Below the pieces are notes generated by a model. It ran no database searches, was not told the origin of the DNA, and was given only the letters and a program-made list of their open reading frames with translations. A stretch of DNA of 49,186 nucleotides from Methylococcales bacterium. GTDB taxonomy: Bacteria; Pseudomonadota; Gammaproteobacteria; Methylococcales; Methylomonadaceae. The stretch is taken from contig JAUYBJ010000278.1 in assembly GCA_030693155.1 (NCBI GenBank), forward strand, positions 1 to 49,186, read 5' to 3'. Below, piece by piece: positions 1 to 49,186 of the stretch. Every line of letters begins with the position of its first letter. Positions within the stretch are counted from its first letter, which is position 1. Both the position numbers and the translations under genes were made by a program.

Positions 1-136
1 TGCGGTATTCAAGCTGGAATGCTTGAAGATAAAACACAAAACCAATCATTTTGCATTGCGTACCAGGCTCTTCATCAAGGCAAACCAGTTGGCTTATGAA
101 GCATTGCAAAAATTAAGGGCTGCGTAACATCAGTTA
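1..136. repeat. Left copy of a 136-bp terminal inverted repeat
   Basis: This segment reappears in reverse complement at 49011-49146 with the same length and only two mismatches. Similarity stops sharply after position 136; the other boundary is the window edge. It contains the end of a reading frame that looks like a transposase C-terminus, so the pair is best read as two copies of one insertion sequence in opposite orientation. The abrupt start of the window here fits an assembly break inside a multicopy element. Confidence 0.9.
2..127 (+). pseudogene. Transposase C-terminal fragment (partial, cut by window edge)
   Basis: An open frame enters from the left edge and ends at TAA 125-127, giving about 41 residues. 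The translation is basic and helical, with the segment KTNHFALRTRLFIKANQLAY before the C-terminus LQKLRAA. The same peptide with two substitutions is encoded at the right edge, where about 14 more upstream residues are visible. The style resembles the C-terminal tail of DDE transposases of the IS4/IS701 type, but the catalytic core lies outside the window and the family cannot be fixed. It may be the end of an intact transposase that continues beyond the contig. Confidence 0.6.
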
Positions 137-256
137 GTAAATGGTTTTTTAGCTTAATTTATGATTGACTAAGGCAAAGTCAGGCTGAGTATCGGGCGAT
201 AATTTATACTCACTATTTCATTTCATCACGTTGCTAAATCGCAGCAAGAGGGCACT

Positions 257-1990
257 ATGCCAAGATTAACTCCGCAAGAAAAAACCTTCCGCACTCATGA
301 CGGTGTGGAGCTGTTTTATCGCTACTGGTCTTCTGCGAAACCCAAAGGCGCGATTGTGTTAATCCATCGTGGTCATGAACATTCGGGACGTATGGCGCAT
401 TTGGTTGATGAATTGCAACTGCCTGAGTATGCGTTTTTTGCTTACGATGCGCGCGGTTATGGACGTTCCCTGGGGGTGCGTGGTTTTAGCCCCAGCCTCG
501 GTACATCGGTGCGTGATGTACAAACCTTTATCGAGCATATTGCCGACAGCTACAAAATCCCCGTTGAAAATATCGCCGTGATTGCGCAAAGCGTGGGCGC
601 AGTAGTGGCGGCAACGTGGGCGCATGATTACGCGCCGAAGATTCGCTGCATGGTGTTGGCTTCGCCTGCATTTAAAGTGAAGTTGTATATGCCGTTTGCG
701 CGGTTTAATCTGAAATTAATCCAGTCGCTACGCGGAAATTTTTTCGTCAATAGCTATGTGAAAGCGAAATTTTTAACCCACGAGCCAGAACGCATTGCCA
801 GTTATAACAGCGACCCGCTGATTACTCGCCCCATCTCGGTTAATATTCTGCTTGCGTTGTATGAAACCGCTGAACGTATTGTCGCCGATGCCGAAGCGAT
901 ACAAGTGCCTACGCAGTTGTTAATTTCGGGTGATGATTGGGTGGTGCATCACCTGCCGCAATATGAATTCCTTGCCAGATTAGGTGCAACTATTAAAGAA
1001 GTGCATTTATTGGCTGGCTTTTTTCATGATACCTTTGGCGAAAAAGACCGCGCCTTAGCGGTCAGCAAAGCACGGCGTTTTATCGTGCGACTGTTTAGCG
1101 AATCACCGCCGCGTGAAAGTTTACTTGACGCGCATTTAGCAGGTTTTACAAAGCGTGAAGCAGATGCACTGGCTGAACCAACCCGCAGACTGTATTGGTC
1201 GGCAACCCGTTTCTGGTTAAAAGTGTTTGGTTTGCTATCCAAGGGTATCAAGCTGGGGCATCAAACAGGTTTCGATTCAGGCAGTACCTTAGATTATGTC
1301 TATCGCAATCAACCGTCTGGTCTCACGCCATTGGGGAAATTAATTGATAAAAATTACCTCGATTCTATCGGCTGGCGCGGTATTCGGCAGCGCAAAATTC
1401 ATGTTGAAGAATTGCTCTGCAAAGCTATGTCTTTATTGGCAGCGGCGAATAAAAAAATCCATATTGTTGATATAGCCGCAGGGCATGGACGCTATGTACT
1501 GGAAGCTCTTGCTAACAGCGACGTTAAACCTGATTCCATTTTATTGCGCGATTACAGCGATATTAATGTGCGTGACGGTTCGGTATTGATTCGCCAAAAA
1601 GGGTTGGAAGCTATTGCCCGTTTTGAAAAAGGCGATGCGTTTAATGCGGATAATTTAGCGGCAATTAAACAGCCTCCAAACATTGGTATTGTGTCGGGTT
1701 TGTATGAATTGTTTGCCGATAATGAACAAGTGCGCCGCTCTTTGGCGGGGCTGAGTTCGGCAATTCCCGCAGGTGGTTATTTGATTTATACCTGCCAACC
1801 GTGGCACCCGCAGTTAGAATTTATTGCCCACGCGTTGACCAGTCATCGCCAAGGTTCAGCGTGGGTAATGCGTCGGCGCACACAGGCAGAAATGGATCAG
1901 CTTGTCGAAGCGGCAGGTTTTAAAAAACTTGAACAACGCATAGACGATTGGGGCATTTTCACTGTCAGCCTCGCCCAACGCAATGGTTGA
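257..1990 (+). CDS. Bifunctional alpha/beta hydrolase / SAM-dependent methyltransferase
   Basis: The N-terminal part (about residues 10-290) is a serine-hydrolase domain of the monoacylglycerol-lipase type: an oxyanion-hole stretch HRGHEHSGR (37-45), the motif ARGYGRS (65-71) and a nucleophile elbow AQSVG with Ser112. The C-terminal half (about 350-577) is a class I methyltransferase with the SAM-binding motif VDIAAGHGRY near residue 405. This fusion is a recognised family, often encoded beside a PAP2/dual-specificity phosphatase, exactly as here; a role in phospholipid or lyso-lipid turnover is inferred from that context. There is no signal peptide, so it is probably cytosolic or peripheral to the membrane. 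A ribosome-binding site AAGAGGG precedes the ATG. Its stop overlaps the start of the next gene by 8 bases, indicating translational coupling. Confidence 0.85.
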   Translation: MPRLTPQEKTFRTHDGVELFYRYWSSAKPKGAIVLIHRGHEHSGRMAHLVDELQLPEYAFFAYDARGYGRSLGVRGFSPSLGTSVRDVQTFIEHIADSYKIPVENIAVIAQSVGAVVAATWAHDYAPKIRCMVLASPAFKVKLYMPFARFNLKLIQSLRGNFFVNSYVKAKFLTHEPERIASYNSDPLITRPISVNILLALYETAERIVADAEAIQVPTQLLISGDDWVVHHLPQYEFLARLGATIKEVHLLAGFFHDTFGEKDRALAVSKARRFIVRLFSESPPRESLLDAHLAGFTKREADALAEPTRRLYWSATRFWLKVFGLLSKGIKLGHQTGFDSGSTLDYVYRNQPSGLTPLGKLIDKNYLDSIGWRGIRQRKIHVEELLCKAMSLLAAANKKIHIVDIAAGHGRYVLEALANSDVKPDSILLRDYSDINVRDGSVLIRQKGLEAIARFEKGDAFNADNLAAIKQPPNIGIVSGLYELFADNEQVRRSLAGLSSAIPAGGYLIYTCQPWHPQLEFIAHALTSHRQGSAWVMRRRTQAEMDQLVEAAGFKKLEQRIDDWGIFTVSLAQRNG

Positions 1991-3281
1991 GCAATCACGC
2001 CCTTGGAAACGTGGATTGGCGTGGTTGCTCTTACTCGCGCCGTTCTTTTTTACCACTTATAGCTTTAGCAATTGGCTTGCCGCGCAACGTAGCGATGTCG
2101 GCTCAGTGGTATTTGATTGGGAAATCGGAATGCCGTTTGTGCCGTGGACGATTCTGCCCTATTGGGTGATTGATTTGTTTTATGGCTTGTCGTTGCTCAT
2201 ACCGCGTTCGCGTGATGAACTCGATGCCCATGCGAAACGCTTATTCACTGCGCAAGTTATTTCCGTGCTGTGTTTTATTGCTTTCCCGTTACGCTTTAGT
2301 TTTGAGCGTCCCGAAACCAGCGGTGTGTTTGGCTGGTTATTTGATGTGCTGCTGGGGTTCGACCAGCCTTTTAACCAAGCACCATCACTGCATATCAGCT
2401 TATTAGTCATCCTATGGACACTGTATGCGCGTTATCTATCGGGATGGTGGTTATGGCTGTTACGCCTGATTGCCGTATCCATCGGCTTGTCAGTATTAAC
2501 TACATACCAACACCATTTTATTGATATACCCACGGGTGCGTTAGTCGGTTGTATTGCAGTGATGTTATTTCCGTTACAGCCACAAACCGCCATTATCCAA
2601 CGCGACCCGCGCCGCTTTGTATTGGGTGCGTATTATTTGGCGGGCGCGGTCGTGCTGACGGTGTTAGCCGCGTTATTGCAAGGCGCGTGGCTGTGGTTAT
2701 TATGGGGTGCGTGTGCCTTAACCGCCGTTGCCAGCATTTACTTTTTGGGCAATCCGTTATTGTTTCGTAATCACAACGGACGCATGGAAGAAGCGGTGCT
2801 GGTATTACTCGCGCCATATTTATTGTGCGCGTGGCTTAATTCGCGTTGTTGGACTTATAAACATCCTGAACCTAGCGAAATTGTGTCGGGTTTGTGGCTG
2901 TCGCGTTTACCCTCCCGCTCAGTAATTAAGCAATTACAAGCTGTCACCTTAGTAGATTGTTGCGCTGAATTGCCTGTGATACCGTGCGGTCAAGCGGTTT
3001 ATGGTGTGCCGATGTTGGATTTACTCGCCCCTGAAGTGGCACAAATCGAACAAGGCGTAGCAGTCATTAATGCCGCCCGACAAACGGGCAACACGCTGGT
3101 GTTTTGTGCGCTGGGTTATTCACGCAGTGCGGTCATTATTATCGCCAGTCTCATAGACCAAGGACTAGCGGCAAGCATTGATGAGGCGGTAAACACAGTA
3201 CGCAAGGCGCGACCCAGATTGGTGTTATCGGCGTTGCATAGAGCAAAACTGGAGGACTGGTATGAACGAAATAAACGATGA
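1983..3281 (+). CDS. PAP2 phosphatase / dual-specificity phosphatase fusion, membrane protein
   Basis: This 432-residue protein has a polytopic N-terminal part with PAP2-type motifs PSLH (about residue 134) and HHFIDIPTG (about 177), followed by more membrane segments. The C-terminal domain (about 290-432) carries the cysteine-phosphatase signature CALGYSR (CX5R, about 375). PAP2 domains dephosphorylate lipid phosphates or diphosphates at the outer membrane face, while CX5R domains act in the cytosol, so the fusion may act on both sides of the membrane. It overlaps the hydrolase/methyltransferase upstream and the small membrane protein downstream (about 20 bases), so the three form one tightly coupled operon. 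The exact lipid substrate is unknown. Confidence 0.85.
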   Translation: MVEQSRPWKRGLAWLLLLAPFFFTTYSFSNWLAAQRSDVGSVVFDWEIGMPFVPWTILPYWVIDLFYGLSLLIPRSRDELDAHAKRLFTAQVISVLCFIAFPLRFSFERPETSGVFGWLFDVLLGFDQPFNQAPSLHISLLVILWTLYARYLSGWWLWLLRLIAVSIGLSVLTTYQHHFIDIPTGALVGCIAVMLFPLQPQTAIIQRDPRRFVLGAYYLAGAVVLTVLAALLQGAWLWLLWGACALTAVASIYFLGNPLLFRNHNGRMEEAVLVLLAPYLLCAWLNSRCWTYKHPEPSEIVSGLWLSRLPSRSVIKQLQAVTLVDCCAELPVIPCGQAVYGVPMLDLLAPEVAQIEQGVAVINAARQTGNTLVFCALGYSRSAVIIIASLIDQGLAASIDEAVNTVRKARPRLVLSALHRAKLEDWYERNKR

Positions 3282-3687
3282 GCCATTAACCGCGACGATT
3301 AGCGCGGCGTTCCTTCGTTCTATGGGCAACGTGCTGAACAGCTGGTCAATGCTATTGGCATTAGCGGCAATACTCATTATCGGCTTAAAAACTAACAGCG
3401 GTTACAGCGTCGCTTTGTTGTCTGCGTCGGTGAGTGCGGCGTTGATACAAGCCTATTTTGCTGCCCGTTGTGCCTTTAATGCGGCGGTATTTGCGGCTTT
3501 AGGTGGCGAAATTACGCAATATGCAGGTTTTGACCGATTATTAACACGTTGGAAATTACGCGGCGAAAATGTGGCATCCCGCTCACTCGATAAACGGGTG
3601 CGAGGTGCGATAGGCTTATTACGTTGGCAGGCTTATAGCTTTTGCGGGCAAATTATATTGTTGGGCGTTGGCTTGTACTATTCCTGA
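3262..3687 (+). CDS. Small membrane protein of the hydrolase/PAP2 operon, unknown function
   Basis: A 141-residue protein whose start lies inside the end of the phosphatase gene, with GGAGG about 6 bases before the ATG. Two hydrophobic stretches (about 30-45 and 48-75) and a C-terminal one (about 122-140) suggest an inner-membrane protein with a basic cytoplasmic loop around residues 90-118. I do not recognise a family. The overlap makes it likely to work with the two preceding enzymes; in related clusters the next gene is often a CDP-alcohol phosphatidyltransferase, but the expected DG-rich motif of that family is absent here. Confidence 0.7.
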   Translation: MNEINDEPLTATISAAFLRSMGNVLNSWSMLLALAAILIIGLKTNSGYSVALLSASVSAALIQAYFAARCAFNAAVFAALGGEITQYAGFDRLLTRWKLRGENVASRSLDKRVRGAIGLLRWQAYSFCGQIILLGVGLYYS

Positions 3688-3714
3688 TTGAGGATTGTGC
3701 CTGAAAAAGCAGTA

Positions 3715-3912
3715 GTCCACGAAAGGCACGAAAGGCACGAAAGGCACGAAAGGCACGAAAGGCACGAAAGGCACGAAAGGCACGAAAAAATCAAAAGCTG
3801 TCATTGGGAGTTAATGCAGGCAAGTCATTTCAAAAACACAGAGTTGGCTCACTACCAACGGTTACGCCCTTATTTTTTAATCTTTTTCGTGCTTTTTGTG
3901 TCTTTCGTTGAC
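3715..3912. repeat. Expanded palindromic element with CACGAAAGG microsatellite
   Basis: Seven full copies of the 9-base unit CACGAAAGG run from 3718 to 3780, with a partial eighth to 3787. The right end (3884-3912) holds an imperfect inverse of the same motif. A compact relative with arms TGTCCACGAA and TTCGTGGACA lies at 34657-34730. The left arm therefore looks like a dispersed palindrome whose inner unit has expanded in tandem. It fills most of the gap between the phosphatase operon and htpX. The frame reading through it encodes a His-Glu-Arg repeat, which I do not regard as a gene. Confidence 0.85.
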
Positions 3913-3999
3913 AAAATTGTTCTTTTGCGTAGTAGTTGTTAATAAATACACGATGCCCAATTAATGACAATACAGTTATAGTATCATCGTGAAAAAACA

Positions 4000-4029
4000 T
4001 TGAATTAATTTATTCCATCCCCATATAAT
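4000..4029 (+). promoter_or_regulatory. Probable sigma-70 promoter of htpX
   Basis: TTGAAT at 4000-4005 and a perfect TATAAT at 4024-4029 are separated by 18 bases, about 30 bases before the htpX start. No sigma-32-type heat-shock promoter was recognised. Confidence 0.6.
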
Positions 4030-4062
4030 CCCGAACATCAACTCAACAAGAGGGCTATTCTC

Positions 4063-4941
4063 ATGATGCGTATTTTGCTTTTCTTGGCGACCAACATCGC
4101 CATAATGATTGTTATCAGTGTTCTTTTCAGTGTCTTAGGCTTAACAGGTACGCTGGACGCGCAAGGTGTCGATCTTAATCTCAATGCTTTATTGGTCATG
4201 TCGGCAATCATCGGCATGGTGGGTTCGTTCATTTCGTTAGCCATGTCTAAATGGTCAGCTAAAAGAGCGATGGGCGTTTATGTGATTGAACAACCGCAAG
4301 ATCAAACCGAACGCTGGTTGCTGGAAGTGGTGAAGCGTCAGGCGCAACGGGTCGGTATTGATATGCCAGAAGTCGGTATTTTCAACACTCCTGAACCCAA
4401 TGCGTTTGCTACTGGCATGACTAAAAACAGCTCCTTGGTTGCGGTGAGTTCAGGCTTGTTGCAAACCATGAACCAAGATGAAGTTGAGGCGGTTATCGGG
4501 CATGAAATGAGCCATGTTGCCAATGGCGATATGGTGACAATGGCGTTAATGCAGGGCGTGTTGAATACGTTTGTGTATTTTTTCGCCACAGTTATCGGTC
4601 ATATTGTCGATCGCACCGTCTTTAAAACCGAAGAGGGACGAGGCCCGGCGTATTATATTGTGCAGATAGTGGCACAAATCGTGTTAGGCATTTTGGCTTC
4701 CATGATAGTGCTGTGGTTCTCACGTTACCGCGAGTTCAAAGCCGATGCAGGCGGTGCGAATTTGGCAGGACGTGAAAAAATGATCAGTGCGTTACGCGCG
4801 TTGCAACGCAATCAGGAAGCTCCACCGTTAGCAGGTCAATTAGCCGCCTTTGGTATCAGCGGCAGTGGCGGTATGTCGCGTTTATTTATGAGTCACCCAC
4901 CCTTAGAAGAGCGCATTGCCGCTTTACAAAATCAACGTTAA
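4063..4941 (+). CDS. htpX: Membrane zinc metalloprotease HtpX
   Basis: HtpX is an inner-membrane M48 endopeptidase that degrades damaged or misfolded membrane proteins. The 292 residues match the family length. Two membrane segments lie near the N-terminus (about 5-28 and 42-62). The zinc site HEMSH is at 147-151 in the context GHEMSHVANGD, a further hydrophobic region follows (about 158-215), and a likely third ligand lies in REFKADAGG near residue 225. The first of two adjacent ATG codons is used; AAGAGGG precedes it. A promoter lies upstream and a strong terminator downstream, so it is probably a single-gene unit. Confidence 0.95.
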   Translation: MMRILLFLATNIAIMIVISVLFSVLGLTGTLDAQGVDLNLNALLVMSAIIGMVGSFISLAMSKWSAKRAMGVYVIEQPQDQTERWLLEVVKRQAQRVGIDMPEVGIFNTPEPNAFATGMTKNSSLVAVSSGLLQTMNQDEVEAVIGHEMSHVANGDMVTMALMQGVLNTFVYFFATVIGHIVDRTVFKTEEGRGPAYYIVQIVAQIVLGILASMIVLWFSRYREFKADAGGANLAGREKMISALRALQRNQEAPPLAGQLAAFGISGSGGMSRLFMSHPPLEERIAALQNQR

Positions 4942-4957
4942 TTTTCACTGACAAGCT

Positions 4958-4990
4958 CTGCGCGGTTTTAACAACCGCGCAGGCTTTTTT
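4958..4990 (+). terminator. Rho-independent terminator of htpX
   Basis: A perfect 10-bp stem (CTGCGCGGTT at 4958-4967 with AACCGCGCAG at 4973-4982) has a five-base loop and is followed by CTTTTTT. It lies just after the htpX stop codon. Confidence 0.9.
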
Positions 4991-5008
4991 AGCACAAGGA
5001 TTTCCACC

Positions 5009-5392
5009 ATGAAAAAAATATTATGTGTAGCCGCCTTATTATTGGCGACCAACAGTTATGCCGAAAATAATAAAAATGAATGGCAAAACACCACAATTTC
5101 CGAAGCGACTATCGAAAAAATTCAAGCCGCCAAGTATGAATATAAAAAATGCGTCAGTGATGAAATGCAAAAAGCCACTTATGCCAGCCAAGAAAGCCGC
5201 GCCGCCACAGAAACCATTATGAAACAATGCGAACCTGTGCTGACTAAAATGCGTGAAGTCTATCTGGGTGAAGAAGTTCCCGAAGTTATCGCCGACCGTC
5301 ATTTAAAACAATTACGCCTGCAAACCACCCGTGATGCGTTACAGAATATGATGTATGCCGAAGCCGCCCGTCAATCGGGTCAATCCAAATAA
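5009..5392 (+). CDS. Small secreted protein of unknown function
   Basis: The 127-residue product begins with a clear signal peptide (MKK, hydrophobic core, cleavage likely after NSYA at residue 18). The mature part is charged and helical and has two cysteines, near residues 47 and 72, that could form a disulfide in the periplasm. I do not recognise a family. AAGGA precedes the ATG. It lies 17 bases before the DUF2760 gene, so it may be co-transcribed with the DUF2760-Hsp70 pair, while the htpX terminator separates it from the upstream gene. Confidence 0.75.
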   Translation: MKKILCVAALLLATNSYAENNKNEWQNTTISEATIEKIQAAKYEYKKCVSDEMQKATYASQESRAATETIMKQCEPVLTKMREVYLGEEVPEVIADRHLKQLRLQTTRDALQNMMYAEAARQSGQSK

Positions 5393-5409
5393 ACCACGAG
5401 TCTGTTGCA

Positions 5410-6066
5410 ATGAATACCTATACTATTGATTTATCCTTACAGCCGACCACCTTTGACTTATGGCACGTTTGCCTTGCGGGTACAGTGGCTATGTTAGCCG
5501 TAACGCTGATTATTGTGCTGATAGGCATGGTGCTGAGTCTGCGCCGCAAACCAGCAACCATCACCGTTCCTGCTGAACCCATCGTTAAAATCGTCGAAGT
5601 GGAAAAAATCGTCGAAGTGGAAAAAATCGTTGAAGTGGAAAAAATTGTTCAAGCTCCAACGCCTGAACCTGTCATTCTAAAAGAAGCCACTCCCGATGCT
5701 GCCTTGCAATTACTGGGTTTATTACAAAAAGAAGCCCGTTTTATCGACTTTATCGAAGAAGACATTGCCGCTTACAGTGATGCCGATATTGGTATCGCCG
5801 CGCGTGTGGTGCATGAAGGTTGCCGTAAAGCCATTAACGAACATTTCACCTTAGCCCCTGTGCGTAGCGAAGACGAAGGCAAAAAAATCACTCTGCAACA
5901 AGGCTTTGATGCTACCACCGTGCGTTTAACAGGCAATATTGTCGGTTCTGCGCCGTTTACTGGCAGTCTGATTCATAAAGGCTGGCAAGTGACCAATGTA
6001 CGTTTACCTAAACTGACACAAGGACACAACGCCGCGATTATCGCCGCCGCTGAGGTTGAACTATGA
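5410..6066 (+). CDS. DUF2760-type membrane-anchored protein, partner of Hsp70
   Basis: A 218-residue protein with one membrane segment near residues 20-45, then a linker containing near-identical EVEKIV repeats (about 60-80), then a globular C-terminal domain (about 95-218) that matches my recollection of DUF2760. The linker repeat is also visible in DNA as an 18-base unit repeated three to four times at 5587-5655. DUF2760 genes are typically found directly upstream of an Hsp70-like gene, as here; stop and start overlap by 4 bases. The protein probably anchors or recruits the chaperone-like ATPase at the inner membrane. Its molecular function is not established. Confidence 0.8.
   Translation: MNTYTIDLSLQPTTFDLWHVCLAGTVAMLAVTLIIVLIGMVLSLRRKPATITVPAEPIVKIVEVEKIVEVEKIVEVEKIVQAPTPEPVILKEATPDAALQLLGLLQKEARFIDFIEEDIAAYSDADIGIAARVVHEGCRKAINEHFTLAPVRSEDEGKKITLQQGFDATTVRLTGNIVGSAPFTGSLIHKGWQVTNVRLPKLTQGHNAAIIAAAEVEL
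5587..5655 (+). repeat. 18-bp in-frame tandem repeat in the DUF2760 linker
   Basis: Units starting at 5587, 5605 and 5623, each close to AAAATCGTCGAAGTGGAA, are followed by a degenerate fourth from 5641. They encode repeated KIVEVE hexapeptides. Copy number could change by slippage without shifting the frame. Confidence 0.9.
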
Positions 6067-8105
6067 GTTTATTCGATCACATCAAAAAACCTAAACCACC
6101 TGAAACCGCGACCACACCCAGCAGTTCAGCGTTTGCCAATATGGGTAAACTCGCTGAACCAATAGCCGAGACACCAGCGGTAGAAACAGCATCTGAATCA
6201 GTCGCTTCCGTAGGTTGGGGTGAGGCACAAACCCCAACAACCACACCAGAAACAATTGCCCCCGACAATACAACTGACCAGCATTTTTTTGTCGGTATCG
6301 ACTTAGGCACAACCCACTGCGTCCTATCTTACGCACAAGCCAGCGACGATGAAGATGCAGAATTTTCTCAGCAAGTCATGGCGATTCCGCAATTGACCGC
6401 GCTGGGTATGGTTGAAGATAAAAATCAATTACCGTCATTCCTGTACCAAGCGCATGAAGCTGAAATAGGGGCGGGTGAAACTGCCTTACCGTGGACAAAC
6501 AACCCCGAATATTTAGTTGGTGAAGTGGCGCGTAATCTGGGCAGCAAAACGCCGATACGTTTAGTGTCGAGTGCGAAAAGCTGGTTATGTCATGCGGGTG
6601 TGGATTGCAAAGCTCCGATATTACCCGCTGACGCGCCTGAGGAAATCGAGCGCGTCTCGCCGTTTCAAGCCACTACCGCGTATTTACAACACCTCCGTGA
6701 TGCGTGGCAACACCAATACCCAAACGCACCGCTATCTGAACAAGATTTAGTCATCACCGTGCCTGCATCGTTTGATCCAGCGGCGCGGGAATTGACCGTA
6801 GAAGCCGCACGCGCAGTTGGTTTGCATCAAGCGATTCTATTAGAAGAACCGCAAGCCGCCGTTTACAGCTGGATAGAAAAAAGCCACGGCGAATGGCGCA
6901 AACAAGCCAAATGCGGCGATGTGATTTTAGTTATTGACGTAGGCGGCGGAACAACCGACTTATCATTAATTGCCGTCACCGAACAAAACGGCAATCTGGA
7001 ACTGACCCGCGTAGCGGTCGGCGATCACATTTTATTAGGCGGCGACAACATGGATTTGGCACTGGCGTACACCGTCAAAGCCAAACTGGAAAAAGACGGC
7101 AAACGTTTAGAACCGTGGCAAATTCAAGCCTTAACGCACAGTTGCCGTGATGCCAAAGAAAAAATATTCACCCAAGCCGATGTTGATAATATCCCGTTAG
7201 TGGTTGCTAATCGTGGCTCATCACTCATCGGCGGCACACTGCGCACCGAACTGACCCGCGAAGAAGTCAACCGCGTGTTAGTCGAAGGTTTTTTACCGAA
7301 AGTATCCGCAAGCGACCGTCCAGTCAGTCGTACCCGTGCAGGTTTACGCACCGCTGGTTTACCGTATGCGCAAGATGCCGCTATCACCCGCCATTTAGCG
7401 GCATTCCTTGCGAAACAACAACAAGCCACTGACGATTTAAAAGACATAAACCTGCCCGAACACGCGACGTTCTTACACCCAACAGCGGTATTATTCAACG
7501 GCGGCGTGTTAAAAGCCGACGTATTAGCCAACCGTTTAATGGAGGTATTAAACTCATGGTTACAGGCTGAACAAGCCCCCGAAGCCAGACTATTGGCAGG
7601 TGCGGATTTAGATTTAGCGGTTGCCAGAGGCGCGGCGTATTACAGCTTTGTTCGGCAAGGTAAAGGCGTGCGCATTAAAGGTGGCACAGCCGCCGCGTAT
7701 TATGTCGGCATAGAAAGCGCGATGCCCGCGATTCCGGGCTTACCGCCTGAAATAGAAGCCCTGTGTATCGCGCCGTTCGGCATGGAAGAAGGCACACAAA
7801 AAGAACTGCCCGATGATGAATTCGGTTTAGTGGTCGGTGAACCTGTACGTTTCCGTTTCTTCGCCTCCAATACCCGCCGTGACGACATCGTCGGCACACG
7901 TTTGGATTACTGGACAGAAGACGAATTAAACGAACTGGATGAAATTGAAATCACCCTCGCCGAAGCCAACAGCCGCGCAGGTGAAGTCGTCCCCGTCCAT
8001 CTACGCGCCGCCGTCACCGAAGTCGGTACGCTTGAATTACACGCGGTGTCGCAAAAAGACGATGGACAGTGGAAAATTGAATTTGATGTGAGGGGAGGGG
8101 AGTAG
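6063..8105 (+). CDS. Hsp70-family actin-like ATPase with N-terminal extension
   Basis: The 680 residues start with a Pro/Thr/Ala/Glu-rich, probably disordered extension of about 75 residues. An actin/Hsp70 ATPase fold follows: phosphate-1 motif GIDLGTTHC (about 78-86), a connect motif in EEPQAAVYSW (about 262), phosphate-2 motif VIDVGGGTTDLS (about 294-305) and adenosine motif NGGVL (about 480). The substrate-binding part is short and unlike DnaK, placing it with atypical YegD-like Hsp70 proteins. The overlap with the DUF2760 gene indicates coupled expression. In many genomes a second, larger Hsp70-like gene follows; here the cluster ends after this one and the next genes are on the opposite strand. 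Client proteins are unknown. Confidence 0.85.
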   Translation: MSLFDHIKKPKPPETATTPSSSAFANMGKLAEPIAETPAVETASESVASVGWGEAQTPTTTPETIAPDNTTDQHFFVGIDLGTTHCVLSYAQASDDEDAEFSQQVMAIPQLTALGMVEDKNQLPSFLYQAHEAEIGAGETALPWTNNPEYLVGEVARNLGSKTPIRLVSSAKSWLCHAGVDCKAPILPADAPEEIERVSPFQATTAYLQHLRDAWQHQYPNAPLSEQDLVITVPASFDPAARELTVEAARAVGLHQAILLEEPQAAVYSWIEKSHGEWRKQAKCGDVILVIDVGGGTTDLSLIAVTEQNGNLELTRVAVGDHILLGGDNMDLALAYTVKAKLEKDGKRLEPWQIQALTHSCRDAKEKIFTQADVDNIPLVVANRGSSLIGGTLRTELTREEVNRVLVEGFLPKVSASDRPVSRTRAGLRTAGLPYAQDAAITRHLAAFLAKQQQATDDLKDINLPEHATFLHPTAVLFNGGVLKADVLANRLMEVLNSWLQAEQAPEARLLAGADLDLAVARGAAYYSFVRQGKGVRIKGGTAAAYYVGIESAMPAIPGLPPEIEALCIAPFGMEEGTQKELPDDEFGLVVGEPVRFRFFASNTRRDDIVGTRLDYWTEDELNELDEIEITLAEANSRAGEVVPVHLRAAVTEVGTLELHAVSQKDDGQWKIEFDVRGGE

Positions 8106-8125
8106 TAGCAAGATTTTATTATTAC

Positions 8126-8153
8126 TGGAGTACAAACCTAGGTTTGTACTCCA
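8126..8153. repeat. Perfect 28-bp palindrome between convergent genes
   Basis: The sequence is perfectly self-complementary from 8126 to 8153, centred on CCTAGG with half-site GGAGTACAAACC. It lies between the ends of the Hsp70 gene and the ABC ATPase gene and may act as a bidirectional terminator. Relatives beginning GGAGTCCAAAA occur at 35686-35713 and 37937-37968, so it probably belongs to a dispersed family. Confidence 0.85.
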
Positions 8154-8174
8154 AGCCTCATATTTAAGTGACTT

Positions 8175-8843
8175 TCACCACATGACCATCATCATTTGCG
8201 CTATGCGGTCGGCGAATTCAAAAATGCGGGCATCGTGGGTGACGATGACTAGGGCGCAGTCTTCGTGTAGCGCGACTTCTTTTAATAAGTTCATGACATT
8301 ATGTCCGCTGACGTGGTCTAACGCGCTGGTGGGTTCGTCGCAGACGATTAACCGTGGGCTGTGAATCAGTGCGCGGGCAATGGCGACTCGTTGTTGCTGT
8401 CCGCCTGACAGTTGTGAGGGGAAGGATTTCCAGCGGTCACCCAAGCCGACTTGTTCCAATACTTCAATGGCTTTGCGCTCAGCAATGGCGCGTTTAACGC
8501 CGTTGATAATCAGCGGAATCGAGACATTTTCAGCGGCATTGAGTGATGGTAATAAATTAAAGGCTTGAAAGACAAAGCCGATATTTTTGGCGCGAAACTG
8601 GAGTTTGTCTTTGCTGCGCATGGCGTTGACGTTTTCGCCGAATAGCTCACACACCCCTGAATCTTGATCCAGTATGCCCGCTATCACGGAAATTAACGTG
8701 GTCTTGCCGCAACCAGAGGACCCGACCAGCATCATTAATTCGCCCAGTTTGATGGTTAAGTCGATACCGTTTAAGGCAATAACTTTCTGCCCTCCTGTAT
8801 CATAAATTTTAACCAGTTTTTCACAACGAACGGCATCAACCAT
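8175..8843 (-). CDS. ABC transporter ATP-binding protein, LolD/MacB/DevA type
   Basis: The 222-residue ATPase has Walker A GSSGCGKTT (about 42-50), signature LSGGQQQRVAIARAL (about 143-157) and Walker B LIVCDEPTSALD (about 163-174). It is the cytoplasmic engine for the permease encoded 2 bases upstream. This class drives extrusion across the envelope (lipoproteins, glycolipids, peptides, drugs) rather than import. Substrate cannot be told from sequence. Both genes run from a start near 10000. Confidence 0.93.
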   Translation of the reverse strand: MVDAVRCEKLVKIYDTGGQKVIALNGIDLTIKLGELMMLVGSSGCGKTTLISVIAGILDQDSGVCELFGENVNAMRSKDKLQFRAKNIGFVFQAFNLLPSLNAAENVSIPLIINGVKRAIAERKAIEVLEQVGLGDRWKSFPSQLSGGQQQRVAIARALIHSPRLIVCDEPTSALDHVSGHNVMNLLKEVALHEDCALVIVTHDARIFEFADRIAQMMMVMW

Positions 8844-8845
8844 AA

Positions 8846-10000
8846 TCAGCTCTTAAACACGATGGCAGGTTCTAAACGCATGACTTTTAGAATACTGATG
8901 AACGCGGCGAGCATACAGATAATACTTACACCCGCACCGCTGAATACCAGCAGTTGCCACGGAAATTTGAACGCTAAAATGGTGTGGCGCATGGCGTAGC
9001 CGAATAAGGCGGTTAAGCCCACGCCCATGCCATAACCGATACTGCCGACTAATACGGCTTGTAATAAAATCATGCGTAATAATGTCCAGTTGCTGGTTCC
9101 CATGGCTTTTAATACCCCGAATTGGCGGATATTTTCCAGTGTGAAGCTATAAAAAGTTTGCCCTGCAATTGCCGCACCGACAATAAAACCTAATAATACC
9201 GAGATACCAAAGTTAATCGGTATGCCTGTGTTATTTATAAAATAGTGATAGGTTATATCCATAAATTCTTGTTGCGTATAGGCGGCTAAGCCGGTTTTTT
9301 CTTGAATGCGGCGGGTGAGTTCGCCTAAGTCTTGCCCTTGGTTGGCTTTGACGAGGACAAACGACAATAATTTACGCTCTTTGGGTGCGTAGCTTTTCGC
9401 GCGGGAATAGGTGGTGTAGATGACAGGCTGGGATTGAAAGGTGCGGGTTACTTTAGCGATACCGACAATAATGGCGCGATGGTCATTGAGTTCCAGACTG
9501 TCACCTATTTTTAGCGGTATTTTTTTGCCGTCCGCGCTCAGTTTACTGAGCTTTTCATTCAGACCATCAATATCAATAATTACGCCATCACTACGGCGCA
9601 AATCGCTGATATTGCCTTGTAACATAATCGGCGGCCCGCCAATCAGCGTGGTGTCATCTAAACCGATGACGTTACAAGTTTGAAATGCGCCATCGGCAAG
9701 CCGTGCTTTTAATAAACCTTTATACATCGGCATTGCCCACGCCACGCCTGAAATGCCGCGTACTCGGTATAACTCAGTATCTTGCAGGGGTTTAATATCA
9801 TCAACAAACTGGACTTTTTCATCCATCACCCAAATATCAGGCAAGCCCGTATCAGAAATAAAGCTGTAAGTGCGGGCGAGTATGCCCATAAAAATCGCGG
9901 GTTGCTGGGTCATAATCAGCGAGGCAAAAGTCAGCCCCATGACGATACCCAAGTATTTACCTGTATCGCCCATTAACATTTTTAAGGCTATGTGATTCAT
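8846..10000 (-). CDS. ABC exporter permease, DevC/FtsX-like
   Basis: The 384 residues show the topology of MacB/DevC permeases: one membrane segment near residues 17-37, a large periplasmic domain (about 45-255), and three C-terminal membrane segments (about 265-290, 308-335, 350-375). The conserved segment FGVLKAMGTSNWTL lies in the cytoplasmic loop. It resembles DevC, the permease of the DevBCA glycolipid exporter of cyanobacteria, but a DevB/HlyD-type adaptor gene is absent from this window. The divergent gene pmbA starts 195 bases away, leaving room for a shared promoter region. Confidence 0.85.
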   Translation of the reverse strand: MNHIALKMLMGDTGKYLGIVMGLTFASLIMTQQPAIFMGILARTYSFISDTGLPDIWVMDEKVQFVDDIKPLQDTELYRVRGISGVAWAMPMYKGLLKARLADGAFQTCNVIGLDDTTLIGGPPIMLQGNISDLRRSDGVIIDIDGLNEKLSKLSADGKKIPLKIGDSLELNDHRAIIVGIAKVTRTFQSQPVIYTTYSRAKSYAPKERKLLSFVLVKANQGQDLGELTRRIQEKTGLAAYTQQEFMDITYHYFINNTGIPINFGISVLLGFIVGAAIAGQTFYSFTLENIRQFGVLKAMGTSNWTLLRMILLQAVLVGSIGYGMGVGLTALFGYAMRHTILAFKFPWQLLVFSGAGVSIICMLAAFISILKVMRLEPAIVFKS

Positions 10001-10195
10001 TATTGAGTCGGTGCGGGAAGTGTGAGAGGTGCATCATGCGATGAATGATGCCGCTTGCGGTGCTGTAATGATTTTATAGTGTTGCGGGTGTGATAACAAG
10101 GCGGAGGGCTTGTTGTGCTAAAAACCCATGAAAGCCCGTGCTGATATTGCTATCATGACACATTAAGCGTTTAACCAACCCAGACAGAGAATAAC
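10001..10195. other. Divergent intergenic region, ABC permease / pmbA
   Basis: This 195-base gap separates two divergent genes, so it must hold promoters in both directions. I see AT-rich candidates but no pair of boxes convincing enough to name, and no operator palindrome. Confidence 0.5.
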
Positions 10196-11527
10196 GTGCA
10201 GAATCCAGAATTAATGAATCAGTTAAAAAATACCGTGCAGTCCATTTTGGATGAAGCTAAACAACAGGGTGCGAGTGCGGCGGAAGCAGGGCTTAGTTTG
10301 CAGGACGGTTTATCCGTTACTGCGCGCTTGGGCGAAGTGGAAACCATTGAACATGATTGCAGCCAGAATTTAGGCGTGACGGTGTATTTCGGGCAATGCA
10401 AAGGCTCGGCAAGCAGTACCGATTTATCGCCTGAATCCATTAAAGAAACCGTGCGGGCGGCGTGCAGTATTGCGCGTTATACCAGCCCCGATGAATACGC
10501 AGGCTTGCCTGACAAAGATTTGTTAGCGACTGAATTTCCTGATTTGGATTTATATCATCCGTGGAATATCAGTGCCGACGAAGCAATCGCCTTAGCCATT
10601 GAATGCGAAAACGCGGCGCGGTTTTATAATGCCGATATTAGCAATTCCGAAGGCGCGACCGTCAATAGTCATCAAGGCATCAGCGTGATGGGTAATAGTC
10701 TGGACTTTTTACAAGGGCGATTATCTACCCGCCATTCCTTAAGTTGCTCAGTATTGGGACAACGCGGCGACAGTATGCAGCGTGATTATTGGTATACCGT
10801 TGCCAGAAATGCCCAGTGTTTGGAATCTGCGGTTGATGTCGGCAAGAAAGCCGCTGAACGCACTTTGCGCCGTTTAAATGCGCAATCATTAAGCACTCGT
10901 CAATGCCCTGTGTTGTTTTGTGCGGAAATGGCTGGCGGGTTATTGGGTTCATTGTGCGGTGCAATCAGCGGCGGTAATTTATACCGTAAATCGACGTTTT
11001 TATTGGATGCCTTAGGCACACAGATTTTCCCTGATTTTATTCATATCTACGAACAGCCGCATTTATTGGGTGCGTTGGGCAGTTCGATTTATGACGGTGA
11101 AGGTGTCGCCACGCAAGCGCGTGATCTGGTGCGTGACGGCGTATTGCAGGGTTATATTTTAAGCACTTATTCAGCGCGTAAACTCGGCTTGCGTAGTACG
11201 GGTAATGCAGGCGGTGTACATAATTTAACCATTACGCCCAGCGATTCAGATTTTGACGCATTACTAAGACAAATGAATACAGGTCTATTGGTCACAGAAT
11301 TAATGGGGCAGGGTGTGAATATGGTCACGGGTGATTATTCACGCGGCGCGGCTGGTTTTTGGATAGAAAACGGCGTGATTCAATACCCTGTCGAAGAAAT
11401 TACTATCGCAGGTAATTTAAAAACCATGTTTAAAAATATCGTCGCTATCGGTAATGATGTGGATTATCGCGGCAACACCCGCACAGGGTCGATATTGGTG
11501 GAGCAGATGTCGATTGCTGGGCAGTAA
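10196..11527 (+). CDS. pmbA: Metalloprotease-related protein PmbA/TldE
   Basis: The 443 residues cover the full TldD/PmbA fold. Recognisable are the N-terminal helical domain, the segment SNSEGATVNSHQ (about 149-160), the strand-rich core with GGNLYRKSTFLLD (about 261-273) and the conserved C-terminus with NDVDYRGNTRTGSILVE. With TldD it forms a heterodimeric peptidase that clips small peptides such as microcin precursors and CcdA; TldD carries the zinc motif and PmbA does not. tldD is not in this window. The frame opens with GTG at 10196 after the purine-rich stretch CAGAGA; an in-frame ATG at 10214 is a possible alternative start. Confidence 0.9.
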   Translation: MQNPELMNQLKNTVQSILDEAKQQGASAAEAGLSLQDGLSVTARLGEVETIEHDCSQNLGVTVYFGQCKGSASSTDLSPESIKETVRAACSIARYTSPDEYAGLPDKDLLATEFPDLDLYHPWNISADEAIALAIECENAARFYNADISNSEGATVNSHQGISVMGNSLDFLQGRLSTRHSLSCSVLGQRGDSMQRDYWYTVARNAQCLESAVDVGKKAAERTLRRLNAQSLSTRQCPVLFCAEMAGGLLGSLCGAISGGNLYRKSTFLLDALGTQIFPDFIHIYEQPHLLGALGSSIYDGEGVATQARDLVRDGVLQGYILSTYSARKLGLRSTGNAGGVHNLTITPSDSDFDALLRQMNTGLLVTELMGQGVNMVTGDYSRGAAGFWIENGVIQYPVEEITIAGNLKTMFKNIVAIGNDVDYRGNTRTGSILVEQMSIAGQ

Positions 11528-11537
11528 GTGCATAAAA

Positions 11538-11564
11538 GTGGGCGCGATTTTAATCGCGCCTGCC
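11538..11564 (+). terminator. Palindromic repeat serving as pmbA terminator
   Basis: GGCGCGATT pairs with AATCGCGCC (11541-11549 with 11552-11560) around a two-base loop, 13 bases after the pmbA stop. The flanks GTGG and TGCC match other members of the GTGGGCGCGA palindrome family in this window. No strong T-run follows, so termination is inferred from position. Confidence 0.65.
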
Positions 11565-11678
11565 TATTATCACTGCTCTCTTCATACCCGCGCCATTATA
11601 GGCGTAAAATAGTGACAGCAATTTTCTAGCCAATAGCTGAAGCAATTGGACTCTTTTCAAATTCACAAAAAATTCCCC

Positions 11679-14600
11679 ATGCCCTCAGCCATTCAAACTT
11701 ATCTACAAGACATAGCCTGCCATTTACAAGCGGGCAATTCCACCGAACACACTCACCGCCCCGCGCTGCAAACTTTGTTACAAAGCATTTTGCCTGAGTA
11801 TCACATCACCAACGAACCGCGCCGTATTGCCTGTGGTGCGCCTGATTTTGAAATAGCCAAAGGCAGTGAACCGATAGGGCATATTGAAGCCAAAGATGTT
11901 GGCATTGATTTAAACAAAGTCCAAAAATCTGAACAACTGGCACGTTACACCGCCTCATTGAATAATCTACTCTTAACTGATTATTTAGAATTTCGCTGGT
12001 TTGTGAATGGCGAATACAAAGCCGATATGACGGTGAAATTAGCCGAACTGGGCAAAAATGGGGCATTAAAAATTTACCCTGAAGCATTTGACCGCTTAGA
12101 AAACTTATTTAAAAGCGTTGTTGAGTCGCAGATTATCACCCTGCGCAGTCCTGAAGAACTCGCTAAAAAAATGGCGCATATTGCCCGTTTAATGAATGAC
12201 GTATTGATTAAGGCTTACGGACAAGAAGACGACAACGGCAAATTACACGCGCAACTCAGCAGTTTTCGTGAAGTATTAATCGACACTTTATCAGTAGAAG
12301 AATTTGCCGATATGGTGGCACAAACCATCTGCTACGGTTTATTCACTGCCAAATGCAGCGCGATGAATGCCGAGTTTTCCCGTTTAACTGCTGTGCATTT
12401 CGTCCCCAAAACCAATCCGTTTTTACGGCAATTTTTCAATCAACTGGCAGGGATTGAACTAGACGAACGGCTGGTGTGGATGGTGGAACATTTAGTCGCG
12501 GTGTTAAACCGTGCGGACATCGGCGCGATTTTAGCTGATTTTGGCAAACGCACCCGCCGTGAAGATCCCGTCGTGCATTTTTATGAAACCTTTCTCGCTA
12601 ACTACGATGCTAAATTGCGCGAAGTGCGCGGCGTTTATTACACACCAGAGCCTGTGGTGTCTTACATCGTGCGCTCAGTAGATTTGATTTTAAAAAATCA
12701 ATTTGGTTTGCGGGAAGGTTTAGCCGATAGTTCACAAATCCCCACCAGTGGGAGCGACTTTAGTCGCGTTGACGTTGACTCCGCGACTAAAGTCGCTCCC
12801 ACAATGATACACAAAGTCCAAATTCTTGACCCAGCCACAGGTACAGGCACATTTTTATACGCGGTGATTGCACAAATTTACCAGCAAGTAACGAAAAGAA
12901 ATAACGGCTGCTGGTCGGATTATGTCTCTAAACATTTATTGCCGCGTGTGCATGGTTTTGAATTGTTAATGGCGGCGTACACCGTTGCGCATATCAAATT
13001 GAGCTTGCAACTCAAAGACTACGGTTATGATTTTAAAAGTGATGAACGCTTGCGGGTGTTTTTAACCAACACCTTAGACGAAGCCCACGGCAAACAAACC
13101 ACTTTATTATCGGAATGGTTATCGAATGAAGCCAACGCTGCCAGTAGTGTGAAACGCGATTCGCCTGTGATGGTGATTTTGGGCAATCCGCCGTATTCAG
13201 GTCATTCGGCTAATACGGGCGCGTGGATTAGTGATTTATTACGCAGTGCGGGTACTGCGGCTAATTATTTTCAAGTTGATGGACAGTCACTCAATGAACG
13301 TAATCCCAAATGGTTAAACGATGATTATGTGAAGTTTATTCGTTTTGCTCACTGGCGGATTATGCAAACGGGTTATGGGGTATTAGCGTTTGTCACTAAT
13401 CACGGTTATTTAGATAATCCGACCTTTCGCGGCATGAGGCAATCGTTATTGCAGGATTTTGACGAGATTTATATTTTAGATCTACACGGTAACAGCAAGA
13501 AAAAAGAAACCGCGCCCGATGGTTCAGTCGATAAAAATGTCTTTGATATTCAGCAAGGCGTGGCGATTGGGATTTTTATTAAACACCAACAGCCCATTAA
13601 AGGTGGGCGCGAATTTATTCGCTCAGTGGATGATAAAAGCGCGAATAAATTCGCGCCCACAAAAATACATCACGCACATTTGTACGGCGAACGCCAAAGC
13701 AAATACCAGTATTTAGCCGAGCAGGATATTAACACCACGGACTGGAAACCGTTAAAACCACAAGCCCCGTTTTATTTGTTTGTACCGCAAGATACGGATT
13801 TGTTGCCTGAGTATCAAGCGGGCTGGAAAGTGACTGAGATGATGCCTGTTAATGTGTTGGGCTTTCAAACCCACCGTGATGATTTTGCTATTGCGTTTGA
13901 AAAAGAAACTATCGTTAAGCGTATGCAGGACATGAGAGCAACCGACCTTTCTGATAGTCAGTTGCTTGAAAAATATGAGTTAAAGGAAAGTACCAGCTGG
14001 AAACTAGAAAAGGTCAGGAAATCACTTAGGAATTTAAAAAACTGGGAGAGTAATATAACGCAATGTCTCTATCGCCCTTTTGATACCCGTTATTGTTATT
14101 TTAGCGAAACCGTAATGGATAGACCAAGACGGGAATTACAGAGTCATGTATTAGGCAGGGAAAATTTACTTATAAACTTGACAAGAATTGTTAAGTTAAA
14201 CCATTGGCAACATTCGTTAGTGACCAATGTCCCTTCTACTGCAATTTGTATGGATACTAATGGTTCTTATGCTTTTCCACTCTACCTTTACCCCACCCAA
14301 CAAAGCAGCCTATTTGACCACGACCCAGACCACGACACCCGAAAACCCAATTTCTCCCCCGCATTCATCGCCGACTTAGAAACCCGTTTACAACTCACCT
14401 TCATACCCGAAGACAAAGGCGATTTTGAGCAAACCATCAGCGCGTTAGACGTATTCCACACTATGTACGCCGTCTTTCACAGCCCCACATACCGCACCCG
14501 CTATGCCGAATTTTTAAAAATGGATTTTCCGCGCTTGCCGTTAATCAGTGATAAAGCCCTGTTTAAACAACTGGCAGATTTGGGCGAGCAGTTAGTGAGT

Positions 14601-14930
14601 CTGCATTTAATGGACGGGAAGACAAACCAAGGTTTGTACGATAGTGAGCATTGTTTTCCGATAGCAGGCGATAATCTAGTAGAAAAAATCGACTACCAAG
14701 ACAACAAGATTTATATCAACAAAACCCAATACTTTGACTCTATAACCCCAGAACTGTGGGCGTTTCATATCGGCGGCTATCAAGTTTGTCAAAAATGGCT
14801 CAAAGACCGCAAAGGCAAACACTTAAGCTATGACGATTGCAATCATTATTTAAGCATTCTGGCAGCCCTTGAACACACACACACACTGATGCTCGCCATT
14901 GATGACATTCTGGTTTTTCCAATTCTGTAG
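11679..14930 (+). CDS. Single-chain type ISP/IIG-like restriction-modification enzyme
   Basis: Counting from the ATG at 11679 (1083 residues; an upstream TTG at 11646 in the same frame is less likely), the N-terminal part has a PD-(D/E)XK nuclease pattern: D56 in GAPDFEI, then E70 and K72 in IEAKD. An adenine-N6 methyltransferase follows, with motif I DPATGTGTF (about 384-392) and motif IV NPPYSG (about 502-507). The C-terminal third matches type ISP proteins in the target-recognition region and in the block FHIGGYQVCQKWLKDRKG. It is shorter than classical type ISP enzymes (about 1570 residues) and I see no helicase motifs between nuclease and methyltransferase, so it probably acts as a combined type IIG enzyme. 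Two palindromic elements interrupt it in frame (12748-12802 and 13603-13660) and a third degraded one lies at 14622-14637. No separate specificity or methylase gene adjoins it. Confidence 0.88.
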   Translation: MPSAIQTYLQDIACHLQAGNSTEHTHRPALQTLLQSILPEYHITNEPRRIACGAPDFEIAKGSEPIGHIEAKDVGIDLNKVQKSEQLARYTASLNNLLLTDYLEFRWFVNGEYKADMTVKLAELGKNGALKIYPEAFDRLENLFKSVVESQIITLRSPEELAKKMAHIARLMNDVLIKAYGQEDDNGKLHAQLSSFREVLIDTLSVEEFADMVAQTICYGLFTAKCSAMNAEFSRLTAVHFVPKTNPFLRQFFNQLAGIELDERLVWMVEHLVAVLNRADIGAILADFGKRTRREDPVVHFYETFLANYDAKLREVRGVYYTPEPVVSYIVRSVDLILKNQFGLREGLADSSQIPTSGSDFSRVDVDSATKVAPTMIHKVQILDPATGTGTFLYAVIAQIYQQVTKRNNGCWSDYVSKHLLPRVHGFELLMAAYTVAHIKLSLQLKDYGYDFKSDERLRVFLTNTLDEAHGKQTTLLSEWLSNEANAASSVKRDSPVMVILGNPPYSGHSANTGAWISDLLRSAGTAANYFQVDGQSLNERNPKWLNDDYVKFIRFAHWRIMQTGYGVLAFVTNHGYLDNPTFRGMRQSLLQDFDEIYILDLHGNSKKKETAPDGSVDKNVFDIQQGVAIGIFIKHQQPIKGGREFIRSVDDKSANKFAPTKIHHAHLYGERQSKYQYLAEQDINTTDWKPLKPQAPFYLFVPQDTDLLPEYQAGWKVTEMMPVNVLGFQTHRDDFAIAFEKETIVKRMQDMRATDLSDSQLLEKYELKESTSWKLEKVRKSLRNLKNWESNITQCLYRPFDTRYCYFSETVMDRPRRELQSHVLGRENLLINLTRIVKLNHWQHSLVTNVPSTAICMDTNGSYAFPLYLYPTQQSSLFDHDPDHDTRKPNFSPAFIADLETRLQLTFIPEDKGDFEQTISALDVFHTMYAVFHSPTYRTRYAEFLKMDFPRLPLISDKALFKQLADLGEQLVSLHLMDGKTNQGLYDSEHCFPIAGDNLVEKIDYQDNKIYINKTQYFDSITPELWAFHIGGYQVCQKWLKDRKGKHLSYDDCNHYLSILAALEHTHTLMLAIDDILVFPIL
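12748..12802. repeat. Palindromic element inserted in frame in the R-M gene (copy 1)
   Basis: A perfect 21-bp stem runs from 12748-12768 to 12782-12802, with a 13-base loop; the arm begins GTGGGAGCGACTTTAGTCGC. It is read through in frame and encodes GSDFSRVDVDSATKVAPT, just before methyltransferase motif I, where related proteins vary in length. The peptide resembles the one encoded by copy 2 at 13603-13660. Confidence 0.92.
13603..13660. repeat. Palindromic element inserted in frame in the R-M gene (copy 2)
   Basis: A perfect 20-bp stem (13603-13622 with 13641-13660; arm GTGGGCGCGAATTTATTCGC) encloses an 18-base loop. Read in the same phase as copy 1, it encodes GGREFIRSVDDKSANKFAPT, between a GVAIGIFIK strand and the segment HAHLYGERQSKYQYL, probably a surface loop. 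Arms of related sequence occur outside genes at 11538-11564 and 19723-19748. Confidence 0.92.
14622..14637. repeat. Short palindrome in the 3' part of the R-M gene
   Basis: ACAAACC and GGTTTGT flank AA. The sequence matches the core of the 28-bp palindrome at 8126-8153 except for the centre. It is read in frame as part of KTNQGLYD, at a place where related proteins vary. It could be an eroded insertion or chance. Confidence 0.45.
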
Positions 14931-14942
14931 GTTGGCTATCAT

Positions 14943-14980
14943 GACTGCCAGTCCTCAAAGGACTGGCAGTCGTGTTTTTT
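14943..14980 (+). terminator. Terminator after the R-M gene, ACTGCCAGTCC palindrome
   Basis: GACTGCCAGTCC (14943-14954) pairs perfectly with 14960-14971 over the loop TCAAA and is followed by GTGTTTTTT. It lies between the convergent R-M and pyrD genes. A close relative with the same CAGTCC...GGACTG core and trailing CGTG is found at 18718-18742. Confidence 0.85.
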
Positions 14981-15994
14981 CTACAATGCCTTGACAATAT
15001 CCGCTATCAACTCAGGGCCGCGATAAATCAGACCGCTGTAAATTTGCACCAGACTCGCACCAGCGGCTAATTTTTCCTGTGCATCTTCCGCTGTCAAAAT
15101 CCCACCCGCCGCGATAATCGGTAGTTTGCCGTTGAATTCAGCCGCTAAACCACGCACTACGCGCGTGGCTTTGTCTTTCACAGGTGCGCCGCTCAAGCCG
15201 CCTGTTTCTTGTCCTAACGGGTGATTGGCAACTGCATCACGGGTAATGGTGGTGTTGGTGGCAATCACTGCGTCGATGGAAAACTCCATTAATAAGGTGG
15301 CAATGTGGGTAATTTCTTCATCAGTTAAATCAGGGGCGATTTTTACCGCAATCGGTACATAACGCCCGTGTTGCTGTTCCAGAGTTAATTGTTCTGCTTT
15401 TAATGCCGCCAACAAACTTTTGATTTCATCGCCTTGTTGTAATTGGCGCAGGTTTTTGGTGTTGGGCGAGGAAATATTGATAGTGATGTAACTGGCGAAT
15501 GGGTAGGCTTTGCGTAAGCCGATTAAATAGTCATCGGTCGCGTTTTCAATCGGGGTATCGGCATTTTTGCCGATGTTAATGCCCAGAATGCCTTGATAAT
15601 GACTGTGTTGAACTTGTTCCAGTAAATGGTCGATACCCAGATTATTAAAGCCCATGCGGTTAATAATCGCTTCGTGTTCAGGTAGTCTGAATAAGCGTGG
15701 TTTGGGATTGCCAGCTTGTGAGCGTGGTGTCACGGTGCCGATTTCCACGAAGCCAAAACCTAAGGCGGCGAGCGCGTCGATATAATCGCCGTTTTTATCC
15801 AAACCAGCGGCAAGTCCGACAGGATTTTTAAAGGTTAAGCCCATGACGGTGACGGGTTTGTCGGCAATACTGGGATAAAGCAGTTTGTTTAAACCAGTGG
15901 CTTGCGTGATGTTTAATAGTTTCAGGGTGACTTCATGCGCGGTTTCTGGATTCAGGGAAAACAACAGCGGACGTAATAAAGGATAAAGGTTCAT
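14981..15994 (-). CDS. pyrD: Dihydroorotate dehydrogenase (quinone), class 2
   Basis: PyrD oxidises dihydroorotate to orotate with FMN and passes electrons to membrane quinones, the fourth step of UMP synthesis. The 337 residues match class 2 enzymes, including the N-terminal helical membrane-association segment ([20 protein letters not shown]) that class 1 lacks. Conserved blocks are [20 protein letters not shown] (about 60-80), [11 protein letters not shown] with the catalytic serine (about 172-182), ATNTT (about 244-248) and the FMN phosphate site [11 protein letters not shown] followed by [10 protein letters not shown]. It appears to be a single-gene unit. Confidence 0.96.
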
Positions 15995-16012
15995 GAGTTT
16001 ATTTCTTGGTAG

Positions 16013-16228
16013 GTTGGGTTAGCTATCGAGACTGTGAAAGTATTAATTATGCCAAACAACCGTCATTCTGGCATGGATGGTAAGCGCATGATGACGAACA
16101 AAATTGTAAAATGCGCTGCTTCACATCCCTGTGACTGGATTCCAGCATCCATGCTGGAATGACGGCTTTTTCGGCGAAACTGTGGTTCTAACTAGAATAC
16201 GTTCAAAGTCTCTATAGCGTAACCCAAC
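16013..16228. mobile_element. MITE-like element, copy 1
   Basis: The ends GTTGGGTTAGCTATCGAGACT (from 16013) and the reverse complement of 16200-16228 (GTTGGGTTACGCTATAGAGAC) are imperfect terminal inverted repeats of about 30 bases. Inside lies a second inverted pair: GTCATTCTGGCATGGATG near 16061 and CATCCATGCTGGAATGAC near 16147. No coding frame is convincing. Copy 2 at 24242-24504 shares the interior and the inner part of the terminal repeats (GAGACTGTGAAAGTATT). It fills the gap between pyrD and thiO. Confidence 0.75.
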
Positions 16229-16257
16229 ATTATTATAAATGGGTAGACGAAGCACAC

Positions 16258-17343
16258 TTATCTGTCTAAGCGATAAGGTTCGGGTGCAACCGCCGTTGGA
16301 CGATTTAATAACACATCAACCAATAATTGTGCCGATGCAGGTCCCATCACCAAGCCATTTCTAAAATGTCCTGCGTTAATGCTCAAGTTGCTAATGCTGG
16401 GATGTTTGCCTATATAAGGTACGCCGTGTTCTGTTCCCGGTCTAAGACCTGCCCAGTGTTTAATAATTGGGTAATCATTTAATACAGGTAATAAGTGGCG
16501 GGCAAAATTCACCAGTTGGTCATGCGCAGCTGTTGACGGGGTTTTATTAAAATCATCGTGTTCAACGGTGCTACCTGCCAGAATTTTACCGTCCAGACGC
16601 GGAATCAGGTATTGATCGTTATCCAGCACGATATGGCGCAGCGTGTCAGGCTTGGCAGCAAATAACACCATTTGCCCCTTTACGGGTGCGATATTGGGCG
16701 TGTTATCGTTAATAAATTGGTCAAATAACTGCCCCGTCCACGCACCTGCTGAAATAACCAGTTGATTGACTTTAAATTGCCCTGTACTGGTGCTGATAGC
16801 GTTAATGCGCTGGTTGTCGTGACTGACAGCGGTTAAGGCGCAGTGTTCATGAATATCACAGCCGTGATTGATTAAATACTGTTTCAACGACTGTACTAAG
16901 CGCGGATTGCGTGCTTGCGCAATGGTCGGCAACCATAAGGGATTGACTGGCGCGGTGTTGAGGTCGGTAAAAAAGTCATTGCCTGCGTGTTGGTAGGCAA
17001 TATGATTATTTTCGCACCAATCAACAGCCGCCGTTATATCAGGATTTTTAGTCATCAATAAGCCGCAAGGATTCCATTCAGGATCTATTTGTGTATCGTT
17101 ACATAATTCTTCTGCCAAACTCGGATAGAGTCGCAAACTTTGCAGCACTAAACGGCTAATCGCATCCGCCTGTCGCCACGGATATAAGGGCAATAAAATA
17201 CCGCCTCCTGCCCACGACGATTCCTGACCCAATAAATTTTTCTCGATGACGGTAACACTCGCCCCTGTTTTAATTAATTCTCTCGCCGTCAGTAGCCCGA
17301 TAATGCCGCCGCCGATAATGGTAATATCTGAAGTTGTGGTCAT
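16258..17343 (-). CDS. thiO: Glycine oxidase ThiO (FAD-dependent)
   Basis: ThiO oxidises glycine to the imine used to build the thiazole ring of thiamine. The 361 residues begin with a Rossmann FAD-binding motif GGGIIGLLTARELIKTGASV (about 11-30) and an acidic strand end VTVIEK. Further family blocks are SSWAGGGILLP (about 42-52), VKGQMV (about 221) and the C-terminal HWAGLRPGTEHGVPYIGKH followed by GHFRNGL. This distinguishes it from larger sarcosine or D-amino-acid oxidases only moderately. Other thiamine genes are not adjacent, and no TPP riboswitch was recognised upstream. Confidence 0.88.
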   Translation of the reverse strand: MTTTSDITIIGGGIIGLLTARELIKTGASVTVIEKNLLGQESSWAGGGILLPLYPWRQADAISRLVLQSLRLYPSLAEELCNDTQIDPEWNPCGLLMTKNPDITAAVDWCENNHIAYQHAGNDFFTDLNTAPVNPLWLPTIAQARNPRLVQSLKQYLINHGCDIHEHCALTAVSHDNQRINAISTSTGQFKVNQLVISAGAWTGQLFDQFINDNTPNIAPVKGQMVLFAAKPDTLRHIVLDNDQYLIPRLDGKILAGSTVEHDDFNKTPSTAAHDQLVNFARHLLPVLNDYPIIKHWAGLRPGTEHGVPYIGKHPSISNLSINAGHFRNGLVMGPASAQLLVDVLLNRPTAVAPEPYRLDR

Positions 17344-17658
17344 GAAATGAGTAGCTTTATAGGTGCTGAAGTAAAATGATAGGCTGATTATAACCTATCC
17401 GCCATAACACAAAAAATGTGTGTTAATTCAATAACATTGAAAGTTGACTATTTGATAATTTTTGTTGTTTTTTGTATACAGTTACTTGTTAATATTCAGC
17501 ATATATTGTTACTTATTGATAAATAAAGAGTAATTGTGAATAAAAAAATTTCTTAAAACTTGTGGCGAATGTGCTTTACTGCTAATATGACTCCTGTAAC
17601 AAAGCTTTGTTGTATTAAAGCCAATTTTTGTAAGATAACAACCTCATGAGGGGGCTCA
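17344..17658. other. Divergent intergenic region, thiO / outer-membrane protein
   Basis: This AT-rich stretch of 315 bases separates divergent genes. It holds the promoter at 17560-17588 and a 14-bp palindrome AACAAAGCTTTGTT at 17598-17611 in the leader of the outer-membrane protein gene. Towards thiO there is a TATAAT on the minus strand near 17388-17393 inside a weak hairpin (GATAGG...CCTATC, 17378-17399). No gene is visible. Confidence 0.6.
17560..17588 (+). promoter_or_regulatory. Probable promoter of the outer-membrane protein gene
   Basis: TTGTGG (17560-17565) and TAATAT (17583-17588) are spaced by 17 bases. The predicted start site leaves a leader of about 60 bases that carries the palindrome AACAAAGCTTTGTT, which could stabilise the mRNA. 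Confidence 0.5.
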
Positions 17659-18594
17659 ATGACATTTAAAAAAACTAAATTAGTGCTAAGCATTGCCACA
17701 GTAGCGTTAACTATGGGCGCAGCCTTAGTATCGCCACAAGCAATGGCTCATAAAGCAAAAAAATCGCATCACCATACAAGAAGTGCACAACCATCGTACA
17801 GTAAAGTTGACGCATTAGAATCTCAAGTGCGTATGATGCAAGAGCAAATAGCTGCTTTAACAGCAGCACAAACAACTGCTGCTCCTGTTGCCGCTGTTGA
17901 TACTGCTAAAGTTGAAGAGTTGGATCAATGGATGGCATCTGTTAAAGCCGCCCCAGTTATCGAAAAAACGAAAGACAATATGGTGTTCTTCCGTGGCGGT
18001 TATGCACACGCTAACGCTACAAGAGGCGGCACATTAGACCCCACTACTCTTGGAACTGCTGGTGATCGTAATGGTTTAGTCAACGGTCCTATTACGGATA
18101 AAGACGCATGGTATTTTGGTGCAGGTTTTGACTTTAGCCTGAACAATAATTTGTTTGGCTTAATGGACGACACCGAAGTCTTAGCTGAATTAATGATTGA
18201 TTATAAAGAATTAGGCACAAGAGGCTTTAACGGTATTTCTGGCAATTTAGCTAATGTAGTTAATATCGGTGGTGTTGGCATCGCTGCTAACAGCCAGAGA
18301 GCAACTGTTAACCAATTGACTTTAGCGGCATCTCCAAAAATTAAATTCATGAAAGGCAGTGCGTTCAGACCTTGGATTATTCCAGTTGGTTTTGAAGTCA
18401 ATGTTATCAGCCCACCATCTGATGCAATTACCGTATTAAACCCAGGTATGCAGTTCGGTTTAGGTGCGGATTACAAAATCTGGAAAGACATTTATATCGG
18501 TGCTGATGCCCGTTACCACCAAACACTTGGTTCAAGTGACGGTGTTAGAACTAACGGCTTAACTGCTGGTGGTTATCTCGGTTTAGGTTTCTAA
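17659..18594 (+). CDS. Outer-membrane beta-barrel protein with coiled-coil N-terminus
   Basis: The 311 residues start with a signal peptide (cleavage likely after AMA at residue 30). The mature N-terminus is rich in His and Lys (HKAKKSHHHTRS), followed by a short coiled coil with spaced Leu/Met/Ile (about 50-70) like the trimer-forming stalk of some porins. An Ala/Thr/Val linker then leads to alternating strands (about 112-311) ending in GYLGLGF; a terminal Phe is the usual outer-membrane assembly signal. No named family is certain. A strong ribosome-binding site GAGGGGG, its own promoter and a strong terminator suggest abundant expression. Confidence 0.8.
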   Translation: MTFKKTKLVLSIATVALTMGAALVSPQAMAHKAKKSHHHTRSAQPSYSKVDALESQVRMMQEQIAALTAAQTTAAPVAAVDTAKVEELDQWMASVKAAPVIEKTKDNMVFFRGGYAHANATRGGTLDPTTLGTAGDRNGLVNGPITDKDAWYFGAGFDFSLNNNLFGLMDDTEVLAELMIDYKELGTRGFNGISGNLANVVNIGGVGIAANSQRATVNQLTLAASPKIKFMKGSAFRPWIIPVGFEVNVISPPSDAITVLNPGMQFGLGADYKIWKDIYIGADARYHQTLGSSDGVRTNGLTAGGYLGLGF

Positions 18595-18656
18595 GTTTGT
18601 GGTTTGCGGGTAGGCTATAGTTGGTTACACTAACTGCTTAACAACCAATCCGAACA

Positions 18657-18688
18657 AAAGGAGGGTTTTAAAACCCCTCCTTTTTTTT
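18657..18688 (+). terminator. Rho-independent terminator of the outer-membrane protein gene
   Basis: AAAGGAGGG (18657-18665) pairs with CCCTCCTTT (18675-18683) and an uninterrupted T-run follows to 18688. Confidence 0.92.
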
Positions 18689-18717
18689 CGCCTGAAAATC
18701 AGTATTCTTTCTTACGA

Positions 18718-18742
18718 CCACCAGTCCTTAAAGGACTGGTGG
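18718..18742. repeat. CCACCAGTCC palindrome upstream of the iminopeptidase gene
   Basis: CCACCAGTCC (18718-18727) pairs with GGACTGGTGG (18733-18742) over the loop TTAAA. It follows the porin terminator and has the same layout as the element at 14943-14971, including the CGAC/CGTG flanks. It has no T-run, so it is treated as a repeat rather than a terminator. Confidence 0.8.
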
Positions 18743-18794
18743 CCGTGTGTAATATACTAAGGCATTATTCAAAATTCGCATTAAGTCACTGCAC

Positions 18795-19736
18795 ATGAAA
18801 ACTCTTTATCCTGAAATCCTTCCTTTTAACAGCTTTTTTCTCGACACTAACAGTCAGCATCAGGTTTATGTTGAGCAAAGTGGTAATCCTGACGGTATTC
18901 CTGTGGTTTTTTTGCATGGAGGTCCTTGTTCAGGCACTAAACCGCATCATCGCCAGTTTTTTAATCCAGAACGCTATCATATTATTCTGCTGGATCAACG
19001 CGCTTGCGGCTTATCCTTGCCGTTTGGTGAGCTGGAAAACAATACCACCCAAGATTTATGTGAAGATTTGGAACGCATACGCGCACAACTCAATATCAAG
19101 CAATGGCTGGTTTTCGGTGGTTCGTGGGGCGGGGCATTGGCATTATTGTATGCACAACAGCATCCCGATAAAGTCATTGGTTTGATTATTCGTGCGGTAT
19201 TTCTGGCGCGGCAAGCCGATTTAGACTGGTTTTCCAGAGACGGAGCAGGGCGTATTTATCCCGAACAATGGCAACGCTTGATTAGCAGTATTCCGAATGC
19301 CAGCCACAACAATTTTGTACAGGAATGTTATGACGCTTTATGGGATAAAGATGAAGTCACACAACGGCGAGTCGCTAAAGAATGGTTGGCATGGGGTGCG
19401 CAAGTTGCCTTAGGCAATGATTACCAGCCGACCGATGAACACGTTACTGAAAAAATGCTCAAGCAAGCGCGTATGGAACTGCATTATGCTCAGCATCATT
19501 ATTTTGTGCGTGAAAACCAGATTCTGGATAATTGCCACCTGTTAGCAACTATTCCCACCGTGATTATTCACGGGCGCATGGATTTAGTCTGCCCTATCGA
19601 AGCGGGAATGCGCCTGCATCAAGCCATGCCTCATGCAGAGTATATTATTCTGCCCAATGCAGGGCATATCGCTCAAGGCGAAGACATGATAAACGCACTG
19701 GTATCGGCAACTGACCAGTTTGTAGGCGCGAATTAA
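18795..19736 (+). CDS. pip: Proline iminopeptidase
   Basis: This alpha/beta-hydrolase peptidase removes N-terminal proline from peptides in the cytosol. The 313 residues match family S33 in length. Visible are the oxyanion motif HGGPCSG (41-47), DQRACGLS (68-75; most members have DQRGCGRS), the nucleophile elbow GGSWGG with Ser110, the acid Asp263 in HGRMDLVCP and His291 in AGHIAQGE. The last codons and the stop are supplied by a palindromic repeat (19726-19745), which suggests that the original C-terminus was altered by its insertion. Confidence 0.93.
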   Translation: MKTLYPEILPFNSFFLDTNSQHQVYVEQSGNPDGIPVVFLHGGPCSGTKPHHRQFFNPERYHIILLDQRACGLSLPFGELENNTTQDLCEDLERIRAQLNIKQWLVFGGSWGGALALLYAQQHPDKVIGLIIRAVFLARQADLDWFSRDGAGRIYPEQWQRLISSIPNASHNNFVQECYDALWDKDEVTQRRVAKEWLAWGAQVALGNDYQPTDEHVTEKMLKQARMELHYAQHHYFVRENQILDNCHLLATIPTVIIHGRMDLVCPIEAGMRLHQAMPHAEYIILPNAGHIAQGEDMINALVSATDQFVGAN

Positions 19737-19748
19737 TTCGCGCCCACA
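19723..19748. repeat. Palindromic repeat overlapping the pip stop codon
   Basis: GGCGCGAATTAATTCGCGCC (19726-19745) is perfectly self-complementary and sits in GTA...CAC flanks, matching the GTGGGCGCGA family. The pip stop TAA (19734-19736) lies at its centre. It separates the convergent pip and carbamoyltransferase genes. Confidence 0.88.
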
Positions 19749-19753
19749 TTCGC

Positions 19754-21451
19754 TTAACTCGATACTTGCTCGATTAAAAACTCATCCAGAATAAGCGCGT
19801 CCAACTGCGCCGCCTGAAACGCTTGAATGGCTTCTTCGGCAGTGCGGACAATCGGTTCTTCGTGCATATTAAAACTGGTATTAATCACACTGGCAACGCA
19901 TGTTAAGTGATAATAATCGTTGATAATATCGTAATAAGCAGGATTATCAACGCGGCGTATCACCTGCGGTCTGGCAGTATTATCCACATGAACCGCCGCT
20001 GGAATATTACGTTGTGCGACCGATGACGCATCGTAAGTCAGCGTCATAAATCGCGCCGCTACATGATTTTCTTGCCAATCAGGAAAATACGCGTATGCCT
20101 GTTCTTCAATAATCACAGGCGCGAACGGCATAAATTCAGTGCGGGCAAATTTTTCATTCAGCCATTGATTGATATTTTTATCCTGACAAGAAGCCATTAC
20201 CGTGCGATTACCTAATGCACGCGGGCCGTATTCCATTTTACCAGCGGCGCGCGCCACCACTTTACCTGCGGCTAACAATTCAGCTACACGGTGGGATAAA
20301 TTTTCAGGTTCACTGTAAGCCAGTCCTGATTTTTCCAGCGCGGCTAAGGCATTTTCGCGATTGATTTCTGTGCCTAAATAAACGTGCGGTTGTAACTTCG
20401 GTGTCAAACCATTTTGCAAGCGCGAATACACTTCATAAGCTGCACCCGTTGCCAGACCACCATCACCCATATTCGGATGCACATAAATATTGTCGATTTC
20501 AGGCAAGGCTAACAAACGTTGATTTAATTTAACATTGGCAAATACGCCACCTGCGACCGCCAATTTATTTACGCCTAATTGTTGCGCTTGCAGTTGTATC
20601 CACGCGCAAATCAAATGCTCGGTATAGGCTTGAATCCCAGCCGCCACATCTTCTTGACTCAAACCCTCGCATAATTCTCGAAGTGCCGACTGCCCGACTT
20701 CTTTAGCAAACTGCAAGGCAATTCGTGCTAATCGGGCATCAAATAAATTCGCCCAATCCGTCTGGTTAGTATGCGCGAGTAAGCGTGATAATAACGGCTC
20801 TGGATTACCAAACGCCGCCAAACCCAACACTTTACCTTCGTGGCGGGTGGCTTTGAAACCCAGATAAATGGTTACCGCTGAATACAGTAAACCGATACTG
20901 TTCAGATACGGTAAATACTCAATTTGTTGTAATTTTCCGTGTTCACCTAGCCACACAGAACCCCACGAAAAATCGCCCACACCATCCAGAGAAATGACCG
21001 CCACGCGCTCATCGGCAAACGGCGACGCATAATAAGCAGACGCGGCATGAGCTAAATGATGTTCAACGGTTTGCGTGGGTTTATCCGCCAAGACACCCGC
21101 AGGTTTTTGGCGTTGTTTAAATAAACGGGTAAGTCGCGCAGGTTGCTGATTCCAATAAAACTTTTTAATATCAGGTTCTTGTTTAGCAACTTTCGCCATG
21201 TATTTGAATAAGGTATCGACATAAGGTTTTTGATCCCAGCGCGACAACCCAGCCAACGCCACCACATCGACCTGTTCAGCGGTCACACCCGCAATCACCA
21301 ACGCTTCGGCAATCGCCTGATGCGGATAAGCGTTATCCATTTTAATACGCGAAATGCGCTCCTCTTCAATAGAGGCGACCAATTGACCATCAATAACAAT
21401 TGATGCGGCGGAATTATGATGACCTACATCATTAATGCCGAGAATTATCAT
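19754..21451 (-). CDS. NodU/CmcH-family carbamoyltransferase
   Basis: These enzymes transfer a carbamoyl group from carbamoyl phosphate to hydroxyls of antibiotics, Nod factors or polysaccharides. The start chosen (MIILGINDVGHHNSAAS) gives 565 residues, the normal size, with AGGA 9 bases upstream; a longer frame to 21553 adds an unrelated tail. The N-terminal Kae1-like domain has HHLAHAASAY at 131-140. Further blocks are DGVGDFSWGSVWLG, LAVAGGVFANVKLN, and the C-terminal YrdC-like part with EYGPRALGNRTVMAS and FMPFAPVI. No biosynthetic cluster adjoins, so the substrate is unknown; a cell-surface glycan is one possibility. Confidence 0.9.
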   Translation of the reverse strand: MIILGINDVGHHNSAASIVIDGQLVASIEEERISRIKMDNAYPHQAIAEALVIAGVTAEQVDVVALAGLSRWDQKPYVDTLFKYMAKVAKQEPDIKKFYWNQQPARLTRLFKQRQKPAGVLADKPTQTVEHHLAHAASAYYASPFADERVAVISLDGVGDFSWGSVWLGEHGKLQQIEYLPYLNSIGLLYSAVTIYLGFKATRHEGKVLGLAAFGNPEPLLSRLLAHTNQTDWANLFDARLARIALQFAKEVGQSALRELCEGLSQEDVAAGIQAYTEHLICAWIQLQAQQLGVNKLAVAGGVFANVKLNQRLLALPEIDNIYVHPNMGDGGLATGAAYEVYSRLQNGLTPKLQPHVYLGTEINRENALAALEKSGLAYSEPENLSHRVAELLAAGKVVARAAGKMEYGPRALGNRTVMASCQDKNINQWLNEKFARTEFMPFAPVIIEEQAYAYFPDWQENHVAARFMTLTYDASSVAQRNIPAAVHVDNTARPQVIRRVDNPAYYDIINDYYHLTCVASVINTSFNMHEEPIVRTAEEAIQAFQAAQLDALILDEFLIEQVSS

Positions 21452-21613
21452 AAACAAATATCCTGAAGATTGAGTAATTATCCAGATATTATACATGGTG
21501 TAGGGTCTCCGACTCTCTTTTGCCCGCCATTTGCGCATAAAAAGGATGAACAAAAGAGCAGTGCCGACCTTGCGTAGTTGCTGATTATGGATGACTCAAT
21601 GATGGCGCGGAAC

Positions 21614-22237
21614 TTACCACTTGATATAACGTTGAAAAACCGCCCCAAAATCATAGTTGCGAATTTCATTTCTGCGCTCATTGTAGTGCAGCTCAACCTG
21701 TTGCACGGTTTGATTGATAATATCGGGAAGATTCAGCACCACCTGTTCTGACAGTTCACGCAGCGTAAACATTTTACTGACCGTTTCGTGCGTATTTTGC
21801 AAGGTGCTCATATTGGTTTTAATGTCATAACACTTTTCGGAAATAGTAAACAGGGCTTTATAAATATCTCTAATCTGTTCCATCTGCTTTTTATCAATAT
21901 CAATAGAAATTGCCTGTTCGCCAACTTTGAATTTAAGTTCCGCATCCAAATCCACTGTTCCAGCGGTTTCAACCCGCACATGACTAATCGGATGATGTTT
22001 ATACAGGTAACGGTTCAGTGTCTTTTTCTTACTGACGGCAATATTGCCATCCAAATGAATAAACGCGATATTGGTAAAACAGTATTCATCGGTCTTTGAT
22101 TTGATGATGACAAAGATTTTTTCATTGTCTTCATGAAACACATATTCATCAATATCGGTTTTATCAAAATCTTTTACTTCAATGATTTTGCCAATATCAC
22201 TCAAGCCAAGCACATCAGCAGCTAAATTTTTAAACAT
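21614..22237 (-). CDS. Bacterial PH-domain protein
   Basis: The N-terminal part (about 1-125) resembles bacterial PH domains of the YvbH type: MFKNLAADVLGLSDIGKII, then VFHEDNEKIFVIIKSKTDEY, and the pattern LDGNIAVSKKKTLNRYLY. The remaining 80 residues are helical and probably form an oligomerisation or partner-binding segment. No signal peptide or membrane segment is seen. A good ribosome-binding site AAGGA precedes the ATG. It lies 105 bases downstream of the protease-nuclease gene on the same strand, so the two may be co-transcribed, though a hairpin (22300-22328) sits between them. Function unknown. Confidence 0.75.
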   Translation of the reverse strand: MFKNLAADVLGLSDIGKIIEVKDFDKTDIDEYVFHEDNEKIFVIIKSKTDEYCFTNIAFIHLDGNIAVSKKKTLNRYLYKHHPISHVRVETAGTVDLDAELKFKVGEQAISIDIDKKQMEQIRDIYKALFTISEKCYDIKTNMSTLQNTHETVSKMFTLRELSEQVVLNLPDIINQTVQQVELHYNERRNEIRNYDFGAVFQRYIKW

Positions 22238-22299
22238 ATTTTTATCCTTTTGTAGAAGAGTGAAGTGAGTTTAACGTGTAGTGTTCGAGTCTTCAGCAG

Positions 22300-22328
22300 T
22301 ACAGGGCAGGTAAGCAGCTTGCCCTGTA
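22300..22328. terminator. Hairpin between protease-nuclease and PH-domain genes
   Basis: TACAGGGCA (22300-22308) pairs with TGCCCTGTA (22320-22328) over an 11-base loop. No T-run follows in the minus direction, so it may be an mRNA-processing or attenuating hairpin rather than a full terminator. Confidence 0.5.
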
Positions 22329-22342
22329 TATGCAGAAAAGCG

Positions 22343-24145
22343 TTATAGCAATATATCTCTTGTCTTTTCGAGTAATCTTACATTGAGTTGTTTTGAAACT
22401 GTGCTTTCCAGCATATTGACATTATTTATCGCGTCACAATCTCTGAGTTTTCCAAAATCAAGTCCTGTCAGCTTTTCAATTTTCGACACGCTCACTTGAT
22501 AAGTTTTGTAAGCACCAAAAAATTCAAGGTCGCCAATCAAATTTTTCTGGGTTTGCAGATAAGCGGTAGCCGAAAGATGCCCGTCTTTATTGACGAACGC
22601 AACGACTTTCCAAAAATCAGCGGGAATTTGAAACTGATTGCGATAAAGTAAATCGTCTTCACGAAAGACAGGGCCGGTAAATACTGAAACACGAATATTA
22701 TTACGATCCGTTATGCCTAAAATGTAATCTTCCAGATCATTCCATATTTTTTGATTAAGATCAGCGTGTTGAGGGGCGCAATTGGTGAAATGAAAAGTAT
22801 CCTCGCCTGCTTTAACTGCTTCCGTACCCCAGCACGGATCAAGGCGGCGAACCAAATGACCACGATCCAATGGATTGGATTCGTACAGTTCTGGCCCGGA
22901 TTGCAAAACGCGGTCAAGACGACTGTCGAAATACCATTTGTCCTTGCTGCGTGTGACGCTCTTTGATTGATTGCCATCTATATTAACGGCGGTATAAAAC
23001 GCCAATCGACGGCGTTTATTCATGACAATGGAGAAGTGGGTGTAGTTGAGTACCGTGTCACCGTTAGTCAGTTGTGCAATATCATCTTTGAATGTATTGG
23101 TAATGGTCGGCAAGGAAACGACAGCGTCAGAAGTATTGGAGCTGTTCAGAAAATCTGCTTTATAACCTTGGGAATTTTGATACCACTCTTCTGGCAAAGT
23201 TTCTACTTCAATCCGATGGGGAGCCGATGAATCAGAGGGTGAGGTTTCCAGTGTGTGCAATTTTTCCAGTGCTTTCGCTGCCTGATTATTGCCCTGAGCA
23301 GCCGCATCGTTAAGCGATTGATAGATACGACTGACACGCACCCCCTCGTTTGCTACCCAAATAATTTCTCCATTTTTCTTAACGATATTCCCTTTGCGGT
23401 CTTTTTTGGGAACACCCGAATGATGCAGTGCAATCACGAGCCACTGATCATTAAATACGGGTGAACCAGACGATCCAGGTTGGGTATCCGTTGAATAATG
23501 CACCCAATTATCATCAAACCAGAGTAACTTGTTTTCGCGTACCGCAATCTGTTTGGAATTTCCCTCCGGGTGTTGAATAATTGAAAGGTACTCATTCGGC
23601 AACGCTTTACCCGTTTCCTCTATTAGTTTAAGTATGCCAAAACTACTTAATGCAGTGCCATCAGTCGCACTCGAAGAGACAGCGACCAAGGTAAAATCCA
23701 AATTGGGATCCGTGTAGAAAAGTTCGTCAGGTAATAATGAAAAGAGTTTAGTGGGTTTAGGATGAAAATTAATGTCGTCTTCAAAATTGAATTCGGCAAA
23801 ACTCTTAATCGTCATTTCTGCTTGATTGAAAACATGATTATTGGTTAGAAGCAGATTAGGTGCGACCAGAAAGCCTGTGCCGTAACCTTGTCCGTAACCC
23901 CGTGCATCCCTGATTTGAATACGACATACCGAGCGTGCCGCCTGCAAGCCAAGCTCAAAATAGTTGACGGGAATAAGATCGTTGCCGCCTTGTAGTCGTT
24001 CAATCGCCAGTGTGTCCAGTTCGTTAATAAAGCTAACCCGTTTTTCACTGGGAACGGTCAGCTGTTCTTTTTGCGACTCTTGCTCGGTTTTTTTCTTGTA
24101 ATATCGCTGCGCCGCTTGAATTTGATGTTCTTCTAATGTAGCCAT
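22343..24145 (-). CDS. Trypsin-like serine protease fused to DNA/RNA non-specific endonuclease
   Basis: The 600 residues combine two enzymes. A V8/trypsin-like protease (about 60-280) has the triad His104 (TNNHVF), Asp150 (PNLDFTLV) and Ser226 (GSSGSPVF). A NUC1/Serratia-type nuclease (about 365-590) has the DRGH motif at 427-430 with catalytic His430, and N464 with E472 in the metal-binding pattern NQKIWNDLE. The linker (about 285-360) is polar. The N-terminal 50 residues are charged and helical with no signal peptide, so the enzyme is predicted to be cytosolic, unlike typical secreted nucleases of this family. This arrangement suggests a toxin or defence effector controlled by proteolysis; that is inference. 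GGAGA precedes the start, and a MITE-like element lies just upstream. Confidence 0.88.
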   Translation of the reverse strand: MATLEEHQIQAAQRYYKKKTEQESQKEQLTVPSEKRVSFINELDTLAIERLQGGNDLIPVNYFELGLQAARSVCRIQIRDARGYGQGYGTGFLVAPNLLLTNNHVFNQAEMTIKSFAEFNFEDDINFHPKPTKLFSLLPDELFYTDPNLDFTLVAVSSSATDGTALSSFGILKLIEETGKALPNEYLSIIQHPEGNSKQIAVRENKLLWFDDNWVHYSTDTQPGSSGSPVFNDQWLVIALHHSGVPKKDRKGNIVKKNGEIIWVANEGVRVSRIYQSLNDAAAQGNNQAAKALEKLHTLETSPSDSSAPHRIEVETLPEEWYQNSQGYKADFLNSSNTSDAVVSLPTITNTFKDDIAQLTNGDTVLNYTHFSIVMNKRRRLAFYTAVNIDGNQSKSVTRSKDKWYFDSRLDRVLQSGPELYESNPLDRGHLVRRLDPCWGTEAVKAGEDTFHFTNCAPQHADLNQKIWNDLEDYILGITDRNNIRVSVFTGPVFREDDLLYRNQFQIPADFWKVVAFVNKDGHLSATAYLQTQKNLIGDLEFFGAYKTYQVSVSKIEKLTGLDFGKLRDCDAINNVNMLESTVSKQLNVRLLEKTRDILL

Positions 24146-24241
24146 GATGGGTCTCCAAAAGTTGTTATTAAATTGTGAACGTGGGCAGACACAAGACAGC
24201 TAGGCGGAAAAACAGTTCACCGCCTACCGTTAAGAAATACG

Positions 24242-24504
24242 CGGGCTTCCACGCTCCAGAGGCTGTAAAAGTATTCATAATTTCAATCAAATATTCGTTA
24301 TTAGACGCAACAATATTCAAACTCGTCATTCTGGCATGGATGCCAGAATCCAGTGCCAAGGATGGTAAGGGTATGATTATAAATAATATTATACTTTATA
24401 CTGTTTCACATCCATGTGACTGGATTCCAGCATCCATGCTGGAATGACGGTGTTTTTTAGCTGAATTTTGAATACTTTCACAGTCTCTCCAGCGTGGAAA
24501 TCCG
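24242..24504. mobile_element. MITE-like element, copy 2
   Basis: The ends 24242-24277 and 24469-24504 are imperfect inverted repeats of about 36 bases sharing TTCCACGCT and GTATTCA. The interior carries GTCATTCTGGCATGGATG and CATCCATGCTGGAATGAC, as in copy 1 at 16013-16228. It has no credible gene and occupies most of the 412-base gap between the protease-nuclease and the PAS-GGDEF-EAL gene. Without a transposase it would depend on a helper element. Confidence 0.8.
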
Positions 24505-24557
24505 AATGACGAAGCTTTTACTTCACCTGACTGAAAGCTAGCTTTCTGTGTTGCGTA

Positions 24558-26648
24558 TTATTGAATGTGCGTTACTAATAATGCTTCAAATTGCGCAATT
24601 GGCACGGGTTTACTGAACAGATAACCCTGACAAAGCGGGCAATTATTGTCTTCCAAAAAGGCTCGTTGCTCCTCGGTTTCTACGCCCTCAGCGATGACTT
24701 CCATGTCTAAATTGTGCACCATGCCAATGATGGTTTGTATAATCACCATATCGGAGGGTTTTATGTCAATATTTTGAACAAAGGACTTGTCAATTTTGAG
24801 TTGGTTAAATGGCAGGCTGGTCAAATAACTCAGGGATGAAAAACCTGTGCCAAAGTCATCCATCGAAAAGTGCACACCCATTTTTTTGAGTGTGTTCATT
24901 TTTACAATGGTGTCATTCACATTATCAATGACCAGACTTTCTGTCAGTTCTAGCTTGAGCCGTGCGGGGTTGATGCCGGTATCGCTGAGTATTTGCTGTA
25001 CTTGACTCACAAAGTCAGCCTGATGGAACTGCCGCACACTGACATTGACAGCCAGTTGCAAATGCTGGGTATGGGTATTGTTTTCCCAGTTTTTTAGCTG
25101 GGAGCAGGTGGTCTGTAAAACCCATTGCCCGATGGCGGTTATCAAGCCAACCTCCTCAGCCAGTGGAATGAACGCATCGGGGAACATTAAACCCTGTTGC
25201 GGATGTTGCCAGCGAATTAAGGCTTCTGCACCGATAATGCGTCCGTCATGGGTGCTTTGTGCTTGGTAATACAGCTCGAACTGGTTTTCTGCCAGAGCCT
25301 GCCGCAAGTCAGCTTCCAGTAACACCCGCGCATTGATGCTAATCTGCATTTGCGGATCAAAGAAGCACAGCGCATTACGTCCTGAAAATTTAGCCGCATA
25401 CATGGCAATATCTGCCTGCTTAATCAGTTCATCTATCTCTTGCCTGTTATTGTTAAACACCGTCACACCGATGCTGGAACTACTCAGGTAATCCTGTGTG
25501 CTAAGAAGATACGGTTCATTAAGAAGCTTCAAAATTTTATGCCCGATAACATCCGCTTGCGCCGCTGCTTCAAGGGCTTCTTCGCTTAACTCAGTGAGTA
25601 GCACGACAAATTCATCGCCACCCAAACGGGCAACAGTATCCACTTCGTGCACACAAGAATTCAGGCGTTGCGCGACTTGTTGTAACAATAAGTCGCCAAC
25701 GTTATGCCCTAGGGTGTCGTTTAAGATCTTGAAATGATCTATATCAAGAAACAGTAGTGCGGCGTGTTCACCATTACGATGATTGGTTGCGAACACCAAT
25801 TTTAAGCGTTCGCGCAGTAATCGCCGATTCGGCAATCCCGTGAGTGGATCATAAAATGCCAGACGTTCAACTTCTTCCAGTGCTAGTTTAGTGATGCGAA
25901 TGTCGGTGAATGTGGCTACATAATTGGTCACTACACCCTTGTTATCATGCACGGCAGTGATAGTGAGATATTCTGGATAGATGTCGCCTGATTTAGCCTG
26001 ATTATAGATTTCGCCTTTCCAGTGCCCAGTATGATGAATACTTTCCCACATGGCGGCGTAAAAGTCGGCGTGATGAAGACCTGATTGCAAAAGTTTCGGG
26101 GTTTTACCGATAATTTCTCCAGATGAATAACCGTTGATATGCTCGAAGGCGGAATTTACTCGCAGAATCAGGGTATTGGCATCAGTTACCATCATCCCTT
26201 CTTGAGATTCAAACACAGTGGCGGCGATGCGCAATTCGTCATTAATTTTAATCAGTTCTAATGCCCGCTGTTCCTTTTCGTGGTTTTGAAAGGCGAGTTC
26301 TTTATTGGCAATGAGTAATTCGGCAGCGCGTTTTTCTTTCTCTGCGTTTTGAAAGGCGAGTTCTTTATTGGCAATGAGTAATTCGGCAGCGAGTTGTGCT
26401 TTCTCTTCATTTTGAAAGGCGAGTTCTTTATTGGCAATGACTAATTCGGCGGCGCGTTTTTCTTTCTCTTCATTTTGAAAGGCGAGTTTTTTAATGGCAA
26501 TGACTAATTCAGCGTCGAGTTGTGCTTTCTCTTCGTTTTGAAAGGCGAGTTTTTTATTAGCAGCAAATAACGCTTCAACTAACTCATTTATTGAGGTGTT
26601 AAGCAGTGAGTATTCTAAATGTTGCTCATTAAACACGTTTTGATTCAT
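24558..26648 (-). CDS. PAS-GGDEF-EAL cyclic-di-GMP signalling protein with 21-residue repeats
   Basis: The protein (696 residues) begins with a coiled coil of five 21-residue repeats starting LAFQN (34-138). A PAS domain follows (about 140-258), then GGDEF (about 262-425; motif GGDEFVVL at 343) and EAL (about 440-690; EALIRW near 475, ELTES, DDFGTGFSS, EGVETEEQ). Both catalytic signatures are intact, so it could make and degrade c-di-GMP. The usual inhibitory RxxD site before GGDEF reads HEVD (334-337), so product inhibition may be lost. No membrane segment is evident, implying a cytosolic sensor. It may be a single-gene unit. Confidence 0.93.
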   Translation of the reverse strand: MNQNVFNEQHLEYSLLNTSINELVEALFAANKKLAFQNEEKAQLDAELVIAIKKLAFQNEEKEKRAAELVIANKELAFQNEEKAQLAAELLIANKELAFQNAEKEKRAAELLIANKELAFQNHEKEQRALELIKINDELRIAATVFESQEGMMVTDANTLILRVNSAFEHINGYSSGEIIGKTPKLLQSGLHHADFYAAMWESIHHTGHWKGEIYNQAKSGDIYPEYLTITAVHDNKGVVTNYVATFTDIRITKLALEEVERLAFYDPLTGLPNRRLLRERLKLVFATNHRNGEHAALLFLDIDHFKILNDTLGHNVGDLLLQQVAQRLNSCVHEVDTVARLGGDEFVVLLTELSEEALEAAAQADVIGHKILKLLNEPYLLSTQDYLSSSSIGVTVFNNNRQEIDELIKQADIAMYAAKFSGRNALCFFDPQMQISINARVLLEADLRQALAENQFELYYQAQSTHDGRIIGAEALIRWQHPQQGLMFPDAFIPLAEEVGLITAIGQWVLQTTCSQLKNWENNTHTQHLQLAVNVSVRQFHQADFVSQVQQILSDTGINPARLKLELTESLVIDNVNDTIVKMNTLKKMGVHFSMDDFGTGFSSLSYLTSLPFNQLKIDKSFVQNIDIKPSDMVIIQTIIGMVHNLDMEVIAEGVETEEQRAFLEDNNCPLCQGYLFSKPVPIAQFEALLVTHIQ
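26250..26550 (-). repeat. 63-bp tandem repeats encoding the coiled coil
   Basis: About five 63-base units, each containing GGCGAGTT(C/T)TTTATTGGCAA on the plus strand, encode the LAFQN repeats of the PAS-GGDEF-EAL protein. The units are highly similar at DNA level, implying recent duplication. Boundaries are approximate. Confidence 0.88.
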
Positions 26649-26822
26649 GTTGCAAGTACCTTTTCTTTTTCACGACAAGCCTTGTGCGAGGTTATCCTCT
26701 GGTATTTTTATTATTATTATCCTCCATAGTACATTATATTATACCTTATTTTAAAAAAGTTATTTAGTTGGATTGTTATGTAGACTGAGCAAACAGCTTA
26801 CTTACTGTTTGCTGATAATAAC

Positions 26823-26846
26823 GGTGGGCAGAAAAGTCTGCCCACC
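26823..26846. terminator. GTGGGCAGA hairpin after the alpha-2-macroglobulin gene
   Basis: GGTGGGCAGA (26823-26832) pairs perfectly with TCTGCCCACC (26837-26846) around AAAG, 13 bases after the macroglobulin stop. It has the GTGGG/CCCAC ends of the other palindromes in this window. No clear T-run follows on the minus strand. Confidence 0.6.
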
Positions 26847-26859
26847 CTGCCAAAAGCTA

Positions 26860-29800
26860 TTATTTAGCTACTGCCGCGCTCACATCATCGACACTGATTT
26901 TCCCTGCGCTGGAATGGGCGCGTAGGGTGGGCTGATACATATCGGTGGCATAAATCGGTGGAACGGTGAATACCCCTGCGCTGATGGCTTTGATTTTGTA
27001 TTGGTATTCGCCGAGTTCGTTGGCGATGCTGCCGTATAACACCACGCGGTCTTCACGAATATCAGCATATTGCGGTGTCCAGTTGCCGCCCACTGATAAG
27101 CGGTCTTTCCACCATGATGAGCCATTACCAGCATCTTCTGCGCCTTCGCCTTCTTCATTGGATTGTTCGTCTTCGTTTTTGGCTACAGGCGTTTGGATCA
27201 CGGCTTCAAAACCAGCGGGCAGCAGGTCTTGTACTACCAGGTCATTAATGAACTCGCGGGCGATGGCGCGGATGCGCAGTTGTACGGTGAGTTCTTCACC
27301 TAAAGCGGCTTTGGTGACGGTTTCGCCTTTGGTATTCAAATACACGCGGGTAATTTCCAAACCATCGTGAACATCGGCAGCGGGTGGCAGTTGGTCATAA
27401 CCTGATTCTGATACTGCGTAATACAACGGTGCAGAACCATCCCCTGAAAAATGCAGTTTTTTAGTGCTGTCAGGGAAACTGACGCGCGGTGCAAAGTTGG
27501 CGGGTAGCGTTAAGGCTTGTTGTTGTCCTGCGGCATCAATTGCCGTAATTGCCAGTGATTGCAGTGTGCTGGGCGGTACGGCATCGACATAAGCACCGTA
27601 AGCCAGCAATAAATAGGCGGATGACAGGGTGTTGTAACGTTGTTCTCCCAAGCCCTTGACGATGTTTTGAAACACGGTAGGCGGCAGGGCTTGTAATCTG
27701 GCAGGGAAATGTTTTGCCAAAATAGTCAGCGTCTGCGCATCGTGAATCATCGGGTCATAGTAGCCCTGATAGCTATAGGCTGTTGCTTTGCCCAGTTGGT
27801 TAATGGCGGTATTAATCAACTCATTCGCTAAGGATTGTTGCTGCAACAGTTGATAACTTGCCGCCAGATAGACGCTCACTAAATCATTACGCCCTTCTTC
27901 GTCTTTAAAATTGGCGCGTAAGTTTTCGCGCAAGCTGGACAGCATGGCGGTGGTGACGATACCTTGACGGGTTAATAAATACGCCGCATAAGCCCGCACG
28001 CGCACGGCTTGCAATTCACTGGCAGGGCTTGCCGCGAGGGTTTGCAGGTAGCTGGTGGTTTTTTGCAGCATATCGTCTGGTATCGCGATGCCTGCGGCTT
28101 TGGCTTCCATTAAGACGTTTGCCGCATAGACGGAGGCAAATTCATGAGCTTCGGGTGATGCGCCCCATAAGCCAAAACCGCCTTCGGCATTTTGGCGGGT
28201 GCGCAATATACCGATCAGTCTTAAGAAATCAGCATCGGTACTTTTAACGGTTTGCTGTTCGGTAAACTCAGGATGTTTGCTCAAGACCAGCATCGGTACG
28301 GCTTTACTCATGAGTTGTTCGGTACAACTGTGTTCAAAATTATCCAGATAATCGGTTAATCCAGAGATGGACACTAAGGGCAGGGGAGACAGTCCCGCGC
28401 TGACTTTGCGATGTTGTGCATATAACAGACGGTCAATCGCTATGTCTTGTTGACCTGTAAAACTGCCAAAGCGTAACTCGGCAATTTTAGGCGACGCAGG
28501 ACGGACGCTCATGTCACTGTGCATGGTGCTGGTTTTACCGCCTACTTCTGCGGTGAAGGTGAGTGTGGCATTGCCCAGTACCACTGCTGAACCTGACGCG
28601 GCTTGCAGTTTAAAAGTGGCTACGCCTTCATGCCCTTCGGCAATCACCAGCGATTTTTTCGCTTCCTCTTGAATAGTCAGTTGCGGCGGCACAGTTAAGC
28701 TGATGTGTGCGGCGGCTTGGTCGCCTGAACCTTTGACATGATTCGCCACCGAAACACTGACGGTAAATTCATCATTGGGGGCAATCATATACGGTGCGTT
28801 TGGCGTGACGATTAACTCACCGCGCACTTGGGTTTTATCGCTGACACTGGCGATTTTACTGTCATTCACCGCAACTGCCATGATGCGCATTGTGCCGTTA
28901 AAGGTATCAGGTACGGTATAGGTAAAGTCTTGTTCGCCATTTAACTCAACGATGCCTGACCAATACACCGCTGGTTTATCGTGTTTGCGTTTAAACGGAT
29001 TCAAAAACGACGATTCATCTTCTTCCGCATCACCACCCGGTGCGGCGGCTTGCATGAGTTTTCTGAATTCGGGCAGAATTAAATCCAGAATTTGCGTGGT
29101 ATCGACTTCTAACTGACGTTTTTTGAAAAAATGCCCCAGTGGGTCAGGGTTTTCATACCGCGCCACTTGTAAAATACCTTCATCCACTGCAAACACCACC
29201 ACGCGCGTGGGTTCAGGGCTGCTCAGTTTCATGGTTAATACTTCACCCGGTTTAATCAGTTCGGGTACGCTGAGTTTTAACGCTTCGGTGTGGCGTGCCA
29301 GACTGATTTTAAACGGTGCGACACCGTAAGACAGCGGACTCATGAAAATTTCGTCGGAGCTGGGATCGCGTATGTACTGCACAGAAACGTAGGCGTTACC
29401 GGTGAGTTCATGCGGGACTTGAATGTACTGCACCGAGGCTTGGGTATCGGCTTTAAACCACACGCTTTGATACACTTTGTCGCGTTCGATGGTGATTAGA
29501 CCTGCCCCTGTGTAAGGTGCGCGAATGTTGACGGCAATCAAATCGCCGCCGTCATATTCGGCTTTATCTAAAGTCAGTTGTAATTCGGCATTGCGGTCTA
29601 AACTGCGTGACACATTGCCCGCGCCTGCAACGCTGTAATCAATGCGGCTGAGTAATAAACCGTTGGCATCACGCACGATGTAAGAATAATCGCCAGCGGT
29701 CGTGCTATCTAGGGTTAAGTCGTAGCCTTCTTTGGCAATGGCTAACGGCTCTTTGCGCACGCTGATTTCTTTCGGACGTGATTCGTATTTATAGGTGTTG

Positions 29801-32739
29801 TCTTCTTGGCGCGTCAACACCGATAACACTTTGCGCTCAACCAATTCCAGCGTCAGTTTGTCGGCCGCCATGGGTTGTACTTGCGGATCAATGGCTAATA
29901 ACTGCGCATGGCGTTTGGCATCTTTAGCGACGAAATTCAACGCACCATCGGCTTTATAACCGACTAAGAATGGCATATCCGATACTAAAGTTTCTGCTTC
30001 GGCAGCGACACTGCGCCCGCCTTGGGCTTCAAATGCACGGGTGAAAAAGCGCAGGTGATAAGTGGCTTTGGTGTATTTTTCCAAGCCCAGATTAAATTCC
30101 GCATTGCCTTTGCTATCGGTTTGTCCAGCGGTCAGTTTTTCATCAAAACCTTCTTTGGCATAATGCGGGTCGAAGAAATTGTAATCTTTGTAACGTTTAA
30201 ACGCGGGCAGGGCAGGTTTTAGGGTGATATTGGCTTCCACTTGCCGCGCTTCGGCAGGTGCGCCGTATAGGTTCTGCACATTGACGGTGACTTTTAAATC
30301 TTCAGGATGCACCCAACCTTCCGAGACAGGTTTGGAAAAAGTCGCGGTGGTTTTGATACGGTCAGGTTGAAATTCCTCCACTTTAACTTTGGTATCGCCC
30401 AAAAATTCATCGGTACGCCCGTCTTTCACGGTGTATAAACTGATGTTGTAATTGCCTGTCGGTGAGCTTTCCAGCGTGTCATAAGACAGTTCGTTAAAAC
30501 CGCCCGCCTCCAGATTAATTTTGCTGGTTTTGACGATTAAGCCGCGCGAGTCGGTTACTTCGGCTTGTAGTGGAATACCCGTCATCGGCAAATGCCATTG
30601 TGCGGTTTTGACTATCATGCCGATGTGGAAGGTATCACCTGGCCGGTAAATGCCTCTATCTGAAAATAAATAGGCGTTGAGCTGGTTGGCATCTTTGGCA
30701 TTCGCTTCGCCGTCAATCGCAAAACGGGACATATTCAAGCGTCGGTCTTCGCGCCCCATCGGTAGAAAACTGATGTCGCCTTGGTATTTGACCAGATAAA
30801 ACATCGGTTGGCGTTCGCGTTCCAGCCCTGATAATTTGGCAAACCGTGCTTTACCTTGGTCATCGGTGCGTCCGCTGAACAGTATCAAGCCGTTTTTGCC
30901 GATAATATCAACTTCGGCTTGTGCTTGTGGTCGTCCTGTTTGGATAGATTGCACGAAGACTACTTGTGAGCCGTCTTGTTCGGTTTTAACGATAATACCT
31001 AAGTCGGTGACTAAAATCAGGCGTTTATCAACGGCTTCTTCACTACTGTAATCTGGGCTGGCAGGATCATAATTTTTGGCGGTGATTAAAAAGATACCGC
31101 GTTTATTATTGCCGTTGCTGTCGGTCATGTACGCGCTTAAATCGACAGGCTGATATGTGGGCGTACCAGCGGTTTGTTGATCTAACGGCAGCGCGATTTC
31201 AAAACGTTCGGTTAAGTTATCTTGTCCAAAATCGCCCAGAAAGTTGGGGTGACTGAATTCGCCCTCAGTTTGGGAAATCAGGTGTTGGATTTGATCGGGC
31301 AGTACGCGCCCTAATTCCACTTTAACGCCCAATAAATCCCGTGCCATTAAGGCAATCTTTTTCTCGCCGCTTAAGGTGAGTAAAGAGCCGTCGCCCAAAA
31401 TGTGTAATTCTTTGGGATAGCCGGGTACGGTCAGAGTTCGGTATTCGGGTTTGGGCAATTGATAGCCGCCGAAGGATTTGATGTCTTTATTGATGTTAAC
31501 GAATAATTGCCGCCCCACATCGACTTGTAATTTAAAGCCGTGGGTTTGGGAAAATTCATGTTCCGCAGGGATGGCTTTAGCGGGTAAGCGGGTGCTTAAG
31601 CCAATAATATCGGGGGTTACTTCGTCAGCTGACCACGGATACGGCTGTGTTTGGTCGGCATCGGGTGTTTTGGGATTATTGCGTGGTAACAGCCAGACTT
31701 CCATTGCCTGTGCCATTTTTTGTTCGTGAACAGGCATGGTGGTGTTGATGAGCAGAATCTGCTCTTGTTGCTGGGTTTGCTTGTTAGGCATCACTGTCAA
31801 CTGTACGTCGTTGATAGATAACCCGTTATACAGACCGGGAACTTGCACGTTGGCAGTCAAGGGTTCGCGGTTGGTGGCACTTGAGCCTTCGGCAGTGACA
31901 TTGCCTGACAGATTTAAGATAACCTGTTGATCGTAAGCGGGAATCGGTAACGATTCAGAATGCACAAACGCATTGAGTTTTAATTTATCCAAGGTAACGG
32001 TGAAACTGAGATTTTTATCCTGTTTCGCATCTTCCGCGCGGTTTTTCAGCGTCAGTTTGATATTTTTTTCCAGCGTTTTGCCATCAACAGGATGGCTGAA
32101 ATGCAGTTGAATAACGGCCTTTTTTAATACAGGGTCGGTTGGGTCTTGATAAAACTCGGCTTTTTCCAGCGTGGAAACAAACACAGGCGCGGCAAAGTCA
32201 ACATTCCATTTGGTTAATAAAATGTGTGGCGCGACGGCATTTTTTTCCAGCTTAACGCCGTATTTTTCGCCTACTGTCCATTCTTTATCTGGACGAAACT
32301 CCAGTGTTTTATCATCCACCCAATGCCAATGACCTGCCACTTTTGGACTCATGCTAATGCCGTCGGTGACATCTTTATCAACTAACGCCAACGGTGCGAC
32401 TGAACCTGCAAAGGTGACGACTAATGGATGCGGCGGTTCTTGTTGCTCAAGATCTGCGCGTTCAGGCGCTTGTACCGTAAAATCAACGGTGACAGGTTTG
32501 GGTCGCGCTTGCCACCACTGATAACCGAACCAACCAGACGCGCTGATAGCCACGATAGCGAATAGTCCGATAAGACCTATCATGGGCTTTTGCCGAATGG
32601 TATCAACACGACTGACTAACCAGAGTTTAGTTGATTTGAACCATATCGGCTGTTGCCATTGGACAATACCGAATAACCCCGCCAATCCTTTTAGAATAGT
32701 GCTGAAAAACGTGCTGAGAAGTGCAGTAAACTTGTTCAT
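26860..32739 (-). CDS. Bacterial alpha-2-macroglobulin, inner-membrane anchored
   Basis: With 1959 residues this is a large periplasmic protease-trap protein. It has an N-terminal membrane anchor near residues 55-75 rather than a lipobox. Macroglobulin-like beta domains follow, with bait-region segments such as IYRPGDTFHIGMIVKT (about 696), and a thiol-ester-like motif CTEQ near residue 1470 in EHSCTEQLMSKAVP. After it come the helical complement-like domain and a C-terminal receptor-like domain (about 1790-1959). Such proteins covalently trap foreign proteases and often accompany penicillin-binding protein 1C; no pbpC is present here. A small membrane protein gene lies about 100 bases upstream on the same strand. 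Confidence 0.92.
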   Translation of the reverse strand: MNKFTALLSTFFSTILKGLAGLFGIVQWQQPIWFKSTKLWLVSRVDTIRQKPMIGLIGLFAIVAISASGWFGYQWWQARPKPVTVDFTVQAPERADLEQQEPPHPLVVTFAGSVAPLALVDKDVTDGISMSPKVAGHWHWVDDKTLEFRPDKEWTVGEKYGVKLEKNAVAPHILLTKWNVDFAAPVFVSTLEKAEFYQDPTDPVLKKAVIQLHFSHPVDGKTLEKNIKLTLKNRAEDAKQDKNLSFTVTLDKLKLNAFVHSESLPIPAYDQQVILNLSGNVTAEGSSATNREPLTANVQVPGLYNGLSINDVQLTVMPNKQTQQQEQILLINTTMPVHEQKMAQAMEVWLLPRNNPKTPDADQTQPYPWSADEVTPDIIGLSTRLPAKAIPAEHEFSQTHGFKLQVDVGRQLFVNINKDIKSFGGYQLPKPEYRTLTVPGYPKELHILGDGSLLTLSGEKKIALMARDLLGVKVELGRVLPDQIQHLISQTEGEFSHPNFLGDFGQDNLTERFEIALPLDQQTAGTPTYQPVDLSAYMTDSNGNNKRGIFLITAKNYDPASPDYSSEEAVDKRLILVTDLGIIVKTEQDGSQVVFVQSIQTGRPQAQAEVDIIGKNGLILFSGRTDDQGKARFAKLSGLERERQPMFYLVKYQGDISFLPMGREDRRLNMSRFAIDGEANAKDANQLNAYLFSDRGIYRPGDTFHIGMIVKTAQWHLPMTGIPLQAEVTDSRGLIVKTSKINLEAGGFNELSYDTLESSPTGNYNISLYTVKDGRTDEFLGDTKVKVEEFQPDRIKTTATFSKPVSEGWVHPEDLKVTVNVQNLYGAPAEARQVEANITLKPALPAFKRYKDYNFFDPHYAKEGFDEKLTAGQTDSKGNAEFNLGLEKYTKATYHLRFFTRAFEAQGGRSVAAEAETLVSDMPFLVGYKADGALNFVAKDAKRHAQLLAIDPQVQPMAADKLTLELVERKVLSVLTRQEDNTYKYESRPKEISVRKEPLAIAKEGYDLTLDSTTAGDYSYIVRDANGLLLSRIDYSVAGAGNVSRSLDRNAELQLTLDKAEYDGGDLIAVNIRAPYTGAGLITIERDKVYQSVWFKADTQASVQYIQVPHELTGNAYVSVQYIRDPSSDEIFMSPLSYGVAPFKISLARHTEALKLSVPELIKPGEVLTMKLSSPEPTRVVVFAVDEGILQVARYENPDPLGHFFKKRQLEVDTTQILDLILPEFRKLMQAAAPGGDAEEDESSFLNPFKRKHDKPAVYWSGIVELNGEQDFTYTVPDTFNGTMRIMAVAVNDSKIASVSDKTQVRGELIVTPNAPYMIAPNDEFTVSVSVANHVKGSGDQAAAHISLTVPPQLTIQEEAKKSLVIAEGHEGVATFKLQAASGSAVVLGNATLTFTAEVGGKTSTMHSDMSVRPASPKIAELRFGSFTGQQDIAIDRLLYAQHRKVSAGLSPLPLVSISGLTDYLDNFEHSCTEQLMSKAVPMLVLSKHPEFTEQQTVKSTDADFLRLIGILRTRQNAEGGFGLWGASPEAHEFASVYAANVLMEAKAAGIAIPDDMLQKTTSYLQTLAASPASELQAVRVRAYAAYLLTRQGIVTTAMLSSLRENLRANFKDEEGRNDLVSVYLAASYQLLQQQSLANELINTAINQLGKATAYSYQGYYDPMIHDAQTLTILAKHFPARLQALPPTVFQNIVKGLGEQRYNTLSSAYLLLAYGAYVDAVPPSTLQSLAITAIDAAGQQQALTLPANFAPRVSFPDSTKKLHFSGDGSAPLYYAVSESGYDQLPPAADVHDGLEITRVYLNTKGETVTKAALGEELTVQLRIRAIAREFINDLVVQDLLPAGFEAVIQTPVAKNEDEQSNEEGEGAEDAGNGSSWWKDRLSVGGNWTPQYADIREDRVVLYGSIANELGEYQYKIKAISAGVFTVPPIYATDMYQPTLRAHSSAGKISVDDVSAAVAK

Positions 32740-32840
32740 TGGGCTACTCGTGTAAAATGAAAATAGTCGTTACGGTTGGTTATAGTGTTTATATTCTTTT
32801 TTTGTGACGATTTAATAAATTGCACTCATCACACTAATGA

Positions 32841-33137
32841 TTACAAAAACTTTTTTTCTTCTGCCTTTGTTTTGTCGGGTGCTGGAACGGGCACGGGGAC
32901 AGGCGTAGAATTAGCGTCTCCCACTTTAGGGGCTGCGGCTTTAGCTTCTGCGAGTTTTTCATGCCGCACGCCTTCTCCGTACATGGTAAAGGTAATCATC
33001 ACTAAAACAGTGGTTACTGCAAGAATAATGAATCGGTTGGGGGTTTTTAAAAAGAATAGCGGCCACTTGGGTTTAAACATTCCGACTGTGAAAAAAAGAA
33101 CTGTCCAGAATGCCAAATGAAAAGAGTAATTTACCAT
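32841..33137 (-). CDS. Small membrane protein of unknown function
   Basis: The 98-residue product has two hydrophobic segments (about 5-20 and 35-52) and a charged Pro/Ala/Lys-rich tail containing PVPVPVPAP. A possible ribosome-binding site CAGGTA lies about 9 bases before the ATG. It sits just upstream of the macroglobulin gene in the same direction, so co-expression is plausible. An overlapping frame on the plus strand (32776-33120) is less protein-like. I do not recognise a family. Confidence 0.55.
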   Translation of the reverse strand: MVNYSFHLAFWTVLFFTVGMFKPKWPLFFLKTPNRFIILAVTTVLVMITFTMYGEGVRHEKLAEAKAAAPKVGDANSTPVPVPVPAPDKTKAEEKKFL

Positions 33138-33287
33138 TTATATTTACCTGTTAATGTTGATTTGAGTAGATTATTATTGTGCAAAACGGATTTTTGCAAA
33201 CATTGTCTATTTTAGCGGTTTTGGTTTATCAAAGTAGGTTTTATGTGCCGTTGTGGCATTTTTTTATTTAAGTAATCAGGGGGCTTT

Positions 33288-34205
33288 ATGGGTGGTTTTG
33301 TTATTGTATTATTAGTTTTTGCAGTGGTATTAGTGTTTATGAGTGTTAAATCTGTGCCGCAGGGGATGGAATATACCGTGCAGCGTTTTGGTCGTTATAC
33401 CAATACCTTAACTCCAGGCTTGAATATTATCATCCCTGTTATTGATAGCATCGGGCATAAGATGATTATGATGGAACAAGTGATGGATGTGCCGTCACAA
33501 GAAGTCATTACCAAAGATAATGCAATGGTGACGGTAGATGGCGTTATTTTTTATCAGGTCATGGATGCCGCTAAAGCCGCTTATGAAGTCAGTCAACTTA
33601 GTTGGGCAATTTTGAATCTGGTAATGACCAACATTCGTACCGTCATGGGTTCAATGGATTTGGATGAGTTGTTATCGCGTCGTGATGATATTAACGCCCG
33701 TATTTTGAATGTCGTTGATGATGCAACTACACCGTGGGGCATAAAAGTCACGCGTATTGAAATCAAAGACATTGCACCGCCGAAAGATTTGGTAGAAGCA
33801 ATGGGCAGACAAATGAAAGCCGAGCGTTTAAAACGTGCGTCGATTCTGGAAGCCGAAGGTTTACGACAAGCAGAAATTTTACGCGCGGAAGGAGCGCAAC
33901 AAGCCGCTATTTTAGAAGCCGAAGGACGCAAAGAAGCCTCCTACCGTGATGCTGATGCGCGTGAACGCTTGGCACAAGCCGAAGCCCGCGCCACCTTAAT
34001 GGTATCGGAGGCGATTAGTAAAGGTGATGTGCAGGCAATTAACTATTTTGTCGCATTGAAATATGTTGAAGCGTTAAAAGATATTGGAGCAGCAGACAAC
34101 AGTAAGCTGGTGTTTATGCCTTTGGATTCATCCAGTGTTATCGGTGCAATCGGCGGTATCGGTGAACTGGCAAAAGAAGCCTTAAGCAGCAGGGCTAAAT
34201 CATGA
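33288..34205 (+). CDS. qmcA: SPFH/band-7 membrane protein, QmcA/stomatin type
   Basis: The 305 residues have an N-terminal membrane segment (about 3-20), an SPFH domain (about 22-180) with [19 protein letters not shown] and DMELR-like conserved strands, and a long alanine- and glutamate-rich coiled coil (about 185-250) with repeated EAEG/RAEG units. Such proteins oligomerise in membrane microdomains and modulate proteases such as FtsH. AGGGGG precedes the ATG. The stop overlaps the nfeD-like gene by 4 bases, the standard partner arrangement. Confidence 0.92.
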
Positions 34206-34648
34206 CAGAGGTGGTTTTAGTTTTTTGGTACTGGTGGGTATTGGCGATTATTTGTTTAGTGATAGAGATATTAGTCCCCACCTTTTTCTTTTTATGGATG
34301 TCGGTATCGGGTTTAATAACAGGTATTATTATTTGGCTGATGCCGAGTATCAGTACAGACATCCAGATAATGATTTTTTCTGTTCTGACCATTATGACTA
34401 TTACGGTGTGGCGAATTTTTGGCAAAAAATACGTTATTGAAACAGATCAGCCGCTATTAAATAGACGTGGCTCACAATATGTCGGTCGGGTGTTTAATTT
34501 GCACGAAGCTATTGAAAATGGCGAGGGTAAAATAAAAGTCGATGACACCATCTGGAAAGTACACGGCGAAGACTGCGATATAAACACTAAAGTTAAAGTG
34601 ATTGCCAGTCGCAATACGGTGTTTGATGTGGAAAAAGTAGAGCAATAA
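34202..34648 (+). CDS. NfeD-family membrane protein
   Basis: At 148 residues this is the short form of NfeD: two to three membrane segments (about 5-30, 32-50, 52-72) followed by an OB-fold domain (about 85-145). It overlaps the QmcA gene by ATGA and is expected to bind the SPFH partner at the inner membrane, resembling the E. coli QmcA-YbbK pair. The C-terminal strand pattern [20 protein letters not shown] is typical. Confidence 0.9.
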
Positions 34649-34656
34649 GATTTTTT

Positions 34657-34730
34657 TGTCCACGAAAGGCACGAAAAACACGAAATTAAAGGTGCAGATG
34701 TTTTCGTGCCTTTTGTGTTTTTCGTGGACA
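34657..34730. repeat. Compact CACGAAAGG palindromic element
   Basis: TGTCCACGAA (34657-34666) pairs with TTCGTGGACA (34721-34730). The inner parts repeat CACGAAA-type motifs in opposite orientation on the two arms. It lies between the convergent nfeD-like and AEC genes and may terminate both. It is the short relative of the expanded element at 3715-3912. Confidence 0.85.
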
Positions 34731-34739
34731 TTGCTGTTG

Positions 34740-35657
34740 TTACTGCAATACACCGTATAAAAACGGCAAGGTGACCAAGCTTAACATGGTCGTTACTGTC
34801 ACAACCATTGCATACAGCGAGCTGTCCAAGCGATAACGGTCGCATAACACCACACCCAGCAACATACTCGGCATTGCCATATCCATCACTGCCGCCGCTT
34901 TATTCGTGTCGGCTATCGTCAAATGCTCAATCAGTAGTATCGCAAATAACGGCATTAACGCCATTTTTATCACAATAACAGGCAGCACATAAGGTACATT
35001 ACGCCACGCCAATGCCGTCCAGTTTAATGCCAGACCTAACGAAAACAGCATCAACGGTACAACCGCGACGGATAGTTTTTGCAACACCCCCGTCAACCAC
35101 TCTGGCGCGACTATACCATTCATATTCAGTATCACAGCCAGTGCCGCAGCCCAAAACGGCGGCGCGTTTAAAAATGACAGCACGGATTTCGATTGTTCCG
35201 TATCATCTTCGCCGTAATGCCGAGCAATCATAATGCCTACAGTCAACACTAACGGCGCGGCGGCAAATAAATCCAGCTGAATGACCACCGAGCGCGCACT
35301 ATGCCCGAACACCTGTTCCAGAACAGGCAAGCCCAAATAAGTGACATTGGGAAACGCCGCTGCCAAAATCATCGCCCCCAGACGGCTATGCTCAAGTTTA
35401 AACAGCACACCTATCAGCCAACTGCACCCGATACCAAACACAATACAACTCATGCCCAGCACGCTGTATTGCAGCGACTGCCAGCCAATATCTGCCGTCC
35501 ACAATACGTCCAACACCATAGCAGGCAAAAACAGGTAATACACGACGGTCGTTAATACGCCTCTTACTTTGTCGGCACATAAATCAGCAGGTTTAAGTAC
35601 CCGCCAAACTACACCGCACGCCATAATGAGCGTCATTTGAATCAGGGTTGAATTCAT
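34740..35657 (-). CDS. AEC-family (auxin efflux carrier-like) transporter
   Basis: The 305 residues form about ten membrane helices in two halves, as in PIN/AEC carriers and bacterial malonate or amino-acid permeases. Recognisable are the N-terminal CGVVWRVLKPAD, the proline-broken helix in AAFPNVTYLGLPVLEQVFG (about 99-117), and the second-half motif MDMAMPSMLLGVVLCDRY (about 256-273). The substrate is unknown. It is followed by a convergent palindromic element and preceded by another palindrome (35686-35713), so it is probably a single-gene unit. Confidence 0.87.
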   Translation of the reverse strand: MNSTLIQMTLIMACGVVWRVLKPADLCADKVRGVLTTVVYYLFLPAMVLDVLWTADIGWQSLQYSVLGMSCIVFGIGCSWLIGVLFKLEHSRLGAMILAAAFPNVTYLGLPVLEQVFGHSARSVVIQLDLFAAAPLVLTVGIMIARHYGEDDTEQSKSVLSFLNAPPFWAAALAVILNMNGIVAPEWLTGVLQKLSVAVVPLMLFSLGLALNWTALAWRNVPYVLPVIVIKMALMPLFAILLIEHLTIADTNKAAAVMDMAMPSMLLGVVLCDRYRLDSSLYAMVVTVTTMLSLVTLPFLYGVLQ

Positions 35658-35685
35658 GGTGATTGCTTGGAAAATTAAATGCGTC

Positions 35686-35713
35686 AGGAGTCCAAAACGT
35701 GTTTTGGACTCCT
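35686..35713. repeat. GGAGTCCAAAAC palindrome between exbD and the AEC gene
   Basis: AGGAGTCCAAAAC (35686-35698) pairs with GTTTTGGACTCCT (35701-35713) over GT. It is downstream of exbD and upstream of the transporter on the same strand. The arm matches the element at 37937-37968 and resembles that at 8126-8153. Confidence 0.85.
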
Positions 35714-35830
35714 TTAAGAAGCCATCACAGTGACTGTGTTGCCAAGTTTCTGTGCGTTGATGAGGGTATTTTATCCGCTTATCGGCAACGGATGAAAATT
35801 GATTTAGCAGAGGGTTATTATTTTGTAATG

Positions 35831-36241
35831 CTATTGCGGCATGGTAACAAATGCCATTTTGACAATGCCCGCGTGTTGTACCGTTGCCATGAGTTCGGCA
35901 ACCTTGCCATAAACAACGCTTTCATCGGCGTGTAAATGAACTTCCATTTCAGGATTTTTTGCCAGTTCTGCTTTTAGTGCAGTTTCTAAATCGGCAAACG
36001 TAGCGTAAGGCGTTTTATTGAGCGTAATTTCATTTTTTGCATCAATACCCAGTTGAAACGGTTCTTTATTAATGTTTTCCGTGGTTTCAACCGTTTCAGG
36101 TAGTTTCATGTGTACCGATTGCGTCACTAACGGTGCAGTCACTAATAAAATAATAACCAGCACTAACATCACATCGACCAGCGGTGTGACGTTGATTTCA
36201 CTCATGGCTTCTGAGCTTTCGCCTTGTGGTTTAAAGGCCAT
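35831..36241 (-). CDS. exbD: ExbD/TolR-family biopolymer transport protein
   Basis: The 136-residue protein has one membrane helix (about 22-42) with the essential aspartate in NVTPLVDVMLVLVIILLV (Asp24), followed by a periplasmic domain. Together with ExbB it uses the proton gradient to energise TonB. It begins 3 bases after exbB, and tonB precedes them, so the order tonB-exbB-exbD marks this as the TonB rather than the Tol set. Confidence 0.94.
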   Translation of the reverse strand: MAFKPQGESSEAMSEINVTPLVDVMLVLVIILLVTAPLVTQSVHMKLPETVETTENINKEPFQLGIDAKNEITLNKTPYATFADLETALKAELAKNPEMEVHLHADESVVYGKVAELMATVQHAGIVKMAFVTMPQ

Positions 36242-36244
36242 AAA

Positions 36245-36898
36245 TTAATCCTTGCCAATGGCGTTGTGCATAAAACTGGTTACAAAATTTTCCAGTTCCA
36301 CGCGCTGTTGTTTGACTAAACGTAAAAACATATTATATGCCAATACCGAAGGTACAGCGACCGCAATACCAATCGCGGTAGCAACCAATGCGTCACCGAT
36401 AGGGCCGGCAACCACTTCCAGACTGGTTGAACCACTGGCGGTAATTTGGTGCATGGCGTGCATAATACCCAGTACCGTTCCAAATAAACCGACAAACGGC
36501 GCGGTGCTACCAATACTGGCGAGTATGGTTAAGCCGCTTTCCATCGAATGTTGTTCTTTTTGCATTTGTACCAGCAGTGCGTGTTCTAATAGTTCTGCGG
36601 GTTGACCATGAAATTTCAGGCTTTTACCCATAGAAGCAGCACTTTCGCGCAACCATTGAAAACCTGTCCGCGCAATACGCGCTTGTGATCCTCTGGCAAC
36701 GTCTTCTGGCAAGTTTTCTGCTGCTGTTAAATCAGCCGAGTCCCAAAATGCGTCATTAAATGTTTGGTTATATGAGCGGTTTCTAGCAAGTTGCCAGATT
36801 TTAAAAAAAATCAGCGTCCACGTTAACACCGAAAAGGCGTACAGGGTATATTTTGTGCCGTCAATAATAGTCTCAGCGTATGCAACATGGTCGAGCAT
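36245..36898 (-). CDS. exbB: ExbB/TolQ/MotA-family proton channel
   Basis: The protein (217 residues) has three membrane helices (about 15-32, 125-147, 165-190). The family segment GLTILASIGSTAPFVGLFGT lies near 122-141 and the motif ALVATAIGIAVAVPSVLAYN near 171-190. It forms the pentameric ring around ExbD that drives TonB. It lies 35 bases after tonB. Confidence 0.94.
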   Translation of the reverse strand: MLDHVAYAETIIDGTKYTLYAFSVLTWTLIFFKIWQLARNRSYNQTFNDAFWDSADLTAAENLPEDVARGSQARIARTGFQWLRESAASMGKSLKFHGQPAELLEHALLVQMQKEQHSMESGLTILASIGSTAPFVGLFGTVLGIMHAMHQITASGSTSLEVVAGPIGDALVATAIGIAVAVPSVLAYNMFLRLVKQQRVELENFVTSFMHNAIGKD

Positions 36899-36933
36899 CG
36901 GTTTTTCTCCTTAAGTGAAGTTAAAAATTAAAA

Positions 36934-37701
36934 TTAATTGTCCAATTTGAAATTAATCGGCACATTGACTGTACTGGCAACTGCTTCATCACCGCGTTTA
37001 GCAGGTACAAAACGCCAACCTTCTACTGCATTGACTGCCGCTTCATCCAATATGTCATGTCCGCTGCTTTGCGATACGCTGACCTGTTGGGCATCGCCAT
37101 CGGCAGAAACGTGTACTTGCAGGATGACTTTGCCTTCCCAACCACGACTACGCGCTACACTGGGGTATTTTGGTTTGGGGTTGTAGCCGTAGTTTGCATC
37201 TGCTCGTGCCTGTGTAAAAGTTTGCGGTACTGACGGAGCAGCTTTAGCAGGTCCAGGTGCGGCTTTAGCAGAAGTCGGAGCAGCGGCAGGTGCAGTGACA
37301 GGCATTGGTTTTGTTGCAACGGGGATAAACACAGGTTCGGTTTTATGAACTACTGGCTTGGGCAATAGCTTTTTGACCACGGGCTTGGGCTTAACCACAG
37401 GTTTTGGTGGCACTGGTTTTGGCGGTTCTGGCGGAGCAGGAGGGGATGGCGGCGGCACATCGGCAACAGGTAGCGGCACTGCTACCATGGATACTTCCAT
37501 GATTATTTCTGGTTTTGCAGCTATGATAGGCGCGTTTAAGTTTACAAAGTAAAATCCTGCTAAATGCGACACTATCACCAAGGTCAATAATAAGCCGCCC
37601 ATCGTTTTCGGCTTCTCTTCCCCCGTCAACATATCAAACAATAAACGGTTTTGTATCATCATCGGTCGCGCCGTGTCATTTGGTTTTATAAAGTATTTCA
37701 T
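36934..37701 (-). CDS. tonB: TonB energy-transducing protein
   Basis: The 255 residues show a cytoplasmic start, one membrane anchor (about 36-55), a long proline/lysine-rich periplasmic spanner (about 78-125, PPKP and KPKP repeats) and the TonB C-terminal domain (about 170-255) with YPSVARSRGWEGKV and the GWRFVPA block. It passes energy from ExbB-ExbD to outer-membrane receptors for siderophores or vitamins; no receptor is in this window. The upstream region (37702-37976) may hold iron regulation, but no Fur box could be recognised. Confidence 0.94.
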   Translation of the reverse strand: MKYFIKPNDTARPMMIQNRLLFDMLTGEEKPKTMGGLLLTLVIVSHLAGFYFVNLNAPIIAAKPEIIMEVSMVAVPLPVADVPPPSPPAPPEPPKPVPPKPVVKPKPVVKKLLPKPVVHKTEPVFIPVATKPMPVTAPAAAPTSAKAAPGPAKAAPSVPQTFTQARADANYGYNPKPKYPSVARSRGWEGKVILQVHVSADGDAQQVSVSQSSGHDILDEAAVNAVEGWRFVPAKRGDEAVASTVNVPINFKLDN

Positions 37702-37976
37702 AGAAAAATATAGAAATTTATTATGTCGTTTATGGTTCGTCTTCCAGTGTAAGCACCAAACACTGGAAGTTTGCAGTGTGTTACGAAGGCGGAATAATTA
37801 GATCGTTGGTCAGTTTATGATGTTGCGTTAGAAAATCATGGTCATGCGTATGGTTAAGAAATAGAGTAAGTTAGTTAAACAAAGGTATTTGTACAATTTA
37901 AGTGATGAATTATACAGATACCTTTGTTGTGTTAAAAGGGAGTCCAAAAGCCTGCTTCCGGACTCCTTGATAGTTG
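37702..37976. other. Intergenic region between glmS end and tonB
   Basis: This 275-base gap has no gene. It contains a hairpin CTTCCAGTG (37741-37749) with CACTGGAAG (37761-37769) in the likely tonB leader, and the palindrome at 37937-37968 after glmS. The tonB promoter should lie here but no confident box pair was found. Confidence 0.5.
37937..37968 (-). terminator. GGAGTCC palindrome after glmS
   Basis: GGAGTCC (37939-37945) pairs with GGACTCC (37960-37966); the arm continues into AAAA as in the element at 35686-35713. On the minus strand it lies 10 bases after the glmS stop and is followed by CCTTTTAA, so it is a probable terminator. Confidence 0.65.
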
Positions 37977-39806
37977 TTATTCCACCGTAACCGATTTTGC
38001 TAGATTTCTTGGCTGGTCAACATCAGTCCCTTTTAATACAGCGACATGGTAGGACAGTAACTGTAACGGGATGGTGTAAATCATCGGTGAAATTTCATTG
38101 CCGACTTGTGGAACTTTGACAATTTGAGTATTTTTGTCAGGTTCAGAAGCCAGCGTTTCATCCATAAACACAATAAGTTGTCCACCACGCGCGGCAACTT
38201 CCTGCATATTAGATTTCAATTTTTCCAGCAAACTGTCGTTGGGGGCAACAACAATTACAGGCATATCAACATCAATTAACGCTAACGGCCCATGCTTCAA
38301 CTCCCCGGCGGGGTAGGCTTCGGCATGGATGTAGGAAATTTCTTTCAGTTTTAACGCGCCTTCCATTGCAATCGGGTAGTGGGTACCTCTACCTAAAAAT
38401 AGCGAGTGTTGTTTTTCAGCAAACTGCTGGGACAAGGTTCTGATTTCATCATCCAATTGCAATACCTGTTCAATTTTTTTCGGCAAACTGAACAATTCCG
38501 AGGTGATTTTCTGCTCCATCTCTTCAGTCAGTTCAAAGCGTCTACCGACTGCTATGACCAGCATCATTAGTGCGACTAACTGTGTGGTAAAGGCTTTGGT
38601 AGATGCCACTCCAATTTCTGGGCCTGCGCGGGTCATTAACACTAAATCAGATTCTCTAACCAGTGAACTTTCTGGCACGTTGCAAATAACGATAGAATAT
38701 TTCGCGCCCAGTTTTTTGGCTTCCTGTAATGCCGCGAGAGTATCAGCGGTTTCGCCTGATTGTGAGATGGTGACAATCAATGTGTCGGGTGATAACACGG
38801 GGCTACGGTAACGAAATTCACTGGCGACTTCGATGTTACAGGGTACACGCGCAATTTTTTCAAACCAGTAACGTGCCACTAAACCTGAATGGTAGCTGGT
38901 ACCACAGGCGAGAATTTGCACGGATTTGATGTTGCCGAATACTTCTGCCGCATTGTGTCCAAAAGAGTTTTCTTGCAGACGGTTGTTGATGAATCTGCCT
39001 TCCAGCGTTTGCGAGATAGCGAACGGCTGCTCATAAATTTCTTTGAGCATATAGTGGCGGTATTCACCTTTATCAACTGCGTCGGCGGTGAGTTGACTTT
39101 GTTTGATGGGGCGTTTGACCAGTTGGTCATCGGCATCATAAATCAACAACTCTTTTATAGTTATTTTCGCAATGTCACCTTCTTCAAGAAAAATGAAGCG
39201 TTGTGTGACAGGGAGCAGGGCAGCGACATCGGAAGCAATAAAGTATTCGCCAAAACCCACTCCGATAACCAGCGGACTGCCTTTTCTACAGGCAATCAGG
39301 GTGTCAGGTTCATCTGCACTCATAATACCTAACGCGAAAGCCCCTTCCAGTTTTTGCACGGTTTTTTTAACGGCCGCTAATAAGCTGTCGGTTGTTTCTC
39401 TGGCGTGATGAATTTCATGGACAATGGTTTCGGTGTCGGTTTCTGAGGTAAATACATAACCGTTGCTGGTTTGCGATTCTCTTAAGCGTTCATGATTTTC
39501 AATGATGCCATTGTGAACCACCGCGATTTTGTCACGACTGATGTGAGGATGCGCATTAGCCGTGCTGGGTTTGCCATGCGTTGCCCAGCGGGTGTGTGCG
39601 ATACCTAAGTAGCCTTTTATAGGGTCAGCGTCTATTAACGCTTCCAGTCCTATAACTTTGCCGAGTTCGCGTTTGCGGTAAATGTCGTTATCGTGGACGA
39701 CAGCAAGTCCTGCCGAATCATAACCACGGTATTCCAGACGTTTTAAACCTTCTATTAGAATCGGTACTACGTTGCGTTGTGCGATACCACCTACAATTCC
39801 ACACAT
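37977..39806 (-). CDS. glmS: Glucosamine-6-phosphate synthase (glutamine-hydrolysing)
   Basis: GlmS makes glucosamine-6-phosphate from fructose-6-phosphate and glutamine, the entry to peptidoglycan and LPS precursors. The 609 residues match the family. The N-terminal glutaminase domain starts at the catalytic Cys2 (MCGIVGGIAQRNV). Two SIS sugar-isomerase domains follow, with CGTSYHSGLVARYWFE (about 302) and SQSGETADT (about 348-356), and the C-terminus ends AKSVTVE. AGGAG precedes the start; it begins 1 base after glmU. The ribozyme seen in Gram-positive bacteria is not expected and was not seen. Confidence 0.98.
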   Translation of the reverse strand: MCGIVGGIAQRNVVPILIEGLKRLEYRGYDSAGLAVVHDNDIYRKRELGKVIGLEALIDADPIKGYLGIAHTRWATHGKPSTANAHPHISRDKIAVVHNGIIENHERLRESQTSNGYVFTSETDTETIVHEIHHARETTDSLLAAVKKTVQKLEGAFALGIMSADEPDTLIACRKGSPLVIGVGFGEYFIASDVAALLPVTQRFIFLEEGDIAKITIKELLIYDADDQLVKRPIKQSQLTADAVDKGEYRHYMLKEIYEQPFAISQTLEGRFINNRLQENSFGHNAAEVFGNIKSVQILACGTSYHSGLVARYWFEKIARVPCNIEVASEFRYRSPVLSPDTLIVTISQSGETADTLAALQEAKKLGAKYSIVICNVPESSLVRESDLVLMTRAGPEIGVASTKAFTTQLVALMMLVIAVGRRFELTEEMEQKITSELFSLPKKIEQVLQLDDEIRTLSQQFAEKQHSLFLGRGTHYPIAMEGALKLKEISYIHAEAYPAGELKHGPLALIDVDMPVIVVAPNDSLLEKLKSNMQEVAARGGQLIVFMDETLASEPDKNTQIVKVPQVGNEISPMIYTIPLQLLSYHVAVLKGTDVDQPRNLAKSVTVE

Positions 39807-39807
39807 A

Positions 39808-41178
39808 TTATTTCTCCTGTTTAACGGGTCGTTGCCAGCCTGAAAGTGAAAACTGTTTCACTCTGCTTAAGGTTAGCTGGTTTTCAGGGCAGTCCCTTGT
39901 GATTGTTGATCCTGCGCCAATAGTAGCATTTTTACCTACTGTGACGGGAGCAACTAATTGGGTATCTGAACCTATGAATGCGCCATCTTCAATAATGGTT
40001 CTGAATTTGTTCACGCCATCATAGTTACAGGTAATAGTTCCTGCGCCAATATTCACTTTACTGCCCACGGTGGTATCGCCAATATAACTTAAGTGATTGA
40101 TTTTGCTGCCCTGTGCAACCGTTGATTTTTTAATTTCGACAAAATTACCAATATGTACATCATTGGCAAGTACTGATTCTGGTCTTAATCTTGCAAAAGG
40201 CCCAATGCGGCTGTTATCGCCTATCACTGCATCTTCAATAATACAATTCGCTAAAATTTCGACATTATCACCAATAATCGCATTTTTTATCTGTGTGTTT
40301 GCGCCGATTCTCACGTTGTTACCGATGCTATTTTTGCCTTCTAAAATAACATTGATGTCTATTTCTATGTCTTGTCCCAGTTGTTCTATAGTTCCGCGCA
40401 GATCAAAACGCGCTGGGTCTATCAGGGTAACGCCTTGTTCCATAAGCTCAAGGGCTTGCTGTTGTTGGTAAACTCGTTCCAGATGACTTAATTGGAGACG
40501 ATTATTGACACCAAGTACCTCATCTTCTGTTTCTGCTTGGCTGGTAATAATATTGATGCCATCCGCAACTGCCATTTCAATAACGTCGGTTAAATAATAT
40601 TCGCCTTGTGCATTATTATTGCCTAATCGGTTTAGCCATTGTTTTAGCTTGTCGCCGTGTACCGCCAAAATTCCTGTATTGCCTTCAGTAATCAGTTTTT
40701 CACTATCGGAAGCATCTTTTTGCTCAACAATTTTAGTGACTTTTCCTGTAGCATCTCTGACTATTCTGCCGTAGCCCGTTGGGTTTTCCAGATTCACCGT
40801 CAGTAAAGCAAGAGACTGGGAATTTACGTTCTTCAGTAATTGCTGGACTGTTGCTAATTTAAGCAGAGGTACGTCACCGTATAGGATTAGCACGGTGTCA
40901 TCATCGGCAATTTGATCGCTTACTTGTTGTACAGCGTGACCTGTACCGAGTTGTTGTTTTTGCTCAATCCAACTGGCATCCAGTTCTTTTAATGTCTCAG
41001 TGACCAGTTCCGCACCATGTCCGATAACGATTTTAATACGGTTGTTTTCCAAGTGACGACTCATGTCATAAACGTGTTGTAACAAGGGGCGATTGGCTAT
41101 TTTATGCAAAACTTTGGGTAACTCGGAACGCATCCGCGTCCCTTTTCCTGCTGCAAGTATAATCGTAGTAATTTTCAT
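39808..41178 (-). CDS. glmU: Bifunctional UDP-GlcNAc pyrophosphorylase / GlcN-1-P acetyltransferase
   Basis: GlmU completes UDP-GlcNAc synthesis in two steps. The 456 residues start with the nucleotidyl-transferase signature LAAGKGTRMRSELPKVLH (about 8-25) and the metal-binding YGDVPLL (about 100). From about residue 250 the left-handed beta-helix shows repeated hexapeptides such as IGNNVRIGANTQI, followed by the acetyl-CoA site around GAGTITCNYDGVNK. It lies 92 bases after atpC and is separated from it by two hairpins. With glmS it forms a cell-wall precursor unit. Confidence 0.97.
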   Translation of the reverse strand: MKITTIILAAGKGTRMRSELPKVLHKIANRPLLQHVYDMSRHLENNRIKIVIGHGAELVTETLKELDASWIEQKQQLGTGHAVQQVSDQIADDDTVLILYGDVPLLKLATVQQLLKNVNSQSLALLTVNLENPTGYGRIVRDATGKVTKIVEQKDASDSEKLITEGNTGILAVHGDKLKQWLNRLGNNNAQGEYYLTDVIEMAVADGINIITSQAETEDEVLGVNNRLQLSHLERVYQQQQALELMEQGVTLIDPARFDLRGTIEQLGQDIEIDINVILEGKNSIGNNVRIGANTQIKNAIIGDNVEILANCIIEDAVIGDNSRIGPFARLRPESVLANDVHIGNFVEIKKSTVAQGSKINHLSYIGDTTVGSKVNIGAGTITCNYDGVNKFRTIIEDGAFIGSDTQLVAPVTVGKNATIGAGSTITRDCPENQLTLSRVKQFSLSGWQRPVKQEK

Positions 41179-41195
41179 CTCATTTCCTGTTAAAC

Positions 41196-41236
41196 AAAAA
41201 AAAGCCCGATAGCGTAATGTGCGTTATCAGGCTCTT
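41196..41236 (-). terminator. Terminator downstream of the atp operon (distal)
   Basis: On the minus strand an imperfect stem (AGCC...GGCT with inner GCG/CGT and ATA/TAT pairs, plus-strand 41203-41233) is followed by seven T residues, which marks an intrinsic terminator before glmU. Readthrough into glmU remains possible. Confidence 0.75.
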
Positions 41237-41246
41237 GAAAAATCAT

Positions 41247-41269
41247 AAAAACGTGCAACACACGTTTTT
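41247..41269 (-). terminator. Terminator immediately after atpC
   Basis: AAAAACGTG (41247-41255) pairs with CACGTTTTT (41261-41269) over CAACA. It abuts the atpC stop codon and gives a T-run in the minus direction. Confidence 0.75.
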
Positions 41270-41270
41270 A

Positions 41271-41693
41271 TTATCCGCCGCGTTTTCTCAGTCTATCCAG
41301 CATTTTCAGCTGCATCATAGCTTGAGCCAACTGCGCTTGTGCTTGTCCGTATTCCATTTTTCCGCTCTTATCTTCCAGAGCTTCTTCGGCTTTGGCTTTG
41401 GCTTGTAACGCCGCTGCCTCGTCAATATCTTTTGCTCTTAGTGCGGTATCAGCCAGAATAATCACCATGTGCGGCTGTACTTCGATGAGTCCACCCGATA
41501 CATAAAAATGATGCTCTTCTTTGTCAGCCGTTTTAATCCGAACTTCACCCGCTTTAAGTTTCGATATTAATGGAGCATGACGTGGCGAAATACCCACTTC
41601 ACCCATTTCAGCGGGTGCAAATACCATCTCTGCGAGACCTGAAAATATTTCTTTTTCCGCGCTTACGATGTCTACATGGACGGTCATAGTCAT
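41271..41693 (-). CDS. atpC: ATP synthase F1 epsilon subunit
   Basis: The 140 residues combine the N-terminal beta-sandwich (about 1-88; FAPAEMGEVGISPRHAPLIS) with a two-helix C-terminal domain (about 92-138) that can inhibit the rotor. It is part of the central stalk with gamma. It is the last gene of the operon, 48 bases after atpD, and is followed by two terminators. Confidence 0.97.
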   Translation of the reverse strand: MTMTVHVDIVSAEKEIFSGLAEMVFAPAEMGEVGISPRHAPLISKLKAGEVRIKTADKEEHHFYVSGGLIEVQPHMVIILADTALRAKDIDEAAALQAKAKAEEALEDKSGKMEYGQAQAQLAQAMMQLKMLDRLRKRGG

Positions 41694-41741
41694 AGTTGTT
41701 ACCGTTTCGTTTCTCGTGTAACGACGTGATTACTCACATTG

Positions 41742-43160
<1,419 letters not shown>

Positions 43161-44024
43161 CTAAACAGCTGCGGCACCGGCAACAATTTCTGAAATTTCC
43201 TGAGTGATAGCGGCTTGTCTGGCTTTGTTGTAAATCAGTTGCAACTCGCTGATAAGATTGCCGGCATTATCCGAAGCACTCTTCATTGCGACCATTCTAG
43301 CGGCCTGTTCACAAGCATTGTTCTCAACCAGTCCCTGATAAACGATAGACTCAACATAACGAATCAATAAATGATCCAAAACCTCTTTGGCATCAGGTTC
43401 ATAGATATAATCCCAATGACCATTCAGGTTTTGATCCGGTTCGCAGGCGAATACGGGCAACAATTGCTGAATCATCGGACGTTGCGTCATGGTGTTAACG
43501 AACTCATTATTGATGACATGAAGCTCATCAATACGCCCTTCATTATAAGCATCCAGCATGATTTTAATGACACCAACAAGATCTTGCAGATGCGGAATAT
43601 CACCCAATTTAGCGACATGACCAACGACATTAACTTTCACATTGCTGAAAAAACCAGCTGCCTTACCGCCAATGGTGGCAATATCAACTTCGATACCGTC
43701 TTTATTCCATTGCACTAAATGCGTCAGGGTTTTTCTGAACAAATTGGAATTTAATCCTCCGCACAAACCACGATCCGAACTCACCACGATAACGCCGACG
43801 CGCTTTACTTCACGTTTAATCAGAAACGAATGTTTGTATTCTGGATTTGCGTGAGCTAAATGCTTAATAATTCGGGCAATCTTTTTAGAGTAGGGACGTG
43901 TAGCCTGCATTCTGTCTTTTGTTTTACGCATTTTACTGGCAGCAACTTTTTCCATTGCGCGAGTAATTTTTTGAGTGTTTTTAATACTCGCAATCTTAGT
44001 GCGTATTTCTTTACCAACAGCCAT
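43161..44024 (-). CDS. atpG: ATP synthase F1 gamma subunit
   Basis: The rotor shaft, 287 residues. The N-terminal helix is [20 protein letters not shown], the conserved middle is [11 protein letters not shown] (about 88-98), and the C-terminal helix carries [20 protein letters not shown]. It lies 12 bases after atpA. Confidence 0.98.
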
Positions 44025-44036
44025 AAGGAGACCCTT

Positions 44037-45578
44037 TTACCAACTATGAGTTTTAACGAAAGTTTCAATAGCCGTTCTTATGCCGCTGCTGATTTCATTA
44101 CTAAAATCGCCAGTTGCATTAATATTGCCCATTAATTCAGCGTGTTCTGACTTCATGTACAACTGTAAAGCTGCTTCAAAAGCGAGAACTTTATTGACTT
44201 CAACCGTATCCAGAAAGCCTTCGTTAGCAGCAAACAATGACACAGCCATTTGTGCAACAGACATTGGCGAGTATTGATTTTGTTTCATCAATTCCGTTAC
44301 TCGTTGACCGCGTTCAAGCTGTTTGCGTGTGCTTTCATCTAAATCAGAAGCGAACTGAGCAAATGCCGCTAATTCGCGGTACTGTGCTAAGTCTAAACGT
44401 GTACCGCCGCCTAACTTTTTGATGATTTTAGTCTGTGCCGCGCCACCTACTCGCGATACTGATAAACCAGCGTTGACCGCAGGACGAATACCCGCATTAA
44501 ACAAGCTGCTTTCTAAGAAAATCTGACCGTCAGTAATAGAAATAACATTGGTCGGTACGAAAGCCGATACGTCACCGCCTTGGGTTTCAATAATAGGTAG
44601 TGCAGTTAAAGAACCTGTTTTACCTTTTACTTTGCCGCCAGTCAGTTTTTCAACTTCATCAGCATTGATGCGCGAAGCTCTTTCTAATAAACGGGAATGC
44701 AAATAGAAAACGTCACCAGGATACGCTTCACGACCAGGCGGACGACGTAATAATAATGAAATTTGACGATAAGCCCATGCTTGTTTGGTTAAGTCATCAT
44801 AAATGATTAACGCATCTTCGCCACGGTCTCTGAAAAATTCGCCCATCGAACAACCTGTATAAGGTGCGATGAATTGCAGTGCTGCTGATTCTGATGCAGA
44901 AGCCGAGACCACAATGGTATGAGCCATTGCGCCGTGTTCTTCCAGTTTACGAACCACGTTAGCAATCGAGGAGCGTTTTTGTCCAATCGCCACATAGATA
45001 CATTTAATGCCAGTACCTTTTTGGTTGATGATGGCATCAATCGCAATCGCTGTTTTACCTGTTTGACGGTCGCCAATGATTAACTCACGTTGACCACGTC
45101 CAACTGGAATCATCGCATCAATAGATTTCAAACCTAATTGTACCGGTTGATCTACTGATTGACGTGCAATTACGCCAGGAGCAATTTTTTCGATGGGTGA
45201 TGTTTCGGTAGTATCAATTGCACCTTTACCATCAATAGGATTACCCAGTGCATCAACGACGCGACCCAGCAAGGCTTCGCCAACGGGTACTTCTAAGATT
45301 TTTCCTGTACATTTAACGGTGTCGCCTTCAGAAATATGTTGGTATGAACCTAATACCACCACACCGACTGAATCTCTTTCAAGGTTAAGAGCCATGCCAA
45401 AAGTGTTGCCTGGAAATTCCAGCATTTCACCTTGCATTGCTTCCGATAAACCATGGACGCGTACAATACCGTCAGTAACACTGACAACTGTGCCTTCTGT
45501 GTGCGCTTCAGCACTCAGGTTAAAGTTTTCGATCTTCTTTTTAATCAGATCGCTTATTTCAGATGGGTTTAATTGCAT
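44037..45578 (-). CDS. atpA: ATP synthase F1 alpha subunit
   Basis: The non-catalytic nucleotide-binding subunit, 513 residues, with the P-loop GDRQTGKT at 169-176 and the family signature region [17 protein letters not shown] (about 364-380). The N-terminal segment [19 protein letters not shown] binds delta at the top of the stator. It lies 15 bases after atpH. Confidence 0.99.
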
Positions 45579-45593
45579 GTGCTTTTCTCACTC

Positions 45594-46127
45594 TCACTGT
45601 AGAGTCTTTTGCATGTGTTGAAGCTGGCCTCTAATAGAACCGTCAATTACTCGGTCGCCCGCGCGTACTAAAGCACCGCCAATTAATGACTTATCTACGG
45701 TTACATTCATGTTGACTTTTTTACCGAGGGTTTTTTCCAGGGTTGAAGCGAACTTAGGCTTTTCTTCTTTAGTGAAAGCGTAAGCTACAATAACTTCAAC
45801 ATCGATATAGCCTTCATCTTCTGTCTTGTAGGCTTCAAAAAGCGTGGCAATGATGGGAACTAAGGTCAGCCGATTATTTTGAACGAGTAGCTGGAGAAGA
45901 TTTTCAGCTTCTTCACTTACTTGCCCTTGGCAAATATCCAGCATAAATGCTGACAATGCTTGCTTGTTTACTTTTGGGTTGTCGATGACCACAGAAATGT
46001 CGTTATTGCTGAGTACAGCCGACATAAACGCCAAATTCTCAGACCATTTTTTAGTGGTTGCTGTTTCTTTGGCTCGTTTAAACACCGCTACCGCATAAGG
46101 TCTTGCCAATGTTGCCAATTCGCTCAT
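45594..46127 (-). CDS. atpH: ATP synthase F1 delta subunit
   Basis: The 177-residue stator protein links the b subunits to the alpha-beta crown. The N-terminal helical bundle begins ELATLARPYAVAVFKRAKE and the C-terminus holds DKSLIGGALVRAGDRVIDGS, a family hallmark. It is separated from atpF by 5 bases. Confidence 0.97.
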   Translation of the reverse strand: MSELATLARPYAVAVFKRAKETATTKKWSENLAFMSAVLSNNDISVVIDNPKVNKQALSAFMLDICQGQVSEEAENLLQLLVQNNRLTLVPIIATLFEAYKTEDEGYIDVEVIVAYAFTKEEKPKFASTLEKTLGKKVNMNVTVDKSLIGGALVRAGDRVIDGSIRGQLQHMQKTLQ

Positions 46128-46132
46128 GTTGC

Positions 46133-46606
46133 TTAACCTAGTTGATTAGAGACTTTATTGATAATGTCTCGATGCTTGGCTTTATCAATTTCTGCACCCA
46201 GAATTTGTTCTGCGGCACTGAACGCTAAAGCGGCGACTTCTTGGCGCAGGCTTTCTCTGGCTTGGTGTATTTCTTGTTCAATTTGCGCTTTTGCTGCCAG
46301 AATCATCCGCTCACCTTCTTTTTTACCAAGGTCTTTGGATTCTTCAATCAGTTCATTTGCACGTTTTTGAGCTTGATTAACAATCTCGGAAGATTGTTCT
46401 TTGGCTTCTTTGATAACATTCTTGGCTTTTTTCTCAGCCAAGTGCATATTTTCCTGACCTTTTTCAGCCGCTGCCAAACCATCGGCGATTTTTTTTCTAC
46501 GTTCTTCTAACGAGTCAAATAAAGGCGGCCAAATGTACTTCATGGTGAACCACACCAGAAGTGCAAAGGTAATCATTTGTCCAATCAGAGTAGCATTGAT
46601 ACTCAC
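46133..46606 (-). CDS. atpF: ATP synthase Fo b subunit
   Basis: This 157-residue protein has one N-terminal membrane helix (about 7-26) and a long charged helix (about 30-145) that dimerises as the peripheral stalk. The segment SLEERRKKIADGLAAAEKG just after the membrane is typical. It lies 36 bases after atpE. Confidence 0.97.
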   Translation of the reverse strand: MSINATLIGQMITFALLVWFTMKYIWPPLFDSLEERRKKIADGLAAAEKGQENMHLAEKKAKNVIKEAKEQSSEIVNQAQKRANELIEESKDLGKKEGERMILAAKAQIEQEIHQARESLRQEVAALAFSAAEQILGAEIDKAKHRDIINKVSNQLG

Positions 46607-46642
46607 GATGCGATCCTCTTGTTACTATTGAAATTAGACGGA

Positions 46643-46945
<303 letters not shown>

Positions 46946-46976
46946 TTAATTTAAGTGATAAAAAGTGATAAAAATA

Positions 46977-47780
<804 letters not shown>

Positions 47781-48140
47781 TCAACGCATTAATAATGCGA
47801 ACCAAAAAACCGATAACGCTGCTATATAGCCGATTAACAGCGGTAATATTTGTATGTTTGAGACTTGAAAAATCATCATAAACAGCGCGGCTGTTAATAA
47901 TAACTTGCCCGATTCACCTGCATAAAAGGAATTGACGATTTTTCTCGGCTCTTGTCCTGCCGACCTATGTATGCGTAGTGCAAAATACAGGTTAGGAACA
48001 AAAGCAGCAACCCCGCCTAACACAGCGGATAAAGCATGTTGCTTATCTCCTTTAATGATAAAGCCAGCAGTAATGATAAGTATAATCAAAACTTGATAAC
48101 TCAGTATCTTAACGACAGTAGAGTCTTTTCTATCTGTCAT
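47781..48140 (-). CDS. atpI: ATP synthase assembly protein AtpI
   Basis: AtpI assists c-ring assembly. The ATG at 48140 gives 119 residues and has GGAGAG 4 bases upstream; a longer frame from a TTG at 48152 would read through that ribosome-binding site and is rejected. Four membrane helices are visible, with GGVAAFVPNLYFALRIHR in the middle and FYAGESGKLLLTAALF after it, as in the AtpI/UncI family. It is the first gene of the operon. Confidence 0.93.
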   Translation of the reverse strand: MTDRKDSTVVKILSYQVLIILIITAGFIIKGDKQHALSAVLGGVAAFVPNLYFALRIHRSAGQEPRKIVNSFYAGESGKLLLTAALFMMIFQVSNIQILPLLIGYIAALSVFWFALLMR

Positions 48141-48168
48141 ACAGCTCTCCAAACATAATAGCTTATGG

Positions 48169-48197
48169 ATTATAGCTATCGAGCTTCATTAAATCAA
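48169..48197 (-). promoter_or_regulatory. Probable main promoter of the atp operon
   Basis: On the minus strand TTGATT and a perfect TATAAT are 17 bases apart, about 30 bases before the atpI start. The expected start site leaves a short leader of roughly 20 bases that contains the GGAGAG site. Confidence 0.75.
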
Positions 48198-48218
48198 GAT
48201 TTTACCATTCGCAAAGCA

Positions 48219-48242
48219 ATGTGTTTTCATTAAAAACACATG
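48219..48242. repeat. Short hairpin between atpI and the HTH gene
   Basis: ATGTGTTTT and AAAACACAT-type arms pair around CATTA. It lies upstream of the atp promoter and before the divergent HTH gene. It could be a regulator site or chance. Confidence 0.4.
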
Positions 48243-48362
48243 AGAGTTCCAGCATGTAGCTTTGTCGAGCCTTGTTTTTATAGGGGGTATTTTATAATTA
48301 TTGATAATGAACTATCATTAAAGACACTGAAGATGCTTCATTGTTTTTTTGAGTATAATTTT

Positions 48363-48719
48363 ATGATCGTTTCAATACAAAGAGCTACAGAATTAACAGG
48401 ACTCTCTCGGTCAACAATCAATCGACATATTGCTTCTGGCAAACTGACTAAAACGGGTAAGGGCATAGATACTAACGATTTGATTAAATGCTATGAAGAA
48501 CTGAAACCTAAAACAGCGGGTACAGGCGATGCAGCCTCTCAGTCGCCCATTTCGGAGCATGAGCAGTGGCTAATGGATCAGGTTGAATATTTATTGCACG
48601 ATATAAAGGAGCTTAAACGTGAAGCGATTCATCGTGAAGAGCGGCTATTAAGTATCATTGAAAGCAAACTAGTAACACCTCAGTCCGCGCTGGGCTTGTT
48701 CAAAAAATTTTGGAAATAA
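48363..48719 (+). CDS. Small helix-turn-helix DNA-binding protein
   Basis: From the ATG at 48363 the product has 118 residues. The N-terminal 45 residues form a helix-turn-helix of the MerR/excisionase type (RATELTGLSRSTINRHIASG, about 7-26, then KLTKTGKGIDTNDLIKCYEE). A linker and a Glu/Lys-rich amphipathic helix (about 66-100) follow, suitable for dimerisation. It resembles small DNA-binding proteins found with plasmid replicons and mobile elements; the closeness to the IS end supports an accessory origin. The longer frame from 48240 is less likely because its extra N-terminus looks non-coding. No strong ribosome-binding site is seen. Confidence 0.65.
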   Translation: MIVSIQRATELTGLSRSTINRHIASGKLTKTGKGIDTNDLIKCYEELKPKTAGTGDAASQSPISEHEQWLMDQVEYLLHDIKELKREAIHREERLLSIIESKLVTPQSALGLFKKFWK

Positions 48720-49010
48720 GAGAAGACTGATGTGTTTTATTGGCTTTAACTATCTTATAGCTTAACGTTTTTGCTGGTCTAAAAGCGGAGTGTTTTTCGA
48801 GCACATCGATTTCACGCCACGCCTTGTAGTGTAGCTTGCTGATTATGGTATTTGTAATCTCCCCCTCCTTTTTTTGAAACAAAGTTGCTTGCGCTATTCT
48901 TAATGGTCGAGTAATTTTTTCTTAGCTAACTGTTCACTGATGAGGTGTTTTTGGCTATTCCAAGACATCTATTGCGATTTTGACATCGATTCTTCGTTGT
49001 CCGGATTGAA
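48720..49010. other. Non-coding stretch between HTH gene and right inverted repeat
   Basis: No credible gene, hairpin or repeat was found in this 291-base stretch. It may hold remnants of an element whose coding part is lost. Confidence 0.5.
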
Positions 49011-49146
49011 TAACTGATGTTACGCAGCCCTTAATTTTTGCAATTCTTCATAAGCCAACTGGTTTGCCTTGATGAAGAGCTTGGTACGCAATGCAAAATG
49101 ATTGGTTTTGTGTTTTATCTTCAAGCATTCCAGCTTGAATACCGCA
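49011..49146. repeat. Right copy of the 136-bp terminal inverted repeat
   Basis: Reverse complement of 1-136 with two mismatches, both inside the transposase-like frame and both changing an amino acid (Arg/Lys and Ala/Glu). The unmatched flank before 49011 differs from that after 136, so the repeat boundary on that side is real. Confidence 0.9.
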
Positions 49147-49186
49147 TAAATAGACATAAAAATATGGTTTTTTTGTGTCATGATTG
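49020..49186 (-). pseudogene. Transposase C-terminal fragment, right copy (partial)
   Basis: The frame enters from the right edge and ends at TAA (49022-49020). It encodes about 55 residues including MTQKNHIFMSIYAVFKLECL, then a basic helix. The sequence resembles the C-terminal tail of DDE transposases, and the frame is open to the edge, so an intact gene may continue outside. It is oriented towards the inside of the contig. Confidence 0.65.

Follow-up and report, generated by a model that had tools for sequence, protein, structure and literature searches.

The closest described relatives of the elements considered here are the GTAG-tagged REPs of Di Nocera et al. 2013 (PMC3733652), which include intragenic dimers. 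In the available sections of that paper the REPs carry a GTRG tag and a short stem, form head-to-head dimers and are linked to RAYTs; dimers inserted in frame code for 20-30 residues, two insertions may occur in one gene, genes of DNA metabolism are among the hosts, and flexible loops or linkers are suggested to render the insertions harmless. The present locus shares the structural features, the in-frame coding, the double insertion and the type of host gene. Like the REPINs and RAYTs described in PMC3116915, it also belongs to a system in which inverted REP pairs stand beside a RAYT gene; however, in the part of that report available, REPINs were sought in extragenic DNA, whereas the dimers of interest here lie inside genes. 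A third precedent is provided by the Rickettsia palindromic elements RPE-1 to RPE-7, which sit in ORFs without loss of frame and in solvent-exposed positions, different elements sometimes occurring near each other in one gene (PMC3767692, from the excerpts available).

The window – by which we mean the whole stretch of 49,186 nucleotides that was analysed, from a Methylococcales bacterium that is probably a methanotroph – is contig C4 of a 3.7-Mb genome (G000) in 281 contigs. It contains two frame-keeping palindromes within a single gene. The element works like an RPE but is not one: RPEs, as characterised in the same excerpts, are 100-150 bp long and belong to another sequence family (PMC3767692), whereas the window copies measure 55 and 58 bp. 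The features of the locus are as follows.

11538..11563, no strand assigned: extragenic REP of the same family as the intragenic copies, upstream of the host gene
11646..14930, + strand: type IIG/ISP-like restriction-modification gene of 1094 aa (Type_ISP_C, E 9.9e-86; MmeI_Mtase)
12723..12818, + strand: linker 1 (residues 360-391), 32 aa
12748..12802, + strand: intragenic REP dimer, copy 1 (residues 368-386)
12748..12768, + strand: left REP arm of copy 1, GTGGGAGCGACTTTAGTCGCG
12782..12802, - strand: right REP arm of copy 1, inverted
13575..13682, + strand: linker 2 (residues 644-679), 36 aa
13603..13660, + strand: intragenic REP dimer, copy 2 (residues 653-672)
13603..13622, + strand: left REP arm of copy 2, GTGGGCGCGAATTTATTCGC
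13641..13660, - strand: right REP arm of copy 2, inverted
19722..19747, no strand assigned: REP providing the TAA stop codon for the prolyl aminopeptidase gene at 18795-19736

The arms of copy 2 are 20 nt long, 100% complementary and separated by an 18-nt loop; those of copy 1 are 21 nt long, again 100% complementary, and enclose a 13-nt loop. Both copies are read in frame within the one open frame of 1094 codons (11646-14930, +) and encode the peptides SGSDFSRVDVDSATKVAPT and GGREFIRSVDDKSANKFAPT. Codon position 2 is occupied in each copy by the G that opens the left arm and its GTGGG, and likewise by the C that closes the right arm. A preliminary description of this DNA had reported a perfect 20-bp in-frame stem at 13603-13660 in the same phase as copy 1, had aligned the two peptides, and had noted that the palindrome at pip gives a stop. 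Our coordinates and codon positions agree with the first statement, the alignment is correct and the arms do share their phase, and the prolyl aminopeptidase ORF (TIGR01249) indeed ends within the element at 19722-19747.

A critical issue is how two such elements came to be tolerated in one gene. Very probably, the answer is insertion of REPINs into tolerant loops, filtered by frame and by stop codons. Two REPIN copies of different subtypes would have inserted independently into two loops that tolerate extra residues, and would have persisted where the frame was kept, no stop codon arose and a flexible loop was added. The shared peptide would then require no common insertion, since near-identical arms are read in one of two mostly stop-free phases.

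Evidence that the palindromes belong to a REP family came from their distribution. With up to 3 mismatches allowed, the arm pattern matched 22 + 22 (44) sites in the 3.7-Mb genome against 3 + 2 (5) for the reversed control pattern, and thus the palindrome is not a product of chance; a broader pattern, at no more than 1 mismatch, gave 45 matches against 3 for its control. The family is present in all 8 of the genomes of the genus examined. Some 31 elements occur in the G000 stretches, some of them beside RAYT transposase genes, and 72 head-to-head dimers were counted in 198 stretches from the 8 genomes. Each arm comprises a GTRGG tag (GTGGG or GTAGG) and a self-complementary stem, for example GCGAAT-TT-ATTCGC: the GTRG tag beside a short palindromic stem is that of GTAG-type REPs and REPINs, as is the occurrence of dispersed, multi-copy, head-to-head dimers. 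Nine Y1_Tnp matches were found in the genome, seven of them above the cut-off. One such RAYT ORF (G000:C174:324-644) has same-family REPs on both sides (186-255 and 721-782), the flanking arrangement characteristic of RAYTs, and another Y1_Tnp ORF (C262:17774-18127) adjoins REPs of a sister type. Read by eye, the C174 ORF contains what we take to be the HIH (HxH) and tyrosine motifs of a RAYT. Judged by sequence, both window copies are REPINs, that is, two GTRGG-tagged REPs placed head to head; the REPIN is presumably a small non-autonomous mobile element that would be moved by the RAYT transposases of the genome.

The similarity of the two copies raises the question of whether one gave rise to the other. 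They lie in the same gene, are read in the same phase and have related arms; had duplication or gene conversion produced copy 2 from copy 1, the shared phase would record one event. Yet the arms differ (GACTTTAGTC versus GAATTTATTC), each matches other genomic copies exactly, and the loops and flanks of the two copies are unrelated. An origin of this kind is barely credible.

Repeats of other kinds are also present in the window. Two copies of a further element (16054-16171 and 24324-24456), 81% alike over 103 nt and with inverted ends CGTCATTCTGGCATGGATG, resemble a CGTC-tagged repeat; a tandem repeat of 63 nt occupies 26206-26583 within the ORF at 24558-26648; and a 9-nt unit, CACGAAAGG, forms runs at 3709-3805 and 34652-34694.

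The reading phase of the REPINs deserves particular attention. The census covered 198 stretches from the 8 genomes, a set that does not include 3 G004 sites and 4 three-mismatch G000 sites, and these stretches contained 207 elements. Of these, 31 were in-ORF, defined as lying in an ORF of at least 150 aa with 20 codons on each side of the element. Dropping 15 single arms (including the ATP-grasp arms L058 and L372 and the SucA matches L194 and L234) and merging 6 orthologous dimers (5 in G002, and L395 in G004, which stayed among the 52 'other' dimers) left 10 independent dimers, two of them doubtful: L226, without a domain, and L246, upstream of a CopB domain. Of the 8 dimers supported by Pfam, two lie in the window gene and one each in an MmeI-like enzyme, an N6_N4_Mtase gene, a second Type_ISP_C gene, HypF, a radical SAM (YgiQ-like) gene and a MOFRL (glycerate-kinase-like) gene. 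The 5' arms of these 8 are divided equally between phase 1 (4/8, with peptides such as VGATLVA/VGANLFA) and phase 2 (4/8, GRREFIR/SGSDFSR), with none of the 8 in phase 3; addition of the two doubtful dimers gives 5:5:0.

The expectation comes from the other dimers. When the 52 distinct dimers outside the intragenic count were read in all six frames, open frames numbered 38/104 in phase 1, 75/104 in phase 2 and 9/104 in phase 3 (30/64, 42/64 and 6/64 in an earlier set of 32 dimers). On these counts stops alone predict the 5'-arm pattern, and under the stop filter only, the probability that two copies share a phase is 0.48. The preliminary description had proposed that survival in coding DNA may select one stop-free phase, and had suggested tabulating the phase of all intragenic copies. 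The tabulation bears out one half of this, in that stop avoidance limits the phase; the other half is not supported, the 5' arms being equally in phases 1 and 2, as expected from stops alone. Single-phase selection is thereby rejected as the main cause.

A related possibility is that the peptide is the target of selection, a phase with a soluble product being the one that is kept. The 3' arms point in this direction: they lie in phase 2 in 8/10 dimers as against 41% of open frames (p 0.015). In addition, three dimers (the two of the window and L160) have sequences that, in their present form, leave phase 2 and at least one other phase open; phase 2 is used in 3/3 of them, and single 3' arms in ORFs, some of which are chance matches, use it in 6/8. 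However, half of the 10 intragenic dimers are of length 2 modulo 3, and the excess goes with length since such dimers are nearly forced into phase 1 and into this reading of the 3' arm. When expectations are matched by length class (50%, 13% and 85%) they agree with what is seen (3/3, 0/2 and 5/5). L052 and L246, moreover, are open only in phase 2 in their orientation, and the 5' arms of all independent dimers stand at 4:4:0 or 5:5:0. We regard peptide selection as a decidedly unlikely explanation; a weak preference for phase 2 is possible.

Two observations made during the census concern other genes. REP-like arms in the ORFs of L214 (2293-2312), L263 (2483-2600) and L367 (2465-2484) encode similar peptides (GREFIR/GRELIR) with a similar tail; the ORFs are putative, and in two of them a HupE domain lies upstream of the arm. 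The REPIN of the MmeI-like gene differs in length by 6 nt between L057 (G000:C40) and L169 (G002:C139), an in-frame change between relatives.

The tolerance of the window gene for its REPINs must be viewed in light of the enzyme that it encodes. The listed start is a TTG at 11646, although an ATG at 11679 may be the true one. A Type_ISP_C specificity domain was found (E 9.9e-86), as type ISP restriction-modification requires; no helicase family was detected in the Pfam scan of the protein. Type ISP enzymes, of which LlaGI is an example, are defined by a helicase in the same chain. The combination seen here by Pfam, of methylase and specificity domains in one chain without a helicase, invites comparison with type IIG. 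The nearest solved structures, by Foldseek and phmmer, are DrdV (7lo5, type IIG) and LlaGI/LlaBIII (5ffj, 4xqk, type ISP), from which the host protein differs in having no helicase domain found and in a poor whole-chain superposition (TM 0.32-0.37). Residues that are invariant over a 62-sequence alignment – D67, E81, K83 and N514-P515-P516-Y517 – are all kept in the window protein; the first three, we assume, fit the PD-(D/E)XK motif, and the enzyme is presumably active.

These residues bear on the suggestion that the inserts are neutral only since the gene has become superfluous or has already lost its function. That an orthologue in a sister species (G006) is frame-broken, at a DUF559 insert, lends this some colour, as does the fact that restriction-modification genes, which a cell can usually do without, harbour 5/8 of the supported dimers. 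But the window gene is open over its 1094 codons and keeps the invariant residues, and REPINs are found also in the HypF, radical SAM and MOFRL genes. We think it unlikely that a dead gene explains the inserts.

An AlphaFold2 model of the host protein, built with 62 sequences, has a mean pLDDT of 81. The two lowest interior 10-residue means are those of residues 371-380 (46) and 651-660 (44), followed by 711-720 (49). The two lowest-confidence blocks fall within the inserted residues 368-386 and 653-672, and the inserts are flanked by predicted strands (364-366/387-389 and 639-646/673-678). The preliminary description had asked for a model that would reveal whether both peptides are surface loops: both do occupy the two lowest-confidence interior stretches, and a position at the surface may be expected. 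Both peptides are thus probably in flexible loops, which would be exposed and in which added residues would be neutral. Weighing phase against stop codons and modelling the structure are steps that go beyond the available sections of PMC3733652.

Comparison with homologues shows how unusual the two linkers are. Linker 1 is 32 aa long in the window protein as against 13 aa in the nearest insert-free homologues; linker 2, which joins the methylase core to the specificity domain, is 36 aa long as against 17-20 aa in the closest insert-free homologues and 17-23 aa in most. A survey of 84 sequences of the enzyme family, that of the window included, was made with an inverted-repeat score cut-off of 10. 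Where linker 2 was at least 26 aa long, palindromes were present in 9/9 sequences (8 by score, L020 by eye); where it was shorter, a score of at least 10 was reached in 0/75 (2 linkers of 25 aa, 73 under 24 aa), a set in which L081 (G006) is counted only since its reading ends at the DUF559 insert. The survey hosts include Thiotrichaceae, Gallionella and Rhodanobacteraceae as well as the family of the window genome, and by eye the linker 2 palindromes fall into about seven families:

the REP of the window
CCCTCACCCC/CCCCTCTCCC: L068, L069 and L073 (one MAG), and L120
GGAGTCCAAAACAAG: L021
CGTCATTCCCGCGAAAGCGGG: L078
GGAGTGCA: L019
GTAGGGGC: L020
the RPEPVQG repeat: L120

The same-site case in the available sections of PMC3733652 is a single one, with different REPs in two recB genes; here about seven families share one loop. 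Linker 1 follows a weaker pattern, with a long inverted repeat in 3/19 loops of at least 30 aa and 2/65 shorter loops. The gene of the sister species G003 and G006 adjoins pyrD, as the window gene does, in line with orthology; its linker 1 has the same GATAGTTC start followed by a different palindrome, CCCTCACCCC..CCCCTCTCCC. The PmbA/TldD neighbour upstream of the window gene was not found in the G003 and G006 stretches examined, so that synteny is one-sided only. Inverted repeats with arms of at least 20 nt in the homologue ORFs fall in the two linkers in 5/5 cases, two being the window's own. A scan of all homologue ORFs for inverted repeats of at least 12 nt was set aside as too noisy (99 versus 54 in codon-shuffled controls). 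The presence of unrelated palindromes in the same loops of relatives indicates that what makes the site a hotspot is the permissive loop of the protein and not the REP sequence.

It might be argued that the inserted loops alter the specificity of the enzyme or regulate it, and are kept for that. Linker 2 does separate the methylase core from the specificity domain, and restriction-modification genes are frequent among the carriers (5/8 dimers). The inserts in the same loop are nonetheless unrelated in sequence and range from about 7 to 70 extra residues, for which tolerance is a better fit than one function; a functional role is thus very improbable.

Other loops of the same enzyme hold further repeats, which encode the peptides RPEPVEG/RMAQGER, PAPLPGGEG and SPKLVLD/SPKQVLD. 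They are located near residue 240 in G003:C87 and L068, and, in G003:C164 and G006, in a C-terminal loop around residue 990.

Linker 2 of the sister species contains something more. In both G003 and G006 a DUF559 ORF lies between palindromes at this position (G003:C87, G006:C8). The G003 ORF is in frame to the end of its contig, the other part of the gene being on another contig, unjoined; in G006 the N-terminal part of the broken gene is in another frame. A known member of the DUF559 group is VsrA of Caulobacter, a Vsr-like endonuclease of the PD-(D/E)XK superfamily that is reported, in the portion of the paper available, to be responsible for an SOS response when cells lack the ScmA methylase; in that text 'palindrom' and 'inverted repeat' are absent (PMC12907096). 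No link between DUF559 and palindromes was found in the literature searched under the name DUF559.

The association with palindromes extends beyond this enzyme. Inverted copies of a hairpin plus tail, with a flank-to-flank score of at least 30, flank 23/30 of the best-scoring DUF559 loci returned by the genus and family searches (L149, at a contig end, and L151, a weak match, were unscored), and 15/30 of the best-scoring loci of a phylum sample, in which two more score 29; some of the loci belong to closely related species. Controls gave 0/25 and 0/30 for outward-shifted windows and 0/160 for other places (0/215 in total). In a motif scan of these 38 repeats, 22 showed a tail directed only at the gene, 1 a tail directed away from it, 1 tails in both directions and 14 a tail in neither. 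The repeat type may follow the lineage of the gene, although the tree test was strong only when the labels were assigned manually. On the DUF559 tree the C-run repeat type requires 1 change when labels are set by hand after seeing the repeats (0/500 shuffles as low, mean 5.8; support 23), and 5 changes with automatic labels (1/500 as low, mean 7.6).

Long-frame DUF559 ORFs offer a view of the hosts. Thirteen were inspected, chosen mainly for their long frames, and 7 were domain-scanned; in 5/7 DUF559 lies in frame within a host protein with host domains on at least one side (L149, L276, L290, L318 and L315). The cases are:

L149: host of the window enzyme family
L276 and L290: host HsdS
L318: host HsdM
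L315: DUF559 cassette splitting the glutamine-amidotransferase part of an asparagine synthase
L310: MurB ORF with DUF559 at its N-terminus

In L311 the domain scan found no host domain. A binning artefact is unlikely for L315 since it comes from a 3-contig genome. The DUF559 copies of L148, L290, L315 and L318 form one tree group (support 92, not starred); a search for further in-gene members of this group gave one clear new member, L331, outside a gene. Across 121 genomes, CCCTCACCC..CCTCTCCC sites accompany strong DUF559 matches (28/41 versus 27/80, p 0.0005; six or more sites, 13/41 versus 8/80, p 0.005), counts that lend weak support because the cassettes' own ends inflate them and the genomes are related.

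We offer, tentatively and at somewhat below even odds, the proposal that DUF559 endonucleases and GA-rich hairpin-plus-tail palindromes constitute an overlooked mobile pair that parallels RAYT and REP. The nuclease would cut or nick the palindromes and its gene would be copied into the break through palindrome homology – homing into repeats – so that it could live in host proteins much as an intein does, but without splicing; the loop at 13575-13682 would be one landing place. A tolerant loop may first receive one of the palindromes resident in a genome, and a DUF559 nuclease bounded by palindromes may later home into such a palindrome; palindromes that already sit in frame in tolerant loops could be the means by which a DUF559 gene enters host proteins, which are often restriction-modification enzymes. 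Alternatively, DUF559 may be passenger DNA trapped between repeats that recombine.

REP dimers read in frame, double insertion into a single gene, hosts in DNA metabolism and the argument from loops are already known from the available sections of PMC3733652. The 84 sequences surveyed here add that every long expansion of linker 2 is accounted for by palindromic repeats, which are thus a real source of new in-frame protein sequence. DUF559, for its part, is a testable candidate to explain both the spread of common bacterial palindromes and the presence of nucleases inside restriction-modification proteins.
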